Below are positions 1 through 64,000 of a stretch of DNA of 64,000 nucleotides, piece by piece. Position 1 is the stretch's first letter; every line of letters starts with the position of its first letter. The DNA comes from Streptococcus australis. Lineage in GTDB: Bacteria; Bacillota; Bacilli; Lactobacillales; Streptococcaceae. A program made the position numbers and the translations under genes. Location: the NCBI RefSeq assembly GCF_901543175.1, contig NZ_LR594040.1, positions 682,001 through 746,000 of the forward strand. Direction: 5' to 3'. The notes under the pieces were generated by a model. That model saw only the letters and a program-made list of their open reading frames with translations. It was not told the origin of the DNA and did no database searches.

Positions 1-3000
1 TCACCATGACAATGGAGCCTTGGGTGCAGAAGAGAATTATAAGGCTACTTATCGTAAATTAAAACTCTTGAAAGATATGGGGGTTAACTCTATTCGAACA
101 ACCCACAATCCAGCTAGCCCTCAGTTGCTTGATGCTGCGGCTAGTTTAGGTCTTTTGGTTCAAGAGGAAGCTTTTGATACTTGGTATGGTGGCAAGAAGA
201 CTTACGACTATGGACGGTTCTTTGATCAAGATGCAACCCATCCTGAAGCTAAGAAGGGTGAGAAGTGGTCTGATTTTGATCTTAGAACAATGGTAGAACG
301 TGATAAGAACAATCCGTCGATCGTCATGTGGTCTCTTGGAAATGAGGTAGAAGAGGCAAATGGTAGTCCTCGCTCTATCGAAACTGCTAAGCGCCTGAAG
401 GCAGTTATCAAAGCGATTGATACTGAACGTTATGTCACCATGGGTGAAAATAAATTTAGTCGTGCAGCGACAGGTGATTTCTTGAAACTTGCAGAAATCA
501 TGGATGCTGTGGGGATGAACTATGGTGAACGTTTTTATGATGCGGTTCGTAGTGCTCATCCAGACTGGCTCATTTATGGTTCTGAAACTTCTTCAGCTAC
601 TAGAACGCGTGATTCTTATTACAATCCTACTCAAATCCTTGGACATGATAACCGTCTAAATCGTCATTATGAACAATCTGACTATGGTAATGACCGTGTT
701 GGATGGGGAAGAACAGCTACTGAATCATGGACTTTTGACCGTGATCGTGCTGGCTATGCTGGACAATTTATCTGGACAGGAATTGACTATATTGGAGAAC
801 CAACTCCATGGCATAACCAAGATAATACACCTGTCAAGAGCTCTTACTTTGGTATCATCGATACGGCTGGTTTACCGAAGAATGATTTTTACCTTTACCG
901 TAGTGAATGGTATAGTGCTAAAGAAAAGCCAACTGTTCGCATTTTACCACATTGGAACTGGACTGAAGAGACCCTTAAGGATCGCAAGATGCGGGTTGAT
1001 GGAAAGGTTCCGGTTCGTACCTTCTCAAATGCTGCAAGCGTCGAATTGTTCTTAAATGGAGAGTCACTTGGTAAAAAGGAATTTACTAAGAAAACGACAG
1101 AAGACGGACGTCCATATCATGAGGGGGCTAAACCAAGTGAATTGTATCTTGAATGGCTTGTGAAATACCAACCAGGCACACTGACTGCGATTGCTCGAGA
1201 TGAAAAAGGCAACGAAATTGCGCGTGATAGTGTGACAACTGCTGGGGAGCCAGCAAGGGTTCGTCTGACTAAAGAAGAGCATGTTATCACTGCAGATGGA
1301 AAAGACCTATCCTACATCCATTACGAAATTGTTGATAGCGAAGGGAATGTGGTTCCGACAGCGAATAATCTTGTTCATTTCAATCTTCATGGTCAAGGAC
1401 AAATAGTTGGTGTGGATAATGGAGAACAAGCTAGCCGTGAGCGCTACAAAGCTCAAGCAGATGGAACATGGCAAAGACGTGCTTTCAATGGTAAAGGAGT
1501 TGTCATTGTAAAATCAACAGAAAAAGAAGGTAAATTTACTCTTTATGCAGATTCTGCTGGTTTAACTTCTGATAGCGCAACGGTCGCAACTGTGTCTGGT
1601 AAGAAAGAAAACCGTCACTTTGTAGCCTTTGCTCCTGTAAAAGCAACAACTGATGTGACTACAAATCCTGAATTGCCTCAAACAGTAACAGCTATTTATA
1701 GCGACGGTAGTGTTGAGGAAAAGACTGTAACATGGGATGTGCCAGCTGACTTGCTTACAAGCGCAGGTGAGAAAAAAGTATCTGGACGTGTAGAAGGTTT
1801 GGAAACCAAAGCTGAGGCACTTGTGAAAGTGATTGCTTTAGATAGATGGTTACCAAAAGTTGCTACAGTACCGGTTGGTACAACTGCAGCTGATTTGGAT
1901 AAAACGGTCACAGCTGTTCTGACAGATGGTAGTTTGATTGATACAGATGTTGTTTCTTGGACTTTAAAAGATCCTGCTGCTTTAACCAAGGAAGGGGGAC
2001 GTACGGAGGCTACTGGTAAATTGGTAGATGACGATCGTGAAGTAACTGCAACCTTTATCGCAAGCAGTAAGGAAACAACAAGTAGCATTACAGGACTTAC
2101 TGTTGGGGATAAAGCTCTTGAGAACTTCGAGTCTGGCAAGACTTATTACCGTGTATCCCTTCCTTACACTGGAACAATTCCAAGTGTTGGAGCTCAGACT
2201 ACTGGTTATCAAGTAACTGTTCAGCAAGCTTCTGCTGATAATGGTTATCAGGCTTCGGTCTTCTTGAGTGATCAAAAGGGTGACTTGGTTCAAACTTATT
2301 TAATTCAGTTTGTGAAGGAAGCTCCTGCCTTGAAACGTTTGGAAGTAGTTGTGGAAGGAAAAGAAACTGCTACTGAAGATCAAGTCTTAACTTATCGTGT
2401 CATTGGTAGTTATGAGGATGGTTCACAAACAGAATTCTCAGCATCAGATATTCACTTAGAAGCTAAATCATCTGATGGTGGGCATCTTGAGGTAAATGGT
2501 CAGAATCTATTACTCTATACTAAGGGAAGAGTGGCTTTGACACCTCGAATCGATAATCAAACAGAGAAAACAGAATCTGTAACTACTGAAGTGGTGATTA
2601 AAGAAAATAAAGTCAGCAAGAAGATTGTGAAACTTCATCCTGTATCTGTTTCTATAGACATTAATCAGCAACCGAATCTACCTAAAGAAGTTGGAGCAGA
2701 ATTTGATAAGGGATTACCACGCAAAGTATCTGTAACTTGGGACAAGGTAGATGAAAAAGAATTGGGGCATTATCATAGCTTTACGCTTAAAGGACGTGTA
2801 GAAGGTACAGATATTGAAGCTCAAGCGACTGTAACAGTTGAAGGATTGCAAGTTGCAGAGGAAATCAGCCTTACTCTTCCTAAGGGTGAGACAGTTCAAT
2901 TGCCAGCTAATGTGCGTGCTTACCATTCTAACGGAACAACTGTCTACAAAGATGTGGTTTGGGATCAGGTTCCAGCCAACTTTAGTCAAACTGAAGGAGT

Positions 3001-5731
3001 CTATGAAATCAATGGTCGCTTAATAGGTAGCAATTTGACCACTAAAGCCCATGTTCGAGTGTCTAGCCAAGTTGTTGCTGGAAATAATATCTCTAAACAA
3101 TGGACAGGTTCGCAATTGCCAGCTGCCATTGTATCCAATACAGGAGGAGATGACTCAGCTAATACCTTGAACGACCTGACTGTGTCAAGAACGCCAACAG
3201 ACGCTAAAAATAGATGGACTACTTGGAGAACAAATACTGATAATGACTGGGCTTCTATCTTGTTTGGTAATTCAGGAGATTTGACGAAACGTTTTGTCAA
3301 CAATTTATCAGTTGATTTCTATACTGATGGAGCAATTGGTCTTCCAAAAGAATATGTAGTTGAATATTATGTAGGTAAAGAAATTCCAGATTTACCAAGT
3401 GATGTCAGCAATGCTCAGCGTGATAGCAATCATCCATTTAATAATCCAGAAAATTGGAAAGCAGTTGAAAACTTGCATGCTCCAAGTCAGCTATCTGCAA
3501 CTCAAACAAATCATTTCACATTTGACAAGGTAGAAACTTATGCTGTTCGTATTCGTATGAAGAAAGCAGATGGAACTTCAGGTGTTGGTCTGACAGAACT
3601 AACTGTCCTTGGAAATAAGGTAGTAAGCTCTACAAGTTCAGAGATTTCTATCAGGGTAGATGGCAAGGATCTTGAACACTTTAATCCATCTAAGACTGAT
3701 TACTATATTCCTCAATCTAGCAAACAAATCACTGCAACAGCTAGCAATAATGGTTTGGTAACAGTTGTGCCTGCAACTAGTCCAAAAGGTGCAACACGTC
3801 TCATCTTAAAAGCAGAAGATGGTACGGTATTGAAAGAATATCGAATCTTCCGCAATGATGAGAGAGAAACTAGTCAACCGCTTGCTGCAGAAAATGGTGC
3901 TAAAATCTTGAATGTTGGAGACAATCTTCAACTTCCTTCAGAGGTAGACGTTTATTACCCAACTTCAACTACTTGGACTACAGAAAAACTTGCAGTGAAG
4001 TGGGATGCTATTCCTGAACATGCGACAGAGCATGAGGGAACATTTGAAGTTACCGGTCATGTCATTGGTACAAATCTAACCACTAAAATGCAGGTGACAG
4101 TTGTTTCTAAAGGCAATCAAGTCATTTCAGAAAATCCAAACAACAATGAAACTGATTCTAAAGCCTTTGCTTCGATAACGAACGATACACAAGCAGCTTC
4201 ACATGATAGAATTTTCTATATCAATGATGGAAAATACAATGAAGATGGGCGTTGGACAAACTGGACTCGTACTCCGAAAAATCAAGAAACTTCTGTCGGA
4301 CTACTCTTTAAGAAGGATGGAAAAATTACTTCTCAATCTATTGGAAAAGTAGCCATTCAGTTCTTTAAAGATAGTGGCACAGATGCCCCAGAGAAAATGG
4401 TTCTAGAAAGATATATTGGTCCTGCCTTTACAGAGCCAAGTACGATTTCTCGTTATGAAGAAAATGCTGACCATCCATTCAACAAGGCAGAAAATTGGGC
4501 ACCAATTCCTTACAAGTCTTCTGGAGAATTAGTGGCTGGTAAACCAATCGAGTTTAACTTTGATCCAGTTCAAACAACAGCTATTCGTGCGCGTATGACT
4601 CGTAAGGCTACTACTAATGGTCTAGCACTTGTAGAATTTACAGCCTACTCTGCAGGCAAGGGAGCAGAAGTCGAAACACCATCAGCGACTATTTCGATTG
4701 ATGGAAAAGCATTGGAAAACTTTGATCCAAATGTGACAGAGTACACCCTAACAACAATGGGATCCAAACCAAAAGTCACTGCGACAACTAGTGGACATGG
4801 AGTAGTCACAGTTGTGGATCATGGAAATACAAATCTTCCAACACTTGTTCGTCTTATTTCCAAAGATGGAAATCTGGTGAAAGAATATCGTTTACACTTT
4901 AAGTCTACCTTCCAAACAACACCAACAGAAGGCGTTAAGAACTTAGTTGCAGAAGCTCCAAGTTTGGAAATTGAAAAGACTCCACTTCCGTTTAAAGAAG
5001 TTGTTCGTGAAACCCCTGCGCTTGCTCAAGGTAAACGTCGTGTAGTTTCTGAAGGACAAGATGGAGAAAAAGTTGACTATATTCAAGTATCAGGAACTAC
5101 CAGAACTCTTGTTCATACTGAACAAAGAAAAGCTCAAGATCGTATTATTGAGGTAGGAGTAAAACCATCTATTTCAAATAGTAAGGGTGAGGAACCTGCG
5201 CCAGTCAACGAAGTTCCAGAATTCAAAGGCGGAGTTAACTTTGTAGAAGCAGCAGTAAACGAAGTTCCAGAATACACAGGAATTCTTGCCACTGTAGGCG
5301 ACCAAGCCGCTCCGACAGTAGAGAAGCCTGAGTTCAAGGGTGGAGTCAACTCTGTTATGGCCTTGAAACACGAACTCCCAGAGTACACAGGTCCGGTATC
5401 AACCGTAGGCGACCAACCAGCACCGACAGTAGAGAAACCTGAATTTAAGGGTGGCGTTAATGCTGTAATGGCTCTAGAACATAAACTTCCAGAGTACCGT
5501 GGTGTTCTAGCTACAGTAGGCAATCAACCAGCACCGACAGTAGAAAAACCAGAGTTTAAACTAAGTTCGGTAGAAAAATCTCAGAATCCAGAAGCACCAG
5601 TTCAAGTTGCCAAGGAAGGAAAGAGATTACCAGAAACTGGTGAAAAACAGTCAGAAACAGCTATTTTCTTGGCAAGTGTTACCTTGGCCTTGTCAGCAGC
5701 CTTATTAACTGCAAAACGCAAAGAGGATTAG
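1..5731 (+). CDS. bgaA: Surface-anchored beta-galactosidase BgaA, 3' part (5' end outside window)
   Basis: Secreted, sortase-anchored exo-beta-galactosidase that removes terminal galactose from host glycans and can act as an adhesin. The reading frame is open from base 2, so the gene is cut by the window edge; a TTG at 20 is only an internal codon. About 1909 residues are visible. The end of the GH2 catalytic barrel is present: the HHDNGALG motif at the very start, the general acid/base Glu in LGNE (344-346) and the likely nucleophile Glu in YGSET (584-586). Then come Ig-like modules, two CBM71-type galactose-binding modules (about nt 3085-3615 and 4135-4650), a G5-like domain (about 4950-5165), tandem 37-residue repeats (about 5200-5560), LPETG (5627-5641), a hydrophobic segment and a KRKED tail. 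Length and order match pneumococcal BgaA. Confidence 0.95.
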   Translation, partial: HHDNGALGAEENYKATYRKLKLLKDMGVNSIRTTHNPASPQLLDAAASLGLLVQEEAFDTWYGGKKTYDYGRFFDQDATHPEAKKGEKWSDFDLRTMVERDKNNPSIVMWSLGNEVEEANGSPRSIETAKRLKAVIKAIDTERYVTMGENKFSRAATGDFLKLAEIMDAVGMNYGERFYDAVRSAHPDWLIYGSETSSATRTRDSYYNPTQILGHDNRLNRHYEQSDYGNDRVGWGRTATESWTFDRDRAGYAGQFIWTGIDYIGEPTPWHNQDNTPVKSSYFGIIDTAGLPKNDFYLYRSEWYSAKEKPTVRILPHWNWTEETLKDRKMRVDGKVPVRTFSNAASVELFLNGESLGKKEFTKKTTEDGRPYHEGAKPSELYLEWLVKYQPGTLTAIARDEKGNEIARDSVTTAGEPARVRLTKEEHVITADGKDLSYIHYEIVDSEGNVVPTANNLVHFNLHGQGQIVGVDNGEQASRERYKAQADGTWQRRAFNGKGVVIVKSTEKEGKFTLYADSAGLTSDSATVATVSGKKENRHFVAFAPVKATTDVTTNPELPQTVTAIYSDGSVEEKTVTWDVPADLLTSAGEKKVSGRVEGLETKAEALVKVIALDRWLPKVATVPVGTTAADLDKTVTAVLTDGSLIDTDVVSWTLKDPAALTKEGGRTEATGKLVDDDREVTATFIASSKETTSSITGLTVGDKALENFESGKTYYRVSLPYTGTIPSVGAQTTGYQVTVQQASADNGYQASVFLSDQKGDLVQTYLIQFVKEAPALKRLEVVVEGKETATEDQVLTYRVIGSYEDGSQTEFSASDIHLEAKSSDGGHLEVNGQNLLLYTKGRVALTPRIDNQTEKTESVTTEVVIKENKVSKKIVKLHPVSVSIDINQQPNLPKEVGAEFDKGLPRKVSVTWDKVDEKELGHYHSFTLKGRVEGTDIEAQATVTVEGLQVAEEISLTLPKGETVQLPANVRAYHSNGTTVYKDVVWDQVPANFSQTEGVYEINGRLIGSNLTTKAHVRVSSQVVAGNNISKQWTGSQLPAAIVSNTGGDDSANTLNDLTVSRTPTDAKNRWTTWRTNTDNDWASILFGNSGDLTKRFVNNLSVDFYTDGAIGLPKEYVVEYYVGKEIPDLPSDVSNAQRDSNHPFNNPENWKAVENLHAPSQLSATQTNHFTFDKVETYAVRIRMKKADGTSGVGLTELTVLGNKVVSSTSSEISIRVDGKDLEHFNPSKTDYYIPQSSKQITATASNNGLVTVVPATSPKGATRLILKAEDGTVLKEYRIFRNDERETSQPLAAENGAKILNVGDNLQLPSEVDVYYPTSTTWTTEKLAVKWDAIPEHATEHEGTFEVTGHVIGTNLTTKMQVTVVSKGNQVISENPNNNETDSKAFASITNDTQAASHDRIFYINDGKYNEDGRWTNWTRTPKNQETSVGLLFKKDGKITSQSIGKVAIQFFKDSGTDAPEKMVLERYIGPAFTEPSTISRYEENADHPFNKAENWAPIPYKSSGELVAGKPIEFNFDPVQTTAIRARMTRKATTNGLALVEFTAYSAGKGAEVETPSATISIDGKALENFDPNVTEYTLTTMGSKPKVTATTSGHGVVTVVDHGNTNLPTLVRLISKDGNLVKEYRLHFKSTFQTTPTEGVKNLVAEAPSLEIEKTPLPFKEVVRETPALAQGKRRVVSEGQDGEKVDYIQVSGTTRTLVHTEQRKAQDRIIEVGVKPSISNSKGEEPAPVNEVPEFKGGVNFVEAAVNEVPEYTGILATVGDQAAPTVEKPEFKGGVNSVMALKHELPEYTGPVSTVGDQPAPTVEKPEFKGGVNAVMALEHKLPEYRGVLATVGNQPAPTVEKPEFKLSSVEKSQNPEAPVQVAKEGKRLPETGEKQSETAIFLASVTLALSAALLTAKRKED
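5200..5560 (+). repeat. Tandem 37-codon repeats in the BgaA wall-spanning region
   Basis: About three units of roughly 111 bp encode a pattern of type APTVEKPEFKGGVN, then VMAL, then LPEYTG, then STVGDQP. The first unit (VNEVPEFKGGVNFVEAAVNEVPEYTG) is the most diverged, the next two are near-identical. Such repeats sit between ligand-binding domains and the sortase motif in many streptococcal wall proteins and probably act as a stalk; copy number can change by recombination. Confidence 0.8.
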
Positions 5732-5873
5732 TCTATTCGCTTAATACCAGATTAGTAGAAGATAAAAATGAATCGATAAATGTGTCGAAGAGATGGAGAA
5801 GACCGATTAGGCCTCTCCGTCTTTACTAGTAAAAATGGGATCGTTTACTTTCGTGTTTGGACGAAAGGAGAGT

Positions 5874-5897
5874 AGAGGGGCTTTGTCCCCTCTTTTT
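5874..5897 (+). terminator. Rho-independent terminator after bgaA
   Basis: A 7-bp stem AGAGGGG / CCCCTCT with loop CTTTGT is followed by TTTTT. It lies about 140 bases past the bgaA stop, so the transcript would have a long, hairpin-rich 3' tail. Confidence 0.85.
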
Positions 5898-5950
5898 CTA
5901 TATGAACGAATAGATTTATGTTCAAGATGCAAGGTGTATAGACTTTATAG

Positions 5951-5956
5951 TATAAT
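5951..5956 (+). promoter_or_regulatory. -10 box of nnrD
   Basis: TATAAT lies 20 bases before the nnrD start, preceded at 17 bp by the weak -35 candidate TGCAAG (5928-5933). An AGAGGAAA ribosome-binding site follows. Confidence 0.55.
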
Positions 5957-5976
5957 GAATAGAGAGGAAAATAACG

Positions 5977-6828
5977 ATGAAGGTGATTGATCAAACTTTA
6001 CTAGAAAAAGTCATTGTGGAACGTTCTCATCACAGTCATAAGGGAGATTACGGTCGTCTGCTCTTACTGGGAGGGACCTATCCTTATGGGGGAGCTATTA
6101 TCATGTCAGCCATTGCAGCTGTTAAAAGTGGGGCTGGTTTGGTGACTGTCGGGACGGATAAGGAGAATATCCCAGCTCTGCACAGCCATTTACCTGAAGC
6201 TATGGTCTTTTCTCTTCAAGACCAGCAATTGTTGAAAGAGCAATTGGAGAAGGCAGAAGTTGTCTTAGTGGGGCCTGGTTTACGGGACGATGCTTTTGGA
6301 GAATATCTAGTAAAACAAGTCTTTGTTAATTTAAGCCAAAATCAGATTTTGATTGTAGATGGAGGTGCTTTGGGCATCTTAGCAAAAGCTCATTTGTCTA
6401 TACCTCCTAGTCAGCTCATCCTAACTCCCCACCAAAAGGAATGGGAAAGACTGTCTGGTATTGCGATTGAAAAGCAAAACGAAGCTGCAACGGCTAGTGC
6501 CCTGACTTCCTTTCCTCAAGGAACAATTTTGGTGGAGAAAGGTCCAGCGACTCGTATCTGGCAAGCTGGCAAACCTGAATACTATCAATTACAGGTTGGG
6601 GGCCCCTATCAAGCAACTGGTGGGATGGGAGATACACTGGCTGGGATGATTGCAGGATTTGCAGGCCAATTCCGACAGGCCAGTCTCTATGAACGTGTGG
6701 TGGTAGCGACTCATCTGCACTCAGCCATTGCCCAAGAACTAGCTCAAGAACACTATGTGGTTTTACCAAGTCAGATTAGCTGTGAAATTCCAAAAACAAT
6801 GAAAAAAATATCCCAAAAAGGCAATTGA
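5977..6828 (+). CDS. nnrD: ADP-dependent NAD(P)H-hydrate dehydratase
   Basis: Cytosolic repair enzyme that dehydrates damaged S-NAD(P)HX back to NAD(P)H using ADP. The 283-residue protein is the stand-alone carbohydrate-kinase-like (YjeF C-terminal) domain, without the epimerase half. Visible signatures are an N-terminal SHKGDYGRLLLLGG stretch, AVKSGAGLVTV, LTPHQKEWERL, and GGMGDTLAG near the C-terminus with the catalytic Asp at residue 219. AGAGGAAA precedes the ATG at a normal distance. It is a single-gene unit with its own promoter; its terminator overlaps the stop codon. Confidence 0.93.
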   Translation: MKVIDQTLLEKVIVERSHHSHKGDYGRLLLLGGTYPYGGAIIMSAIAAVKSGAGLVTVGTDKENIPALHSHLPEAMVFSLQDQQLLKEQLEKAEVVLVGPGLRDDAFGEYLVKQVFVNLSQNQILIVDGGALGILAKAHLSIPPSQLILTPHQKEWERLSGIAIEKQNEAATASALTSFPQGTILVEKGPATRIWQAGKPEYYQLQVGGPYQATGGMGDTLAGMIAGFAGQFRQASLYERVVVATHLHSAIAQELAQEHYVVLPSQISCEIPKTMKKISQKGN

Positions 6829-6847
6829 AATCTTAATTGCCTTTTTT
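6815..6847 (+). terminator. Terminator overlapping the nnrD stop
   Basis: AAAAAGGCAATT pairs with AATTGCCTTTTT around an 8-base loop, followed by T residues; the nnrD TGA lies in the loop side of the left arm. Confidence 0.85.
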
Positions 6848-6853
6848 ATGTTT

Positions 6854-7017
6854 TTACAGTTGATTTATTTTTCTGGTAAGATTTTTAAATACATTAGAAC
6901 CAGCAACCAACTGCTGAACTTGCGAGAAATTCTCACTTTTAAGGTCTTGATTTTTTATTAAACTCACAAATGAAGCGAGATTGTTATCGAAGTTGAGGGG
7001 TGTCAAATCATGCTTTT
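6854..7017 (-). pseudogene. Possible remnant of an unknown gene (open frame without start)
   Basis: On the minus strand a frame stays open for about 55 codons and ends in TAA at 6854-6856, with protein-like composition (for example NFDNNLASFVSLIKNQDL and AGSNVFKNLTRKINQL). There is no ATG, no ribosome-binding site, and a stop closes the frame just upstream, inside the dinG promoter. It may be the tail of a gene lost from between nnrD and dinG. I do not recognise the family. Chance openness cannot be excluded. Confidence 0.25.
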
Positions 7018-7022
7018 TTTGA

Positions 7023-7028
7023 TATAAT
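7023..7028 (+). promoter_or_regulatory. Extended -10 of dinG, 5 bases before the ATG
   Basis: TGATATAAT is an extended -10 element. Only TTTTA separates it from ATG at 7034 (ATGATG; second ATG at 7037), so transcription should start at or beside the start codon. No Shine-Dalgarno sequence can fit in the transcript. Confidence 0.7.
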
Positions 7029-7033
7029 TTTTA

Positions 7034-9526
7034 ATGATGAATGCGAGAAATGATCGGTATGTGGTCGTTGATTTAGAGGCGACCAGCACCGGAAGCAAGG
7101 CAAAAATTATTCAAGTAGGCATTGTGGTGATTGAGAATGGCGAAATTGTCGATCAGTATGCGACTGATGTCAATCCCCATGAACCCTTGGATTCTCATAT
7201 CAAAGAATTAACAGGTCTGACCGATCAGCGTTTGGCTGCGGCACCAGAGTTTTCTCAGGTGGCTGGAAAAATTTTTGAATTGGTTAAGGACGGTGTTTTT
7301 GTTGCGCATAATGTTCAATTTGATGCCAACCTCCTTGCGGAATTTCTTTTTTTTGAAGGATATGAATTGCGTACACCGCGGGTGGATACTGTTGAGCTAG
7401 CCCAAGTTCTATATCCTCAGTTTGAAAAGTATAACCTAGGTATCCTTTGTCAAGAGTTGGGAATTGAACTAGAACAGGCCCATACTGCCCTGTCTGATGC
7501 TCAGGCAACAGCAGAACTCTTGCTCTACATGCGTCAAAAACTCTTTGAGCTACCTAAAGGGCTCTTAGAAAGCTTGTTAGATCTTGCAGATAACCTTCTC
7601 TACGAAAGCTATCTGGTGATTGAGGAGGTCTATCAGCAACAATCACTCCTGTCTTCACCAGAATTGATGGAACTACATGGGCTTTTCCTGAAAAAGGAAA
7701 GCAAAGCCTTAACCCCACGCAAATTATCCGAAGATTTTGCTAAAAACATTTCCTTATTGGGACTGGAGGAGCGTCCGCAACAGTTGGAATTTGCGGAGAA
7801 GGTTGAGCAATTATTGGAAGAGCACCAGACTTCCTTTATCCAAGCTCAAACGGGACTGGGCAAGACTTACGGATATCTCCTTCCAGCTTTGAATTTGAAG
7901 AGTGATGCAGGGATTTTAGTGAGTGTTCCGACCAAGATTCTTCAAAATCAGATTATGCAAGAAGAAGGTCAGCGTTTAAAAGAGGTTTTCCATCTGGAGA
8001 TTCATAGTCTAAAGGGTCCTCAAAATTATTTAAAACTGGATGCCTTTCACCGAGTTCTCCATCGATCTGAGCCCAATCGCCTTTTCACACGCTTTAAAAT
8101 GCAACTGCTCATCTGGCTTACGGAGACAGAGACTGGTGACTTGGACGAAATCGGGCAACTTTATCGCTATCAGCACTTTCTACCTGAACTAGTCCACGAT
8201 GGCAAGCTTTCAAAGAAAAGTTTATTTGCTACAGAGGATTTTTGGAAACGAGGGCAGGACAAGGCCAAGACCAGTCGCGTCCTCTTGACCAATCATGCCT
8301 ATCTGGTCACTCGCTTGGAGGACAATCCAGAGTTTGTCGACAACCGTTTGGTGATCTTGGATGAAGCTCAAAAAATGCTGTTAGCTCTTGAAAATCTAGC
8401 CCAGCAGGCTTATCGCCTTGAGGATCTTGTTACTCAAATTGAAAAGTCCTTGGAGACAGAGGAAGATTTGATTCAGAAACGTTTGCTTGAGAGTATAGGT
8501 TTTGAATGTCGTTACTTGATAGAGCACTACCAGTCAGGCCTTAAGAATGGAAAGTGGTTGGATTCTCTCGAACAGTTGCGCCAACATTTTTCAGAGTTAG
8601 GTCTCCCAGAGTACAGAGAGATTGCAAACTTTTTCACGTCGGACCGTGAATTTTGGCTTGCTACAGCAGAGAAATCGAGCAAGGATGTCTTGATTTGTTC
8701 AAGCAAAAACGGTCGCTTTATACTAGCAGACTTATTGCCAGAAGATTGTAGACTTCTAGGAGTATCTGCCACTCTTGAAATCAGCAATCGGGTTTCCTTA
8801 GCAGATCTATTGGGATTTCCAGGTGTTCCGCTTGTTAGACTTGATGTAGCAAAGCAGGAGCAACAAGAAGTCTTTCTAATCGATGACTTTCCCCTTGTGA
8901 CAGAAGTTTCACCTTTTGACTATGCTAATGAAGTGGCCTCTGTTATCCGAAGGTTACAAGCCTTTCAAGAACCCTTATTGGTTTTGTTTACCTCAAAAGA
9001 AATGTTGCTGGCAGTTTCAGACTTGCTAGACCAACCTCATCTGGCTCAGTACAAAAATGGGGAACCAAGCCAACTGAAAAAACGTTTTGAAAAAGGCGAA
9101 CGCCAGATCTTGCTTGGAACAGGTAGTTTCTGGGAAGGAGTTGACTTTTCTACCCATCCATTTGTAATCCAAGTGATTCCGAGATTGCCTTTCCAAAATC
9201 CCCAAGAACCTTTAACCAAAAAATTAAACCAAGAACTACGTCGTGAAGGAAAAAATCCCTTCTATGATTATCAATTGCCGATGGCTATTATTCGGCTAAA
9301 ACAAGCCTTAGGTCGTACTGTTAGACGGCCTGACCAAGGTTCGGTTGCTGTAATCTTAGACAGTCGTGTTGTCAGCAAGCGCTATGGCAAACAAATCGCC
9401 CAAACCTTGTCAAAAGAAAGAACGGTTCGGGTTCTTGCTAGAGATCAGCTAGGGTCTGCAGTAGCAGATTTTCTACAATCCCGTCGCAATAGAATGAAAG
9501 AAAAATCCAAGAAAGAGAAAAGGTAA
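7034..9526 (+). CDS. dinG: DinG-type helicase/exonuclease
   Basis: Cytosolic nucleic-acid enzyme fusing an N-terminal DnaQ-like DEDDh 3'-5' exonuclease (residues about 8-170; D13 and E15 in VVDLEATS) to a superfamily-2 XPD/DinG-like helicase. The Walker A motif is AQTGLGKT near residue 273, the Walker B box reads DEAQ near residue 443 rather than DEAH, and motif VSATLE follows. The four clustered cysteines of the iron-sulphur type DinG are not evident, as in other Firmicutes DinG proteins. Length of 830 residues is typical of this fused form. rodA follows after 5 bases, so the two are co-transcribed. The mRNA is probably leaderless. Confidence 0.93.
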   Translation: MMNARNDRYVVVDLEATSTGSKAKIIQVGIVVIENGEIVDQYATDVNPHEPLDSHIKELTGLTDQRLAAAPEFSQVAGKIFELVKDGVFVAHNVQFDANLLAEFLFFEGYELRTPRVDTVELAQVLYPQFEKYNLGILCQELGIELEQAHTALSDAQATAELLLYMRQKLFELPKGLLESLLDLADNLLYESYLVIEEVYQQQSLLSSPELMELHGLFLKKESKALTPRKLSEDFAKNISLLGLEERPQQLEFAEKVEQLLEEHQTSFIQAQTGLGKTYGYLLPALNLKSDAGILVSVPTKILQNQIMQEEGQRLKEVFHLEIHSLKGPQNYLKLDAFHRVLHRSEPNRLFTRFKMQLLIWLTETETGDLDEIGQLYRYQHFLPELVHDGKLSKKSLFATEDFWKRGQDKAKTSRVLLTNHAYLVTRLEDNPEFVDNRLVILDEAQKMLLALENLAQQAYRLEDLVTQIEKSLETEEDLIQKRLLESIGFECRYLIEHYQSGLKNGKWLDSLEQLRQHFSELGLPEYREIANFFTSDREFWLATAEKSSKDVLICSSKNGRFILADLLPEDCRLLGVSATLEISNRVSLADLLGFPGVPLVRLDVAKQEQQEVFLIDDFPLVTEVSPFDYANEVASVIRRLQAFQEPLLVLFTSKEMLLAVSDLLDQPHLAQYKNGEPSQLKKRFEKGERQILLGTGSFWEGVDFSTHPFVIQVIPRLPFQNPQEPLTKKLNQELRREGKNPFYDYQLPMAIIRLKQALGRTVRRPDQGSVAVILDSRVVSKRYGKQIAQTLSKERTVRVLARDQLGSAVADFLQSRRNRMKEKSKKEKR

Positions 9527-9531
9527 AAAAT

Positions 9532-10755
9532 ATGAAACGTTCCTTCGACTCTCGAGTCGACTATAGTCTTCTTCTACCAGTATTTTGTCTACTGGTGATT
9601 GGAGTAGTGGCTATTTATATAGCAGTTAGCCATGACTATCCCAATAATGTACTTCCAATTCTAGGTCAACAAATCGCCTGGATTGCTTTAGGGCTTGTCA
9701 TTGGCTTTGTCGTCATGTTCTTCAATACCGAGTTTTTATGGAAGGTGACTCCCTATCTTTATGTCTTAGGTTTGGCTTTGATGGTTCTCCCCCTTGTTTT
9801 TTACAATCCGAGTTTAGTAGCTTCTACGGGTGCTAAAAACTGGGTGTCAATTGGAGGGACAACACTTTTTCAACCATCTGAGTTCATGAAGATTTCCTAT
9901 ATCTTGATATTGGCTCGAGTCATTGTACAATTCACTCAAAAACACAAGGAATGGCGACGAACTATTCCCTTGGATTTCCTATTGATTGGTTGGATGATTG
10001 CCTTTACCATCCCAGTCTTGATCCTTCTAGCCCTACAAAGTGACTTGGGGACTGCCTTGGTCTTCGTAGCTATTTTTGCAGGCATGGTCCTCCTTTCAGG
10101 TGTTTCGTGGAAGATTATCATTCCAGTTTTTGCTACAGGAGTGACTGCAGTAGCAGGCTTCTTAGCGATTTTTATCAGTAAAGATGGACGTGCTTTCTTG
10201 CATCAGATTGGGATGCCGACCTACCAGATTAACCGTATTTTGGCTTGGCTCAATCCCTTCGACTTTGCACAAACAACGACTTACCAACAGGCGCAGGGGC
10301 AAATTGCTATTGGAAGTGGTGGCTTGTTTGGACAAGGGTTCAATGTGTCCAATCTCCTCATTCCAGTACGTGAGAGTGATATGATTTTCACAGTGATTGC
10401 TGAAGATTTTGGTTTCATTGGTTCAGTCTTTGTCATTGCTTTATACTTACTTCTTATTTATCGGATGTTGAAGATTACGCTCAGATCAAATAACCAGTTC
10501 TACACCTACATCTCGACTGGATTTATCATGATGTTGCTCTTCCATATTTTTGAAAATATCGGTGCCGTGACAGGCTTACTTCCTTTGACAGGGATTCCCT
10601 TACCATTCATTTCTCAAGGGGGTTCCGCAATTATTAGTAACCTCATCGGTGTCGGTCTCCTCTTGTCTATGAGTTACCAGACTAATCTAGCAGAAGAGAA
10701 AAGTGGAAAAGTTCCATTCAAACGAAAGAAAGTCGTCCTAAAACAAATCAAATAA
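9532..10755 (+). CDS. rodA: RodA/FtsW-family SEDS glycosyltransferase
   Basis: Integral membrane protein of 407 residues with about ten hydrophobic helices, of the SEDS family that polymerises lipid II into glycan strands together with a class B penicillin-binding protein. Typical signatures are GAKNWVSIGG, LQPSEFMKI-like FQPSEFMKI, QSDLGTA, the QQAQGQIAIGSGG segment and PFISQGGSA near the end. The tail is basic. It lies 5 bases after dinG and 10 bases before the DJ-1 gene. By pneumococcal synteny this is RodA (peripheral wall synthesis) rather than FtsW, but sequence alone does not settle which. Confidence 0.88.
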   Translation: MKRSFDSRVDYSLLLPVFCLLVIGVVAIYIAVSHDYPNNVLPILGQQIAWIALGLVIGFVVMFFNTEFLWKVTPYLYVLGLALMVLPLVFYNPSLVASTGAKNWVSIGGTTLFQPSEFMKISYILILARVIVQFTQKHKEWRRTIPLDFLLIGWMIAFTIPVLILLALQSDLGTALVFVAIFAGMVLLSGVSWKIIIPVFATGVTAVAGFLAIFISKDGRAFLHQIGMPTYQINRILAWLNPFDFAQTTTYQQAQGQIAIGSGGLFGQGFNVSNLLIPVRESDMIFTVIAEDFGFIGSVFVIALYLLLIYRMLKITLRSNNQFYTYISTGFIMMLLFHIFENIGAVTGLLPLTGIPLPFISQGGSAIISNLIGVGLLLSMSYQTNLAEEKSGKVPFKRKKVVLKQIK

Positions 10756-10765
10756 GGAGGCCACT

Positions 10766-11320
10766 ATGGCAAAAGTTGCAGTTATCTTAGCAAATGGCTT
10801 TGAAGAAATCGAAGCCTTGACAGTAGTCGATGTCTTGCGTCGAGCAAACATTTCTTGTGATATGGTAGGATTTGAGGAGCAGGTGACAGGATCACATGAC
10901 ATTCAGGTAAAAGCCGATCGTGTCTTTGATGGTGATTTATCCGACTATGACTTGCTCGTTCTTCCAGGTGGCATGCCTGGATCAGCAAATCTACGGGATA
11001 ATCAAGCCCTCATTTCTGAGATTCAAGCCTTTAACCAAGAGGGAAAGAAGATCTCGGCTATCTGTGCAGCCCCAATCGCCCTCCATCAAGCAGGTGTTTT
11101 AAAAGACAAGCGTTTTACCTGTTATGATGGTGTTCAGGCGCAAATTACTAACGGGATTTACCAAAAGGAAACAGTTGTTGTGGATGGTAATCTAATAACC
11201 AGCCGAGGACCGTCAACTGCACTTGCCTTTGCCTATGAATTGGTGGAGCAGTTGGGAGGAGATGCTGAAAGTTTACGAGTTGGCATGCTCTATCGAGATG
11301 TCTTTGGAAATCAGCAATAA
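10766..11320 (+). CDS. DJ-1/PfpI family protein
   Basis: Small cytosolic flavodoxin-like protein of 184 residues in the DJ-1/ThiJ/YajL family, whose members act as glyoxalases, chaperone-like or deglycase proteins. Visible features are the N-terminal NGFEEIEA motif with the conserved Glu, LVLPGGMPGS, and the nucleophile-elbow cysteine C100 in ISAICAAP, followed by TSRGPSTALAFA. Ribosome-binding site AAGGAGG. It is the last gene of the dinG-rodA unit, ended by a strong terminator. The exact substrate cannot be read from the sequence. Confidence 0.9.
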   Translation: MAKVAVILANGFEEIEALTVVDVLRRANISCDMVGFEEQVTGSHDIQVKADRVFDGDLSDYDLLVLPGGMPGSANLRDNQALISEIQAFNQEGKKISAICAAPIALHQAGVLKDKRFTCYDGVQAQITNGIYQKETVVVDGNLITSRGPSTALAFAYELVEQLGGDAESLRVGMLYRDVFGNQQ

Positions 11321-11345
11321 AACGAGAGGTAAACTCTCGTTTTTT
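11319..11345 (+). terminator. Terminator after the DJ-1 gene
   Basis: AACGAGAG / CTCTCGTT hairpin with a GTAAA-type loop and a run of T residues, starting directly at the stop codon. Confidence 0.9.
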
Positions 11346-11391
11346 ACTTGGAAAAATCTAGGAAATCATCGCTTTTTTCATAAAAAAATGG

Positions 11392-11397
11392 TATAAT
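11392..11397 (+). promoter_or_regulatory. Extended -10 of the HAD/gyrB unit
   Basis: TGGTATAAT is an extended -10 element lying 7 bases before ATG at 11405. An ATG at 11396 overlaps this box and cannot be transcribed, which excludes it as the start. Confidence 0.75.
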
Positions 11398-11404
11398 GAA
11401 GGGT

Positions 11405-13929
<2,525 letters not shown>

Positions 13930-13968
13930 AAATTGTGGGAAATAGTTCCCTTGGTTTAAAAAATATGA

Positions 13969-13974
13969 TATAAT
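13969..13974 (+). promoter_or_regulatory. Extended -10 upstream of ezrA
   Basis: TGATATAAT extended -10, with no good -35 at 17 bp. A small GGGAA/TTCCC hairpin (13937-13950) between gyrB and this box may be a weak terminator. AAAGGAG ribosome-binding site follows before the ezrA ATG. Confidence 0.6.
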
Positions 13975-14009
13975 CATTACGATTGTTTCTAGTATAAAAG
14001 GAGTTTGAT

Positions 14010-15737
14010 ATGTCTAATGGACAACTAATTTATCTAATGGTTGCGATTGCAGTCATTTTGATTTTGGCTTATGTAGCGGCAATCTTCCTACGTAAGCGTA
14101 ATGTAAGTAGATTGACGGCCCTCGAAGAAAGAAAAGAAGAACTCTACAACCTCCCAGTTAATGATGAGGTTGAAGCCGTTAAAAACATGCACTTGATTGG
14201 TCAAAGTCAGGTAACCTTCCGTGAATGGAATCAAAAATGGGTCGATTTATCTCTTAACTCATTTGCTGATATTGAAAATAACCTGTTTGAAGCTGAAAGC
14301 TACAACAATTCTTTCCGTTTCTTTAAGGCAACACACAAAATTGATCAAATTGAGAGCCAAATCGACTTAATCGAAGAAGACATTGCAGCTATTCGCAATG
14401 CCCTCTCAGAACTTGAAAAACAAGAGTCTAAGAATAGCGGACGTGTTCTGCATGCTTTGGACTTATTTGAAAGTCTGCAACATACGGTAGCAGAAAATTC
14501 AGAACAGTATGGTGTGGCGCTACCTGAAATTGAGAAGCAATTGGAAATGATTCAGTCGGAATTCTCTCAATTTGTAACATTGAACTCTTCAGGTGACCCA
14601 GTTGAAGCTGCAGCAATTCTTGATTCAACTGAAAATCATATTCTCGCTTTGACACATATCGTTGAACGAATTCCAGCTCTTGTTGAAACCTTGACAAAGG
14701 AACTGCCAGGACAATTGGAAGATTTGGAGGAAGGCTACCGTAAACTCTTAGATGCTAACTTCCACTTTACTGAAACGGACATTGAGTCACGCTTCCAACT
14801 TTTACATGAATCCTTGAAAAATAATCAAGAAAACATCCGCCAGTTGGAATTGGACAATGCGGAGTATGAAAATACACAAATCCAAGAAGAGATTAATGCG
14901 CTCTACGATATTTTCACGCGTGAAATTGCTGCTCAAAAAGTCGTTGAAAGTCTTCTTTCAACGCTTCCAACCTATCTCAATCACCTGAAAGAAAACAACC
15001 AAGTTCTTGTTCAAGATCTTGAACGCTTAAATAAAACCTATCTTCTTCCAGAAAGTGATGGAAATCATGTTCGCCGTCTTCAAGCAGAATTGGCAGCACT
15101 TGATACAGCTATCTTAGAGGTAACAGAGGATCAAGGTGAGCCAACTCAAGCCTTCTCTGTTCTTCAAGAACAGATGGAAATGCTGCAAAGCAACCTTAAG
15201 GATATTGAAGATGAGCAAATCTCTGTGAGCGAACGACTTGCCAAAATTGAAAAAGACGACCTCAATGCTCGTCAAAAAGCAAATATTTATGTGAATCGTT
15301 TGCATACCATTAAACGATACATGGAGAAGAGAAACTTGCCAGGTATTCCTCAAAGTTTCTTGAAACTCTTCTTTACTGCAAGTCACAACACAGAGGATTT
15401 GATGGCAGAGTTAGAGCAACCACAAGTGAATATTGAATCCGTTAAACGAATTCTTGAAGTCGCAACCAATGATATGGAAGCACTTGAAACAGAAACATAT
15501 GACATCGTTAAATATGCAACATTGACGGAGCAACTCTTGCAATACTCAAACCGTTACCGTTCATTTGATGAACGTATCCAAGATGCTTTCAATGAAGCTC
15601 TTGAAATTTTTGAGAAAGATTTTGACTATAAAACATCATTTGAAAAGATTTCGCAGGCCTTGGAAGTTGCAGAGCCAGGAGTTACAAATCGCTTTGTTTC
15701 TTCTTATGAAAAAACACGTGAAGCGATTCGCTTCTAA
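14010..15737 (+). CDS. ezrA: Septation ring formation regulator EzrA
   Basis: Division protein that modulates FtsZ ring assembly and links it to wall synthesis enzymes. The 575-residue length is typical. One N-terminal transmembrane helix (about residues 5-27, N-out topology expected) is followed by basic residues and then almost entirely spectrin-like coiled-coil sequence rich in Glu, Leu and Gln. It is single-gene, with its own promoter and a terminator. Confidence 0.95.
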   Translation: MSNGQLIYLMVAIAVILILAYVAAIFLRKRNVSRLTALEERKEELYNLPVNDEVEAVKNMHLIGQSQVTFREWNQKWVDLSLNSFADIENNLFEAESYNNSFRFFKATHKIDQIESQIDLIEEDIAAIRNALSELEKQESKNSGRVLHALDLFESLQHTVAENSEQYGVALPEIEKQLEMIQSEFSQFVTLNSSGDPVEAAAILDSTENHILALTHIVERIPALVETLTKELPGQLEDLEEGYRKLLDANFHFTETDIESRFQLLHESLKNNQENIRQLELDNAEYENTQIQEEINALYDIFTREIAAQKVVESLLSTLPTYLNHLKENNQVLVQDLERLNKTYLLPESDGNHVRRLQAELAALDTAILEVTEDQGEPTQAFSVLQEQMEMLQSNLKDIEDEQISVSERLAKIEKDDLNARQKANIYVNRLHTIKRYMEKRNLPGIPQSFLKLFFTASHNTEDLMAELEQPQVNIESVKRILEVATNDMEALETETYDIVKYATLTEQLLQYSNRYRSFDERIQDAFNEALEIFEKDFDYKTSFEKISQALEVAEPGVTNRFVSSYEKTREAIRF

Positions 15738-15743
15738 TACCTG

Positions 15744-15770
15744 AAAAGCTTAGATCATCTAGGCTTTTTA
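15744..15770 (+). terminator. Terminator after ezrA
   Basis: AAAAGCTTAGA / TCTAGGCTTTT stem with a 3-base loop and one G-U pair, then T residues. Confidence 0.85.
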
Positions 15771-15830
15771 TTATTTCTTTCAAAAATAGAAGAATATCGA
15801 TTTATCATTGAAATTATAGTTCTGATTTGA

Positions 15831-15836
15831 TATGAT
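15831..15836 (+). promoter_or_regulatory. Extended -10 of pgdA, 6 bases before the ATG
   Basis: TGATATGAT, then GGAGGT, then ATG. The transcript would begin at or within a base or two of the start codon, so the GGAGGT, although it resembles a ribosome-binding site, would mostly not be transcribed. Confidence 0.65.
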
Positions 15837-15842
15837 GGAGGT

Positions 15843-17234
15843 ATGAAGAAAAATAGAGAGAAGCGTGTTTCCCACGATAAAAAGAGAAATGTATTACTTG
15901 TTTTAGTCGGTATTTTAAGTCTTGCTATGATCTGCCTAGGTGGCGTGATTGGGTACAAGATTTTGCAGAAACAATCCTATGAACAAAAAATTGAAGCCTT
16001 AAAAAACGAAAAAGACCAACAGTTCAACGCAGGCAGTCAGAAAGACCATTTCCGAAAAGGTCAAGCTGAGGTGTTTGCCTACTACCCTCTTCAAGGGGAG
16101 GAAGTCATTGCACCTGTTAGGGAAAAAATCAACCAGGATATTAAAGAAAAGCTGGAAGATAAAGAGGATTTGGTCTTTTATTATACCGAGCAATTGGATC
16201 CTGTTTTAAAGGGAGTTGTGGCTCGTAATATCAGTAAGCAAGTCTACGATTTGTCTGCAAGAAAGGTTGAAGAAAAAGAAAATACTTCTTTGGGGAAAGT
16301 TTACTTGACAGAAGATGGTAAACTTTTTACTCTTAGTCAACTCTTCAAGGATGCAAGCAAGGCTAAGGAACTCCTACTGAGTCAAATCAAATCAACTCTA
16401 GAAGATAAGAAACTTGACCAGACAAAAATTGATCAGGTCCTAAAAAACTTTACAGACCAAGATTTGTCGTCATGGAGCTTTGATTATAAAGATAGTCAAA
16501 TCATCCTTTATCCTGCTGACCTAGGGGAGACTCTGGAGGAAATTGCTCTACCAATATCCAGTTTCTTTGATGTCTTGGAGTCCTCTTATCTTTTAGAAAA
16601 GGATGCTGAACTCTATCAAGCTTACTTTGCTCAGAAAAATAAAAAAGTTGTAGCCTTGACCTTTGATGATGGACCAAATCCAGCTACAACTACACAAGCT
16701 TTGGATACATTGGCTAAGTACAATGTAAAGGCGACCTTCTTTGTACTTGGTAAAAATATTGCTGGCAATGAAGATCTTCTGAAACGAATGAAATCAGAAG
16801 GGCATGTTGTGGGAAACCATAGCTGGAATCATCCTGTTCTTTCAAAATTGACTCTTGAAGATGCTAAAAAGCAAATTACGGATACAGAAGATTCCTTGAC
16901 CAAGGTCTTAGGTTCGAGTTCTAAACTCATGCGCCCGCCTTATGGTGCCATTACAGATGATATCCGTAATAGTCTGGACTTGAGCTTTATCATGTGGAAT
17001 GTGGATAGTTTGGACTGGAAGAGTAAGAATGAGACAGCCATTTTAACAGAGATTCAGCATCAAGTTCGTAATGGATCCATTGTTCTTATGCATGATATTC
17101 ATGGCGCTACGGTTAATGCTCTTCCAAAGATTATAGAATATCTGAAAGAGCAAGGTTATACATTTGTGACGATTCCGGAAATGCTCAACTCTCGCTTGAA
17201 AGCTCACGAAATGTATTATGACCGTGATCAATAA
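15843..17234 (+). CDS. pgdA: Peptidoglycan N-acetylglucosamine deacetylase
   Basis: Membrane-anchored enzyme that removes acetyl groups from GlcNAc in peptidoglycan and so gives lysozyme resistance. 463 residues. A basic N-terminus and one transmembrane helix (about residues 18-40) are followed by an extracellular domain, then a C-terminal NodB polysaccharide deacetylase domain from about residue 268. Its motifs are TFDDGP (catalytic Asp pair), HSWNHP (metal-binding His), RPPYG, DSLDW and LMHDIH. Architecture and length match pneumococcal PgdA. It has its own promoter. Confidence 0.94.
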
Positions 17235-17240
17235 TTATTA

Positions 17241-17291
17241 AAATCTAAAGGAGCAAGTGTTCTGTTAATCTGGCTTTGTTTCTTTAGATTT
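17241..17291 (+). terminator. Possible weak terminator between pgdA and the aldo/keto reductase
   Basis: A perfect 10-bp inverted repeat AAATCTAAAG / CTTTAGATTT spans a 31-base loop, and the right arm runs into TTTTCTT. The large loop and AT-rich stem make efficiency uncertain. Confidence 0.4.
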
Positions 17292-17311
17292 TCTTCACAT
17301 AGAAAGGAAAA

Positions 17312-18157
17312 ATGATGAAAGCTTATACCCTTAATAACGGAGTTTCAATCCCAGTTTTAGGATTTGGAACATGGAAAGCTGAAAATGGAGAAGTGGCCTA
17401 CCAAGCTGTTTTAGACGCCTTGAAAGCTGGCTACCGCCATATCGATACTGCAGCTATCTACAAAAATGAGGAGAGTGTTGGTCGCGCTATTCGGGATAGC
17501 GATATTCCACGCCAAGAAATCTTTGTAACGACCAAACTCTGGAATAGCAATCACAGCTATGAAGAAGCTCGCCAAGCTTTTGAGCAATCAATGGAAAAAC
17601 TGGGATTGGACTATTTAGATTTGTACCTTATCCATTGGCCAAATCCAAAACCACTAAGAGAAAATGACGCGTGGAAAACTCGTAATGCTGAAGTCTGGAG
17701 AGCGATGGAGGACCTTTACCAAGAAGGCAAAATCCGTGCTATCGGAGTTAGTAATTTCCTTCCCAAGCATTTGGATGCCTTGCTTGAGACAGCAAGAATC
17801 ATTCCTGCAGTCAATCAGGTGCGCTTGGCCCCTGGAGTTTATCAAGAGGAAGTGGTTACCTATTGTAGAGAGAAGGGAATTCTCCTAGAGGCCTGGGGAC
17901 CTTTTGGGCAAGGAGAGTTGTTTGACAAGAAAGAAGTCCAAGAAATTGCTGCAAAGCATGGGAAATCAGTGGCTCAAGTCGCCTTGGCATGGAGTTTGGC
18001 AGAAGGTTTCTTGCCTCTACCTAAGTCAGTGACAGCCTCTCGCATCCAGAGCAATCTTGACTGTTTTGGGATTGAACTCAGCAAAGAAGAACGAGAAATC
18101 TTGAAGAAAATCTCGGTGACTTCTGGTGCACCACGTGTGGATGAGATGGATTTTTAG
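17312..18157 (+). CDS. Aldo/keto reductase
   Basis: NADPH-dependent cytosolic carbonyl reductase of the AKR superfamily, 2,5-diketo-gluconate reductase-like group, 281 residues. Catalytic tetrad signatures are visible: HIDTAAIYKNE (Asp and Tyr), TTKLW (Lys) and LIHWP (His). The NADP-binding C-terminal part shows LPKSVTASRIQSNL. Ribosome-binding site AGAAAGGAAA precedes ATGATG, so the start may be 17312 or 17315. The natural substrate is unknown. Confidence 0.92.
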   Translation: MMKAYTLNNGVSIPVLGFGTWKAENGEVAYQAVLDALKAGYRHIDTAAIYKNEESVGRAIRDSDIPRQEIFVTTKLWNSNHSYEEARQAFEQSMEKLGLDYLDLYLIHWPNPKPLRENDAWKTRNAEVWRAMEDLYQEGKIRAIGVSNFLPKHLDALLETARIIPAVNQVRLAPGVYQEEVVTYCREKGILLEAWGPFGQGELFDKKEVQEIAAKHGKSVAQVALAWSLAEGFLPLPKSVTASRIQSNLDCFGIELSKEEREILKKISVTSGAPRVDEMDF

Positions 18158-18173
18158 AAAGTAAGAAAAAGAA

Positions 18174-18202
18174 TTGTAAATTTCGTGCCTTTCTGATATA
18201 AT
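18174..18202 (+). promoter_or_regulatory. Promoter of the glyQ T-box transcript
   Basis: -35 TTGTAA (18174-18179), 17-bp spacer, extended -10 TGATATAAT (18197-18202). Transcription should start near 18209. Confidence 0.8.
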
Positions 18203-18208
18203 ATTCAA

Positions 18209-18412
18209 CAGGAAAGAAAGTCTTATGGCGTTCTTCAAGCGAGCTTGGGACAGTGGGAGCCAAGTAGAACAAGGTAAGAAACTGGCGCTTTCTGTCGTAT
18301 TTTTTAAAAACAATGAAGTAATAAATTAGGGTGGAACCGCGTTTCAACGCCCCTAGTCGCAAGGCTTGGGTGTTAAAATTCGGTTCTTTTTGAATTTCGT
18401 CAAACACCCAAG
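18209..18412 (+). promoter_or_regulatory. Glycine T-box riboswitch leader
   Basis: The conserved T-box core AGGGTGGAACCGCG lies at 18328-18341 and pairs with CGCCCCT (18349-18354) as antiterminator. Its bulge TGGA (18332-18335) matches the tRNA-Gly acceptor end UCCA. A GGC triplet (in TCTTATGGCG, about 18227) upstream is the likely glycine specifier. The arm CTTGGGTGTT (18365-18374) can pair back on AACGCCC to break the antiterminator, and also with AACACCCAAG (18403-18412) next to the downstream ribosome-binding site. Uncharged tRNA-Gly should allow expression of the downstream genes, including glyQ. Confidence 0.9.
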
Positions 18413-18426
18413 AGGAAAGGAACATA

Positions 18427-18798
18427 ATGATTAAAGGATCTTGTTTATGTAAAGCAGTCACCTACACTTTAGATGAAGAATTGTCGGAAATAGTTTTTTG
18501 CCATTGCTCATTCTGTCGGAAAGCAACTGCGTCGGCCTACACAGTTAATGCCAAAGTTAGCAGCAAAAATCTGGTATTGTATGGAAAAGAGAATTTGGTT
18601 AGCTATAGTTCATCTCCAGGGAAACAACGTTATTACTGCCAGAACTGTCACAGTCAAATTTTCACTGCTCAAGAAAATATACCAGAAGTCTGTGCTTTGA
18701 AATTAGGAACAATAGATGAATGCGATCAGAATTTACAAACGGTTCCCAAACGTCATATTTTTCAGGACCCAGCTTTTTCTTGGCTGCTTGATGAATAA
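18427..18798 (+). CDS. GFA/Mss4-fold zinc protein
   Basis: 123-residue cytosolic protein of the GFA (glutathione-dependent formaldehyde-activating enzyme-like) family. Zinc-binding cysteines are seen in GSCLCKAVTY near the N-terminus, FCHCSFCRKA near residue 27, and CQNCHSQIF near residue 76. Family members are mostly of unknown activity, and the annotation as formaldehyde-activating is not reliable. It sits directly behind the glycine T-box (14 bases past the last hairpin arm) and 35 bases before glyQ, so it should be induced by glycine starvation with the synthetase. The link to glycine is an inference from position. Confidence 0.82.
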   Translation: MIKGSCLCKAVTYTLDEELSEIVFCHCSFCRKATASAYTVNAKVSSKNLVLYGKENLVSYSSSPGKQRYYCQNCHSQIFTAQENIPEVCALKLGTIDECDQNLQTVPKRHIFQDPAFSWLLDE

Positions 18799-18833
18799 AT
18801 CTAAAAAGATAATATAAATTAAAGGAGTAAACA

Positions 18834-19751
18834 ATGTCTAAGAAATTAACATTTCAAGAAATTATTTTGACTTTGCAACAATTTTGGAATGACCAAGGTT
18901 GTATGCTCATGCAGGCTTATGACAATGAAAAAGGTGCAGGTACAATGAGTCCTTACACCTTCCTGCGTGCCATCGGGCCTGAGCCATGGAATGCGGCTTA
19001 TGTCGAGCCATCACGTCGTCCTGCTGACGGCCGTTATGGGGAAAACCCTAACCGTCTTTACCAACACCACCAATTCCAAGTGGTCATGAAGCCTTCTCCA
19101 TCAAATATCCAAGAGCTTTACCTAGAATCCTTGGAAAAATTGGGCATTAATCCTTTGGAACACGATATTCGTTTTGTCGAGGACAACTGGGAAAACCCAT
19201 CAACTGGTTCAGCTGGTCTTGGTTGGGAAGTTTGGCTCGATGGGATGGAAATCACTCAGTTTACTTATTTCCAACAAGTAGGTGGATTGGCAACTGGTCC
19301 TGTGACTGCAGAAGTTACTTATGGTTTGGAACGCTTGGCTTCTTACATCCAAGAAGTAGACTCTGTCTATGATATTGAGTGGGCTGATGGTGTAAAATAC
19401 GGAGAAATCTTCATCCAGCCTGAGTACGAGCATTCAAAATATTCATTTGAAATTTCGGACCAAGAAATGTTGCTGGAAAACTTTGATAAGTTTGAAAAAG
19501 AAGCCGGTCGTGCACTAGCAGAAGGCTTGGTTCACCCTGCCTACGACTATGTTCTCAAATGTTCACACACCTTTAACTTACTTGACGCGCGTGGAGCTGT
19601 TTCTGTAACCGAACGCGCAGGCTATATCGCTCGTATTCGTAACTTGGCCCGTGTCGTAGCCAAAACCTTTGTCGCAGAACGCAAACGCCTAGGTTACCCA
19701 CTTTTGGATGAAGCAACACGTGCCCAACTACTAGCAGAAGACGGAGAGTAG
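18834..19751 (+). CDS. glyQ: Glycyl-tRNA synthetase alpha subunit
   Basis: Catalytic subunit of the bacterial alpha2beta2 glycyl-tRNA synthetase, 305 residues, the usual length. Class II synthetase features include [14 protein letters not shown], the [22 protein letters not shown] stretch (motif 2) and the ATP-binding [10 protein letters not shown] (motif 3). AAAGGAG ribosome-binding site. It belongs to the T-box controlled unit. Unlike the usual tight glyQS pair it is separated from glyS by 260 bases that hold a structured repeat. Confidence 0.98.
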
Positions 19752-19782
19752 TAAGTAATACTATGCTCTAAAATCGTTGAAG

Positions 19783-19799
19783 GCAAGTCGAAGACTTGC
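19783..19799 (+). repeat. Perfect hairpin after glyQ
   Basis: GCAAGTC-GAA-GACTTGC, a 7-bp perfect stem with 3-base loop, 31 bases past the glyQ stop and 6 bases before the 172-bp structured element. No T run follows, so it is not a canonical terminator. Confidence 0.7.
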
Positions 19800-19805
19800 T
19801 AGAGG

Positions 19806-19977
19806 GATATGCACCGCTGTACTGGTATGTGGGGATTTTTGAAACTTTAGGTTCAAAAATTAGTCAGCTAAATCCACTTTGATGAGACTGTTGGAAATCT
19901 TGGTTTATTTGGTATAAGATTTCCATACAGACTCACAAAGTTAGTTAGCGACGTCCCCAGTACTTAAGGTGCATATC
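19806..19977. repeat. 172-bp structured inverted-repeat element between glyQ and glyS
   Basis: The ends form a perfect 10-bp inverted repeat GATATGCACC / GGTGCATATC. Further inward GGGGA pairs with TCCCC. One inner arm is TTTTTGAA / TTCAAAAA around a short loop (19837-19860 region). A second long arm contains GCTAA / TTAGC, ACTTTG / CAAAGT, TGAGACTGT / ACAGACTCA (one mismatch) and a perfect TGGAAATCTT (19892-19901) / AAGATTTCCA (19916-19925). The whole can fold as a three-way junction. It holds no open frame of note. It may be a miniature mobile element or a structured RNA; I do not recognise it as BOX or RUP. Confidence 0.75.
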
Positions 19978-20011
19978 AAAAAAAGATTGAAGAAGATGTA
20001 AAGGAAATAAC

Positions 20012-22048
20012 ATGACAAAAAACTTATTAGTAGAACTCGGTCTTGAAGAGTTACCAGCCTACGTAGTAACTCCAAGTGAAAAGCAACTAGGTGAAAAAAT
20101 GGCAGCCTTCCTCAAGGAAAACCGCCTGTCCTTTGAAGCTATCCAAACCTTCTCAACACCCCGTCGTTTGGCTGTTCGTGTGATTGGGCTTGCAGACAAA
20201 CAGTCTGATTTGACAGAAGATTTCAAGGGACCAGCTAAGAAAATCGCCTTGGATAGTGATGGAAACTTCACCAAAGCAGCCCAAGGATTTGTCCGTGGGA
20301 AAGGTTTGACTGTTGAAGATATTGAATTCCGTGAAATCAAGGGTGAAGAGTATGTCTATGTTACCAAGGAGGAAGTTGGTCAACCAGTTGAATCTATCAT
20401 TCCTGGTGTCGTGGATGTCTTGAAATCCCTAACTTTCCCAGTCAGCATGCACTGGGCTGGAAATAGTTTTGAATACATCCGCCCCGTTCATACTTTGACA
20501 GTTCTCTTAGACGAACAAGAGTTTGACTTGGACTTCCTTGATATCAAGGGGGATCGTGTGAGCCGTGGTCATCGTTTCTTAGGACAAGAAACCAAGATTC
20601 AGTCAGCAGTTAGCTACGAAGAAGATCTTCGTGCACAGTTTGTAATCGCGGATCCACGTGAACGTGAACAAATGATTGTTGACCAAATCAAGGAAATTGA
20701 GGCAAAACATGGTGTACGTATCGAAATTGATGAGGACTTGCTTAACGAGGTCTTGAACTTGGTTGAATACCCAACTGCCTTCATGGGAAGTTTTGACGCA
20801 AAATACCTTGAAGTGCCAGAAGAAGTCTTGGTGACTTCGATGAAGGAACACCAACGCTACTTTGTTGTCCGTGATCAAGATGGAAAACTCTTGCCAAACT
20901 TCATTTCAGTCCGTAACGGAAACGCAGAGCATTTGGAAAATGTTATCAAAGGAAATGAAAAAGTCTTGGTAGCCCGCTTGGAAGACGGAGAATTCTTCTG
21001 GCGTGAAGACCAAAAATTGGTTATCTCAGACCTTATCGAAAAATTAAACAACGTCACCTTCCACGAAAAGATTGGTTCTCTTCGTGAACACATGATTCGT
21101 ACTGGTCAGATAGCCACTCTCTTGGCAGAAAAAGCTGGTTTATCAATGGATGAAACCCTTGACCTTGCTCGTGCAGCAGCCATTTACAAGTTTGATTTGT
21201 TGACGGGGATGGTTGGTGAGTTTGATGAACTTCAAGGGATTATGGGAGAGAAATATGCACTTCTAGCAGGTGAAACTCCAGCAGTTGCAGCTGCCATTCG
21301 TGAACACTACATGCCGACATCAGCTGAAGGAGAACTTCCAGAAACTAAGGTTGGAGCCGTTCTTGCTCTTGCAGACAAATTGGACACGATTTTGAGTTTC
21401 TTCTCAGTAGGCTTGATTCCATCAGGTTCTAATGACCCTTATGCTCTTCGTCGCGCGACGCAAGGTGTTGTTCGTATCTTGGATGCCTTTGGTTGGCACA
21501 TTGCTATGGATGAGCTGATCAATAGCCTTTATGCTTTGAAATTCGACAGTTTAACTTATGAAAATAAAGCAGAGGTCATGGATTTTATCAAGGCTCGTGT
21601 CGATAAGATGATGGGTTCTACTCCAAAAGACATTAAGGAAGCAGTCCTTGCAAGTTCGAACTTTGTTGTGGCGGATATGTTGGAAGCAGCAAGTGCTCTC
21701 GTAGAAGCAAGTAAAAAAGAAGCTTTCAAATCGTCTGTTGAATCTCTCTCACGTGCCTTTAACTTGGCTGAGAAGGCAGAAGGTTCTGACACGGTTGATC
21801 CTGCCCTCTTTGAGAATGAAGAAGAAAAAGCTTTGGCGGAGGCAGTAGAATCATTAGTCCTATCAGAAACTGCAAGCCAGCAATTAGAACAACTCTTTGC
21901 GCTTAGTCCAGTTATTGATGCTTTCTTTGAAAATACCATGGTAATGGCCGAAGATCAGGCTGTCCGTCAAAATCGTTTGGCAATCTTATCACTACTAACC
22001 AAGAAAGCAGCTAAGCTCGCTCGTTTTAACCAAATCAATACTAAATAA
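20012..22048 (+). CDS. glyS: Glycyl-tRNA synthetase beta subunit
   Basis: tRNA-binding subunit of glycyl-tRNA synthetase, 678 residues, normal length. Typical stretches are the N-terminal [23 protein letters not shown] and the C-terminal anticodon-binding region ending [16 protein letters not shown]. An HD-like region occurs in the middle. AAGGAAA ribosome-binding site. It completes the synthetase with glyQ; DUF896 gene follows after 41 bases. Confidence 0.97.
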
Positions 22049-22089
22049 ATTCAGTCGAACGGACTGTATCTTATCACAAAGGAGAAGAA

Positions 22090-22347
22090 ATGGATCCGAA
22101 AAAAATAGCTCGTATCAATGAGCTTGCTAGAAAGAAAAAAACAGAAGGTCTAACTTCTGCTGAAAAAGTGGAACAAGCTAAGCTTCGTGAGGAATACATC
22201 GAAGGCTATCGTCGTTCAGTTCGTCACCACATCGAGGGAATCAAAATCGTGGATGAACAAGGAAACGACGTTACACCAGAAAAACTACGCCAAGTACAAC
22301 GTGAAAAAGGTTTGCACGGCCGTAGTCTTGATGATCCAAATTCATAA
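22090..22347 (+). CDS. DUF896 (YnzC-like) small protein
   Basis: 85-residue, highly charged helical cytosolic protein of the DUF896/YnzC family. Conserved sequence includes [31 protein letters not shown] and the C-terminal [11 protein letters not shown]. Family function is poorly defined; B. subtilis YnzC belongs to an SOS operon but nothing here shows an SOS box. AAAGGAGAAG ribosome-binding site. Last gene of the glyQS unit. Confidence 0.9.
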
Positions 22348-22355
22348 CATTCAAG

Positions 22356-22387
22356 GGTTTTGTAGATGATTTACAAAACCTTTTTTT
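22356..22387 (+). terminator. Terminator of the glyQS unit
   Basis: Perfect stem GGTTTTGTA / TACAAAACC with loop GATGATT, followed by seven T residues. Confidence 0.93.
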
Positions 22388-22398
22388 GCTAATAACAA

Positions 22399-22426
22399 AA
22401 AAGAAGGAGCCAAGTGGCTCCTTTTT
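22399..22426 (-). terminator. Terminator of the apbE/flavin reductase operon
   Basis: GGAGCCA-AG-TGGCTCC stem (22406-22421) flanked by A-rich and T-rich tracts on both sides, so it can work on either strand; it ends the leftward operon. Confidence 0.85.
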
Positions 22427-22432
22427 GATTTC

Positions 22433-23677
22433 TTAGTTGCTCGCACCAGAAGTAGCGTCAGCGCCGCCTCCGTGACCACCATCGCCTCCAGCATCAGAAG
22501 CACCAGAAGTAGCATCAGCGTCTCCATGACCTCCAGCAGCAGGAGCGAATGGCCCACTACCACCTACCAAACGTTGACCAGTTTCTTGTAGGTACCAGTC
22601 AAGCCATGGTTGGAAGTTAAAGACGATTTCATTGATACCAGCGTATGATCCATCAGGATAGTACATAGCTTGGTAGTTGTGAGTGTTGATAACACCTGCA
22701 GGCGAACCTGGAACGATCGTACGGACGTATTCTTGGTTTCCGTTGCGAAGTGTTCCGATAACCCACTCTACATTCTTCATGCGTGCTGGCGGAAGAGAAG
22801 CATGCACAGTTGACATACGGCTACCTGATTGAGGTGGTACACGTTTAGCAAACATGGTGTCTGGATCTTGGTGAGCGTTGTTGTAGTAGAGGAATTGGTT
22901 GTTGTCATCAGCATATGTCAATTCAAATGGCATAGCTTTCAAGAACATATCGATTTGGTTAACTGTAAGGATACCATGGTCCAATTTGACATAGGTATCA
23001 CCAGAAACAGCACCAGTGATTGCTGCAACTTTTTCTACCCATTCTGGATCGTCAGGGTCAACTTCTGTGATGGTTGTAGCAATTGGTTTTCCACAATCCA
23101 AGTCTTCTGGTTCGATTGGTTTTGGTTTTTTCAATTTTGAAACGACTCCTACGTATTTAACAAAGTTATCTAAGCAAGTTTCAAGGAATTTAACAGTTCC
23201 TTCGTTGGTGATGTTTCCATTGTTATCAAAAGCTTCTTTGGCTTTACCAAGAAGGAATTCATTTCCTGGAAGTGTGTAGGCGTTGACACCTGGAGCGTCT
23301 AGGATCTTACGAAGGTGAACTTGGGCACGTGAAGTTCCTTGGTCGTAGTATGATGCTCCCACAATCATAACAGGTTTGTTTTCAAATGGATGAACTTCGT
23401 ATGAAAGCCATTCAAGCACAGATTTGAGAGAAGCTGAGATAGTGTGGTTGTGCTCAGGAGTCGCGATAATGACACCATCAGCACGTGTAATCTTGTTATA
23501 CAAGAAGCGCAATTGGAAACTTTCGTCCCATTTTTCGTCTTGGTTAAACATTGGAACTTCGTCGATTTCAAGAACTTCTAATTCAAATTTGAATTTGAAA
23601 TTGCGACGGATAAATTCCAAGAGTTTGCGGTTATATGATTGATCGTAGTTTGATCCAACAAGTCCAACAAATTTCAT
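22433..23677 (-). CDS. NADPH-dependent FMN reductase with PAS-like domain and twin flavinylation-motif tail
   Basis: 414 residues in three parts. Residues 1 to about 185 form a flavodoxin-like NADPH-dependent FMN reductase domain (GLVGSN at the start, TPEHNHTISASLKSVLEWL for flavin binding). Residues about 240-365 resemble the PAS-like C-terminal domain of DUF438 proteins (PFELTYADDNNQ, then HASLPPARMKNVEWVIGTLRNG). Residues 375-414 are a Gly/Ala/Asp-rich tail with two copies of DATSGAS (residues 388-394 and 407-413). DATSGAS fits the motif D-x-x-[ST]-[GS]-A-[ST] that ApbE modifies with covalent FMN on the last Ser/Thr (S394, S413). No signal peptide. apbE is in the same operon. The covalent modification is an inference. 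Confidence 0.88.
   Translation of the reverse strand: MKFVGLVGSNYDQSYNRKLLEFIRRNFKFKFELEVLEIDEVPMFNQDEKWDESFQLRFLYNKITRADGVIIATPEHNHTISASLKSVLEWLSYEVHPFENKPVMIVGASYYDQGTSRAQVHLRKILDAPGVNAYTLPGNEFLLGKAKEAFDNNGNITNEGTVKFLETCLDNFVKYVGVVSKLKKPKPIEPEDLDCGKPIATTITEVDPDDPEWVEKVAAITGAVSGDTYVKLDHGILTVNQIDMFLKAMPFELTYADDNNQFLYYNNAHQDPDTMFAKRVPPQSGSRMSTVHASLPPARMKNVEWVIGTLRNGNQEYVRTIVPGSPAGVINTHNYQAMYYPDGSYAGINEIVFNFQPWLDWYLQETGQRLVGGSGPFAPAAGGHGDADATSGASDAGGDGGHGGGADATSGASN
22439..22459 (-). other. Distal ApbE-type flavinylation motif DATSGAS
   Basis: Codons for residues 407-413 of the FMN reductase, one codon before the stop preceded only by Asn. S413 would be the FMN acceptor if modified. Confidence 0.6.
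22496..22516 (-). other. Proximal ApbE-type flavinylation motif DATSGAS
   Basis: Codons for residues 388-394; identical in protein sequence to the distal copy but with different codons (GCT/TCT against GCG/AGC at the end), separated by a 12-residue Gly-rich linker. Confidence 0.6.
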
Positions 23678-23694
23678 TCTTTCGGTCTCCTATC

Positions 23695-24300
23695 TTACAA
23701 ATTTTCCCAGTCGAATTCTTCAGCATCTTTGCGAAGCAATTCTTGTGCATTGCGCAATTTCTCAGTAATCTTCACAAAGATACGGAAGTCATCAAAGATG
23801 GCATCCAATTTCTTGATAACATCAAGGTCAACCAAGTCTCCACTTGGGTTAAATGCTTGAAGAGAGTGAGAAAGCAAGAATTCATCTGGTAGAACATTTG
23901 CCTTAATTTCAGGAGCGTTCAAGATTTGACGAAGTTGCAGTTGGGCACGAGATGAACCAAGAGTACCGTAAGAAGCACCAGTGATCATGATTGGTTTGTT
24001 CAAAAGTGGGTAGATACCATAGGATAGCCAAGCAAGAGCGCTCATCAAAACTGCAGGAATAGAGTGGTCGTACTCAGGAGTACCGATAATGACACCATCA
24101 GCTGCTTCAATTTTAGCAGCAATTTCAAGAATTTCAGCAGGAAGAAGTTTGTCTGCTGGTTTGTTGAAAACAGGGATGTCTTTGATTTCAACGAGTTCAA
24201 TCTCAGCCTTATCGGCGAAGTGTTTTTGCATGTATTGGAGCAATTGGCGGTTTGTAGAACGTTTAGAGTTCGTTCCAACAATGGCAATAAGTTTTAGCAT
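23695..24300 (-). CDS. NADPH-dependent FMN reductase, single-domain
   Basis: 201-residue flavodoxin-like flavin reductase, paralogous to the N-terminal domain of the next gene (shared GTPEYDHSIPAVLMSALAWLSYG and GASYGTLGSSRAQLQLRQIL). It uses NAD(P)H to reduce FMN or another acceptor in the cytosol. It lacks the PAS-like domain and the flavinylation tail. Ribosome-binding site GAAAGGAAA. Gap of 17 bases to the downstream reductase and 33 bases from apbE, so all three are one operon; the pair may form a mixed oligomer. Confidence 0.9.
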   Translation of the reverse strand: MLKLIAIVGTNSKRSTNRQLLQYMQKHFADKAEIELVEIKDIPVFNKPADKLLPAEILEIAAKIEAADGVIIGTPEYDHSIPAVLMSALAWLSYGIYPLLNKPIMITGASYGTLGSSRAQLQLRQILNAPEIKANVLPDEFLLSHSLQAFNPSGDLVDLDVIKKLDAIFDDFRIFVKITEKLRNAQELLRKDAEEFDWENL

Positions 24301-24333
24301 GAGATTTCCTTTCTCTTTTTACATAATACAAAT

Positions 24334-25248
24334 TTAAAGGCCTGAAGAACAAGTAAGGTTCCCCTCTTTGTCGATGAGGATGGCTTCGATACCATCTAAA
24401 CTTTCGACTTGCCAGAGGATAGAAGCGCTACGTTCTCCGAATAGGCGGGTTGTCCAAATCTCACCATCGACAGATTTATCTGAGATAATCGTTAGGCTAG
24501 CGAGGTCTGTTTCGACAGGAAATCCTGTCTCACTATCAAAGATATGGTGATAGTCTTTTCCATCTACTGTCAGGTGGCGTTCATAGATACCTGAAGTGAC
24601 AACGGATTTGTTAGACGCAGGAATGGTTAGGAGATGATTGCCACGAGGATTTTGCGGATCTTGAATCCCAATCTGCCAGGCTTTCCCTTCTTTAGCTTGG
24701 TTATTCCCGATGGTGAGGATATTTCCTCCGAGATTGATCAAGGCAGAGGTGACACCGTGTGCTTTTAAATACTGGGAAACCTTATCTGCACTATAGCCTT
24801 TGGCTAAGCAACCTAGATCAAGCTTCATTCCTTTCTTCTCTAAAAAAACAGTAGAGCTAGTCGGATCCAACTTGATAAAATGCGGGTCAACTAGGGGCAA
24901 GACAGCTTCGATTTCGTTTAACTCTGGAAGTCGTGCATCTGCAAATCCGATTCGCCAGGTTTGAATCAAGGGACCGATACTGATATTTAGATGGCTAGAG
25001 GGAGCTAGGCTGTGCTCTAGTCCAAGAGCAATCAGTTCAAATAGGTCAGGATGAACCTTAACAGGTGCGATTCCAGCCTGGTAGTTGATTTCCATCAGTT
25101 CGGATTCTTGACTATTGGCGTTGAAGCGGTATTCGAGCTCCTTGAGCAAGTCAAAAGCGCCCTGAAGCAGGATTTCTGCCCGCTCATCTACTAATGAAAT
25201 CGTGATAGTTGTTCCCATTAGCCGTTCAGAACGTGAACGAAGAGGCAA
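24334..25248 (-). CDS. apbE: ApbE-family FAD:protein FMN transferase, cytosolic
   Basis: Enzyme that transfers FMN from FAD onto Ser/Thr of target proteins, magnesium-dependent. 304 residues. ApbE signatures are MGTTITISL, LDLGCLAKGYSADK, INLGGNI, VTSGIYER and HHIFDSETGFP. It has no lipobox or signal peptide, unlike the exported ApbE of extracellular electron transfer loci, so its targets should be cytosolic. The start is a TTG at 25248, chosen because AAAGGAG lies 8 bases upstream; an ATG at 25218 is the alternative. It is the first gene of the operon containing the putative target. Confidence 0.93.
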   Translation of the reverse strand: MPLRSRSERLMGTTITISLVDERAEILLQGAFDLLKELEYRFNANSQESELMEINYQAGIAPVKVHPDLFELIALGLEHSLAPSSHLNISIGPLIQTWRIGFADARLPELNEIEAVLPLVDPHFIKLDPTSSTVFLEKKGMKLDLGCLAKGYSADKVSQYLKAHGVTSALINLGGNILTIGNNQAKEGKAWQIGIQDPQNPRGNHLLTIPASNKSVVTSGIYERHLTVDGKDYHHIFDSETGFPVETDLASLTIISDKSVDGEIWTTRLFGERSASILWQVESLDGIEAILIDKEGNLTCSSGL

Positions 25249-25338
25249 GCTACCAACTCCTTTCTACTTCATAGGAAATATTCAAGTTAGGTTAAATTTA
25301 TGAGAATTGAACCCCTTACATTTTCTTTCCATGTTTCT

Positions 25339-25367
25339 AGCATAACATAAAGTCAGCGTTTTCACAA
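25339..25367 (-). promoter_or_regulatory. Promoter and cre box of the apbE operon
   Basis: On the minus strand -35 TTGTGA (25362-25367), 17-bp spacer and -10 TATGCT (25339-25344). The cre-like sequence GTGAAAACGCTGACT (25351-25365) matches WTGNAANCGNWNNCW at all but the first base and overlaps the -35, which suggests repression by CcpA. Confidence 0.65.
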
Positions 25368-25489
25368 ATAAATTTTAACAAAAAGTCAAGAAATATGCTT
25401 AAAAAATATTAAAATAAGGATAGAAACTCAAATAAATAATATAATAAAGCTTAAAATTACTTAAAATATGAGAATTCTAAGCAAATACC

Positions 25490-25518
25490 TTGTAAACGCT
25501 AACAGCAAATGTTATACT
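25490..25518 (+). promoter_or_regulatory. Promoter and cre box of nox
   Basis: -35 TTGTAA (25490-25495), 17-bp spacer, -10 TATACT (25513-25518). TTGTAAACGCTAACA (25490-25504) is a full match to the cre consensus WTGNAANCGNWNNCW and covers the -35, so CcpA binding should affect nox transcription. Confidence 0.75.
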
Positions 25519-25555
25519 AGGAGGGTAAATTAAATTTTAAAGGTGGAATTATTCT

Positions 25556-26935
25556 ATGAGTAAAATCGTTGTAGTTGGTGCTAACCACGCTGGTACAGCA
25601 TGTATCAATACTATGTTGGACAACTTTGGACATGAAAATGAAATCGTTGTATTTGACCAAAACTCAAATATTTCATTCCTTGGTTGTGGAATGGCGCTTT
25701 GGATCGGGGAACAAATTGATGGTCCAGAAGGTCTCTTCTACTCTGATAAAGAAAAATTGGAAGCAAAGGGTGCAAAAGTTTACATGAACTCACCTGTTCT
25801 TTCAATCGACTATGACAATAAAGTTGTGACTGCAGAAGTTGAAGGTCAAGAACACAAAGAGTCTTACGACAAATTGATCTTTGCGACTGGTTCAACTCCA
25901 ATCTTGCCTCCAATCGAAGGTGTTGAAATCGTTAAGGGCAACCGTGAGTTCAAAGCAACACTTGAAAATGTTCAATTTGTTAAGTTGTACCAAAACGCAG
26001 AAGAAGTCATCGAAAAACTTGCTGACAAGAGCAAACACCTTGAACGCATCGCTGTAGTTGGTGGTGGTTACATCGGTGTTGAACTTGCTGAAGCTTTCGA
26101 ACGTCTTGGAAAAGAAGTTGTCCTTGTTGATATCGTAGACACTGTTTTGAACGGCTACTACGACAAAGACTTCACTCAAATGATGGCTAAGAACTTGGAA
26201 GACAACAACATCCGCTTGGCACTTGGTCAAACAGTAAAAGCTATCCAAGGTGATGGTAAAGTTGAACGCTTGGTAACAGACAAAGAAACATTTGATGTGG
26301 ATATGGTTGTTCTTGCTGTTGGTTTCCGTCCAAATACAGCTCTTGCTGATGGTAAGATTGAACTATTCCGCAACGGTGCCTTCCTTGTTGACAAGAAACA
26401 AGAGACATCAATTCCAGGTGTTTATGCAGTAGGTGACTGTGCGACTGTTTATGACAACGCTCGTAAAGACACTAGCTACATCGCGCTTGCTTCAAACGCT
26501 GTTCGTACTGGTATCGTTGGTGCTTACAATGCTTGTGGACATGAATTGGAAGGAATTGGTGTACAAGGATCAAACGGTATCTCAATCTACGGTCTTCACA
26601 TGGTTTCAACTGGTTTGACTCTTGAAAAAGCTAAAGCTGCTGGTTACAACGCAACTGAAACAGGCTTTAACGACCTTCAAAAACCAGAATTTATGAAGCA
26701 TGACAACCATGAAGTTGCCATCAAGATTGTTTTTGACAAAGACAGCCGCGAAATTCTTGGCGCTCAAATGGTATCACGTGATTCAGCTATCAGTATGGGA
26801 ATCCACATGTTCTCACTTGCTATCCAAGAACATGTGACAATTGACAAGTTGGCTCTGACAGACCTGTTCTTCTTGCCACACTTTAACAAACCATACAACT
26901 ACATCACAATGGCTGCTCTTACAGCTGAAAAATAA
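25556..26935 (+). CDS. nox: Water-forming NADH oxidase
   Basis: FAD flavoprotein that reduces oxygen to water with NADH, important for aerobic NAD+ regeneration in streptococci. 459 residues, the usual length. N-terminal dinucleotide-binding motif [11 protein letters not shown], redox-active C44 in SFLGCGM (as in H2O-forming Nox), second nucleotide fold [15 protein letters not shown], and FAD-binding [19 protein letters not shown] ribosome-binding site. Divergent from the apbE operon; strong codon bias suggests high expression. Ends in a strong terminator. Confidence 0.97.
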
Positions 26936-26956
26936 TAGAATTGTTATTTGAATATG

Positions 26957-26991
26957 AAAAAAAGTTGAGAAGAAATTTTCTCAACTTTTTT
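26957..26991 (+). terminator. Terminator after nox
   Basis: AAAAAAGTTGAGAA / TTTTCTCAACTTTTTT stem with a short GAAA-type loop and T run; A/T-flanked, so probably bidirectional with the hemolysin III gene. Confidence 0.92.
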
Positions 26992-27637
26992 ACATGTAAT
27001 AAACAATAGCAATATATTGGAGAGCAGACGCAGCTAAGATAAAGAGATGCCAGATCATGTGGAAATAAGGTTTTTTCTTAGCGTAAAATCCAGCTCCAAC
27101 TGTATAACAGAGTCCGCCAGTTACCATGAGGCTCCAAAAGACTGGCGTTGTTTGACTGATAATGGCAGGAATAATTGCCAGAACCAACCAGCCCATAATC
27201 AGGTAAAGAGCAAGACTGAATTTCTCATTGACCTTTTTAGCAAAGATTTTATAGAGGATGCCGAAAATGGTCGTTCCCCACTGAATGGCAATAATCAGAT
27301 AGCCAAACCAGTTATTCATCAAAGTCAATACGACTGGTGTATAAGAGCCTGCTATGGCCACATAAATCATAGAGTGGTCGATGATTCGTAAGACGTATTT
27401 GTGGGTCGAACCATAGGCCATAGAATGGTAAATGGTTGACGAAAGGAACATGAGAAATAGACTGATAACAAAGATAGAAACACCAAAAGATGATAAAAAT
27501 CCATGTACTTCGTAACTATAGGTGGATGAAATGGGGAGTAAGATGAGCATGATAACTGCGCCCACAGCATGGGTTACGCTATTGGCGATTTCTTCTCCAA
27601 AACTGAGTTTTTTACTGAGCTTTAGGCTGGTATTCAT
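26990..27637 (-). CDS. Hemolysin III / TrhA family membrane protein
   Basis: 215-residue membrane protein with seven predicted hydrophobic helices, of the hemolysin III family in the PAQR superfamily. The conserved signatures SFGEEIANSVTHAVGA near the N-terminus, SSTIYHS in the middle and HMIWHLFILAASALQYIAI at the end carry the family's Glu, Ser, His and Asp-type metal-site residues. Family members have been tied to membrane lipid homeostasis; haemolytic activity is an old label. Ribosome-binding site GAGGAGG. Its ATG overlaps the stop of the DUF1836 gene by 4 bases, so the two are translationally coupled. Confidence 0.9.
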   Translation of the reverse strand: MNTSLKLSKKLSFGEEIANSVTHAVGAVIMLILLPISSTYSYEVHGFLSSFGVSIFVISLFLMFLSSTIYHSMAYGSTHKYVLRIIDHSMIYVAIAGSYTPVVLTLMNNWFGYLIIAIQWGTTIFGILYKIFAKKVNEKFSLALYLIMGWLVLAIIPAIISQTTPVFWSLMVTGGLCYTVGAGFYAKKKPYFHMIWHLFILAASALQYIAIVYYM

Positions 27638-28080
27638 TGGATTTCCTCCTCTTCTTTGCTAAGGATTAAGTCTAGAGTTTGATGATAGAGTTTAACCGTT
27701 TGGCAGCTGGTTTGGATAATAGGATTCTCTGGATCAATCCCATGGTTCATATAGTCCACAAAAGCATCGTAGAGCTGGTCTGAGCTTGCATAAGTGTGTA
27801 GAGTATTCAGTGTCTGAGCGATTTCTTGAATCGAAAAGACAGATTTGAGAGTAGTGATAGCAATTAAACGGGCAATCTGTTTGCGTTGGTATTTCTTCTT
27901 GTCAGGCTTTGTCAGGTAACCATGTTTGACATAGTTATTGACCATAGATGCGGTCAGGCCCTTTTCTTTATCTGGAGAGATAGGGGCGCAGACTTGATTG
28001 ACATAAAGCAAAACCTGATCCAGATAGAGGTCAATGTTTGGAATTTCTTCCCATTTTGGGTAGGAAAAGATAGAATTCAT
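27634..28080 (-). CDS. DUF1836 protein, MerR-like regulator candidate
   Basis: 148-residue protein of family DUF1836, whose members have a MerR-like winged helix region. Visible are LTASMVNNYVKHGYLTKPDKKKYQRKQIARLI, which resembles a DNA-binding helix-turn-helix with a wing, followed by helices. It has no known ligand. ATG at 28080 was chosen over an upstream TTG because AAGGAG lies 6 bases before it. It is coupled to the hemolysin III gene, which it may control. Confidence 0.82.
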   Translation of the reverse strand: MNSIFSYPKWEEIPNIDLYLDQVLLYVNQVCAPISPDKEKGLTASMVNNYVKHGYLTKPDKKKYQRKQIARLIAITTLKSVFSIQEIAQTLNTLHTYASSDQLYDAFVDYMNHGIDPENPIIQTSCQTVKLYHQTLDLILSKEEEEIQ

Positions 28081-28154
28081 TTCCAACTCCTTTTTATCTA
28101 GTTTTAATAACTAGATTATAAAATAATAAAAAACAAAAGTCAAGTTTCAACTGC

Positions 28155-28183
28155 TTGTAGAAAGCCCTAAATTATGCTATGAT
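28155..28183 (+). promoter_or_regulatory. Promoter of the acetyltransferase-ogt-spx-like unit
   Basis: -35 TTGTAG (28155-28160), 17-bp spacer, -10 TATGAT (28178-28183). The box overlaps an upstream in-frame ATG and therefore fixes the acetyltransferase start downstream at 28215. Confidence 0.75.
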
Positions 28184-28214
28184 GAGAGAAACTAGTAAGA
28201 AGAGAGGAGAAAAG

Positions 28215-28706
28215 ATGGAGATTCGTTTAGCTTTTCCAAACGAAGTAGAGGCGATTATGCAGGTGATGGAGGATGCCAAAAAATGCTTAGCCAAGTCAGG
28301 AAGTGACCAGTGGCAAAATGGCTATCCAAATGCCGACATCATTATTGATGATATTATCTCTGGTCAAGCCTATGTAGCCTTGGAAGAAGGAGAATTACTA
28401 GCCTATGCTGCTGTGACCAAGAACCCAGAGGAAGCCTATGAAGCCATTTATGAAGGAAGTTGGCAGGGGGAAGAATCAGAATATCTGGTCTTTCACCGTA
28501 TCGCCGTAGCAGCAGATGTACAAGGGCAGGGAGTTGCTCAGACTTTCCTAGAAGGCTTGATTGAAGGATTTGATTACCTAGATTTTCGTTCAGATACACA
28601 TGTTGAAAACAAGGCCATGCAGCATATCTTTGAAAAACTTGGATTTAGTCAGGTCGGAAAAGTTCCAGTTGATGGGGAACGCTTGGCTTATCAGAAATTA
28701 AAATAA
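28215..28706 (+). CDS. GNAT-family N-acetyltransferase
   Basis: 163-residue acetyl-CoA-dependent acetyltransferase. The acetyl-CoA loop reads RIAVAADVQGQGVAQ, and the C-terminal part has DTHVENKAMQHIFEKLGF. ATG at 28215 follows AGAGGAGAAAAG; the upstream ATG at 28179 lies in the -10 box. Its stop overlaps the ogt start by one base (TAATG). Substrate unknown. Confidence 0.88.
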   Translation: MEIRLAFPNEVEAIMQVMEDAKKCLAKSGSDQWQNGYPNADIIIDDIISGQAYVALEEGELLAYAAVTKNPEEAYEAIYEGSWQGEESEYLVFHRIAVAADVQGQGVAQTFLEGLIEGFDYLDFRSDTHVENKAMQHIFEKLGFSQVGKVPVDGERLAYQKLK

Positions 28707-29221
28707 TGACGCAGAAAAAATACTTTAAAATACTCTACTTGTCGCCAATCGGAACCTTGTCCTTGGTCGCTGATGAGCAATATCTTTATGGAATTTGGGT
28801 GCAGGACCAAACTCATTTTGAGAGAGGTATCGATACGGATGGGATAGAAATCGTTAAGGAGCATCCTGTCCACGACAAAGTTATTTCCTATTTAGATGCT
28901 TATTTCGATGGGAGAGTTCAAGACTTGTCTCTCTTGCCCTTGGCTCCCATTGGGACGGATTTTGAAAAGCGAGTCTGGACCTACTTACAGAGTATTCCTT
29001 ATGGGCAAACAGTGACTTACGGTCAAATAGCTAAAGATTTGCAGGTGCCCTCTGCCCAAGCTATTGGCGGAGCAGTGGGGCGTAATCCCTGGTCCATCCT
29101 CGTCCCCTGTCATCGAGTGCTAGGGGCAGACAATCGTCTGACAGGCTATGCTTCGGGAGTCGAAAAGAAAGCCTGGCTCTTGCAGCATGAAGGTGCGATT
29201 TTTCAAGAAAATAAAGAATAG
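28706..29221 (+). CDS. ogt: Methylated-DNA-protein cysteine methyltransferase
   Basis: DNA repair protein that removes O6-alkyl groups from guanine in a suicide reaction. 171 residues. The acceptor cysteine is C135 in VPCHRVLG; IPYGQTVTYGQIA forms the DNA-binding helix-turn-helix, with GGAVGRNP before the active site. It overlaps the acetyltransferase by one base. Confidence 0.95.
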   Translation: MTQKKYFKILYLSPIGTLSLVADEQYLYGIWVQDQTHFERGIDTDGIEIVKEHPVHDKVISYLDAYFDGRVQDLSLLPLAPIGTDFEKRVWTYLQSIPYGQTVTYGQIAKDLQVPSAQAIGGAVGRNPWSILVPCHRVLGADNRLTGYASGVEKKAWLLQHEGAIFQENKE

Positions 29222-29233
29222 AAAGAAAAGAAA

Positions 29234-29590
29234 ATGTTAGAATTTATCGAATACCCAAAATGTTCAACTTGTAAGAAAGCAAAAAATGAACTTGACCAAC
29301 TCGGACTTGACTACCAAGACGTCCATATTGTAGAAGAAACACCAAGTGAAGACGTGATTTTGAACTGGTTAGAAACTTCTGGTTTTGAAGTGAAACAATT
29401 TTTCAATACCAGCGGGATCAAATATCGTGAACTGGGCCTGAAAGATAAGGTAGGAAGCCTATCCAACCAAGAAGCAGCCAAGCTTCTGGCAAGTGATGGC
29501 ATGTTGTTAAAACGTCCAATCTTATTGGAAAATGGTGCTGTTAAGCAAATTGGCTATAGAAAATCCTACGGGGAACTGGGCTTGAAATAG
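29234..29590 (+). CDS. ArsC/Spx-family protein
   Basis: 118-residue thioredoxin-fold protein of the ArsC/Spx/YffB family. CSTC at residues 10-13 (C10, C13) gives the CxxC form; FNTSGIKYRELGLKDK and LLKRPILLENG are family signatures. True Spx binds RNA polymerase and has a conserved Gly near residue 52 with an RPI motif; this shorter protein with a K-rich helix may instead be a reductase-like homologue. Third gene of the acetyltransferase-ogt unit, 12 bases after ogt. Confidence 0.85.
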   Translation: MLEFIEYPKCSTCKKAKNELDQLGLDYQDVHIVEETPSEDVILNWLETSGFEVKQFFNTSGIKYRELGLKDKVGSLSNQEAAKLLASDGMLLKRPILLENGAVKQIGYRKSYGELGLK

Positions 29591-29691
29591 TTTTTATCTA
29601 TCTCCTTGATAGGTAAAATATATAACTTCCCTGTTTTAAAGTGTGATAAACTAGAAGGTAGACAAAGTCTGCTTTATCCGTAGCAAATAAT

Positions 29692-29719
29692 TTGCTTGCG
29701 AGCAGAAGTATGGTAGAAT
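29692..29719 (+). promoter_or_regulatory. Promoter of the amino-acid ABC transporter
   Basis: -35 TTGCTT (29692-29697), 16-bp spacer, extended -10 TGGTAGAAT (29714-29719). AGGAGAGG ribosome-binding site before ATG. Confidence 0.65.
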
Positions 29720-29746
29720 GAATCATTATCAGGAGAGGATGTTTTT

Positions 29747-30547
29747 ATGACTGTTACAACACTTTTAGTATCAGATTGGTACCAGAGCTTGATGCAGCTG
29801 ATTCCAGATGGTAAGCTCTTTAGCTTGCGTTCGGTTTTTGATGGGATTCCAAGAATTGTCCAACAACTTCCCACAACTATTATGTTGACGCTTAGTGGTG
29901 CGATTTTTGGTTTGGTGCTGGCCTTGGTTTTCGCCATTGTAAAAATCAACCGTGTTAAGATTTTATATCCCTTGCAGGCCTTTTTTGTCAGCTTTTTAAA
30001 AGGGACACCGATTTTGGTTCAGCTTATGTTGACCTACTACGGGATTCCACTTGCTCTGAAAGCCCTCAATCAACAATGGGGAACCAGCTTCAATATCAAT
30101 GCTATTCCAGCAGCAACCTTTGCGATTGTAGCTTTTGCCTTTAATGAGGCGGCTTATGCCAGCGAAACCATTCGTGCAGCCATCCTTTCTGTCAATCCTG
30201 GTGAGATTGAAGCGGCGCGCAGTCTGGGAATGACCCGTGCGCAAGTTTATCGTCGTGTGATTATTCCTAATGCAGCGGTGGTAGCTACTCCAACCTTGAT
30301 CAATTCCCTCATCGGTTTGACCAAAGGAACTTCTCTAGCTTTTAGTGCGGGTGTTGTCGAAGTTTTTGCCCAGGCTCAGATTTTGGGTGGAGCGGATTAT
30401 CGTTACTTTGAGCGATTCATCTCCGTTGCTCTTGTTTACTGGGTAGTCAATATCGGAATCGAAAGCCTCGGTCGCTTTATTGAGAAGAAAATGACCATTT
30501 TAGCGCCGGATGCAGTAACTACAGATGTGAAAGGAGACCTTCGTTAA
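29747..30547 (+). CDS. Amino-acid ABC transporter permease
   Basis: Polar amino-acid (HAAT/PAAT) type permease, 266 residues, with about five transmembrane helices. The EAA loop is EIEAARSLGMTRAQVYRRVIIPNA. Features resemble cystine permeases of the TcyB type but the substrate is not determinable. The gene overlaps the ATPase gene by one base (TAATGA). No substrate-binding protein gene lies nearby, so the pair must work with a binding protein encoded elsewhere. Confidence 0.92.
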   Translation: MTVTTLLVSDWYQSLMQLIPDGKLFSLRSVFDGIPRIVQQLPTTIMLTLSGAIFGLVLALVFAIVKINRVKILYPLQAFFVSFLKGTPILVQLMLTYYGIPLALKALNQQWGTSFNINAIPAATFAIVAFAFNEAAYASETIRAAILSVNPGEIEAARSLGMTRAQVYRRVIIPNAAVVATPTLINSLIGLTKGTSLAFSAGVVEVFAQAQILGGADYRYFERFISVALVYWVVNIGIESLGRFIEKKMTILAPDAVTTDVKGDLR

Positions 30548-31290
30548 TGATTAAGATTTCGAATTTAAGCAAATCCTTTTCAGGTCAGACTGTCTTGGAT
30601 CATCTAGACTTGGATATCCAAAAGGGAGAAGTAGTAGCCTTGATTGGTTCATCTGGAGCAGGGAAATCAACTTTCTTGCGTAGCCTCAACTATCTTGAAA
30701 CACCAGATAGCGGATCCATCCAGATTGACAATTTTACAGTTGATTTTTCTCAGATTAGCCAAGAGGAGATTTTGACCCTTCGTCGCAAGTTGTCCATGGT
30801 TTTTCAACAGTTTAACTTGTTTGAACGCCGAACAGCCCTTGACAATGTCAAGGAAGGCTTGGTCGTTGTTAAGAAATTATCAGATGAGGAAGCAACCAAA
30901 ATCGCCAAGGAAGAGTTGGCTAAGGTCGGTCTTTCTGATAAGGAGCAACATTACCCTCGCCATTTGTCGGGTGGGCAAAAGCAACGGGTTGCCCTAGCGC
31001 GCGCGCTCGCTATGAAACCAGACGTCTTGCTCTTGGACGAACCAACATCAGCTCTTGACCCAGAATTGGTCGGAGAAGTGGAAAAGTCTATTGCAGACGC
31101 CGCTAAGTCTGGTCAGACCATGATTTTGGTCAGTCATGATATGTCTTTTGTAGCCCAAGTGGCAGATAAGATTTTGTTCCTAGATAAGGGGAAAATCATT
31201 GAGTCAGGCACACCGGATGAGATTATCCACCATCCGAAAGAAGAACGGACAAAAGAATTCTTCGCTAGTTACAAACGGACTTATATTTGA
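30547..31290 (+). CDS. Amino-acid ABC transporter ATP-binding protein
   Basis: 247-residue ATPase partner of the preceding permease. Walker A is GSSGAGKST, Q-loop VFQQFNLF, signature LSGGQKQR, Walker B VLLLDEPTSALDPE and switch His in LVSHDM. Belongs to the polar amino-acid uptake subfamily. Translationally coupled to the permease. Confidence 0.95.
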   Translation: MIKISNLSKSFSGQTVLDHLDLDIQKGEVVALIGSSGAGKSTFLRSLNYLETPDSGSIQIDNFTVDFSQISQEEILTLRRKLSMVFQQFNLFERRTALDNVKEGLVVVKKLSDEEATKIAKEELAKVGLSDKEQHYPRHLSGGQKQRVALARALAMKPDVLLLDEPTSALDPELVGEVEKSIADAAKSGQTMILVSHDMSFVAQVADKILFLDKGKIIESGTPDEIIHHPKEERTKEFFASYKRTYI

Positions 31291-31296
31291 TATAAT
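31291..31296 (+). promoter_or_regulatory. Extended -10 upstream of the DUF4059/trxB unit
   Basis: TGATATAAT overlaps the stop codon of the ABC ATPase gene. The inferred start of transcription lies just before the hairpin at 31307-31336. Confidence 0.5.
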
Positions 31297-31305
31297 AGTA
31301 AAAGG

Positions 31306-31343
31306 AAAACTCAGTTAGTTGGACTAGCTGAGTTTACTCTTTA
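31306..31343 (+). terminator. Hairpin after the ABC transporter, likely terminator
   Basis: AAACTCAGTTAGT / ACTAGCTGAGTTT stem with TGG loop, then ACTCTTT, a weak T tract. It could alternatively sit at the 5' end of the next transcript. Confidence 0.65.
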
Positions 31344-31367
31344 AAAAAGATAGAAACGAGAGAGATC

Positions 31368-31592
31368 ATGCTGCTGCAACTATTTTCTTTATATTTCGAG
31401 AGTTTGATCTTAACGACCATTCTCGTCGTGATTTTTTTAGGGATTTGGATTGGATTGAGAGCTATGTCTGGTGTGGACAAGACTGCCAAGGCCCGTCAAG
31501 CTCATCTTTATGATATGATTATGATTGGAGTTTTGGTTGTTCCGGTGTTATCCTTTGCCGTCATGAGTTTGCTCTTGGTTTTCAAGGCATAA
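31368..31592 (+). CDS. DUF4059 small membrane protein
   Basis: 74 residues with two hydrophobic helices (about residues 11-31 and 50-70) joined by a short basic loop (SGVDKTAKARQ). It matches the streptococcal DUF4059 family always found near trxB; function unknown. AGAGAGATC before ATG is a weak ribosome-binding site. Confidence 0.82.
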   Translation: MLLQLFSLYFESLILTTILVVIFLGIWIGLRAMSGVDKTAKARQAHLYDMIMIGVLVVPVLSFAVMSLLLVFKA

Positions 31593-31657
31593 TCCTTGCG
31601 TGACTAGCAAGGATGAGTTAGAATAAAGATAGCTACAACAAGAAAGAAGGAATCGAA

Positions 31658-32569
31658 ATGTACGATACGATTATTGTCGGTGCTGGACCTGCGGGAATGA
31701 CCGCTGCCTTATATGCCGCTCGCAGCAATCTGAAAGTGGCTTTGATTGAAGGTGGTCTGCCAGGCGGGCAAATGAATAACACATCTGATATTGAAAACTA
31801 TCCAGGTTATGCTAACATCAGTGGCCCTGAATTGGCAGAGAAGATGTTTGAACCTCTTGAAAATCTTGGAGTAGAGCACCTTTATGGCTATGTTGAAAAT
31901 ATTGAAGACCAAGGTGACTATAAGAAGGTAATCACTGATGATCAAGTTTACGAAACCCGTACTGTCATCGTGGCAACGGGGTCAAAACACCGTCTCTTGG
32001 GAGTTCCCGGAGAAGAAGAACTAAATAGCCGAGGTGTTTCTTACTGTGCAGTCTGTGATGGAGCTTTCTTCCGTGACCAAGACTTGCTCGTAGTCGGTGG
32101 TGGAGATTCAGCGGTAGAAGAAGCCCTCTTCTTGACACGCTTTGCCAAGACTGTCACTATTGTTCACCGTCGCGACCAACTTCGTGCCCAAAAGGTTTTG
32201 CAAGACCGTGCCTTTGCTAATGAGAAAGTCAACTTTATCTGGGACTCTGTCGTCAAGGAAATTAAAGGTGAAAACCGAGTCGAATCTGTCGTATTTGAAA
32301 ATGTAAAAACTGGTCAAGTGACAGAGCAAGCCTTCGGTGGTGTCTTTATCTATGTTGGACTGGACCCTGTTAGTGATTTTGTTAAAGAATTGAATATTCA
32401 AGACCAGACGGGATGGATTGTGACAGACAACCACATGAAGACTTCAGTTGATGGTATTTTTGCGGTTGGAGATGTTCGTCAGAAAGATCTTCGTCAAGTA
32501 ACAACAGCAGTTGGAGATGGGGCTATCGCTGGTCAAGAAGTCTATAAATTTATCACAGAACATAGTTAA
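31658..32569 (+). CDS. trxB: Thioredoxin reductase
   Basis: FAD/NADPH-dependent reductase that recharges thioredoxin. 303 residues. GAGPAGMTAALYAARSN binds FAD, the redox pair is C130-x-x-C133 in SYCAVCDG, VVGGGDSAVEEA binds NADPH, and GIFAVGDVRQKDLRQVTTAVGDG completes the FAD site. GAAAGAAGGAA ribosome-binding site. Follows DUF4059 by 65 bases and ends in a strong terminator. Confidence 0.97.
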   Translation: MYDTIIVGAGPAGMTAALYAARSNLKVALIEGGLPGGQMNNTSDIENYPGYANISGPELAEKMFEPLENLGVEHLYGYVENIEDQGDYKKVITDDQVYETRTVIVATGSKHRLLGVPGEEELNSRGVSYCAVCDGAFFRDQDLLVVGGGDSAVEEALFLTRFAKTVTIVHRRDQLRAQKVLQDRAFANEKVNFIWDSVVKEIKGENRVESVVFENVKTGQVTEQAFGGVFIYVGLDPVSDFVKELNIQDQTGWIVTDNHMKTSVDGIFAVGDVRQKDLRQVTTAVGDGAIAGQEVYKFITEHS

Positions 32570-32570
32570 G

Positions 32571-32607
32571 CAAAAAAGTTTCCAATCAACTGATTGGAAA
32601 CTTTTTT
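32571..32607 (+). terminator. Terminator after trxB
   Basis: AAAAAAGTTTCCAATCA / TGATTGGAAACTTTTTT with a short loop; symmetrical A/T flanks allow use by the convergent rlmB gene too. Confidence 0.92.
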
Positions 32608-33334
32608 ATAGTCGGTTTCGGAAAACTTCGTACATGAGAATGGCTGCAGCAACACTGGCATTGAGACTTTGAACATGCCCATTCATCGGAATGGTAATCA
32701 TCTCGTCAACCTGTTTTTTGATGTTGCTAGAGATTCCTTTTCCTTCATTTCCGATGATGAGGGCGATTTTCCCTTTTGTATTCCACTTGTGGCAAGGAGT
32801 ACCGTTCATATCCGTTCCAAAGGTCCAGAAACCTTCATCCTTGAGTTTGTCTAGAGTTTGACTCAGATTGGTCACTCGGGCAATCGGTACATGCTCAATA
32901 GCCCCAGTAGCCGTTTTGGCAACGACTGGAGTTACACCGACAGCACGGTGCTTGGGAATGATGACACCTGAAACATTGGTCGCGTCAGCAGTTCTCAAGA
33001 TAGAACCCAGATTATGGGGGTCAGTTAATCCGTCCAGAATCAATAGCAAAGGATTTTCTTCTTGACGCGTTTTGGCAAGAATGTGATCTAGCTCGCTATA
33101 GGCAAATTCGGAAACTCGAAGGACAAATCCTTGATGGACAGCGCCTTCGGTCATTTCAGAGAGGGATTTTTTTGAGGTCCAAGAGATGGAGACCTTTTTC
33201 TCAGCAGCAAGTTCCTTGACTTTCTCAACATTCTTTCCCCTTAGATCTTCTTGGAGATAGAGTTTGTTTCCTGTATTTGCAAGGAGGGCTTCGGTAACGG
33301 CGTGGACGCCATAGACAATATCATTTGTTTTCAT
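32606..33334 (-). CDS. rlmB: 23S rRNA (guanosine-2'-O)-methyltransferase, TrmH/RlmB family
   Basis: SPOUT-class SAM-dependent RNA ribose methyltransferase, 242 residues. An N-terminal substrate-binding domain (YGVHAVTEALL) is followed by the knotted catalytic domain with motif 1 LDGLTDPHNLGSILRTAD, motif 2 ALIIGNEGKGIS and motif 3 IPMNGHVQSLNASVAAAI. ATG at 33334 was chosen over an upstream TTG (33352) because the TTG lies upstream of the -10 box. The mRNA is probably leaderless. Confidence 0.92.
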   Translation of the reverse strand: MKTNDIVYGVHAVTEALLANTGNKLYLQEDLRGKNVEKVKELAAEKKVSISWTSKKSLSEMTEGAVHQGFVLRVSEFAYSELDHILAKTRQEENPLLLILDGLTDPHNLGSILRTADATNVSGVIIPKHRAVGVTPVVAKTATGAIEHVPIARVTNLSQTLDKLKDEGFWTFGTDMNGTPCHKWNTKGKIALIIGNEGKGISSNIKKQVDEMITIPMNGHVQSLNASVAAAILMYEVFRNRL

Positions 33335-33340
33335 GCCTCT

Positions 33341-33346
33341 ATTATA
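33341..33346 (-). promoter_or_regulatory. Extended -10 of rlmB, 6 bases before the ATG
   Basis: On the minus strand TGTTATAAT, then AGAGGC, then ATG at 33334. Transcription is expected to start at the A of ATG. The def terminator lies directly upstream. Confidence 0.7.
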
Positions 33347-33350
33347 ACAC

Positions 33351-33376
33351 AAAACCCCGTCTTGAAACGGGATTTT
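33351..33376 (-). terminator. Terminator after def
   Basis: On the minus strand CCCGT-TTCAAG-ACGGG followed by GTTTTG; the T-rich stretch runs into the rlmB promoter. Confidence 0.75.
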
Positions 33377-33378
33377 CT

Positions 33379-33990
33379 TTATTCGAGGATGAGGAGTCCA
33401 TCTTTAACTGCAAATGGATCTTTCTCATTGATACGATCGTAAAACATGATTCCGTTTAGGTGATCAATTTCATGTTGGACAACGATGGAGTTGTAGCCTT
33501 TGAGCTTGATACGGTGTTTTTCGCCGTCCTTGTCAAAGTAATCAACAGTGACGCGGGCATGGCGGACAACATAGCCTGGTACGTTACGGTCAACAGATAG
33601 GCAACCTTCTCCTTCGCCAAGAGCAGCATCTTGAACAGAGTGGGAGACGATTTTTGGATTGTACATAACAGCTTGCAAATCGTAGGCTTCCTGTGGAGTT
33701 TCACCTTCTTCTACAATATTTGGTACCAAAACAGCAATAATACGTTTTGAGATATCCAGCTGGGGAGCAGCAAGTCCAACACCACCACGCAAGCCCATTT
33801 TCTCAGCCATAACAGGATCCTGAGAATGTTTGAGGAATTGCATCATTTTTTCACCAAGGATGATTTCCTGGTCAGACAGTGGGAAAGTGACCTCCTCAGC
33901 AACCGCACGTAGAGTTGGGTTTCCCTCACGGATAATATCTTTCATATCAATCAAATGAGCAGCTTTTGTAATACGTTCTATAGCAGACAT
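33379..33990 (-). CDS. def: Peptide deformylase
   Basis: Metalloenzyme that removes the formyl group from nascent proteins. 203 residues, the longer type-2 form of Gram-positives. The three motifs are [14 protein letters not shown] (metal-binding Cys) and HEIDHLNG (metal-binding His and catalytic Glu). ATG at 33990 was chosen for the AAAGGAGAG site 6-8 bases upstream; the longer frame would add 12 codons. Confidence 0.95.
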
Positions 33991-34099
33991 TTTCTCTCCT
34001 TTCATTACCTCTACATGATAACACAAAATAGGCGAGAAAGAAAGTCGTAGAAGTTTCTAAAAAATAATATAATAAACGATATTCCCCTTTTGTCTGTGG

Positions 34100-34105
34100 T
34101 ATAAT
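34100..34105 (+). promoter_or_regulatory. Extended -10 of the capA-like unit
   Basis: TGGTATAAT about 40 bases upstream of the ATG; AAGGAGGG ribosome-binding site follows. Confidence 0.65.
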
Positions 34106-34145
34106 TAAAGAAAAGACTTGCATCAAGAAGCAAGGAGGGATAAAG

Positions 34146-35453
34146 ATGGAAAAGCGACAAGATAGACGGTCTCGTGGTTCTCTTTATGGGGTGTTGAGAA
34201 CTAGTGTTGGTTTCTTTCGAAATTATAAATCTTGGACCAATGCCCAGTTTATTACGGTATTGCTACTTGCAGTTGCCTTGTCCATGGGATTGAACTTGCT
34301 GGTTCGAGCAGTACAAGGTAACAAGACAACAAGTTCTAACAGTCAGACTACAACATCTAGTCAATCCAAGGAAAATCAGACTGGTGAAACGACAGCGCGT
34401 ATCATGGCAAATGGTGATCTTCTCTACCATATACCCATCTACCGAACAGCTCTAAAAGAAGACGGGACCTATGATTTCCATGAAAATTTTGAGTATGTCA
34501 AACCTTGGCTCAAGCAAGCGGATTTGGTGATTGGCGACTTTGAAGGAACTGTGAACAAGGACCACTATTTGGCAGGTTATCCTCTTTTTAATGCACCTGG
34601 TGAGGTGATGGATGCGATTAAGGATGCAGGCTATCAGGTTTTAGATCTAGCTCACAATCACATCCTAGATTCACAGATAGAGGGAGTAGTTTCAACGGCT
34701 CAAGCTATTGAAAAGGCTGGAATGACACCCATCGGAGTCTACACACATGAATCCCGAGACCAAGCACCTATAGTCATCAAGGAAGTCAATGGTATCAAGG
34801 TAGCTCTCCTGGCCTATTCCTACGGTTTTAATGGCATTGAGCAGTATATCTCTCAAGAGGACTATAATCGCTATCTTTCTGATTTGAACGAAGATAAGAT
34901 GAAGGCAGAAATCGAGCGTGCAGAGAAGGAAGCAGATATTACTGTCATCATGCCTCAGATGGGAATTGAGTATCAGCTAGAACCAACGGAAGAACAGAAA
35001 ACACTGTACCACAAGATGATTGACTGGGGAGCTGATATTATCTTTGGAGGGCATCCTCACGTCGTTGAACCTGCTGAAACAGTTGAAAAAGATGGTGACA
35101 AAAAACTGATCATCTACTCCATGGGAAATTTCCTCTCAAATCAACGTATTGAAACCATGCAAGACGAGGAAAATGCCAAGTGGACAGAGCGCGGTGTTCT
35201 CATGGATGTGACTATTAAGAAAAAAGATGGTAAGACAAGGATTGAAACTGCCAAAGCGCATCCGACTTGGGTTAATCGAACACCTAAAGGAACTTACTCT
35301 CCAGAAGGCTATCCGCTCTTCCTCTATCAAACCTATATCCTAGAGGACTTCATTGAGGGGGGCAGTCACCGTGACAAGTTGGATGAGGCGACCAAGGAAC
35401 GAATTGACACGGCCTATAAAGAAATGAATGAACATGTAGGGTTGAAATGGTAG
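34146..35453 (+). CDS. CapA/PgsA-like membrane-anchored metallophosphatase-fold protein
   Basis: 435-residue protein with a basic N-terminus, one transmembrane helix (about residues 36-56), a Ser/Thr-rich linker, and an extracellular CapA domain (calcineurin-like metal fold). Motifs are ANGDLLYH, LVIGDFEGTV, LDLAHNHILD and GGHPHVVEP. In B. anthracis and B. subtilis CapA/PgsA supports poly-gamma-glutamate synthesis, but no capB/capC homologues are here, so the role in streptococci is unknown. It overlaps the open frame of the next gene by 7 bases, though the real start is downstream. Confidence 0.85.
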   Translation: MEKRQDRRSRGSLYGVLRTSVGFFRNYKSWTNAQFITVLLLAVALSMGLNLLVRAVQGNKTTSSNSQTTTSSQSKENQTGETTARIMANGDLLYHIPIYRTALKEDGTYDFHENFEYVKPWLKQADLVIGDFEGTVNKDHYLAGYPLFNAPGEVMDAIKDAGYQVLDLAHNHILDSQIEGVVSTAQAIEKAGMTPIGVYTHESRDQAPIVIKEVNGIKVALLAYSYGFNGIEQYISQEDYNRYLSDLNEDKMKAEIERAEKEADITVIMPQMGIEYQLEPTEEQKTLYHKMIDWGADIIFGGHPHVVEPAETVEKDGDKKLIIYSMGNFLSNQRIETMQDEENAKWTERGVLMDVTIKKKDGKTRIETAKAHPTWVNRTPKGTYSPEGYPLFLYQTYILEDFIEGGSHRDKLDEATKERIDTAYKEMNEHVGLKW

Positions 35454-35476
35454 GCGCTCACCCTAAAGGAGACGAG

Positions 35477-36304
35477 ATGACGATTAAGATTATTGCGACA
35501 GATATGGATGGAACCTTGCTGGATCCGAGAGGCCAGCTGGATCTGCCCCGCTTGGAAAAGATTTTAGATCAGCTGGATCAGCGGGGCATCCGTTTTGTCA
35601 TTGCGACGGGAAATGAAATCCATCGTATGAGAGAACTATTGGGACACTTGGCGAGTAGAGTTGTCCTAGTCGTTGCCAATGGGGCGCGAATTTTTGAAAA
35701 CAATAAACTGATTCAAGCTCAGACCTGGGATGATGCTATGGTTGACACGGCTTTAGTTCATTTTAAGGGGAGAGAGTGCCGAGATCAGTTCGTCGTAACT
35801 GGTATGAATGGTGGTTTTGTCAAGGAAGGAACTGTTTTTACAGAACTTGATAAATTTATGACTCCAGAGATGATTGAAAGACTTTATCAACGAATGAATT
35901 TTGTGGAAGACTTGCACACAGACCTCTTCGGTGGAGTGTTAAAGATGAGCATGGTTGTTGGAGAGGAACGCTCTAGTTCTGTTTTGCAGGAAATCAATGA
36001 CCTATTTAATGGACGCGTAAGAGCTGTTTCCAGCGGTTATGGGTGCATTGACATACTCCAAGCTGGGATTCACAAGGCCTGGGGATTGGAAGAATTACTC
36101 AAGCGCTGGAATTTGAAATCGGAACAAATCATGGCCTTTGGTGATAGCGAAAACGATGTCGAAATGCTAGAGCTGGCTGGAATTGCCTATGCGATGCAAA
36201 ATGCAGCTGATGAGGTCAAGGCAGTTGCGACTGCCCTAGCACCAGCTAACAGCCAGGCAGGTGTTTATCAAGTTCTAGAGAATTGGTTAGAGAAAGAGGG
36301 ATAA
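35477..36304 (+). CDS. Cof-type HAD phosphatase
   Basis: 275-residue cytosolic HAD hydrolase of the Cof/IIB type, which dephosphorylate sugar phosphates and related metabolites. DMDGTLLD holds the catalytic Asp pair, VIATGNE motif II, HKAWGLEELLKRW the Lys region and FGDSENDVEML motif IV. ATG at 35477 was chosen for the AAAGGAGACGAG site; an in-frame ATG at 35447 overlaps the upstream gene. Confidence 0.9.
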   Translation: MTIKIIATDMDGTLLDPRGQLDLPRLEKILDQLDQRGIRFVIATGNEIHRMRELLGHLASRVVLVVANGARIFENNKLIQAQTWDDAMVDTALVHFKGRECRDQFVVTGMNGGFVKEGTVFTELDKFMTPEMIERLYQRMNFVEDLHTDLFGGVLKMSMVVGEERSSSVLQEINDLFNGRVRAVSSGYGCIDILQAGIHKAWGLEELLKRWNLKSEQIMAFGDSENDVEMLELAGIAYAMQNAADEVKAVATALAPANSQAGVYQVLENWLEKEG

Positions 36305-36305
36305 G

Positions 36306-36941
36306 GTGGCAGTACAGTTATTAGAGAATTGGCTCTTAAAGGAGCAGGAAAAAATTCAAACCAAGTATCGTGAATTGAATCAAGTATCTGTTCTAGAGCC
36401 ATATATCATCTTTATTGGTGATTCGATAGTGGAGTATTACCCTCTTCAAGAGTTGTTTGGGGTTGCCAAGACGATTGTTAATCGTGGTATCCGAGGCTAT
36501 CAGACGGGACTTTTGCTAGAGAATCTTGATGCCCATCTTTATGGTGATGCTGTGGATCAAATTGTTCTCTTAATTGGGACAAATGATATCGGAAAAGATG
36601 TTCCTATGAATGAATCCTTGGATAATCTTGAGCGTGTGATTCAATCGATTAACCGAGATTATCCGCTGTCACAAATAAAGCTCCTTTCCATTTTGCCAGT
36701 CAATGAAGGAAAAGAATACAAGCAGACAGTTTATATCCGAACCAATGAAAAGATTAGAGAATGGAATCAAGCCTATGAGGCTCTAACATCCGCCTATATG
36801 CAGGTAGATTTTGTGCCTGTTTATGATAGTTTGATAGATTCAGAAGGACAGCTTCAATCAGCCTATACAACGGATGGTCTCCATCTAAGTGTAGCCGGTT
36901 ATCAAGTCCTATCGGAAGCCTTAAAAGAGTATCTTTTCTAA
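36306..36941 (+). CDS. SGNH/GDSL-family hydrolase
   Basis: 211-residue cytosolic esterase-like protein. Block I GDSIVEYY carries the catalytic Ser, block III is GTNDIGKD (Asn), and block V TDGLHLSVAGY holds the Asp/His pair. Start is GTG, one base after the stop of the Cof-type gene, which indicates coupling; GAGGGATAAG is a weak ribosome-binding site. Platelet-activating-factor acetylhydrolase-like. Substrate unknown. Confidence 0.88.
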   Translation: MAVQLLENWLLKEQEKIQTKYRELNQVSVLEPYIIFIGDSIVEYYPLQELFGVAKTIVNRGIRGYQTGLLLENLDAHLYGDAVDQIVLLIGTNDIGKDVPMNESLDNLERVIQSINRDYPLSQIKLLSILPVNEGKEYKQTVYIRTNEKIREWNQAYEALTSAYMQVDFVPVYDSLIDSEGQLQSAYTTDGLHLSVAGYQVLSEALKEYLF

Positions 36942-36956
36942 AGAGGTGGCTTGATT

Positions 36957-36985
36957 TTGCATTTTTGATTTAGATAAGGTATAAT
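36957..36985 (+). promoter_or_regulatory. Promoter of ssrA
   Basis: -35 TTGCAT (36957-36962), 17-bp spacer, -10 TATAAT (36980-36985); mature tmRNA begins 16 bases later. Confidence 0.8.
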
Positions 36986-37001
36986 GGTTTTATTGTCTTT
37001 T

Positions 37002-37346
37002 GGGGTCGTTACGGATTCGACAGGCATTATGAGGCATATTTTGCAACCCGTGTGGCGACGTAAACGCTCAGTTAAATATAACTGCAAAAAATAACACTTC
37101 TTACGCTCTAGCTGCCTAAAAACCAGCAGGCGTGACCCGATTTGGATTGCTCGTGTTCAATGACAGGTCTTATGATTAGCGAGATACGATCAAGCCTTGT
37201 CTAGTGGTTTGATAAGAGATTAATAGACTCGCAGTTGCTAGGCTTGAGTTATGTGTCGAGGGACTGTTAAAACAATACATAACCTATGGTTGTAGACAAA
37301 TATGTTGGCAGGTGTTTGGACGTGGGTTCGACTCCCACCGGCTCCA
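37002..37346 (+). ncRNA. ssrA: Transfer-messenger RNA (tmRNA)
   Basis: Ribosome-rescue RNA. Begins GGGGTCGTTACGGATTCGACAG and ends with the tRNA-like TGGGTTCGACTCCCACCGGCTCCA. The resume frame at 37084-37119 reads GCA AAA AAT AAC ACT TCT TAC GCT CTA GCT GCC TAA, giving the tag AKNNTSYALAA, as in streptococci. The terminal CCA is only partly encoded. Confidence 0.98.
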
Positions 37347-37378
37347 TTATTCCTTTGCATTCTTTCGCATTCCTTGGT

Positions 37379-37405
37379 AAAACGTTGTTAAATCAACGTT
37401 TTTTG
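37379..37405 (+). terminator. Terminator of ssrA
   Basis: AAAACGTTG / CAACGTTTT perfect stem with TTAAAT loop, then T residues. Confidence 0.88.
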
Positions 37406-37442
37406 TTTTTGCCTTTTGTATTCCTTGGTATTCTTTTGCTAA

Positions 37443-37501
37443 AAAAGGATATAACAAAGGATACAACATTTTTGTCGTATCCTAGAAATCTATATCCTTT
37501 T
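37443..37501. repeat. Nested palindromes downstream of tmRNA
   Basis: Outer perfect 11-bp inverted repeat AAAAGGATATA (37443-37453) / TATATCCTTTT (37491-37501) encloses an inner 7-bp pair AGGATAC (37458-37464) / GTATCCT (37477-37483). The same AGGATA core occurs in all arms. The flanking stretch also has two similar copies of TATTCCTTGGTATTC-like sequence (37368-37380 and 37419-37433). No gene is seen from 37347 to 37591. Confidence 0.65.
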
Positions 37502-37554
37502 GTTTTATGAAATCATATAGTGTTTGTATTATTTGATTTTTAAATGCTTGCGAT

Positions 37555-37580
37555 AAAAAAACTGCACCGAAATGCAGTTT
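37555..37580 (-). terminator. Terminator of tRNA-Ser
   Basis: On the minus strand ACTGCA-TTTCGG-TGCAGT with TTTTTT following. Confidence 0.85.
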
Positions 37581-37591
37581 TTGTTTTTCTA

Positions 37592-37679
37592 CGGAAGACA
37601 TGGGATTCGAACCCACGCACGCTGTTACACGCCTACCGCGTTTCCAACACGGCCTCTTAAGCCTCTTGAGTAATCTTCC
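37592..37679 (-). tRNA. tRNA-Ser (anticodon GGA)
   Basis: Acceptor stem GGAAGAT / GTCTTCC, anticodon loop TTGGAAA in the GTG..CGC-type stem, long variable arm as expected for serine, and T-loop GGTTCGAATCC. 88 bases without encoded CCA. Confidence 0.95.
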
Positions 37680-37781
37680 AATACTTACTCAAATAGTCTA
37701 CCATAAAGCCACTTATCTTGCAATAAAAATTTTGGAAATAAGAAAAAATGATAGAATTTGAAAGAAAATGATAAAAAATGC

Positions 37782-37829
37782 TTGACTTTGCCGGAAATTG
37801 TGCTAGAATAATTAGTGTAAACGATAACA
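37782..37829 (+). promoter_or_regulatory. Promoter and cre-like box of the fructose operon
   Basis: -35 TTGACT (37782-37787), 16-bp spacer, -10 TAGAAT (37804-37809). GTGTAAACGATAACA (37815-37829) matches the cre consensus except at its first base and lies over the expected transcription start, so CcpA should block initiation. It may overlap a FruR operator. Confidence 0.75.
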
Positions 37830-37841
37830 GGAGGTGGTTTG

Positions 37842-38582
37842 GTGTTAAAAACTGAGCGGAAGCAACTGATTTTAGAGGAGTTAAATCAACATCATGTAGT
37901 TTCCCTAGAAAAATTGGTTAGTCTATTAGAAACATCAGAATCGACAGTACGAAGAGATTTGGATGAGTTGGAGGCAGAAAACAAGCTTCGCCGTGTGCAT
38001 GGTGGAGCAGAATTACCTCACTCCTTGCAGGAAGAAGAAACCATCCAAGAAAAATCTGTCAAAAACCTTCAAGAGAAGAAGTTGCTAGCTCAGAAGGCGG
38101 CCTCTCTCATCAAGGAGAAAGATGTTATCTTTATCGATGCTGGCACAACAACTGCTTTTTTAATCAAGGAATTGGTTGATAAGAATATCACAGTTGTGAC
38201 CAACTCCATTCACCATGCGGCTCAGTTGGTTGAAAAGCAGATTCCAACAGTCATGGTTGGAGGAAGTGTCAAAATGGCAACAGATGCATGTATCGGTGGT
38301 GTTGCTCTTAACCAAATCAATCAATTGCACTTTGACCGTGCCTTTATCGGGATGAATGGTGTAGATGATGGCTATTATACGACTCCTGATATGGAGGAGG
38401 GAGCCGTTAAGCGTGCTATTTTAGAGAATGCCAAACAAACCTATGTCTTGGTTGATTCGTCAAAGATTGGTCAAACTTGCTTTGCCAAGGTAGCACCTCT
38501 CAAACGCGCTATTGTCATCACAAGTCAAGGGCATGAGCTCTTGCAGGCTATTAAGAAGAAAACGGAGGTAATAGAAGTATGA
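37842..38582 (+). CDS. fruR: DeoR-family repressor of the fructose operon
   Basis: 246-residue transcription regulator. N-terminal winged helix-turn-helix (SLLETSESTVRRDLDELEAENKLRRVHGG) and a C-terminal sugar-phosphate-sensing domain (FIDAGTTTAFLIKEL, FIGMNGV). Likely senses fructose 1-phosphate. Start is GTG at 37842, 7 bases after AGGAGG; a TTG one codon upstream is the alternative. It overlaps fruK by 4 bases. Confidence 0.93.
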   Translation: MLKTERKQLILEELNQHHVVSLEKLVSLLETSESTVRRDLDELEAENKLRRVHGGAELPHSLQEEETIQEKSVKNLQEKKLLAQKAASLIKEKDVIFIDAGTTTAFLIKELVDKNITVVTNSIHHAAQLVEKQIPTVMVGGSVKMATDACIGGVALNQINQLHFDRAFIGMNGVDDGYYTTPDMEEGAVKRAILENAKQTYVLVDSSKIGQTCFAKVAPLKRAIVITSQGHELLQAIKKKTEVIEV

Positions 38583-39490
38583 TTTATACAGTCACACTCA
38601 ATCCATCCATTGACTATATCGTGCGCTTGGACCAAGTTCAAGTCGGTAGTGTCAATCGTATGGACAGTGATGATAAGTTTGCTGGTGGGAAAGGAATCAA
38701 TGTTAGCCGTGTTTTGAAACGCTTGAATATTCCAAATACAGCGACTGGATTTATCGGAGGTTTTACTGGTAAATTTATCACAGATACTCTAGCAGAGGAA
38801 GAAATCGAAACTCGATTTGTTCAAGTGGCAGAAGATACGCGCATCAATGTTAAAATCAAAGCAGACCAAGAAACAGAAATCAACGGAACGGGTCCAACCG
38901 TCGAACCGGCTCAGCTAGAAGAGTTAAAATCGATTTTAGCAAGTTTGACAGCAGAAGATACGGTTGTGTTTGCGGGTTCGAGTGCTAAGAACCTAGGCAA
39001 TGTTATCTATAAGGATTTGATTGCTTTGACACGCCAGACTGGTGCGCAAGTGGTTTGTGACTTTGAAGGACAGACCCTGATTGATAGTTTAGACTACCAG
39101 CCACTTTTGGTTAAACCAAACAATCACGAACTTGGAGCTATCTTTGGAGTGAAACTCGAAAGTTTAGATGAAATCGAGAAATATGCTCGAGAATTGCTGG
39201 CTAAAGGTGCTCAAAACGTTATCATCTCTATGGCTGGCGATGGTGCCCTTCTTGTCACATCTGAAGGAGCTTACTTCGCAAAACCTATCAAGGGAACAGT
39301 CAAAAATTCAGTTGGTGCTGGTGACTCTATGGTTGCTGGATTTACCGGTGAATTTGTCAAATCAAAAGACGCAGTAGAGGCCTTCAAATGGGGAGTGGCT
39401 TGTGGGACAGCAACTACTTTCTCTGATGACTTGGCAACTGCAGCATTTATAAAAGAAACTTATGAAAAAGTTGAGGTAGAAAAACGATGA
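38579..39490 (+). CDS. fruK: 1-phosphofructokinase
   Basis: Phosphorylates fructose 1-phosphate to fructose 1,6-bisphosphate with ATP. 303 residues, PfkB family. GGKGINVSRVL near residue 38 and the catalytic GAGDSMVAGF signature near residue 245 are present. It starts in the ATGA overlap with fruR and overlaps fruA by 4 bases, so the three genes are tightly coupled. Confidence 0.96.
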   Translation: MIYTVTLNPSIDYIVRLDQVQVGSVNRMDSDDKFAGGKGINVSRVLKRLNIPNTATGFIGGFTGKFITDTLAEEEIETRFVQVAEDTRINVKIKADQETEINGTGPTVEPAQLEELKSILASLTAEDTVVFAGSSAKNLGNVIYKDLIALTRQTGAQVVCDFEGQTLIDSLDYQPLLVKPNNHELGAIFGVKLESLDEIEKYARELLAKGAQNVIISMAGDGALLVTSEGAYFAKPIKGTVKNSVGAGDSMVAGFTGEFVKSKDAVEAFKWGVACGTATTFSDDLATAAFIKETYEKVEVEKR

Positions 39491-41439
39491 AAATTCAAGA
39501 CCTATTGAGAAAAGATGTCATGTTGCTGGATTTGCAGGCGACTGAAAAAACAGCAGCTATCGAAGAGATGATTCATAGCTTGGTAGATCACGGTTATGTG
39601 ACGGATTTTGAAACCTTTAAAGAAGGAATCTTAGCGCGTGAAGCTCTAACTTCCACTGGTTTGGGTGACGGAATTGCTATGCCTCACAGTAAAAACTCTG
39701 CTGTCAAAGAAGCGACAGTTCTCTTTGCTAAGTCAAACAAGGGTGTTGACTACGAAAGCTTGGATGGGCAAGCAACTGACCTCTTCTTCATGATTGCTGC
39801 TCCAGAAGGTGCCAATGATACTCACTTAGCAGCCTTGGCAGAATTGTCTCAATACTTGATGAAAGATGGTTTTGCTGACAAACTTCGTCAAGTAACATCT
39901 GCAGATCAAGTTATTGAACTCTTTGACCAAGCTTCAGAAAAAGCTGAGGAGCCTGTTCAAACACCTGCCAATGAATCTGGCGACTTTATCGTAGCTGTTA
40001 CAGCTTGTACAACAGGTATCGCCCACACTTACATGGCCCAAGAAGCCCTTCAAAAAGTGGCTGCTGAAATGGGTGTTGGAATTAAGGTAGAAACCAACGG
40101 TGCCAGCGGTGTTGGGAATCAATTGACTGCAGAGGACATTCGCAAGGCTAAAGCTGTTATCATCGCAGCAGACAAGGCTGTTGAGATGGATCGTTTCGAT
40201 GGCAAACCATTGATCAATCGTCCAGTTGCAGACGGTATCCGTAAGACAGAAGAGTTGATTAACTTGGCTCTTTCAGGAGATGCTGAAGTTTATCGTGCTG
40301 CTAATGGAGCAAAAGCTGCAACAGCATCTAATGAAAAACAAAGCCTTGGTGGTGCCTTCTACAAACACTTGATGAGTGGTGTATCACAAATGTTGCCATT
40401 CGTTATCGGTGGTGGTATCATGATTGCCCTTGCTTTCTTGATCGACGGAGCTTTGGGTGTTCCAAATGAAAATCTTGGCAATCTCGGATCCTACCATGAA
40501 CTAGCTTCTATGTTCATGAAAATTGGTGGCGCTGCCTTTGGCTTGATGCTCCCAGTCTTTGCAGGTTATGTAGCCTACTCTATCGCTGAAAAACCAGGTT
40601 TGGTAGCAGGTTTCGTGGCAGGTGCTATTGCCAAAGAAGGTTTTGCCTTTGGTAAAATCCCTTATGCTGCAGGTGGTGAAGCAACTTCAACTCTTGCAGG
40701 TGTCTCATCTGGTTTCCTAGGTGCCCTTGTTGGTGGATTTATCGCAGGAGCCTTGGTTCTTGCTATCAAGAAATACGTTAAAGTTCCTCGTTCACTTGAA
40801 GGTGCTAAATCAATCCTTCTCTTGCCACTTCTTGGAACAATCTTGACTGGATTTGTCATGCTAGCTGTTAACATCCCAATGGCAGCAATCAACACTGCTA
40901 TGAATGACTTCCTAGGCGGTCTTGGAGGAGGTTCAGCTGTCCTTCTTGGTATCGTTCTTGGTGGAATGATGGCTGTTGATATGGGTGGACCAGTCAACAA
41001 AGCTGCCTATGTCTTTGGTACAGGTACGCTTGCAGCGACTGTTTCTTCAGGTGGTTCTGTAGCTATGGCGGCAGTTATGGCTGGAGGAATGGTTCCACCA
41101 CTTGCCATCTTCGTCGCAACTCTTCTTTTCAAAGATAAATTTACCAAAGAAGAACGCAACTCTGGTTTGACAAACATCATCATGGGCTTGTCATTTATCA
41201 CCGAGGGAGCGATTCCATTTGGTGCCGCTGACCCAGCTCGTGCGATCCCAAGCTTCATCCTTGGTTCTGCGGTGGCAGGCGGACTCGTTGGTCTTGCTGG
41301 TATCAAACTCATGGCGCCACACGGAGGAATCTTCGTAATTGCCCTTACTTCAAATGCCCTTCTTTACCTAGTCTTTGTCTTGATTGGTGCAATCGTAAGT
41401 GGTGTGGTTTATGGTTACTTACGCAAACCACAAGCATAA
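39487..41439 (+). CDS. fruA: PTS fructose transporter subunit IIABC
   Basis: 650-residue membrane permease that takes up fructose and phosphorylates it to fructose 1-phosphate. EIIA domain (about residues 1-150) has the active His in AMPHSKN; EIIB (about 165-265) has the phosphocysteine in [18 protein letters not shown] (about 290-645) has multiple helices with the GGPVNKAAY and [11 protein letters not shown] signatures. The product feeds fruK. Ends in a terminator. Confidence 0.97.
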
Positions 41440-41457
41440 AAAAGTATCAAAATAGAA

Positions 41458-41485
41458 AGATTGTACCCTTTGGTGCAATCTTTTT
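41458..41485 (+). terminator. Terminator of the fructose operon
   Basis: AGATTGTACC / GGTGCAATCT (one G-U pair) with CTTT-type loop and five T residues. Confidence 0.9.
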
Positions 41486-41513
41486 CTCTGTTCGAAATGG
41501 CTGTAAAATATGG

Positions 41514-41519
41514 TATAAT
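41514..41519 (+). promoter_or_regulatory. Extended -10 of ftsK, 6 bases before the ATG
   Basis: TGGTATAAT, then AGAAGA, then ATG at 41526; initiation is expected at the A of ATG, with no room for a Shine-Dalgarno sequence. Confidence 0.75.
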
Positions 41520-41525
41520 AGAAGA

Positions 41526-43832
41526 ATGGCAAACAAGAATACTACAAAAACAAGACGGAGACCGTCTAAAGCAGAACTTGAAAGAAAACAGGCTATCCAG
41601 AGGATGCTGATTTCCTTAGGAATTGCCTTATTGTTGATTATTGCAGCCCTCAAACTTGGTGCGGCGGGTATTACTCTTTATAATCTCATTCGACTGGTGG
41701 TCGGAAGTTTGGCCTATGTGGCCATTGGTGCCCTCCTCATCTATCTTTTTCTTTTTAAATGGATACGCAAGAAGGAGGGGCTTCTGTCAGGATTTCTTTG
41801 TATCTTTGCTGGCTTGCTCTTGATTTTTGAGGCCTACTTGGTATGGAAATATGGCTTGGAGCAGTCAGTTTTAAAAGGAACCTTGGCTCAAGTTATGACG
41901 GACCTGACTGGTATGCGGGTGACGAGCTTTGCTGGTGGAGGCCTGCTTGGTGTTGGACTTTATATCCCCATTGCCTTTCTTTTCTCAAATATCGGATCGT
42001 ACTTTATTGGAGTTCTTTTGATTCTAGTTGGGGCACTCTTGGTTAGTCCTTGGTCTATTTACGATGTTGCAACCTTTATTGGAGCGCAGTTCAGATCTTT
42101 CATGGAAAAACAGGAACAGAGAAAACAGGAACGCTTCATCAAGAGAGAAGAAGAGAAGGCTCGTCAAGAAGCTGAAGAAGCAGCCAGAATTCAGCGAGAA
42201 CAAGAAGAACAGGATGCATTACCGCTTCCTCCTGTAGATCCTGAAACTGGAGAAATCTTACCAGAAGTACCAGACTACGATCTCTCACCAATTCCTGAGG
42301 AAGAATGGATTGAACCGGAGATTATCCTCCCTCAAGCTGGCTTTGAAGTTCCAGATGTGGAAGAAGACTTTGAGGATGAGGAGGTACAGGTCGATTTTTC
42401 TACCAAGGAAACCCTTGAGTACAAACTCCCAAGCTTGCAGCTTTTTGCGCCAGATAAACCCAAAGATCAGTCCAAGGAAAAGAAGATTGTTCGAGAAAAT
42501 ATCAAAATCCTAGAAGAAACCTTTGCTAGCTTTGGGATCAAGGTAACGGTTGAACGGGCTGAAATCGGCCCATCTGTTACAAAATATGAAGTCAAACCAG
42601 CAGTTGGTGTACGGGTTAACCGCATTTCCAATTTGGCAGACGACTTAGCGCTAGCTCTAGCAGCCAAGGATGTTCGGATTGAGGCTCCTATTCCTGGTAA
42701 ATCCTTAGTCGGGATTGAGGTTCCTAACTCTGAAATTGCGACCGTTTCCTTCCGTGAGCTCTGGGAACAGTCTCAGACTAAACCAGAAAATCTCCTTGAA
42801 ATACCTCTAGGTAAGGCTGTCAATGGAACTGCTCGCACCTTTGACCTTTCCAAAATGCCCCACTTACTTGTTGCAGGTTCAACGGGATCAGGGAAGTCAG
42901 TCGCAGTTAACGGTATTATCGCCAGCATTCTCATGAAGGCGAGACCAGACCAGGTCAAGTTTATGATGGTGGATCCAAAGATGGTTGAGTTATCCGTTTA
43001 CAACGACATTCCTCACCTCTTGATTCCAGTCGTAACCAATCCGCGCAAGGCCAGCAAGGCTCTGCAAAAGGTTGTGGATGAGATGGAAAACCGTTATGAA
43101 CTCTTTGCTAAGGTTGGTGTGCGAAATATCGCTGGTTACAATGCTAAGGTCGAGGAATTTAATAGCCAATCCGAGTACAAACAAGTACCGCTGCCTTTGA
43201 TTGTTGTCATTGTAGACGAGTTGGCTGACCTCATGATGGTGGCCAGCAAAGAAGTGGAAGATGCCATCATTCGTCTTGGACAGAAGGCGCGTGCTGCAGG
43301 GATTCATATGATTCTCGCAACGCAACGCCCATCCGTTGATGTCATCTCTGGTCTCATCAAGGCCAATGTCCCATCTCGTGTAGCTTTTGCAGTTTCATCA
43401 GGTACTGATTCACGAACCATCTTGGATGAAAATGGGGCAGAAAAACTGCTTGGTCGAGGAGATATGCTCTTTAAACCAATTGATGAAAATCACCCAGTCC
43501 GTCTGCAAGGATCCTTTATCTCGGATGATGATGTCGAACGCATCGTAAACTTTATCAAGGCTCAGGCTGATGCGGACTATGATGAGAGTTTTGACCCAGG
43601 TGAGGTTTCTGAAAATGAAGGAGAATTTTCAGATGGTGAAGCTGGTGGCGATCCGCTCTTTGAGGAAGCCAAGGCTCTGGTTATTGAGACGCAGAAAGCC
43701 AGTGCTTCCATGATTCAACGTCGTTTGTCAGTTGGATTTAACCGTGCGACCCGCCTGATGGAAGAACTTGAGATGGCAGGTGTTATCGGTCCAGCTGAAG
43801 GAACCAAACCGCGAAAAGTATTGCAACAATAA
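41526..43832 (+). CDS. ftsK: DNA translocase FtsK/SpoIIIE
   Basis: Septum-located motor that pumps chromosomal DNA during division. 768 residues. Four to five N-terminal transmembrane helices (about residues 22-175) are followed by an acidic/charged linker, the motor with Walker [14 protein letters not shown] near residue 456 and Walker [28 protein letters not shown], and a C-terminal gamma winged-helix domain ([24 protein letters not shown]) that reads KOPS/SRS-type sites. The mRNA is probably leaderless. Confidence 0.96.
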
Positions 43833-43871
43833 AAAATAGCTTCTTTCCAAGTTTGGAAGGAAGCTATTTTA
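43833..43871 (+). terminator. Bidirectional terminator between ftsK and DUF6556 gene
   Basis: A 17-bp stem from AAATAGCTTC to GGAAGCTATTT with a 2-base loop and one G-U pair, A-rich on the left and T-rich on the right, so serves both convergent genes. Confidence 0.9.
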
Positions 43872-43875
43872 GTGA

Positions 43876-44304
43876 CTACTGGTTCGTTTTATTTTCTGAA
43901 CTCGTCGTATTTGACTGTGTACCGCTATCGCTTGTTTCTTTATTTGTAGCAGGTGTAGAAGAGTCCTGAGTTGTTGTTTTCTGCTCTTCTTTTTTCTCCT
44001 CTTTCTTGTTGGATTGAGAAGTTTCTTCTTGCGGGGTATTTTCTTTGGTGGATGTGTCGTTCTTGTTTGGAGTAGTGTTCTCCTGAGGAGATTCCTTTTG
44101 GATTTCTTTGACAACAGTTGTTTGAGTTGTCGTCGGTTCTTTTTTGTTGTTTTTATTATTATCCATGGCGTTCATGATGGTGATAGTAGCGGTGATCAGA
44201 CCAAGGATACTACCGATGGTAGCAATCGTTTTTTGAAAGACAGTGAATCCTTTTTTAATGTGTTCTGTTTTTGATTTATTAGAAGTTCTACGATAGTTAG
44301 ACAT
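43876..44304 (-). CDS. DUF6556-like membrane protein with low-complexity tail
   Basis: 142 residues. A basic N-terminus, one transmembrane helix (about residues 28-48, TIATIGSILGLITATITIM), and an outside tail of about 90 residues made almost only of Thr, Ser, Gln, Asn, Glu and Lys, without a sortase motif or Cys. Resembles the streptococcal DUF6556 family; function unknown. Ribosome-binding site AAAGGAGAG. Confidence 0.8.
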   Translation of the reverse strand: MSNYRRTSNKSKTEHIKKGFTVFQKTIATIGSILGLITATITIMNAMDNNKNNKKEPTTTQTTVVKEIQKESPQENTTPNKNDTSTKENTPQEETSQSNKKEEKKEEQKTTTQDSSTPATNKETSDSGTQSNTTSSENKTNQ

Positions 44305-44441
44305 GATACTCTCCTTTGATTATGATTTATTATACCTCATTTCTTTAAAAAAATCTTAAAAAAAGAGCAACTTCCCTTTCTTGTCGCAGGTCTCTTTTCG
44401 TGATACAATAGAGGGAGTGATTTTAGAAAGCGTGAGAAAAC

Positions 44442-45584
44442 ATGATCTACTTTGATAATTCGGCAACGACCAAGCCTTATCCTGAAGCACTTGAGACCTA
44501 TATGCAGGTCGCTTCAAAAATTGTAGGAAATCCATCCAGTCTCCATCGTTTGGGAGACCAGGCGACACGAATTTTAGATGCTTCCCGGCAGCAAATTGCA
44601 GATTTGATTGGCAAGAAAAGTGATGAAATCTTCTTTACCTCTGGCGGAACAGAAGGGGATAACTGGGTCATCAAGGGTGTGGCCTTTGAAAAAGCCCAGT
44701 TTGGCAAGCACATCATCGTATCAGCTATTGAGCATCCAGCAGTCAAGGAGTCAGCCCTCTGGCTAAAAAGTCAAGGTTTTGAGGTGGATATTGCCCCAGT
44801 TGATGAGAAAGGATTTGTAGATGTCAAGGCTCTAGCAAGTTTGATTCGATCAGATACGATCCTCGTTTCGGTCATGGCAGTTAACAATGAAATCGGCTCT
44901 ATCCAGCCTATTCAAGCTATTTCAGAACTTTTAGCTGATAAACCAACTATTTCCTTCCATGTGGATGCAGTTCAAGCACTTGCTAAAATTCCGACTGAAA
45001 AGTATCTGTCAGAACGAGTGGATTTCGCGACCTTCTCGAGTCATAAGTTCCACGGTGTCAGAGGTGTTGGCTTTGTCTATATCAAGTCTGGAAAGAAGAT
45101 TACGCCTCTTTTAACTGGTGGTGGTCAAGAGGGAGACTATCGTTCGACAACTGAAAATGTAGCAGGAATTTCCGCGACAGCCAAGGCTCTCCGTTTGGCT
45201 ATGGAAAAGTTAGATCTCTTTACTAGCAAGGCAGGGCAGATGAAATCAGTCATTCGCCAAGCGCTTTTGGACTATCCAGATATTTTTGTCTTTTCAGATG
45301 AGGAAGACTTTGCCCCTCATATCCTGACTTTTGGAATCAAGGGTGTTCGTGGTGAAGTCATTGTTCACGCATTTGAAGACTATGATATTTTCATCTCCAC
45401 AACCTCTGCTTGTTCATCTAAGGCTGGAAAACCTGCGGGAACCTTGATTGCCATGGGAGTGGACAAGGATAAGGCCCAGTCAGCTGTGCGTCTTAGCCTA
45501 GACCTTGAAAATGATATGAGTCAGGTTGAGCAGTTTTTGACCAAGCTAAAATTAATTTACAATCAAACTAGAAAAGTAAGATAG
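44442..45584 (+). CDS. Cysteine desulfurase (IscS/NifS type)
   Basis: PLP enzyme that takes sulphur from cysteine. 380 residues. N-terminal [18 protein letters not shown] lysine K202 in [10 protein letters not shown], catalytic C324 in [14 protein letters not shown]. It lies 8 bases upstream of thiI, so its persulphide is most likely used for 4-thiouridine in tRNA (as NifZ with ThiI in Bacillus). A TACAAT -10 candidate lies at 44403-44408. Confidence 0.93.
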
Positions 45585-45592
45585 GAGCATTC

Positions 45593-46807
45593 ATGCAGTA
45601 TTCAGAAATTATGATTCGCTACGGAGAGTTGTCAACTAAGGGCAAAAACCGTATGCGTTTCATCAATAAACTTCGCAATAATATTTCGGGCGTTTTGTCC
45701 ATCTATCCCCAAGTTAAGGTAACTGCCGATCGCGACCGTGCCCACGTTTACCTCAATGGAGCCGACTACACAGCAGTTGCAGAATCTCTCAAACAAGTCT
45801 TCGGGATTCAGAATTTTTCTCCAGTATATAAGGTTGAAAAATCTGTGGAAGTTCTGAAGTCTTCTGTCCAAGAGATTATGACAGATATCTACAAGGAAGG
45901 CATGACCTTTAAGATTTCTAGTAAGCGTAGCGATCACAACTTTGAGCTCGATAGTCGTGAACTCAACCAAACACTTGGTGGAGCTGTATTTGAGGCAATT
46001 CCAAATGTCCAAGTTCAAATGAAAAATCCTGATATCAATCTTCAGGTGGAGATTCGTGAGGAAGCGGCTTATCTTTCTTATGAAACTATTCGTGGAGCAG
46101 GTGGTTTGCCTGTGGGTACTTCTGGTAAGGGGATGCTCATGTTGTCAGGGGGGATTGACTCACCAGTAGCGGGCTATTTGGCTCTCAAGCGTGGGGTAGA
46201 TATTGAGGCGGTTCACTTTGCTAGTCCACCATATACTAGTCCTGGTGCCCTCAAGAAAGCCCAAGATTTGACACGCAAATTGACCAAGTTTGGTGGCAAT
46301 ATCCAATTTATCGAAGTGCCTTTCACTGAGATTCAAGAAGAAATCAAGGCTAAGGCGCCAGAAGCCTACCTCATGACCTTGACGCGTCGGTTTATGATGC
46401 GGATTACCGACCGTATTCGTGAAGTGAGAAAGGGTCTGGTCATTATCAATGGAGAAAGCCTTGGCCAAGTAGCAAGCCAAACCTTGGAGAGCATGCAGGC
46501 TATCAACGCTGTGACCAATACACCAATTATCCGTCCAGTTGTTACTATGGACAAGTTGGAAATCATTGACATCGCTCAGGAAATTGATACCTTTGAAATT
46601 TCTATTCAGCCTTTTGAGGACTGCTGTACTATTTTTGCGCCTGATCGTCCTAAGACCAATCCTAAAATTAAGAATGCTGAACAGTATGAAAAACGGATGG
46701 ATGTTGAAGGTTTGGTTGAGCGTGCAGTGGCTGGTATCATGATTACTGAGATTACACCTCAAGCCGAAAAAGATGAAGTGGATGACTTGATTGACAATCT
46801 CCTTTAA
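45593..46807 (+). CDS. thiI: tRNA 4-thiouridine synthetase ThiI
   Basis: ATP-dependent enzyme making s4U8 in tRNA. 404 residues: ferredoxin-like and THUMP domains (N-terminal 170 residues) and a PP-loop adenylation domain with [17 protein letters not shown]. It lacks the C-terminal rhodanese domain of the E. coli form, as in other Firmicutes, and so relies on the partner desulfurase. AGGAGC ribosome-binding site. Ends in a hairpin terminator. Confidence 0.95.
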
Positions 46808-46844
46808 TCAGAAAAACCAGAAGAATTTAGAATAGTAAATGAAA

Positions 46845-46893
46845 AAAGTTAGTTATTTATCCTTAAAATGGACAATTACTGACTTTTTTTCTA
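46845..46893 (+). terminator. Terminator after thiI
   Basis: GAAAAAAGTTAGTTATT pairs imperfectly with AATTACTGACTTTTTTTC around a 13-base loop, with T tract. Confidence 0.7.
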
Positions 46894-46901
46894 TTTTTAT
46901 G

Positions 46902-46907
46902 GTATAA
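46902..46907 (+). promoter_or_regulatory. Extended -10 of the esterase/ATP-grasp operon
   Basis: TGGTATAAT 36 bases before the chosen ATG at 46944, directly downstream of the thiI terminator. Confidence 0.65.
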
Positions 46908-46943
46908 TGAGATAAAATTTTGAATATAGAGAGTTTTCTGACA

Positions 46944-47768
46944 ATGAATCATTCCTACTTTTACTTAAAAATGAAAGAACACAAACTCAAGGTTCCTTAT
47001 ACAGGAAAGGAGCGTCGTGTGCGTGTTCTTCTGCCTAAGGACTACGAGAAAGACACAGACCGTTTTTATCCTGTTGTTTATTTTCATGATGGGCAAAATG
47101 TCTTTTACAGCAAGGAATCCTATATCGGACACTCATGGAAGATTATTCCAGCCATTAAGCGGAACCCTGACATCAGCCGCATGATTGTTGTAGCCATCGA
47201 CAATGATGGTTTGGGGCGGATGCATGAGTACGCGGCTTGGAAGTTCCAAGAGTCTCCCATTCCAGGCCAGCAGTTTGGTGGTAAGGGCGTGGAGTATGCT
47301 GAGTTTGTCATGGAAGTGGTCAAGCCTTTTATCGATGAGACCTACCGTACCAAAGCTGATCGGCAACATACGGCTATGATTGGTTCTTCATTAGGGGGCA
47401 ATATTACCCAGTTTATCGGACTAGAATACCAAGACCGAATTGGTTGTCTAGGTGTCTTTTCATCTGCCAACTGGCTTCACCAAGAAGCCTTTAACCGTTA
47501 CATCGAGCGTAAGAAACTATCGCCTGAACAACGCATTTTTATCTATGTTGGAACGGAAGAAGCGGATGATACGGACAAGACCTTGATGGCTGGCAATATC
47601 AAGCAAGCCTATATTGACTCGTCGCTTCGTTATTATCATGATTTGATTGCAGGTGGAGTACACTTGGATAATCTTGTCTTGAAAGTTCAGTCTGGTGCCA
47701 TCCATAGTGAAATCCCTTGGTCGGAAAATTTACCAGACTGTCTCCGATTTTTTGCAGAGAAATGGTAA
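46944..47768 (+). CDS. Esterase-family alpha/beta hydrolase (first of trio)
   Basis: 274-residue cytosolic hydrolase of the putative esterase (esterase D-like) family. The nucleophile elbow is IGSSLGGN near residue 146, FHDGQNVF the oxyanion region, and His occurs in GAIHSEIPW near the end. ATG at 46944 (MNHSYFYL) was chosen over a TTG at 46920 because of the AGAGAG site and family-like N-terminus. Related proteins include siderophore and feruloyl esterases; the substrate here is unknown. The next esterase starts 20 bases later. Confidence 0.85.
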   Translation: MNHSYFYLKMKEHKLKVPYTGKERRVRVLLPKDYEKDTDRFYPVVYFHDGQNVFYSKESYIGHSWKIIPAIKRNPDISRMIVVAIDNDGLGRMHEYAAWKFQESPIPGQQFGGKGVEYAEFVMEVVKPFIDETYRTKADRQHTAMIGSSLGGNITQFIGLEYQDRIGCLGVFSSANWLHQEAFNRYIERKKLSPEQRIFIYVGTEEADDTDKTLMAGNIKQAYIDSSLRYYHDLIAGGVHLDNLVLKVQSGAIHSEIPWSENLPDCLRFFAEKW

Positions 47769-47788
47769 GTTAGGAAAGGAGAAAGCCA

Positions 47789-48529
47789 ATGCATATTGAA
47801 AACCTCAGCCACTGGAGTGGCAATCTCAACCGTGAAATGTACCTAAACCGTTATGGACATGCTGGGATTCCAGTTGTTGTTTTTGCTTCATCTGGTGGCA
47901 GTCACAATGAATACTACGATTTTGGCATGATTGATGCCTGTGCTTCCTTTATAGAAGAAGGTCGTGTTCAGTTCTTTACCCTATCCAGTGTGGACAGTGA
48001 GAGCTGGCTGGCTACTTGGAAAAATGCTCATGACCAGGCAGAGATGCACCGCGCCTACGAACGCTATGTGATTGAGGAGGCGATTCCTTTTATCAAGCAT
48101 AAGACAGGTTGGTTTGATGGTATGATGACGACGGGTTGTTCGATGGGGGCCTACCATGCACTTAATTTCTTTCTCCAGCATCCAGATGTCTTTACCAAGG
48201 TGATTGCTCTCAGTGGTGTTTACGACGCGCGTTTCTTCGTTGGAGATTACTACAATGACGAAGCCATTTACCAAAACTCGCCAGTAGATTATATTTGGAA
48301 TCAGAATGACGGCTGGTTTATCGATCGTTACCGTCAGACGGAGATTGTCGTTTGTACGGGTCTCGGTGCCTGGGAACAAGATGGTCTGCCATCCTTCTAC
48401 AAGCTCAAAGAAGCCTTTGATCAGAAACAAATTCCAGCCTGGTTTGCGGAATGGGGACATGATGTCGCCCATGATTGGGAATGGTGGCGGAAACAAATGC
48501 CCTATTTTCTTGGACACCTGTATCTATAA
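47789..48529 (+). CDS. Esterase-family alpha/beta hydrolase (second of trio)
   Basis: 246-residue protein of the same broad esterase family. The nucleophile elbow reads GCSMGAYHA near residue 113; the oxyanion loop region is FASSGGSHNEYYDFG; C-terminal GHDVAHDWEWW holds the likely catalytic His. AAAGGAG ribosome-binding site. It lies between the first esterase and the ATP-grasp gene, each with gaps of about 12-20 bases, which implies a shared pathway. Confidence 0.85.
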   Translation: MHIENLSHWSGNLNREMYLNRYGHAGIPVVVFASSGGSHNEYYDFGMIDACASFIEEGRVQFFTLSSVDSESWLATWKNAHDQAEMHRAYERYVIEEAIPFIKHKTGWFDGMMTTGCSMGAYHALNFFLQHPDVFTKVIALSGVYDARFFVGDYYNDEAIYQNSPVDYIWNQNDGWFIDRYRQTEIVVCTGLGAWEQDGLPSFYKLKEAFDQKQIPAWFAEWGHDVAHDWEWWRKQMPYFLGHLYL

Positions 48530-48541
48530 AAGGAGTTGCCT

Positions 48542-49708
48542 ATGAATTACCTTGTTATCTCTCCCTACTATCCACAAAACTTTCAACAGTTTACTATTGA
48601 ACTTGCTAGTAAAGGCATCACAGTCTTGGGAATTGGTCAAGAACCCTACGAGCAACTGGATGAGCCTCTGCGCAATAGCCTGACCGAGTATTTCCGTGTA
48701 GACAATCTTGAGAATATAGATGAAGTTAAACGCGCAGTTGCCTTTCTTTTCTACAAGCATGGCCCTATCGACCGCATCGAGTCGCACAATGAATACTGGC
48801 TTGAACTAGACGCAACCCTAAGAGAACAATTCAATATTTTTGGTGCCAAACCAGAGGATCTCAAAAAGACCAAGTTTAAGTCTGAGATGAAGAAACTTTT
48901 CAAAAAAGCAGGCGTCCCTGTGGTACCTGGAGCTGTTATCCATACGGAAGCAGATGTGGATAGAGCAGTTGAGACGATTGGTCTACCAATGATTGCCAAA
49001 CCTGATAACGGAGTGGGAGCGGCAGCAACCTTTAAGCTTGAGACAGAAGACGATGTAAATCACTTCAAGGCTGAATGGGACCATTCTACCGTTTATTTCT
49101 TTGAGAAATTTGTCACTTCCAGCGAAATCTGTACCTTTGATGGACTAGTGGACAAGGATGGAAAGATTGTCTTCTCAACAACCTTTGACTACGCCCATAC
49201 ACCACTTGATCTAATGATTTATAAGATGGACAATTCCTACTATGTCCTCAAGGATATAGATCCTAAACTGCGCAAGTATGGTGAAGCCATTGTCAAGGAA
49301 TTTGGAATGAGAGAACGCTTTTTCCATATCGAGTTCTTCCGTGAAGGGGATGATTACATCGCCATTGAGTACAATAACCGCCCTGCAGGTGGCTTTACCA
49401 TTGATGTTTATAACTTCGCTCACTCCTTGGATCTCTACCGAGGTTATGCGGCGATTGTCGCAGGTGAAGAGTTCCCAGCATCAGAGTTTGAACCTCAATA
49501 CTGTTTAGCTACATCACGTCGTGCTAATGCTAACTATGTTTATTCAGAAGAAGACTTGCTTGCCAAGTATAGCCAACAATTCAAGGTCAAAAAAATCATG
49601 CCAGCAGCTTTTGCAGAGCTACAAGGGGATTACCTTTATATGCTGACAACTCCAAGTCGTCAAGAGATGGAGCAGATGATTGCAGACTTTGGTCAACGTC
49701 AAGACTAA
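48542..49708 (+). CDS. ATP-grasp ligase (third of trio)
   Basis: 388-residue ATP-grasp protein. N-terminal Rossmann-like domain (YLVISPYYPQNF), central ATP-binding region (GLPMIAKPDNGVGAAATF) and the catalytic metal-binding part (RFFHIEFFREGDDYIAIEYNNRPAGG). Such enzymes join a carboxylate to an amine or similar nucleophile via acyl phosphate; the substrate is unknown. ATG at 48542 with AAAGGAG upstream (a TTG at 48536 would be the longer start). Its pairing with two esterases suggests synthesis and breakdown of one small molecule or peptide. Confidence 0.85.
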   Translation: MNYLVISPYYPQNFQQFTIELASKGITVLGIGQEPYEQLDEPLRNSLTEYFRVDNLENIDEVKRAVAFLFYKHGPIDRIESHNEYWLELDATLREQFNIFGAKPEDLKKTKFKSEMKKLFKKAGVPVVPGAVIHTEADVDRAVETIGLPMIAKPDNGVGAAATFKLETEDDVNHFKAEWDHSTVYFFEKFVTSSEICTFDGLVDKDGKIVFSTTFDYAHTPLDLMIYKMDNSYYVLKDIDPKLRKYGEAIVKEFGMRERFFHIEFFREGDDYIAIEYNNRPAGGFTIDVYNFAHSLDLYRGYAAIVAGEEFPASEFEPQYCLATSRRANANYVYSEEDLLAKYSQQFKVKKIMPAAFAELQGDYLYMLTTPSRQEMEQMIADFGQRQD

Positions 49709-49709
49709 T

Positions 49710-49752
49710 GAAAAGGATGAAAGGAGTTTGACTTCTTTTGTCCTTTTCTTAA
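49710..49752 (+). terminator. Terminator after the ATP-grasp gene
   Basis: GAAAAGGA / TCCTTTTC outer stem with further inner pairing, then TT. Confidence 0.75.
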
Positions 49753-49802
49753 AGATAGGTTAAAAATATTTCTAAAAAAATCAAAAAAAGTCTGCAAAAA
49801 TC

Positions 49803-49831
49803 TTGCATTCTTTTTTTGTCTATGCTATACT
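49803..49831 (+). promoter_or_regulatory. Promoter of rplJL
   Basis: -35 TTGCAT (49803-49808), 17-bp spacer, extended -10 TGCTATACT (49826-49831). Confidence 0.8.
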
Positions 49832-49839
49832 TATATACG

Positions 49840-50009
49840 GTTTGAAAAAACTGCCTAAGACAGTAGGGGAGCTCGACTCATAAGTATCCTACCGAGGACA
49901 AAACGTATCATGTAAAAAGAAGCGTATTGTACTTTCGTGTCTAGGTTTGGGCGCGTTTTTCTTTTGGAAAAATTCCCCAAGCAAAATAATTACGGAGGTG
50001 AACACACTA
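49840..50009 (+). promoter_or_regulatory. L10 leader (ribosomal protein autoregulatory RNA)
   Basis: The 5' untranslated region of about 170 bases has the L10-leader-like stretch with CTACCGAGGAC (49889-49899) and downstream hairpins ending in GCGCGTTTTTCTTTT (49952-49964), a possible attenuator. L10-L12 complex binding should limit expression. Identification rests on position and the CCGAGG-containing element. Confidence 0.7.
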
Positions 50010-50510
50010 ATGAGTGAAGCAATTATTGCTAAAAAAGCGGAACTAGTTGACGTAGTAGCTGAAAAAATGAAAGCTGCTGCATCTATCGTCGTTGTAGACG
50101 CTCGTGGTTTGACAGTTGAGCAAGATACAGTTCTTCGTCGTGAGCTTCGTGGAAGCGAAGTTGAGTATAAAGTTATTAAAAACTCAATCTTACGTCGTGC
50201 AGCTGAAAAAGCTGGTCTTGAAGATCTTGCATCAGTATTTGTTGGACCATCTGCAGTAGCATTTTCTAACGAAGATGTTATCGCACCAGCGAAAATCTTG
50301 AACGATTTTGCTAAAAACGCTGAAGCACTTGAAATCAAAGGTGGTGCAATCGAAGGCGCTGTCGCATCTAAAGAAGAAATCGTTGCTCTTGCAACTCTTC
50401 CAAACCGCGAGGGACTTCTTTCTATGCTCCTTTCTGTACTTCAAGCGCCAGTGCGCAACGTTGCTCTTGCAGTCAAAGCGGTTGCAGAAAGCAAAGAAGA
50501 CGCAGCTTAA
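50010..50510 (+). CDS. rplJ: Ribosomal protein L10
   Basis: 166-residue base of the ribosomal L12 stalk. [20 protein letters not shown] start, [11 protein letters not shown] and [17 protein letters not shown] are typical. ATG at 50010 follows GGAGGTG; a longer in-frame start at 49947 would run through the leader and is rejected. Confidence 0.97.
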
Positions 50511-50516
50511 TCTTAA

Positions 50517-50540
50517 GCTACGCAGCGTAGCCTAGCTACG
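50517..50540 (+). repeat. Overlapping alternative hairpins between rplJ and rplL
   Basis: GCTACG-CAG-CGTAGC-CTA-GCTACG: the middle arm (50526-50531) can pair with either the left or right copy of GCTACG, giving two mutually exclusive 6-bp hairpins. The site follows the rplJ stop by 6 bases and is followed by A residues, so is not a terminator. Confidence 0.65.
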
Positions 50541-50585
50541 AAAAAAACTATTATAAAATTTAAAACTTATTTGGAGGAAATAACA

Positions 50586-50954
50586 ATGGCATTGAACATT
50601 GAAAACATTATTGCTGAAATTAAAGAAGCTTCAATCCTTGAATTGAACGACCTTGTAAAAGCTATCGAAGAAGAATTTGGTGTAACTGCAGCTGCTCCTG
50701 TAGCTGTAGCTGCTGCTGGTGCTGGTGAAGCTGCTGCTGCTAAAGATTCATTTGACGTTGAATTGACTGCAGCTGGTGACAAGAAAGTCGGCGTTATCAA
50801 AGTTGTGCGTGAAATCACTGGTCTTGGACTTAAAGAAGCTAAAGAACTTGTTGATGGTGCACCAGGTGTCATCAAAGAAGGCGTTGCAGCAGCAGAAGCT
50901 GAAGAAATCAAAGCTAAATTGGAAGAAGCTGGAGCTTCAGTTACTCTTAAATAA
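50586..50954 (+). CDS. rplL: Ribosomal protein L7/L12
   Basis: 122-residue stalk protein that recruits translation factors. N-terminal dimerisation region, an Ala-rich hinge ([19 protein letters not shown]) and the C-terminal domain with [30 protein letters not shown] at 50586 follows TTGGAGGAAA. Very strong codon bias. Confidence 0.98.
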
Positions 50955-50989
50955 TAGAGCAACTACATTAGTAGCTTAAAAACATGAAT

Positions 50990-51020
50990 AAACCGCTATT
51001 CTTAGGAGTAGCGGTTTTTT
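50990..51020 (+). terminator. Terminator of rplJL
   Basis: AAACCGCTA / TAGCGGTTT perfect stem, 10-base loop, T run. Confidence 0.93.
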
Positions 51021-51128
51021 CTGTTTAGAATGCTAAATCTACCTCTAAATTATAGTCTGATACGAAAGTTCTAGGGTGTCTTTTTTTCTAACAGTTACTA
51101 GAATCTTGATAGAAATTCAATCTTCTTC

Positions 51129-51159
51129 TTGACTCTGACCTTAGAGGAGGGTGTATACT
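51129..51159 (+). promoter_or_regulatory. MerR-type promoter (19-bp spacer) before the DUF2268 gene
   Basis: -35 TTGACT (51129-51134) and -10 TATACT (51154-51159) are near-consensus but 19 bp apart, the spacing characteristic of promoters activated by MerR-family regulators. The spacer holds an imperfect dyad ACTCTGACCT / AGAGGAGGGT. No MerR gene is adjacent. Confidence 0.6.
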
Positions 51160-51185
51160 GGTAAAAATTAGAAAAGGAGATTACT

Positions 51186-52088
51186 ATGCACATCAATATC
51201 ATTCGTTCAGATAAAGTTTATCAGGAGTTGCTCGAATTACCCTTTGAAAAAAGGGAAGGCTGTTTTCGAGCTAAATTGTTAGCGCCTTTTGCTTCCAAAT
51301 ACCAAACTCAACACATTCCTTTGAAGGCGAAGTATCCTGGAGGATTTGATGCTCTGTTTCTACTTGGTTTTATGAATCAGTTGCCCGCAACTCTCTCAGA
51401 AAAGGATAGACCAGCTATTGATGCCCTCAGTTCAGATCAGTTTTGGAAAGACTGTCAGGATACCATCAAGAGAAGTCTTGGTCTCTTTGAACAAGCTGGT
51501 TATGACTTAGAGGTTGAGGATTATCATTTCACTGTTTTATTAGGAAACCCTGAAAAACCAATGTTACAACTCAATAAGGGTTACAGTGGAGATGGCGGAA
51601 TTCCAGGTTATCTCATGTTAAGCATACTGCCTAATGACTATACTTTACCACGTATTCAAGCGGCACTGGCTCACGAGTGCAACCACAATGTCCGCTTCCA
51701 ATTTATCAAATGGAACCAGCAGACGACACTAGCAGACTGGGTAGTCAGTGAAGGATTGGCAGAGTCTTTTGCTGCTGAACTCTATGGCAAGGAGCTCATC
51801 GGACCTTGGGTTACTTCAACCAGTCCAGAGCAATTAGAGGAGATTAAGCCCATCATCTCAAGTCAGCTTCAGCTAACAGGGATGGCAGAAATGGCTCCTT
51901 ATCTCTACGGTGATGAAATTGCAGAGCTTCAAGGTCAGATACCGGTTGGTATGCCTTATGCTGCGGGCTATGCTTATGGCTATCATCTGATACAAGCTTA
52001 TCTGAAAAGGACAGGCAAGAGCATTATTGAGGCCACAGTAACACCAACAGAAGAGATTTTAGAGGCGACTGAAGACTTTTGGCAATGA
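51186..52088 (+). CDS. DUF2268 putative zinc metalloprotease
   Basis: 300-residue cytosolic protein of the DUF2268 family of predicted Zn-dependent proteases. The gluzincin-like motif HECNH is at residues 163-167 (H163, E164, H167), with a downstream Glu in VVSEGLAESFAAELYG as third ligand. No signal peptide or transmembrane helix. AAAGGAG ribosome-binding site. It is transcribed from a promoter with MerR-type spacing, suggesting induction by a drug, metal or oxidative signal. Substrate unknown. Confidence 0.85.
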   Translation: MHINIIRSDKVYQELLELPFEKREGCFRAKLLAPFASKYQTQHIPLKAKYPGGFDALFLLGFMNQLPATLSEKDRPAIDALSSDQFWKDCQDTIKRSLGLFEQAGYDLEVEDYHFTVLLGNPEKPMLQLNKGYSGDGGIPGYLMLSILPNDYTLPRIQAALAHECNHNVRFQFIKWNQQTTLADWVVSEGLAESFAAELYGKELIGPWVTSTSPEQLEEIKPIISSQLQLTGMAEMAPYLYGDEIAELQGQIPVGMPYAAGYAYGYHLIQAYLKRTGKSIIEATVTPTEEILEATEDFWQ

Positions 52089-52099
52089 TACATTTTTGC

Positions 52100-52127
52100 T
52101 TGAAAATCTGCCAAAACCTGATATAAT
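52100..52127 (+). promoter_or_regulatory. Promoter of the EXLDI gene
   Basis: -35 TTGAAA (52100-52105), 16-bp spacer, extended -10 TGATATAAT (52122-52127); GGAGGTGA ribosome-binding site. Confidence 0.75.
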
Positions 52128-52152
52128 GTAGGTAATTTCTGGAGGTGACTAT

Positions 52153-52521
52153 ATGCACTATAAAAGAATTGAATTGAAGGTGACAGATCAAGGAATTCAT
52201 GAGCGCAAGATTTTTCAAGGTGTTAGAATTTTTAGCCGCAGCACGCTGTCCAAAGATCAGAAAAGTATTCTAACACAGAAGATTTACCTGACTCCGAAGC
52301 AAAACATCGTTTACTATCAACGGAAAGATGTCAACTATGACCAGAACTGGCATCATAATAAGGACTATTACGAACTAGCTTATGACCAGTTGGACAGAGA
52401 AACTGTCTTTAAGGTTTGTCAAGCTTTTGACGAGCTGTGTCCTTTTCTAGAGAACGAGCTGCTGGAGAAGCTAAAAGAAAAACAGTTAGCAGGCAAGTTT
52501 TTTGAAAAATTAGATATATAA
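52153..52521 (+). CDS. EXLDI-family hypothetical protein
   Basis: 122-residue cytosolic protein rich in Lys, Tyr and Gln, ending in FFEKLDI, which fits the name-giving C-terminus E-x-L-D-I of the EXLDI family. It has no recognised catalytic motif or membrane segment. Single gene with own promoter and terminator. The family's function is unknown to me; the assignment rests mainly on the C-terminus and size. Confidence 0.65.
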   Translation: MHYKRIELKVTDQGIHERKIFQGVRIFSRSTLSKDQKSILTQKIYLTPKQNIVYYQRKDVNYDQNWHHNKDYYELAYDQLDRETVFKVCQAFDELCPFLENELLEKLKEKQLAGKFFEKLDI

Positions 52522-52553
52522 AAATCCGGTTGCTTTTATAAGCAGTCGGATTT
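52521..52553 (+). terminator. Terminator after the EXLDI gene
   Basis: AAATCCGGTTGC / AGCAGTCGGATTT stem with one or two mismatches, T-rich end. Confidence 0.75.
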
Positions 52554-52697
52554 CTTTGAGTTATAGTTTAATAATCTTTCATGAGGAAATATAGAGCTAT
52601 TGAACCAGCAGTATTTTTTAACTTATCAAGATACTGAAATTAGATCCATTTTTATTATGAACAGCTCACTTAGTTAGAAGTTGTGGTAACAGTATAG

Positions 52698-52726
52698 TCG
52701 ACATCTATGAAGAATAAGCGTACAAT
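52698..52726 (+). promoter_or_regulatory. Promoter of the alcohol dehydrogenase-tetR unit
   Basis: -35 TCGACA (52698-52703), 17-bp spacer, -10 TACAAT (52721-52726); transcription would start about 52733, just before the operator. Confidence 0.65.
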
Positions 52727-52738
52727 TAAGAAAAATGA

Positions 52739-52754
52739 TTGAGTGCTCACTCAA
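52739..52754 (+). promoter_or_regulatory. Operator palindrome for the adjacent TetR regulator
   Basis: TTGAGTG-CT-CACTCAA, perfect 7-bp half-sites with a 2-base centre, beginning about 6 bases past the expected transcription start. A repressor here would block its own operon. Confidence 0.7.
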
Positions 52755-52781
52755 TTTGTAATAAACAAAGGAGTTCATGAA

Positions 52782-53786
52782 ATGGTTGTTCAAGAAATAC
52801 AGTATAGTCGTTTCGGTGATGAAGAAGTGTTAGATTTAGTGAACATTAAATCTGATTCTTTGAAAGTGAATCAAGTTAGGATAGAAGTTCATGCAGTTGG
52901 TTTGAATCCTATTGATTATAAGACTTTTGAGGGTGCAAAGCCACTTCGTTTTCTATCTTTCATGACGAAACTAAGGAAGCCAAGTCGTTGGTTTGAGTCA
53001 AAATCATCTCTTTTTCCAAGAGGTGTTGGTCGGGATTTTGCTGGAGTTATCACAGAAATTGGTGAAGAAATAAGTCGGTTTGCAGTAGGCGATAAGGTTT
53101 TTGGAACAATGATCAGTGACCCTGGATTGGGGACCAAGCGGGGAGCTTTGGCAACAGAAATTTGTGTCAATGAATCGGAAATTGTATTGAAACCAGAGAT
53201 GATTGATATGAACCACGCCGCTACTATGGGTGTAGCCTCTTTAACTGTGGGAGGTGCTTTTAGAAAGATTGAGCTAAACTCTAAAGATGTTGTAGTTATT
53301 TCAGCAGCGGCAGGAGGTATTGGAAGTATCGCAGTACAGTATGCGGTTTCTAAAGGAGCGACAGTTATTGGAATTGCAAGTAAGAAAAATTCAGATTATC
53401 TGAAGTCCTTAGGTGCTATACCAGTAGCTTACGAAGAGAACATCCAGAATGATCTTCTATCAGCATGTTCAAAGCCGATTACAAAATTCTTGGATTGCTA
53501 TGGAAGTGATTATGTTAAATTGGCTTTCAGTTTGGGATTGAAGGGTACGGCTATTGCCACTCTAGTACCTTCACCATATGTTATGATTAGAGGAGCCCAG
53601 TTTACTGGTCCGAGACATTCCACATATGATGACTTTAAAGTTCTAGCGGAAATGGTCTCAGATGGGAATGTTCTGCTGAATATTGATCAGGTTTATAACT
53701 TTTCTCTAAAGTCAGTTAGAGAAGCATACCGTAGTCTAAAATTGGGACACACTCGAGGTAAGAAAGTCGTAAAAGTAAGAGGGTAG
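52782..53786 (+). CDS. Zinc-independent alcohol dehydrogenase / quinone oxidoreductase family protein
   Basis: 334-residue NADPH-dependent MDR-superfamily enzyme. N-terminal GroES-like domain (VRIEVHAVGLNPIDYKTFEG), cofactor-binding ISAAAGGIGSIAVQYAVSKGATVIG, and no structural zinc cysteines, so quinone-oxidoreductase-like. ATG at 52782 follows AAAGGAG; the longer frame runs through the operator. It lies 16 bases before tetR. Probable role is reduction of reactive carbonyls or quinones sensed by the repressor. Confidence 0.88.
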   Translation: MVVQEIQYSRFGDEEVLDLVNIKSDSLKVNQVRIEVHAVGLNPIDYKTFEGAKPLRFLSFMTKLRKPSRWFESKSSLFPRGVGRDFAGVITEIGEEISRFAVGDKVFGTMISDPGLGTKRGALATEICVNESEIVLKPEMIDMNHAATMGVASLTVGGAFRKIELNSKDVVVISAAAGGIGSIAVQYAVSKGATVIGIASKKNSDYLKSLGAIPVAYEENIQNDLLSACSKPITKFLDCYGSDYVKLAFSLGLKGTAIATLVPSPYVMIRGAQFTGPRHSTYDDFKVLAEMVSDGNVLLNIDQVYNFSLKSVREAYRSLKLGHTRGKKVVKVRG

Positions 53787-53802
53787 CAGGGAGGTGCTAG
53801 TG

Positions 53803-54447
53803 ATGGAAAGTTTAGAACAAAAGTATGCCCAGACATTAGAAAATAGCAATTTGAGTTTAAAACAACGTCGAGTACTGTTATCAAGTTTAAAGTTATTTTC
53901 AGAAATTGGTTTTGAAAATACAACAGCCAGTCTTATTGCTAAGGAGGCAGGAGTTTCAGAAGGAACAGTTTTTAGTTACTTTAAAACCAAGGAAGGCATC
54001 TTAGAAGCTATTCTATCAACTTTTCTCGAACATGTTATTCCAGATGTGATTGCTGATTTTTCTGAGAAGAAATTTACAGCAAACCAAGAGTCTTTTCCAG
54101 TGTTTTTAAGAAGCATAGTTCGAGATAGACTAGTTTTCATTCAGGAGAATCAAATGCAAGTTAAAATTCTCTTGAACCGTTCTTTTATTGATGGGACGAT
54201 TTCTGACCAGTTAGGGAATGTTATTGTTCACTCTATCATTAAGCCAATTAGTCCAGTTCTGAATCAGTTTAAAGAAAAAGGTGTTATCCGAGATTGGTCA
54301 AACGAAAGAATCGTTCGCTATATTTTAGCTTTGAGTCTTTCTTATGCTCTTCCAATGATGTTGAATGATAATGAGGACCTAGACATAGATGAAGCAGTAA
54401 ATGAAATAGTTGAATGCCTGTCTTTTGCTTTAGTAGAGGTAAAATAA
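53803..54447 (+). CDS. TetR/AcrR-family repressor
   Basis: 214-residue regulator. N-terminal helix-turn-helix (TTASLIAKEAGVSEGTVFSYFKTKEGILEAIL) and a helical ligand-binding C-terminal domain. ATG at 53803 with GGGAGG 8 bases upstream; an in-frame GTG at 53794 overlaps that site. It follows the oxidoreductase gene and presumably represses the operon through the palindrome at 52739-52754. Confidence 0.9.
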   Translation: MESLEQKYAQTLENSNLSLKQRRVLLSSLKLFSEIGFENTTASLIAKEAGVSEGTVFSYFKTKEGILEAILSTFLEHVIPDVIADFSEKKFTANQESFPVFLRSIVRDRLVFIQENQMQVKILLNRSFIDGTISDQLGNVIVHSIIKPISPVLNQFKEKGVIRDWSNERIVRYILALSLSYALPMMLNDNEDLDIDEAVNEIVECLSFALVEVK

Positions 54448-54458
54448 ATCTTAATTTT

Positions 54459-54488
54459 AAGCTTACTATTTTAAATAGTGAGCTTTTT
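54459..54488 (+). terminator. Terminator after tetR
   Basis: AAGCTTACTATT / AATAGTGAGCTT stem (one G-U) with TTA-type loop and six T residues. Confidence 0.9.
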
Positions 54489-54500
54489 TGAAGCCAACAT

Positions 54501-54530
54501 AAAAATCCCCAATCATAGCGATTGAGGATT
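54501..54530 (-). terminator. Terminator of the gdhA/acetyltransferase unit
   Basis: On the minus strand AATCCTCAATC-GCTAT-GATTGGGGATT then TTTTT. It directly follows the duplicated gdhA tail, so it is probably the original gdhA terminator. Confidence 0.8.
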
Positions 54531-54543
54531 AAGCAAATGAATC

Positions 54544-54695
54544 TTAAACAATACCTTGAGCAATCATAGCATTGGCTACATTTTCAAAGGCGACGATATT
54601 GACTCCTGCAAGGTAGTCTGTACCAAGACCGTATGTTTCAGCAGTTGTTTTAGCTGTATTAAAGATATTGGTCATGATGCTCTTGAGTCGACCAT
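54544..54695 (-). pseudogene. Duplicated 3' fragment of gdhA
   Basis: About 152 bases closely resemble the last 152 bases of gdhA (55226-55377), including the stop codon. Translation gives [21 protein letters not shown], then [22 protein letters not shown], differing from intact GdhA at a few residues only. No start codon. It lies 13 bases after the acetyltransferase stop and just before the terminator. Confidence 0.93.
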
Positions 54696-54708
54696 AGTAT
54701 ACTGCCAT

Positions 54709-55197
54709 CTATTCATCTGATGAGAGGGATTTTATCATCCAGATATTCATAGCTGGGTGGCCGGCGGCGTTAGAAAGTGGTTGTTGCAAGGCTGTAAAAC
54801 CATAGTGTTGATAGATGGCCACAGCCGTAACCAGCTCAGTAGAGGTTTCTAGATAAAGCTGTTCATAACCAGCTAGACGGGCTTCCTGGAATATGCGCTT
54901 TATCAACCTACTGGAATAACCTTTGCCACGACTGTTTTTAGTGACATACAGTTTTTGTAATTCAGCAATCTTATCGGACACTGGTGCAAAGCCCCCACAA
55001 CCAACCAGTTGCCCTTCATCTTCCAGAACAAAGTAAGCTGCCCTCTCTTGATGTTGATAATAGTCGGCCAAATGATCTAGATGAGAATCAAAGTAGACAG
55101 TTCCTGGTTTGTCAAGCCCGAATTCTTCTAGGCTAGTTCGAATGAGTTGCGCTACAGCTGTATTGTCTCTTACTTCCATCGGCCGTAAGTTCATCAT
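54709..55197 (-). CDS. GNAT-family N-acetyltransferase between gdhA and its duplicated tail
   Basis: 162-residue acetyl-CoA-dependent acetyltransferase. KLYVTKNSRGKGYSSRLIKRIF forms the acetyl-CoA site; ETSTELVTAVAIYQHYGF is the usual C-terminal element. GGAGG lies 4 bases before ATGATG. It starts 28 bases after the gdhA stop and is bracketed by gdhA tail copies, so it was probably acquired by recombination at gdhA. Transcribed with gdhA. Substrate unknown. Confidence 0.88.
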   Translation of the reverse strand: MMNLRPMEVRDNTAVAQLIRTSLEEFGLDKPGTVYFDSHLDHLADYYQHQERAAYFVLEDEGQLVGCGGFAPVSDKIAELQKLYVTKNSRGKGYSSRLIKRIFQEARLAGYEQLYLETSTELVTAVAIYQHYGFTALQQPLSNAAGHPAMNIWMIKSLSSDE

Positions 55198-55225
55198 TTG
55201 TCCTCCGATAGGATGTATCGACTAA

Positions 55226-56590
<1,365 letters not shown>

Positions 56591-56611
56591 TCATATTTTA
56601 TTACGTGAGTC

Positions 56612-56640
56612 ATTATAGCAGAATTTTTTTTTACTGTAAA
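56612..56640 (-). promoter_or_regulatory. Promoter of gdhA
   Basis: On the minus strand -35 TTTACA (56635-56640), 17-bp spacer, extended -10 TGCTATAAT (56612-56617). Confidence 0.8.
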
Positions 56641-56652
56641 GAAAAAAACAGA

Positions 56653-56667
56653 AATTTTCTAAAAATT
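56653..56667. promoter_or_regulatory. CodY-like box upstream of gdhA
   Basis: AATTTTCTAAAAATT differs from the CodY consensus AATTTTCWGAAAATT at one position. It ends 13 bp upstream of the gdhA -35. CodY control of gdhA is reported in streptococci. Confidence 0.6.
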
Positions 56668-56716
56668 CTTTCAATTTAGTTTTTCGGATTTTTTGAAAAC
56701 AGATAAAAAACGAACG

Positions 56717-56749
56717 TTTTCTCTAGAAATAACTTTCTCAAAGAGAAAA
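56717..56749. repeat. Inverted repeat upstream of pyrDA
   Basis: TTTTCTCT (56717-56724) and AGAGAAAA (56742-56749) are a perfect 8-bp inverted pair; within it TTTCTC-AAA-GAGAAA (56733-56747) is a second hairpin. It lies just upstream of the pyrDA -10. Confidence 0.55.
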
Positions 56750-56762
56750 TTTGAAAGTATGG

Positions 56763-56768
56763 TATAAT
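56763..56768 (+). promoter_or_regulatory. Extended -10 of pyrDA
   Basis: TGGTATAAT, about 35 bases before the ATG; GGAGGATC ribosome-binding site. Confidence 0.7.
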
Positions 56769-56802
56769 ATTAGAAATAAAAGGAATCTGGAGGATCAGAA
56801 TC

Positions 56803-57738
56803 ATGGTATCAACGAAAACACAAATAGCTGGCTTCGAGTTTGACAATTGCTTGATGAATGCAGCGGGTGTGGCTTGTATGACGATAGAGGAGTTAGATGG
56901 TGTCAAAGACTCAGCAGCAGGAACCTTTGTGACGAAGACAGCTACTTTGGACTTTCGTCAGGGAAATCCTGAGCCACGTTACCAAGATGTTCCACTTGGT
57001 TCTATCAACTCTATGGGCTTGCCAAATAATGGCTTAGACTATTATTTGGACTATCTTTTGGATTTGCAGGAAAAAGAGCCAAACCGAACCTTCTTCCTTT
57101 CTCTAGTCGGCATGTCTCCAGAGGAAACACATACCATCTTGAAAAAAGTCCAAGAGAGTGAGTTTAAAGGATTGACTGAGCTCAATCTCTCCTGTCCAAA
57201 TGTTCCAGGTAAACCTCAGATTGCCTATGATTTTGAGACAACAGACCGTATCTTGTCTGAAGTATTTGCCTACTTTACCAAACCTCTTGGAATTAAACTG
57301 CCTCCTTATTTTGATATTGTTCACTTTGACCAAGCAGCAGCAATTTTCAACAAGTACCCGCTCAAGTTTGTCAACTGTGTTAACTCTATCGGGAACGGCC
57401 TTTATATTGAAGATGAATCGGTTGTTATTCGTCCTAAAAATGGTTTCGGTGGCATTGGTGGAGAGTATATCAAACCAACCGCTCTAGCGAATGTACATGC
57501 TTTCTACCAACGTCTCAATCCTCAAATCCAAATCATTGGAACAGGTGGCGTTTTGACTGGTCGCGATGCCTTTGAACATATCCTCTGTGGAGCGAGTATG
57601 GTGCAGGTGGGGACCACCCTTCACAAAGAAGGCGTCGGTGCTTTTGAGCGCATTACCAATGAACTAAAGGCAATCATGGCGGAAAAAGGGTATGAAAACC
57701 TAGAAGATTTCCGTGGGAAATTGCGCTATATTGACTAA
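56803..57738 (+). CDS. pyrDA: Dihydroorotate dehydrogenase, class 1A
   Basis: Cytosolic FMN enzyme of pyrimidine synthesis that uses fumarate as electron acceptor. 311 residues, no iron-sulphur partner subunit gene nearby, as for class 1A. Motifs are [13 protein letters not shown], the catalytic Cys region [24 protein letters not shown] and the FMN-phosphate site [28 protein letters not shown]. holA starts 33 bases downstream. Confidence 0.95.
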
Positions 57739-57771
57739 ATGAACTCGAAAATCAAGAAGAAAGGAGAGAAG

Positions 57772-58809
57772 ATGCTAGCAGTAGAGGAGAGTCAGACATT
57801 ATCTCTATCAAACTTATCTAGCCTGACCTTATTTACTGGTTCGGACCAAGGTCAGTTTGAAGTTATGAAGGACCAGGTGCTGAAACAGATCGGTTATGAT
57901 CCAGCCGACCTCAATTTTGCCTACTTTGATATGAAAGAAGTAGCCTATAAGGATGTGGAACTGGAGCTAGTCAGTCTCCCTTTCTTTGCAGATGAGAAAA
58001 TCGTGATATTAGACCATTTTGTCGATATTACAACAGCCAAGAAACGCTTTTTAACAGATGACGAGCTCAAGTCATTTGAGGAATATCTTGACAATCCTTC
58101 ACCAACAACCAAGTTATTAATCTTTGCAGAAGGAAAACTGGATAGCAAGAGACGATTGGTCAAATTACTTAAGCGTGATGCCAAGATCTTTGATGCAGTA
58201 GAAGCTAAAGAACAAGAACTTCGCCAGTATTTCCAAAAATGGAGCCAGACACAAGGTATGCAGTTTGCAGAAAAGTCTTTTGAAAATCTCCTTATCAAAT
58301 CTGGTTTTCAATTTAGCGAAATCCAGAAAAATCTCCTCTTTTTACAGTCTTATAAGTCAGACGGCCTGATTGAGGAGAAGGACATTGTCGAAGCGATTCC
58401 AAAGACTTTGCAAGACAATATTTTCGACTTAACTCAGTTTATCTTGGCTAAGAAGATTGATCAGGCCCGTGACTTGGTTAGAGACTTGACCTTGCAAGGG
58501 GAGGATGAAATCAAGCTCATAGCTGTCATGTTAGGACAGTTCCGAACCTTTACCCAAGTGAAGATTTTATCAGAGGCTGGTCAGACGGAATCACAGATTG
58601 TAAGTAGTCTGGGAACTTATTTGGGACGCAATCCTAATCCTTATCAAATCAAGTTCGCATTAAGAGATTCGAGAGGAATTTCCTTGGCTTTTCTCAAGCG
58701 AGCGATTTCTTATTTGATTGAAACGGACTACCAGATTAAGACAGGTGTCTATGAAAAAAGTTACTTGTTTGAAAAGGCACTCTTGCAGATTGCGACAGAG
58801 GCAAATTGA
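57772..58809 (+). CDS. holA: DNA polymerase III subunit delta
   Basis: Clamp-loader delta subunit that opens the beta clamp. 345 residues with the AAA+-like fold of HolA; LTLFTGSDQGQFE at the start replaces a true P-loop, LVSLPFFADEKIVIL and DDELKSFEEYLDNPSPTTKLLIF follow, C-terminal helical domain. ATG at 57772 was chosen for the AAAGGAGAG site; the ATG directly at the pyrDA stop (57739) would add 11 residues. Confidence 0.92.
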   Translation: MLAVEESQTLSLSNLSSLTLFTGSDQGQFEVMKDQVLKQIGYDPADLNFAYFDMKEVAYKDVELELVSLPFFADEKIVILDHFVDITTAKKRFLTDDELKSFEEYLDNPSPTTKLLIFAEGKLDSKRRLVKLLKRDAKIFDAVEAKEQELRQYFQKWSQTQGMQFAEKSFENLLIKSGFQFSEIQKNLLFLQSYKSDGLIEEKDIVEAIPKTLQDNIFDLTQFILAKKIDQARDLVRDLTLQGEDEIKLIAVMLGQFRTFTQVKILSEAGQTESQIVSSLGTYLGRNPNPYQIKFALRDSRGISLAFLKRAISYLIETDYQIKTGVYEKSYLFEKALLQIATEAN

Positions 58810-58818
58810 GCAAAAAAC

Positions 58819-58847
58819 TTGAAAAAAGAGGATGATTGCGTTATCAT
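58819..58847 (+). promoter_or_regulatory. Promoter of sodA
   Basis: -35 TTGAAA (58819-58824), 17-bp spacer, -10 TATCAT (58842-58847). Confidence 0.65.
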
Positions 58848-58878
58848 TTTCATATAGAAAGAAAAAGAGGTATTACAG

Positions 58879-59484
58879 ATGGCTATTATCTTACCAGACC
58901 TTCCATACGCGTATGACGCCTTGGAACCATATATCGATGCTGAAACAATGCACTTGCACCATGACAAGCACCATCAAACCTACGTCAACAATGCGAATGC
59001 TGCTCTTGAAAAACACCCTGAAATCGGTGAAGACCTTGAAGCTTTGCTTGCTGATGTAGAATCTATCCCAGCTGATATCCGCCAAGCGCTTATCAACAAC
59101 GGTGGTGGGCACTTGAACCACGCTCTTTTCTGGGAATTGATGACTCCTGAAAAAACAGCTCCTTCAGCAGAACTTGCAGCAGCAATCGATGCAACATTTG
59201 GTTCATTTGAAGAGTTCCAAGCAGCCTTTACAGCAGCAGCTACAACTCGCTTTGGTTCTGGATGGGCTTGGTTGGTTGTTAACAAAGAAGGGAAGCTTGA
59301 AGTGACTTCAACAGCAAACCAAGACACCCCAATCTCAGAAGGTAAAAAACCAATCTTGGGCTTGGACGTTTGGGAACATGCTTACTACGTGAAATACCGC
59401 AACGTGCGTCCTGACTACATCAAAGCTTTCTTCTCAGTGATTAACTGGAACAAAGTAGACGAGCTATACGCAGCAGCTAAATAA
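58879..59484 (+). CDS. sodA: Superoxide dismutase (Mn/Fe)
   Basis: Dismutes superoxide. 201 residues. Metal ligands are visible as His in [13 protein letters not shown], His in [11 protein letters not shown], and Asp/His in [20 protein letters not shown]. The [12 protein letters not shown] stretch is typical of manganese-using streptococcal SodA. AAAGAGG before ATG. Strong codon bias. Confidence 0.97.
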
Positions 59485-59534
59485 TAAAATATGGAGGGGA
59501 GAGTCAATCTTCTCTTTTTAAGGTTATAAAGCAG

Positions 59535-59563
59535 AAGCCTGACAGAATCGTCAGACTTTTTTC
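59535..59563 (+). terminator. Terminator after sodA
   Basis: AAGCCTGAC / GTCAGACTT stem (one mismatch) with AGAATC loop and six T residues. Confidence 0.85.
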
Positions 59564-59601
59564 ATTTAGAGGATATTCGTGCCAACTTGTAGAAAATATG
59601 G

Positions 59602-59607
59602 TAGAAT
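59602..59607 (+). promoter_or_regulatory. Extended -10 of the yutD-rlmN-vanZ-abcF unit
   Basis: TGGTAGAAT about 33 bases before the yutD-like ATG; GGAAAAGGAAG ribosome-binding site. Confidence 0.55.
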
Positions 59608-59639
59608 AGAGTGTTAAGTAATCATGGAAAAGGAAGACT

Positions 59640-60170
59640 ATGCGTAAAGAAATTGCACCTGAATTATACAATTATAACAAGTTTCCTGGCCCAGAATTTC
59701 AGGTAAATGGGGATAAGGTTGAGACTGAAGGGATTGCTTTTACCTTGGTTGAAAATATCAAGGAGGCTTTCGATGTGACCGTCTTTAATCAGCGCTTCTC
59801 AGAAGTGTTGACCAAGTTTGATTATGTCGTGGGGGACTGGAGCAATGAACAGCTTCGCTTACGAGGTTTTTACAAAGATGAACGTACTGAGGCAAAAATT
59901 GAAAAGATTAGTCGCTTACAAGATTATCTTTTGGAGTACTGTAGTTATGGTTGTGCTTATTTTGTCTTAGAAAACCAAGCACCTAAGCGTGCGTCATTTG
60001 ACAAGAAAATGCGTAAAAAGGAAGAGGAAAACCTTCCTAGAAGAGGAAAGAAACCTTCGCAAAACAAGAGAAAACCAAATGCGGATAAGAGAAATAGACG
60101 TCGTCATAAGGAACAAAAGTCTCAGAAAGAGGACAAGGGACAGCGCCATTTTGTCATTCGTCAGAAATAG
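59640..60170 (+). CDS. YutD-like protein (DUF1027)
   Basis: 176-residue protein. The N-terminal 115 residues are the YutD/DUF1027 domain (FDYVVGDWSNEQLRLRGFY, EYCSYGCAYFVL); the C-terminal 55 residues are extremely Lys/Arg-rich and probably disordered, which suggests RNA or ribosome binding. Function unknown. It is 20 bases before rlmN, consistent with a role in RNA biology. Confidence 0.87.
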   Translation: MRKEIAPELYNYNKFPGPEFQVNGDKVETEGIAFTLVENIKEAFDVTVFNQRFSEVLTKFDYVVGDWSNEQLRLRGFYKDERTEAKIEKISRLQDYLLEYCSYGCAYFVLENQAPKRASFDKKMRKKEEENLPRRGKKPSQNKRKPNADKRNRRRHKEQKSQKEDKGQRHFVIRQK

Positions 60171-60190
60171 ATAGAGAATAAGGAGAAGAG

Positions 60191-61276
60191 ATGAAACCGT
60201 CTATTTATAGTTTAACACGTCAAACCATGCAAGAATGGGTATTAGAACAAGGAGAAAAGAAATTCCGAGCAGATCAGATCTGGGAATGGCTCTACCGTAA
60301 ACGTGTCCAGTCCTTTGAGGAAATGACCAACCTTTCCAAGGATTTGATTGCCAAGCTCAATGACCAGTTTGTGGTAAATCCCTTGAAACAACGCATCGTA
60401 CAAGAGTCAGCCGACGGTACTGTTAAGTATCTTTTTGAGCTGCCAGATGGTATGTTGATTGAGACAGTACTGATGCGTCAACACTATGGGCTGTCAGTCT
60501 GTGTGACCACTCAGGTCGGCTGTAATATTGGTTGTACCTTCTGTGCGTCAGGCTTGATCAAGAAGCAACGTGACCTTAATAACGGGGAAATTGTAGCGCA
60601 GATCATGCTGGTTCAGAAATATTTTGATGAGCGTGGTCAGGATGAACGTGTCAGTCATATTGTTGTCATGGGAATTGGTGAACCATTTGATAACTACAAC
60701 AATGTCTTGAATTTCGTCCGTACCATCAATGACGACAAGGGGATGGCAATTGGTGCCCGTCACATCACTGTTTCTACCTCAGGTTTGGCCCATAAAATTC
60801 GTGACTTTGCTAATGAAGGTGTTCAGGTTAATCTCGCTGTTTCCCTTCACGCACCCAATAATGAATTGCGCTCAAGCATCATGAAAATTAATCGTGCCTT
60901 TCCGATTGAAAAGCTCTTTGCTGCTATTGAGTACTATATCGAAACAACCAATCGCCGTGTGACCTTTGAATACATCATGCTGAATGAAGTCAATGATGGT
61001 GTTGAACAAGCCTTGGAGTTGGCTGAATTGCTCAAGAACATCAAGAAATTGTCTTATGTAAACTTGATTCCCTATAACCCAGTTAGTGAACATGACCAAT
61101 ATAGCCGTAGTCCTAAAGAGCGCGTGATGGCCTTCTATGATACACTAAAGAAAAAAGGAATCAACTGTGTTGTCCGTCAGGAACATGGTACAGATATTGA
61201 TGCGGCTTGTGGACAATTGCGTTCCAATACTATGAAGCGTGACCGCCAGAAGGCAGTCGCAGCGGTGAATCCATAA
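60191..61276 (+). CDS. rlmN: 23S rRNA/tRNA adenine-C2 methyltransferase RlmN
   Basis: Radical-SAM enzyme that methylates A2503 of 23S rRNA and A37 of some tRNAs. 361 residues. The 4Fe-4S cysteines are C111, C115 and C118 (CNIGCTFC), and the methyl-carrying cysteine C340 lies in [21 protein letters not shown] and [17 protein letters not shown] are typical. AAGGAGAAG ribosome-binding site. Confidence 0.96.
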
Positions 61277-61277
61277 A

Positions 61278-61766
61278 ATGACTAGAAAAAGAGAATTAAT
61301 CTTAAGGTTGGGAGTGGCTACTTACAGCCTTTGCATTATCTGTTTTTGTTTTACTCCCCAACCTCAACTTCCTACAGGAGTGGAAACTCCAGGTATTCAA
61401 ACTTTTGGACGCCTGGTTTTTCTTTTAACTCCCTTAAACTCCCTTAGGAATCTGGGTGAAGTGACTAGTTTGGGACAAGTTATTTGGATCTTTTTGCAGA
61501 ACATCTTAAATGTCTTCTTGCTCTTCCCTCTGGTCTTTCAACTCCTCTATCTCTTTCCCTCTCTAAGAAAAACTAAAAGGGTTCTTCTTCTTAGTTTTAT
61601 ACTGAGCTTGGGAATCGAGTGCACACAACTAGTTTTAGACTTTTTCTTTGATTTTAATCGTGTGTTTGAGATAGATGATTTATGGACTAATACCTTGGGG
61701 GGCTACCTAGCTTGGGTTCTTTACAGAAAATTAAATGTAACTAAACATACAAAGGAATTAACATGA
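61278..61766 (+). CDS. VanZ-like family membrane protein
   Basis: 162-residue membrane protein with four hydrophobic helices, VanZ-like family. Conserved features are FCFTPQP in helix 1, PLNSLRN, and SLGIECTQLVLDFFFDFNRVFEIDDLWTNTLGG-type ending. VanZ itself lowers teicoplanin susceptibility; most relatives are of unknown role. It begins one base after rlmN with no clear ribosome-binding site and overlaps the ABC-F gene by 4 bases, so translation is coupled. Confidence 0.88.
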   Translation: MTRKRELILRLGVATYSLCIICFCFTPQPQLPTGVETPGIQTFGRLVFLLTPLNSLRNLGEVTSLGQVIWIFLQNILNVFLLFPLVFQLLYLFPSLRKTKRVLLLSFILSLGIECTQLVLDFFFDFNRVFEIDDLWTNTLGGYLAWVLYRKLNVTKHTKELT

Positions 61767-63304
61767 GTATTTTAGAAGTTAAAAATCTGAGTCACGGTTT
61801 TGGTGACCGTGCAATTTTTGAAGATGTCTCCTTCCGTCTCCTCAAGGGAGAGCATATCGGTCTTGTCGGTGCCAACGGTGAAGGAAAATCAACCTTTATG
61901 AGTATCGTGACTGGTAAAATGCTACCAGATGAAGGGAAGGTGGAGTGGTCTAAGTATGTGACTGCTGGCTATCTGGACCAGCACGCTGTACTAAAAGAAG
62001 GCCAAACCGTGCGTGATGTTTTGCGTACAGCCTTTGATGAGCTTTTTAAAGCAGAAGCTCGTATCAATGACCTCTACATGGAAATGGCAGAAGAAGGAGC
62101 AGATATCGATGCGCTGATGGAAGAAGTCGGGGAGCTTCAAGATCGTTTGGAGAGTCGTGATTTTTACACTCTAGATGCCAAGATTGATGAAGTAGCGCGT
62201 GCCCTCGGTGTCATGGACTATGGTATGGATACAGACGTAACAGCCTTGTCAGGTGGACAAAGAACAAAGGTGCTTTTAACCAAACTCCTCCTTGAAAAGC
62301 CAGATATCTTGTTACTGGACGAGCCAACCAACTACTTGGATGCCGAGCACATTGACTGGCTCAAACGCTATCTCCAAAACTATGAGAATGCCTTTGTCCT
62401 TATTTCGCATGATATTCCTTTCCTGAATGATGTTATCAATATCGTCTACCATGTGGAAAACCAACAGCTGACCCGTTACTCAGGAGACTACTACCAGTTC
62501 CAAGAAGTCTATGCTATGAAGAAATCTCAGCTGGAGGCAGCCTACGAACGCCAGCAGAAAGAAATTGCTGACCTTAAGGACTTTGTTGCTAGAAATAAAG
62601 CGCGTGTTGCAACACGAAACATGGCCATGTCTCGTCAGAAGAAATTGGATAAGATGGACATCATTGAACTCCAAAGTGAGAAGCCAAAACCATCCTTTGA
62701 TTTCAAACCAGCTCGTACACCTGGGCGCTTTATCTTCCAAGCCAAGGACTTGCAGATTGGTTATGACCGTCCACTTACCAAACCCTTAAACCTCACCTTT
62801 GAACGCAATCAAAAGGTTGCCATTATTGGGGCAAATGGTATTGGGAAAACAACTCTCTTGAAGTCTCTCTTGGGGATTATTCCACCAATCGCTGGAGAAG
62901 TTGAACGTGGCGACTACCTTGAACTCGGCTACTTTGAGCAGGAAGTAGAAGGGGGCAATCGTCAGACACCACTCGAAGCTGTTTGGAATGCCTTTCCTGC
63001 TCTCAACCAAGCAGAAGTTCGGGCAGCCCTTGCTCGTTGTGGTTTGACGACTAAGCACATCGAAAGCCAGATCCAGGTCTTGTCAGGTGGGGAACAAGCC
63101 AAGGTGCGTTTCTGTCTCTTGATGAATCGTGAAAACAACGTTTTAGTACTTGACGAGCCGACCAACCACTTGGATGTGGATGCCAAGGAAGAACTCAAAC
63201 GGGCTCTCAAAGAGTACAGAGGTAGTATCCTTATGGTCTGCCACGAGCCTGACTTTTATGAAGGCTGGATGGACCAAATCTGGGACTTTAATAAGCTAAC
63301 TTAA
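61763..63304 (+). CDS. ABC-F family ATPase
   Basis: 513-residue cytosolic protein with two ABC domains and no membrane part, of the ABC-F group that acts on the ribosome. Walker A motifs are GANGEGKST (residues about 37-45) and GANGIGKTT (about 358-366); signatures are LSGGQRTK and LSGGEQAK; both Walker B read LLDEPTNYLD / VLDEPTNHLD. The linker of about 80 residues between domains is the charged P-site tRNA-interacting motif. By domain order it resembles housekeeping YkpA/YbiT-type proteins rather than resistance proteins. Confidence 0.93.
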   Translation: MSILEVKNLSHGFGDRAIFEDVSFRLLKGEHIGLVGANGEGKSTFMSIVTGKMLPDEGKVEWSKYVTAGYLDQHAVLKEGQTVRDVLRTAFDELFKAEARINDLYMEMAEEGADIDALMEEVGELQDRLESRDFYTLDAKIDEVARALGVMDYGMDTDVTALSGGQRTKVLLTKLLLEKPDILLLDEPTNYLDAEHIDWLKRYLQNYENAFVLISHDIPFLNDVINIVYHVENQQLTRYSGDYYQFQEVYAMKKSQLEAAYERQQKEIADLKDFVARNKARVATRNMAMSRQKKLDKMDIIELQSEKPKPSFDFKPARTPGRFIFQAKDLQIGYDRPLTKPLNLTFERNQKVAIIGANGIGKTTLLKSLLGIIPPIAGEVERGDYLELGYFEQEVEGGNRQTPLEAVWNAFPALNQAEVRAALARCGLTTKHIESQIQVLSGGEQAKVRFCLLMNRENNVLVLDEPTNHLDVDAKEELKRALKEYRGSILMVCHEPDFYEGWMDQIWDFNKLT

Positions 63305-63311
63305 AAGTACT

Positions 63312-63345
63312 AAAAAAGGCCAAGTCATTAGACTTGGTCTTTTTA
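63312..63345 (+). terminator. Terminator after the ABC-F gene
   Basis: AAAAAGGCCAAGTC / GACTTGGTCTTTTT stem with ATTA loop; usable on both strands by the convergent zinc-ribbon gene. Confidence 0.9.
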
Positions 63346-63346
63346 A

Positions 63347-63586
63347 CTAGTATTTTAAATAGCTTTCAATTTCAGATTTTTCAATTTCATGTCCATATTT
63401 GCATACAGGACAAGAGACATAGTAAGATTTTCCATATGGGAAGAGTGGAATCCAGTAGAGTGTAAACTTGCGTCCAGTTTCTACAATTTTCCAAGTGTCT
63501 GTATTGTTGCAGTGTCCGCACTCAATAGAACTTTGTGTATGTCCTAATTCTTTTACATAACCTTTAGAACCCCAAAATAGAATCAT
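63347..63586 (-). CDS. Zinc-ribbon small protein
   Basis: 79-residue protein with two CxxC pairs (CGHCNNTDTW and CPVCKYGHE) that should bind one zinc. Between them lies an aromatic stretch RKFTLYWIPLFPYGKSYYVS. Family of zinc-ribbon proteins of unknown role; ribosome-binding site AAGGAG. It is transcribed toward the ABC-F gene and downstream of slrA-like gene by 27 bases, so may be co-transcribed with it. Confidence 0.85.
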   Translation of the reverse strand: MILFWGSKGYVKELGHTQSSIECGHCNNTDTWKIVETGRKFTLYWIPLFPYGKSYYVSCPVCKYGHEIEKSEIESYLKY

Positions 63587-63613
63587 AACATCGTCTCCTT
63601 ATCTGTTGATGGC

Positions 63614-64000
63614 TTATTTTTTGCTGAAATCGTAGTCCTTAACCACTTTGATACTGTCAATGGTGATAGCAGTAGTTGGTTTATCTTTTTCATCTTTTTC
63701 AGCCTTGGCAATCTTGTCGACAACATCCATGCCCTCAATCACTTGCCCAAAGACAGGATGTTTGCCATCTAGGCTAGGATTTCCGCCCTCTTTATAGGCT
63801 TCGATGATTTTCTTAGGATACTTGCTGGTAGGGAGTTTAGCTGAAATATCTGTTGAGTTTTGGTTGATGAAGAATTGGCTACCGTTGGTGTTTGGTTGAC
63901 CAGTGTTAGCCATAGCAAGAGCTCCGCGGATATTGTATAGGTAAGGAGAAATTTCGTTTTTGAAACCAGTTCCCTTGTCCTTCGTTTTATCCTTATCATG
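63614..64000 (-). CDS. slrA: Cyclophilin-type peptidyl-prolyl isomerase, 3' part (5' end outside window)
   Basis: The last 128 codons are visible and the frame stays open to base 64000, so the gene is cut by the window edge. GALAMANTGQPNTNGSQFFI and HPVFGQVIEGMDVVDKI are the cyclophilin catalytic-core signatures. The insertion rich in Lys/Asp and the neighbours match pneumococcal SlrA, a surface lipoprotein rotamase; the lipobox would lie outside the window, so the symbol is by synteny. Confidence 0.85.
   Translation of the reverse strand, partial: HDKDKTKDKGTGFKNEISPYLYNIRGALAMANTGQPNTNGSQFFINQNSTDISAKLPTSKYPKKIIEAYKEGGNPSLDGKHPVFGQVIEGMDVVDKIAKAEKDEKDKPTTAITIDSIKVVKDYDFSKK

Follow-up and report, generated by a model that had tools for sequence, protein, structure and literature searches.

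FRedA and FRedB of Lactobacillus johnsonii form a heterodimer that oxidises NADH and forms H2O2 (Valladares 2015, PMC4500961). The dimer binds FMN weakly (KD 2 uM, two sites per dimer; PMC4500961), and deletion of the FRed genes in L. johnsonii results in no H2O2 (Hertzberger 2014, known to us second hand). The PAS protein LjPAS slows FRedA/B assembly in vitro and was interpreted as a regulator (PMC4500961). ApbE, flavinylation and covalent flavin are nowhere mentioned in the main text of that paper. FMN_red proteins with C-terminal flavinylation motifs are a known class, in that Lactococcus FMN_red proteins were found to carry covalent FMN in E. coli co-expression experiments with Ser-to-Ala controls (Huang, Meheust, Barquera and Light 2024, mSystems, PMC11334425; preprint PMC10979944). 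In addition, Lactobacillus plantarum HcrAB, a hydroxycinnamate reductase, consists of a small FMN_red-type protein, HcrA, and the NADH- and FMN-requiring HcrB (PMC10295242), and reduced SaFMN3 reacts with O2 (PMC10339131).

The locus considered here lies in a 64,000-nucleotide stretch of Streptococcus australis DNA (contig NZ_LR594040.1, positions 682,001 to 746,000), called the window. Like FRedA/FRedB plus LjPAS, it combines two adjacent FMN_red genes with a PAS partner, and PAS-FMN_red fusions (Lp2732, EF1227) are given in the same report (PMC4500961). In contrast to LjPAS as published, the PAS proteins described below bear flavinylation motifs, whether fused to FMN_red or free-standing as probable LjPAS homologues. 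With the class of Huang et al. the locus shares the FMN_red domain, the motif-bearing C-terminal extension (one or two motifs in theirs), a nearby apbE and a distribution mostly in Firmicutes (PMC11334425). However, the terms PAS and Streptococcus have counts of 0 in that paper, and its available part describes neither a partner subunit nor H2O2 and models the protein as a homodimer. Family-mates of that class that we fetched are FMN_red proteins, 198-337 aa in length, whose tails bear a motif, and the two scanned with Pfam lacked a PAS domain. HcrAB likewise pairs a small FMN_red-type protein with a large NADH-using flavoprotein and FMN (PMC10295242), whereas the present operon has PAS and tail and is without a reductase domain. 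Several covalent FMNs per polypeptide (here predicted) and flexible linkers are shared with SaFMN3 and CbFMN4, although in those proteins, described as secreted, each flavin sits in a folded FMN_bind domain, whereas here bare tail motifs occur in a protein without a signal peptide (PMC10339131). The Klebsiella pneumoniae ApbE also lacks a signal peptide and has a cytosolic target, fumarate reductase, which belongs to a different target family (PMC12052999). The cAD1-ApbE paper was considered and set aside because it deals with other proteins. A first, sequence-only reading of the window knew of no function described for the 414-residue protein in streptococci. As it stands this is not supported: homologues in lactobacilli have a published activity as an H2O2-forming NADH:FMN reductase (PMC4500961), and the flavinylated FMN_red class had already been reported.

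Operon layout and domain content

The features of the operon are collected in Table 1. The first reading had located the 414-aa ORF and both DATSGAS copies exactly, and what it called a PAS-like domain is Pfam PAS_10. It had also proposed an operon of ApbE and a reductase; both genes are present, but the second FMN_red gene was overlooked. Among the 148 full-length relatives defined below, 146 have such a partner gene immediately upstream, and the two exceptions look like start-codon choices that overlap the partner gene.

Table 1 Features of the operon (window positions)
Feature	Position	Strand	Basis
FMN_red–PAS_10–tail protein, 414 aa	22433..23677	-	ORF call and Pfam
FMN_red domain, residues 1-147 of the 414-aa protein	23237..23677	-	Pfam boundaries; PF03358, E 1.9e-33
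PAS_10 domain, residues 242-355 of the 414-aa protein	22613..22954	-	Pfam, E 6e-21
Flavinylation motif 1, DATSGAS, residues 388-394, predicted acceptor Ser394	22496..22516	-	Motif scan and conservation
Flavinylation motif 2, DATSGAS, residues 407-413, predicted acceptor Ser413	22439..22459	-	Motif scan and conservation
FMN_red subunit, 201 aa, putative partner in FRedA/FRedB-like pair	23695..24300	-	ORF, Pfam, neighbourhood
apbE, 304 aa from a TTG start, FAD:protein FMN transferase of cytosolic type	24334..25248	-	PF02424, E 2e-75
Likely apbE ribosome-binding site AAAGGAG, 8 nt upstream of TTG	25257..25263	-	Read from sequence
Terminator-like hairpin, both strands, between operon and convergent DUF896 gene	22401..22426	.	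Terminator search

A Pfam scan (E up to 1) gave no match to PF04205 (FMN_bind) in the 414-aa protein, and the FAD_binding_2 reductase domain was absent from all three operon proteins in the Pfam scan. That domain is present at another locus of the genome (L079), whose paralogous proteins likewise pair a small subunit with a larger one: a 202-aa protein and an 803-aa FMN_red-FMN_bind-FAD_binding_2 protein. Terminator-like sites in the region numbered 9 against 3.0 expected. The nox gene adjoining the operon is a local arrangement (42 of 98 loci) and is given no functional weight. PAS_10 domains are also found in DUF438-hemerythrin-PAS_10 proteins.

Conservation of the tail motifs

A relative counted as full-length if it was a distinct ORF starting at ATG whose alignment began no later than residue 5 and reached at least residue 355, which gave 148 proteins. 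The tail motif is found in 147 of these with a relaxed pattern and in 142 with the strict pattern D-x-x-[ST]-G-A-[ST], which both copies in the window protein match. The relaxed motif is far beyond chance: the 148 tails contain 320 copies, whereas shuffling of the tails predicts 2.2, and the protein bodies outside the tails contain 0. At least two motifs are present in 137 of 148, and in 140 of 147 the last motif is at a distance of 1-4 residues from the C-terminus. Motif number varies from one to seven per tail (relaxed pattern), so no fixed stoichiometry is indicated. Among 111 proteins sharing 75% identity or more with that of the window (sequences longer than 430 aa excluded), conservation is 0.97-0.98 for motif residues, 0.92 for the core and 0.63 for the linkers. 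Ser394 and Ser413 reach 1.00 after rounding in this set, and thus are nearly invariant. The use of different codons in the two copies, offered earlier as a sign of selection on the protein, is correct as an observation (3 of 7 codons differ, including those of the acceptor Ser, TCT/AGC), but is weak evidence by itself.

The first reading had named loss of the motif Ser residues in proteins whose genomes keep apbE as the finding that would tell against it. Such a case was found once among the 148 full-length proteins: L094, from an ApbE-positive genome (G241), has degenerate repeats only and counts against the explanation favored below. A shortened fused protein from S. infantis SK970 (L202), which stops before the tail and has 0 motifs, also counts against it. 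L202 is one of seven other ORFs that reach the PAS domain and were excluded from the 148; the remaining six are PAS proteins that stand alone and bear two or three motifs each. A 737-aa S. gordonii ORF (L162) was rejected as a C-terminal fusion because its extra length is a run of N.

In genomes taken for acidophilus-group lactobacilli the FRed pair has apbE within about 2 kb (8/8). Those of their FRed proteins that were read carry no motif, the motifs being on a separate PAS protein. Stand-alone PAS proteins, found in 12 of 13 genomes, are 35-39% identical over residues ~190-395.

Type and distribution of ApbE

The best-scoring solved relative of the operon ApbE is 7esa, an FAD:protein FMN transferase. 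The protein that starts at the TTG has no space for a signal peptide or lipobox, which bears out the earlier view that the enzyme has neither. A simple hydropathy plus lipobox test (not SignalP) detected a lipobox or hydrophobic N-terminal stretch in 0 of 129 distinct operon-type ApbEs, these being the ones with the N-terminus inside the retrieved DNA (55 more were cut by locus ends and excluded). Second ApbE copies served as the control, and 10 of 12 have such a leader by the same test (11 of 12 when the whole leader was read). In a comparison of the catalytic Ser, Arg and His residues, VTSGIYER and HH are kept in the cytosolic ApbE. At a position that we take to be a probable metal ligand, the cytosolic enzymes have Glu (DGEIWTT) and the secreted copies Asp (DGDALST-like stretches); a few of the cytosolic ones diverge further, and this counts against the explanation favored below.

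A match to the 414-aa protein (E < 1e-100; match positions listed for 150, ten by E-value only) is present in 160 of 197 Streptococcus genomes, and ApbE in all 160. No FMN_bind protein is found in 102 of the 160. Two of the matching genomes have orthologues that look interrupted: that of G064 has a stop near the N-terminus followed by an otherwise open 394-aa frame with both motifs kept, and in G077 the frame is lost before the tail and ApbE is likewise reported in two matches. Without these two the figures become 158/158 and 101. The ApbE-negative Streptococcus genomes are without an FMN_bind protein and without an intact orthologue (5/5). Counting against the association, six of the 197 keep ApbE and have neither the 414-aa protein nor a recognised FMN_bind protein. 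Outside Streptococcus, ApbE is found in 83/83 genomes with an orthologue versus 136/166 without, and at least two ApbE copies in 65/83 versus 29/166. The apbE gene is colocalised in 74 of the 101 loci that have at least 1900 nt of upstream DNA, and shares the operon in the window; of the 27 loci where it was not found, which count against the association, all 23 that were checked come from genomes with ApbE elsewhere. Published pneumococcal data with 1.5-fold changes for apbE/azr_1 are uninformative.

A search of the window genome with the ApbE-motif pattern gave 39 matches, of which 30 were read as loci. Among these 30, the right residues in open frames of more than 100 aa were those of the two motifs of the 414-aa protein and of a single motif in a ~650-aa predicted lipoprotein; one of the nine remaining matches is the FMN_bind motif of L079. 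The genome does hold one FMN_bind protein, as would suit an explanation in which ApbE serves FMN_bind proteins only and the tail repeats are structural and unmodified. This explanation is close to refuted by the 102 Streptococcus genomes that have ApbE and the protein match with no FMN_bind, by conservation restricted to the motifs, and by the experimental flavinylation of homologous Lactococcus tails (PMC11334425, available part). The first reading, a soluble FMN_red-PAS protein with up to two tail Ser residues modified by a cytosolic ApbE, has strong support as a prediction from motif conservation, the genome-wide ApbE association and the flavinylated Lactococcus FMN_red proteins. We conclude that the 414-aa protein is very probably flavinylated.

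Possible functions of the tail flavins

We favor, at a probability of roughly 0.6, a cytosolic heterodimeric NADH:flavin oxidoreductase in which the ApbE-attached FMNs of the tail are built-in electron carriers. The 201-aa protein would pair with the N-terminal FMN_red domain of its 414-aa partner, and the signal-less ApbE would move FMN from FAD onto Ser394 and Ser413 of the flexible Gly/Ala-rich C-terminal tail. Electrons from NADH would reduce a flavin of the FMN_red dimer. The tethered FMNs would serve the enzyme as flavin substrates of its own, docking to accept the electrons and passing them either to O2, with H2O2 as the product, or to a different acceptor in the cytosol that the PAS domain may recruit. 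The heterodimer and NADH as the donor are both likely; that the tail flavins are mobile carriers, a shuttling arm as the first reading had suggested, is an even bet, and O2 as the main natural acceptor is doubtful.

The tethered FMNs might instead keep flavin from dissociating from the heterodimer's two FMN_red sites, which is how Huang et al. interpret the Lactococcus proteins, their model having the tail near the flavin site (PMC11334425, available part). The weak binding of FMN at the two sites of FRedA/B and the two motifs of most streptococcal tails agree with such a function, but tails with three, four or seven motifs outnumber the sites, and in the acidophilus-type genomes the motifs are on a separate protein. 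Moreover, the cytosol does not lose flavin and thus a tether would seem less necessary. We regard retention as unlikely.

A second possibility is that the tail flavins supply a low-oxygen acceptor (an organic substrate or a PAS-recruited partner), as the FMN_red-FMN_bind-FAD_binding_2 paralogue presumably does, with the H2O2 formed by relatives being a side reaction. The presence of the L079 pair in the genome is consistent with this, and L. plantarum HcrAB is described in like terms (PMC10295242, available part). In L. johnsonii the LjPAS transcript is down 3-fold with aeration (PMC4500961, Results), a change more in keeping with a function at low oxygen than with reduction of O2. However, the operon is without an acceptor domain and the L. 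johnsonii FRed deletion (second hand) ends H2O2 formation, and we consider an anaerobic reductase rather unlikely.

Finally, the PAS domain could act as a sensor of tail-flavin state or occupancy that gates the reductase, the tail being regulatory. PAS domains are usually sensors, and the slowed FRedA/B assembly with LjPAS points the same way. However, the strains in the table of PMC4500961 are without ApbE and covalent flavin goes unmentioned there, so the LjPAS studied was probably unflavinylated; moreover, up to seven flavins would be needless for a sensor. We regard a redox switch as improbable.

The built-in carrier reading may extend to other lactic acid bacteria. We suggest, tentatively and at less than even odds, that the NADH-dependent flavin reductases to which H2O2 formation is ascribed in these organisms were studied without their true carrier. 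The PAS partner (free in L. johnsonii, part of a fusion protein in streptococci, enterococci and others) would be a cytosolic swinging arm whose disordered tail holds one to seven FMNs attached by ApbE, and the free FMN of published assays would have been a stand-in for these. If true, the multi-flavin arm resembles lipoyl arms in its logic.

New here are the predicted PAS-containing heterodimer type and its spread across streptococci, the range of one to seven motifs per tail, and the motifs on probable stand-alone homologues of LjPAS, which was interpreted in print as a regulator. In about half of the sampled Streptococcus genomes (102/197) the one ApbE substrate that we recognise is this predicted cytosolic oxidoreductase, whose low-complexity tail bears the motifs bare. 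FRedA/B-LjPAS, a published enzyme system, becomes re-testable in modified form, and the outcome may alter views on how lactic acid bacteria reoxidise NADH, handle oxygen and form peroxide.

A three-gene operon and a tail of repeated motifs

The operon lies in a Streptococcus genome of 1.93 Mb and consists of three consecutive minus-strand genes, the third of which encodes a 414-aa protein whose best named matches are from S. oralis. Re-reading of the ORF and its tail gave the same coordinates and motif residues as the sequence-only reading, which had missed the 201-aa FMN_red gene lying inside its span. Such a gene is immediately upstream of the 414-aa-type gene in 146 of 148 cases.

Features of the operon and of its surroundings, in window positions
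Feature	Position	Strand	Remarks
apbE	25248-24334	-	304 aa; TTG start behind AAAGGAG
FMN_red protein	24300-23695	-	201 aa
414-aa protein	23677-22433	-	FMN_red at 1-147, PAS_10 at 242-355 (Pfam)
DATSGAS motifs	residues 388-394 and 407-413 of the 414-aa protein	-	tail; codons differ at 3/7 positions between the copies
H2O-forming NADH oxidase gene	25556-26935		divergent from apbE; present in 42/98 loci with enough upstream DNA
Large surface beta-galactosidase-like protein	20-5731		partial, probably cut off at the window edge; SIALI-17 repeats; GalB match from profile position 382

The target motif of ApbE FMN transferases is D-x-x-[S/T]-G-A-[S/T], with FMN carried by the last residue (review PMC12052999). 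Among 148 distinct relatives spanning both domains, which were drawn from the fetched loci and are related sequences rather than independent events, the tail held one or more relaxed motifs in 147, two or more in 137 and three or more in 28. In total these tails held 320 relaxed copies, against 2.2 expected when each tail was shuffled, and no relaxed motif was found in the bodies of the 148 proteins. The last motif ended 1-4 residues before the C-terminus in 140 of the 147. The sole exception, L094, has four degenerate motif copies, and ApbE is present in its genome. The highest number seen was seven relaxed motifs, in a relative at L226:5747-7351.

Conservation was scored over 111 proteins having at least 75% identity to the window's 414-aa protein, those over 430 aa being excluded. 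Motif residues were 97-98% conserved versus 63% for the linkers, although these proteins too are related sequences. The linkers are Ala- and Gly-rich and the acceptor-to-acceptor distance is mostly 15-20 residues. Linkers that drift between retained motifs, and a variable copy number in which the motif is the repeating unit, form the pattern expected under selection for a modification site.

Association with a cytosolic ApbE

Orthologues were called from E-values and six-frame matches. In a sample of 197 Streptococcus genomes, 160 matched the 414-aa protein at E below 1e-100 (ten known by E-value only and two apparently interrupted) and all 160 encoded ApbE. In G064 the gene looks interrupted near the N-terminus. 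In L309 (genome G077) and L202, an S. infantis SK970-type contig, the frame is lost just before the tail, and the G077 ApbE appears as two matches; either draft-assembly error or real decay could account for this. The shortened fused protein of L202 falls below the length rule and stops before the tail.

A protein with FMN_bind, the domain of classical ApbE targets, was found in 84 of the 197 genomes. In 102 others (101 without G077) ApbE and a match to the 414-aa protein occur without FMN_bind, and thus the tail is the only recognisable ApbE substrate there. ApbE was absent from five genomes, four of which lack the 414-aa protein. In the fifth, G160, an internal stop breaks the gene, and its 10-kb locus (L306) showed no recognisable apbE and no separate gene for the 201-aa protein. 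The counter-cases are six genomes having ApbE but neither the 414-aa protein nor FMN_bind.

An order-level sample of 295 genomes included 46 from Streptococcus, and the comparison was made on the remainder. ApbE was present in 83/83 orthologue-bearing genomes versus 136/166 others (Fisher p 2e-6), and two or more copies in 65/83 versus 29/166 (p 6e-21), relatedness being ignored in both tests. In a class-level sample of 299 genomes every full-length match among those listed was inside the order.

The operon-type ApbEs gave 184 distinct frames, 129 of which had the N-terminus inside the fetched DNA; a lipobox or hydrophobic N-terminal stretch was absent from all 129. In contrast, 10 of 12 control second ApbE copies had one or the other within the first 60 residues; an eleventh was positive on its whole leader, and stops interrupt the frame of the twelfth. 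As the operon-type enzymes are signal-less and the control copies mostly have a leader, the additional copy is consistent with a division of labour. Most cytosolic-type ApbEs (the window protein and its relatives) carry DGEIWTT at the site where DGDALST or a close variant stands in the secreted type, and DGEIWTT is possibly diagnostic of the cytosolic subfamily.

Lactobacillar, lactococcal and paralogous relatives

FRedA and FRedB of Lactobacillus johnsonii do not bind FMN as monomers, but their heterodimer has two FMN sites and oxidizes NADH with FMN (Km 20 uM) or FAD, forming H2O2 (Valladares et al. 2015, PMC4500961). Interruption of the FRed genes abolishes H2O2 formation (Hertzberger 2014, as told in PMC4500961). 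Valladares et al. further report that a separate PAS protein, LjPAS, helps FRedA recovery and delays complex assembly; in other species its homologues are fusions with FMN_red, Lp2732 and EF1227 being given in their Figure 1 legend. The terms ApbE, flavinyl- and covalent are absent from the main text of their paper.

In one genus, probably acidophilus-group lactobacilli, 12 of the 13 genomes encode stand-alone PAS proteins homologous to residues about 190-395. Seven were read for motifs: four had two or three each, L222 three, L220 two or three by pattern and L223, a shortened frame, one. The stand-alone proteins with one to three motifs (L133-L136, L218 and L220-L223) are encoded away from the FRed-apbE cluster. 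In all eight of these probable acidophilus-group genomes searched, apbE and the FRed pair were no more than about 2 kb apart, and the FRed proteins read from them had no flavinylation motif. By analogy with these homologues, we infer that LjPAS would be flavinylated.

Huang et al. 2024 (PMC10979944, PMC11334425) described FMN_red proteins, mostly of Firmicutes, that are encoded near apbE and have 1-2 motifs in a C-terminal extension; for two Lactococcus proteins they demonstrated flavinylation, using alanine controls. Loci L277-L289 and L294, probably from Lactococcus, encode FMN_red proteins that range in length from 198 to 337 aa. Except for L280, each has one to four motifs in its C-terminal extension, and in several this extension holds a Trp-Trp-Ile-Glu stretch. 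The two scanned against Pfam had no PAS domain. Since the class is theirs, and PAS domain and Streptococcus have term counts of 0 in their text, the 414-aa protein is, by its sequence, a PAS-containing, heterodimer-type variant of an already known flavinylated class. We found no closer published link of these enzymes with flavinylation in the open-access article texts searched.

The same genome has a paralogous operon outside the window (L079:5851-8896) encoding a 202-aa FMN_red protein and an 803-aa FMN_red-FMN_bind-FAD_binding_2 protein. The latter is flavocytochrome c/fumarate-reductase-like, carries one DAVSGAS motif and is a second predicted substrate of this genome's only ApbE. The FMN_red domains of the 803-aa and 414-aa proteins share 53% identity, and the 414-aa protein has PAS and the motif-bearing tail where the 803-aa protein has FMN_bind and reductase domains. 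This pair repeats the arrangement, so that the pairing of a small FMN_red subunit with a large partner headed by FMN_red is a recurring plan.

Tethered flavins as putative electron carriers

ApbE very likely uses FAD to place FMN on Ser394 and Ser413. The two FMN_red subunits would, by homology, likely form an NADH-oxidizing core. Held by a flexible tail some 40 residues long, the tethered flavins could stand in for the free FMN used in vitro by the lactobacillar enzyme, visiting the core, becoming reduced and handing the electrons on; we give this carrier role about even odds. Alternatively, as Huang et al. read it, the tether may only retain the cofactor in its site, but some tails have more than two motifs and PAS-tail proteins occur free-standing, both of which favor carriers. 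For such carriers O2 as end acceptor, with H2O2 release, has biochemical precedent in the lactobacillar enzyme. A low-oxygen end acceptor may also have room, because the LjPAS transcript falls on aeration according to the Results text of PMC4500961 (the abstract states the opposite direction).
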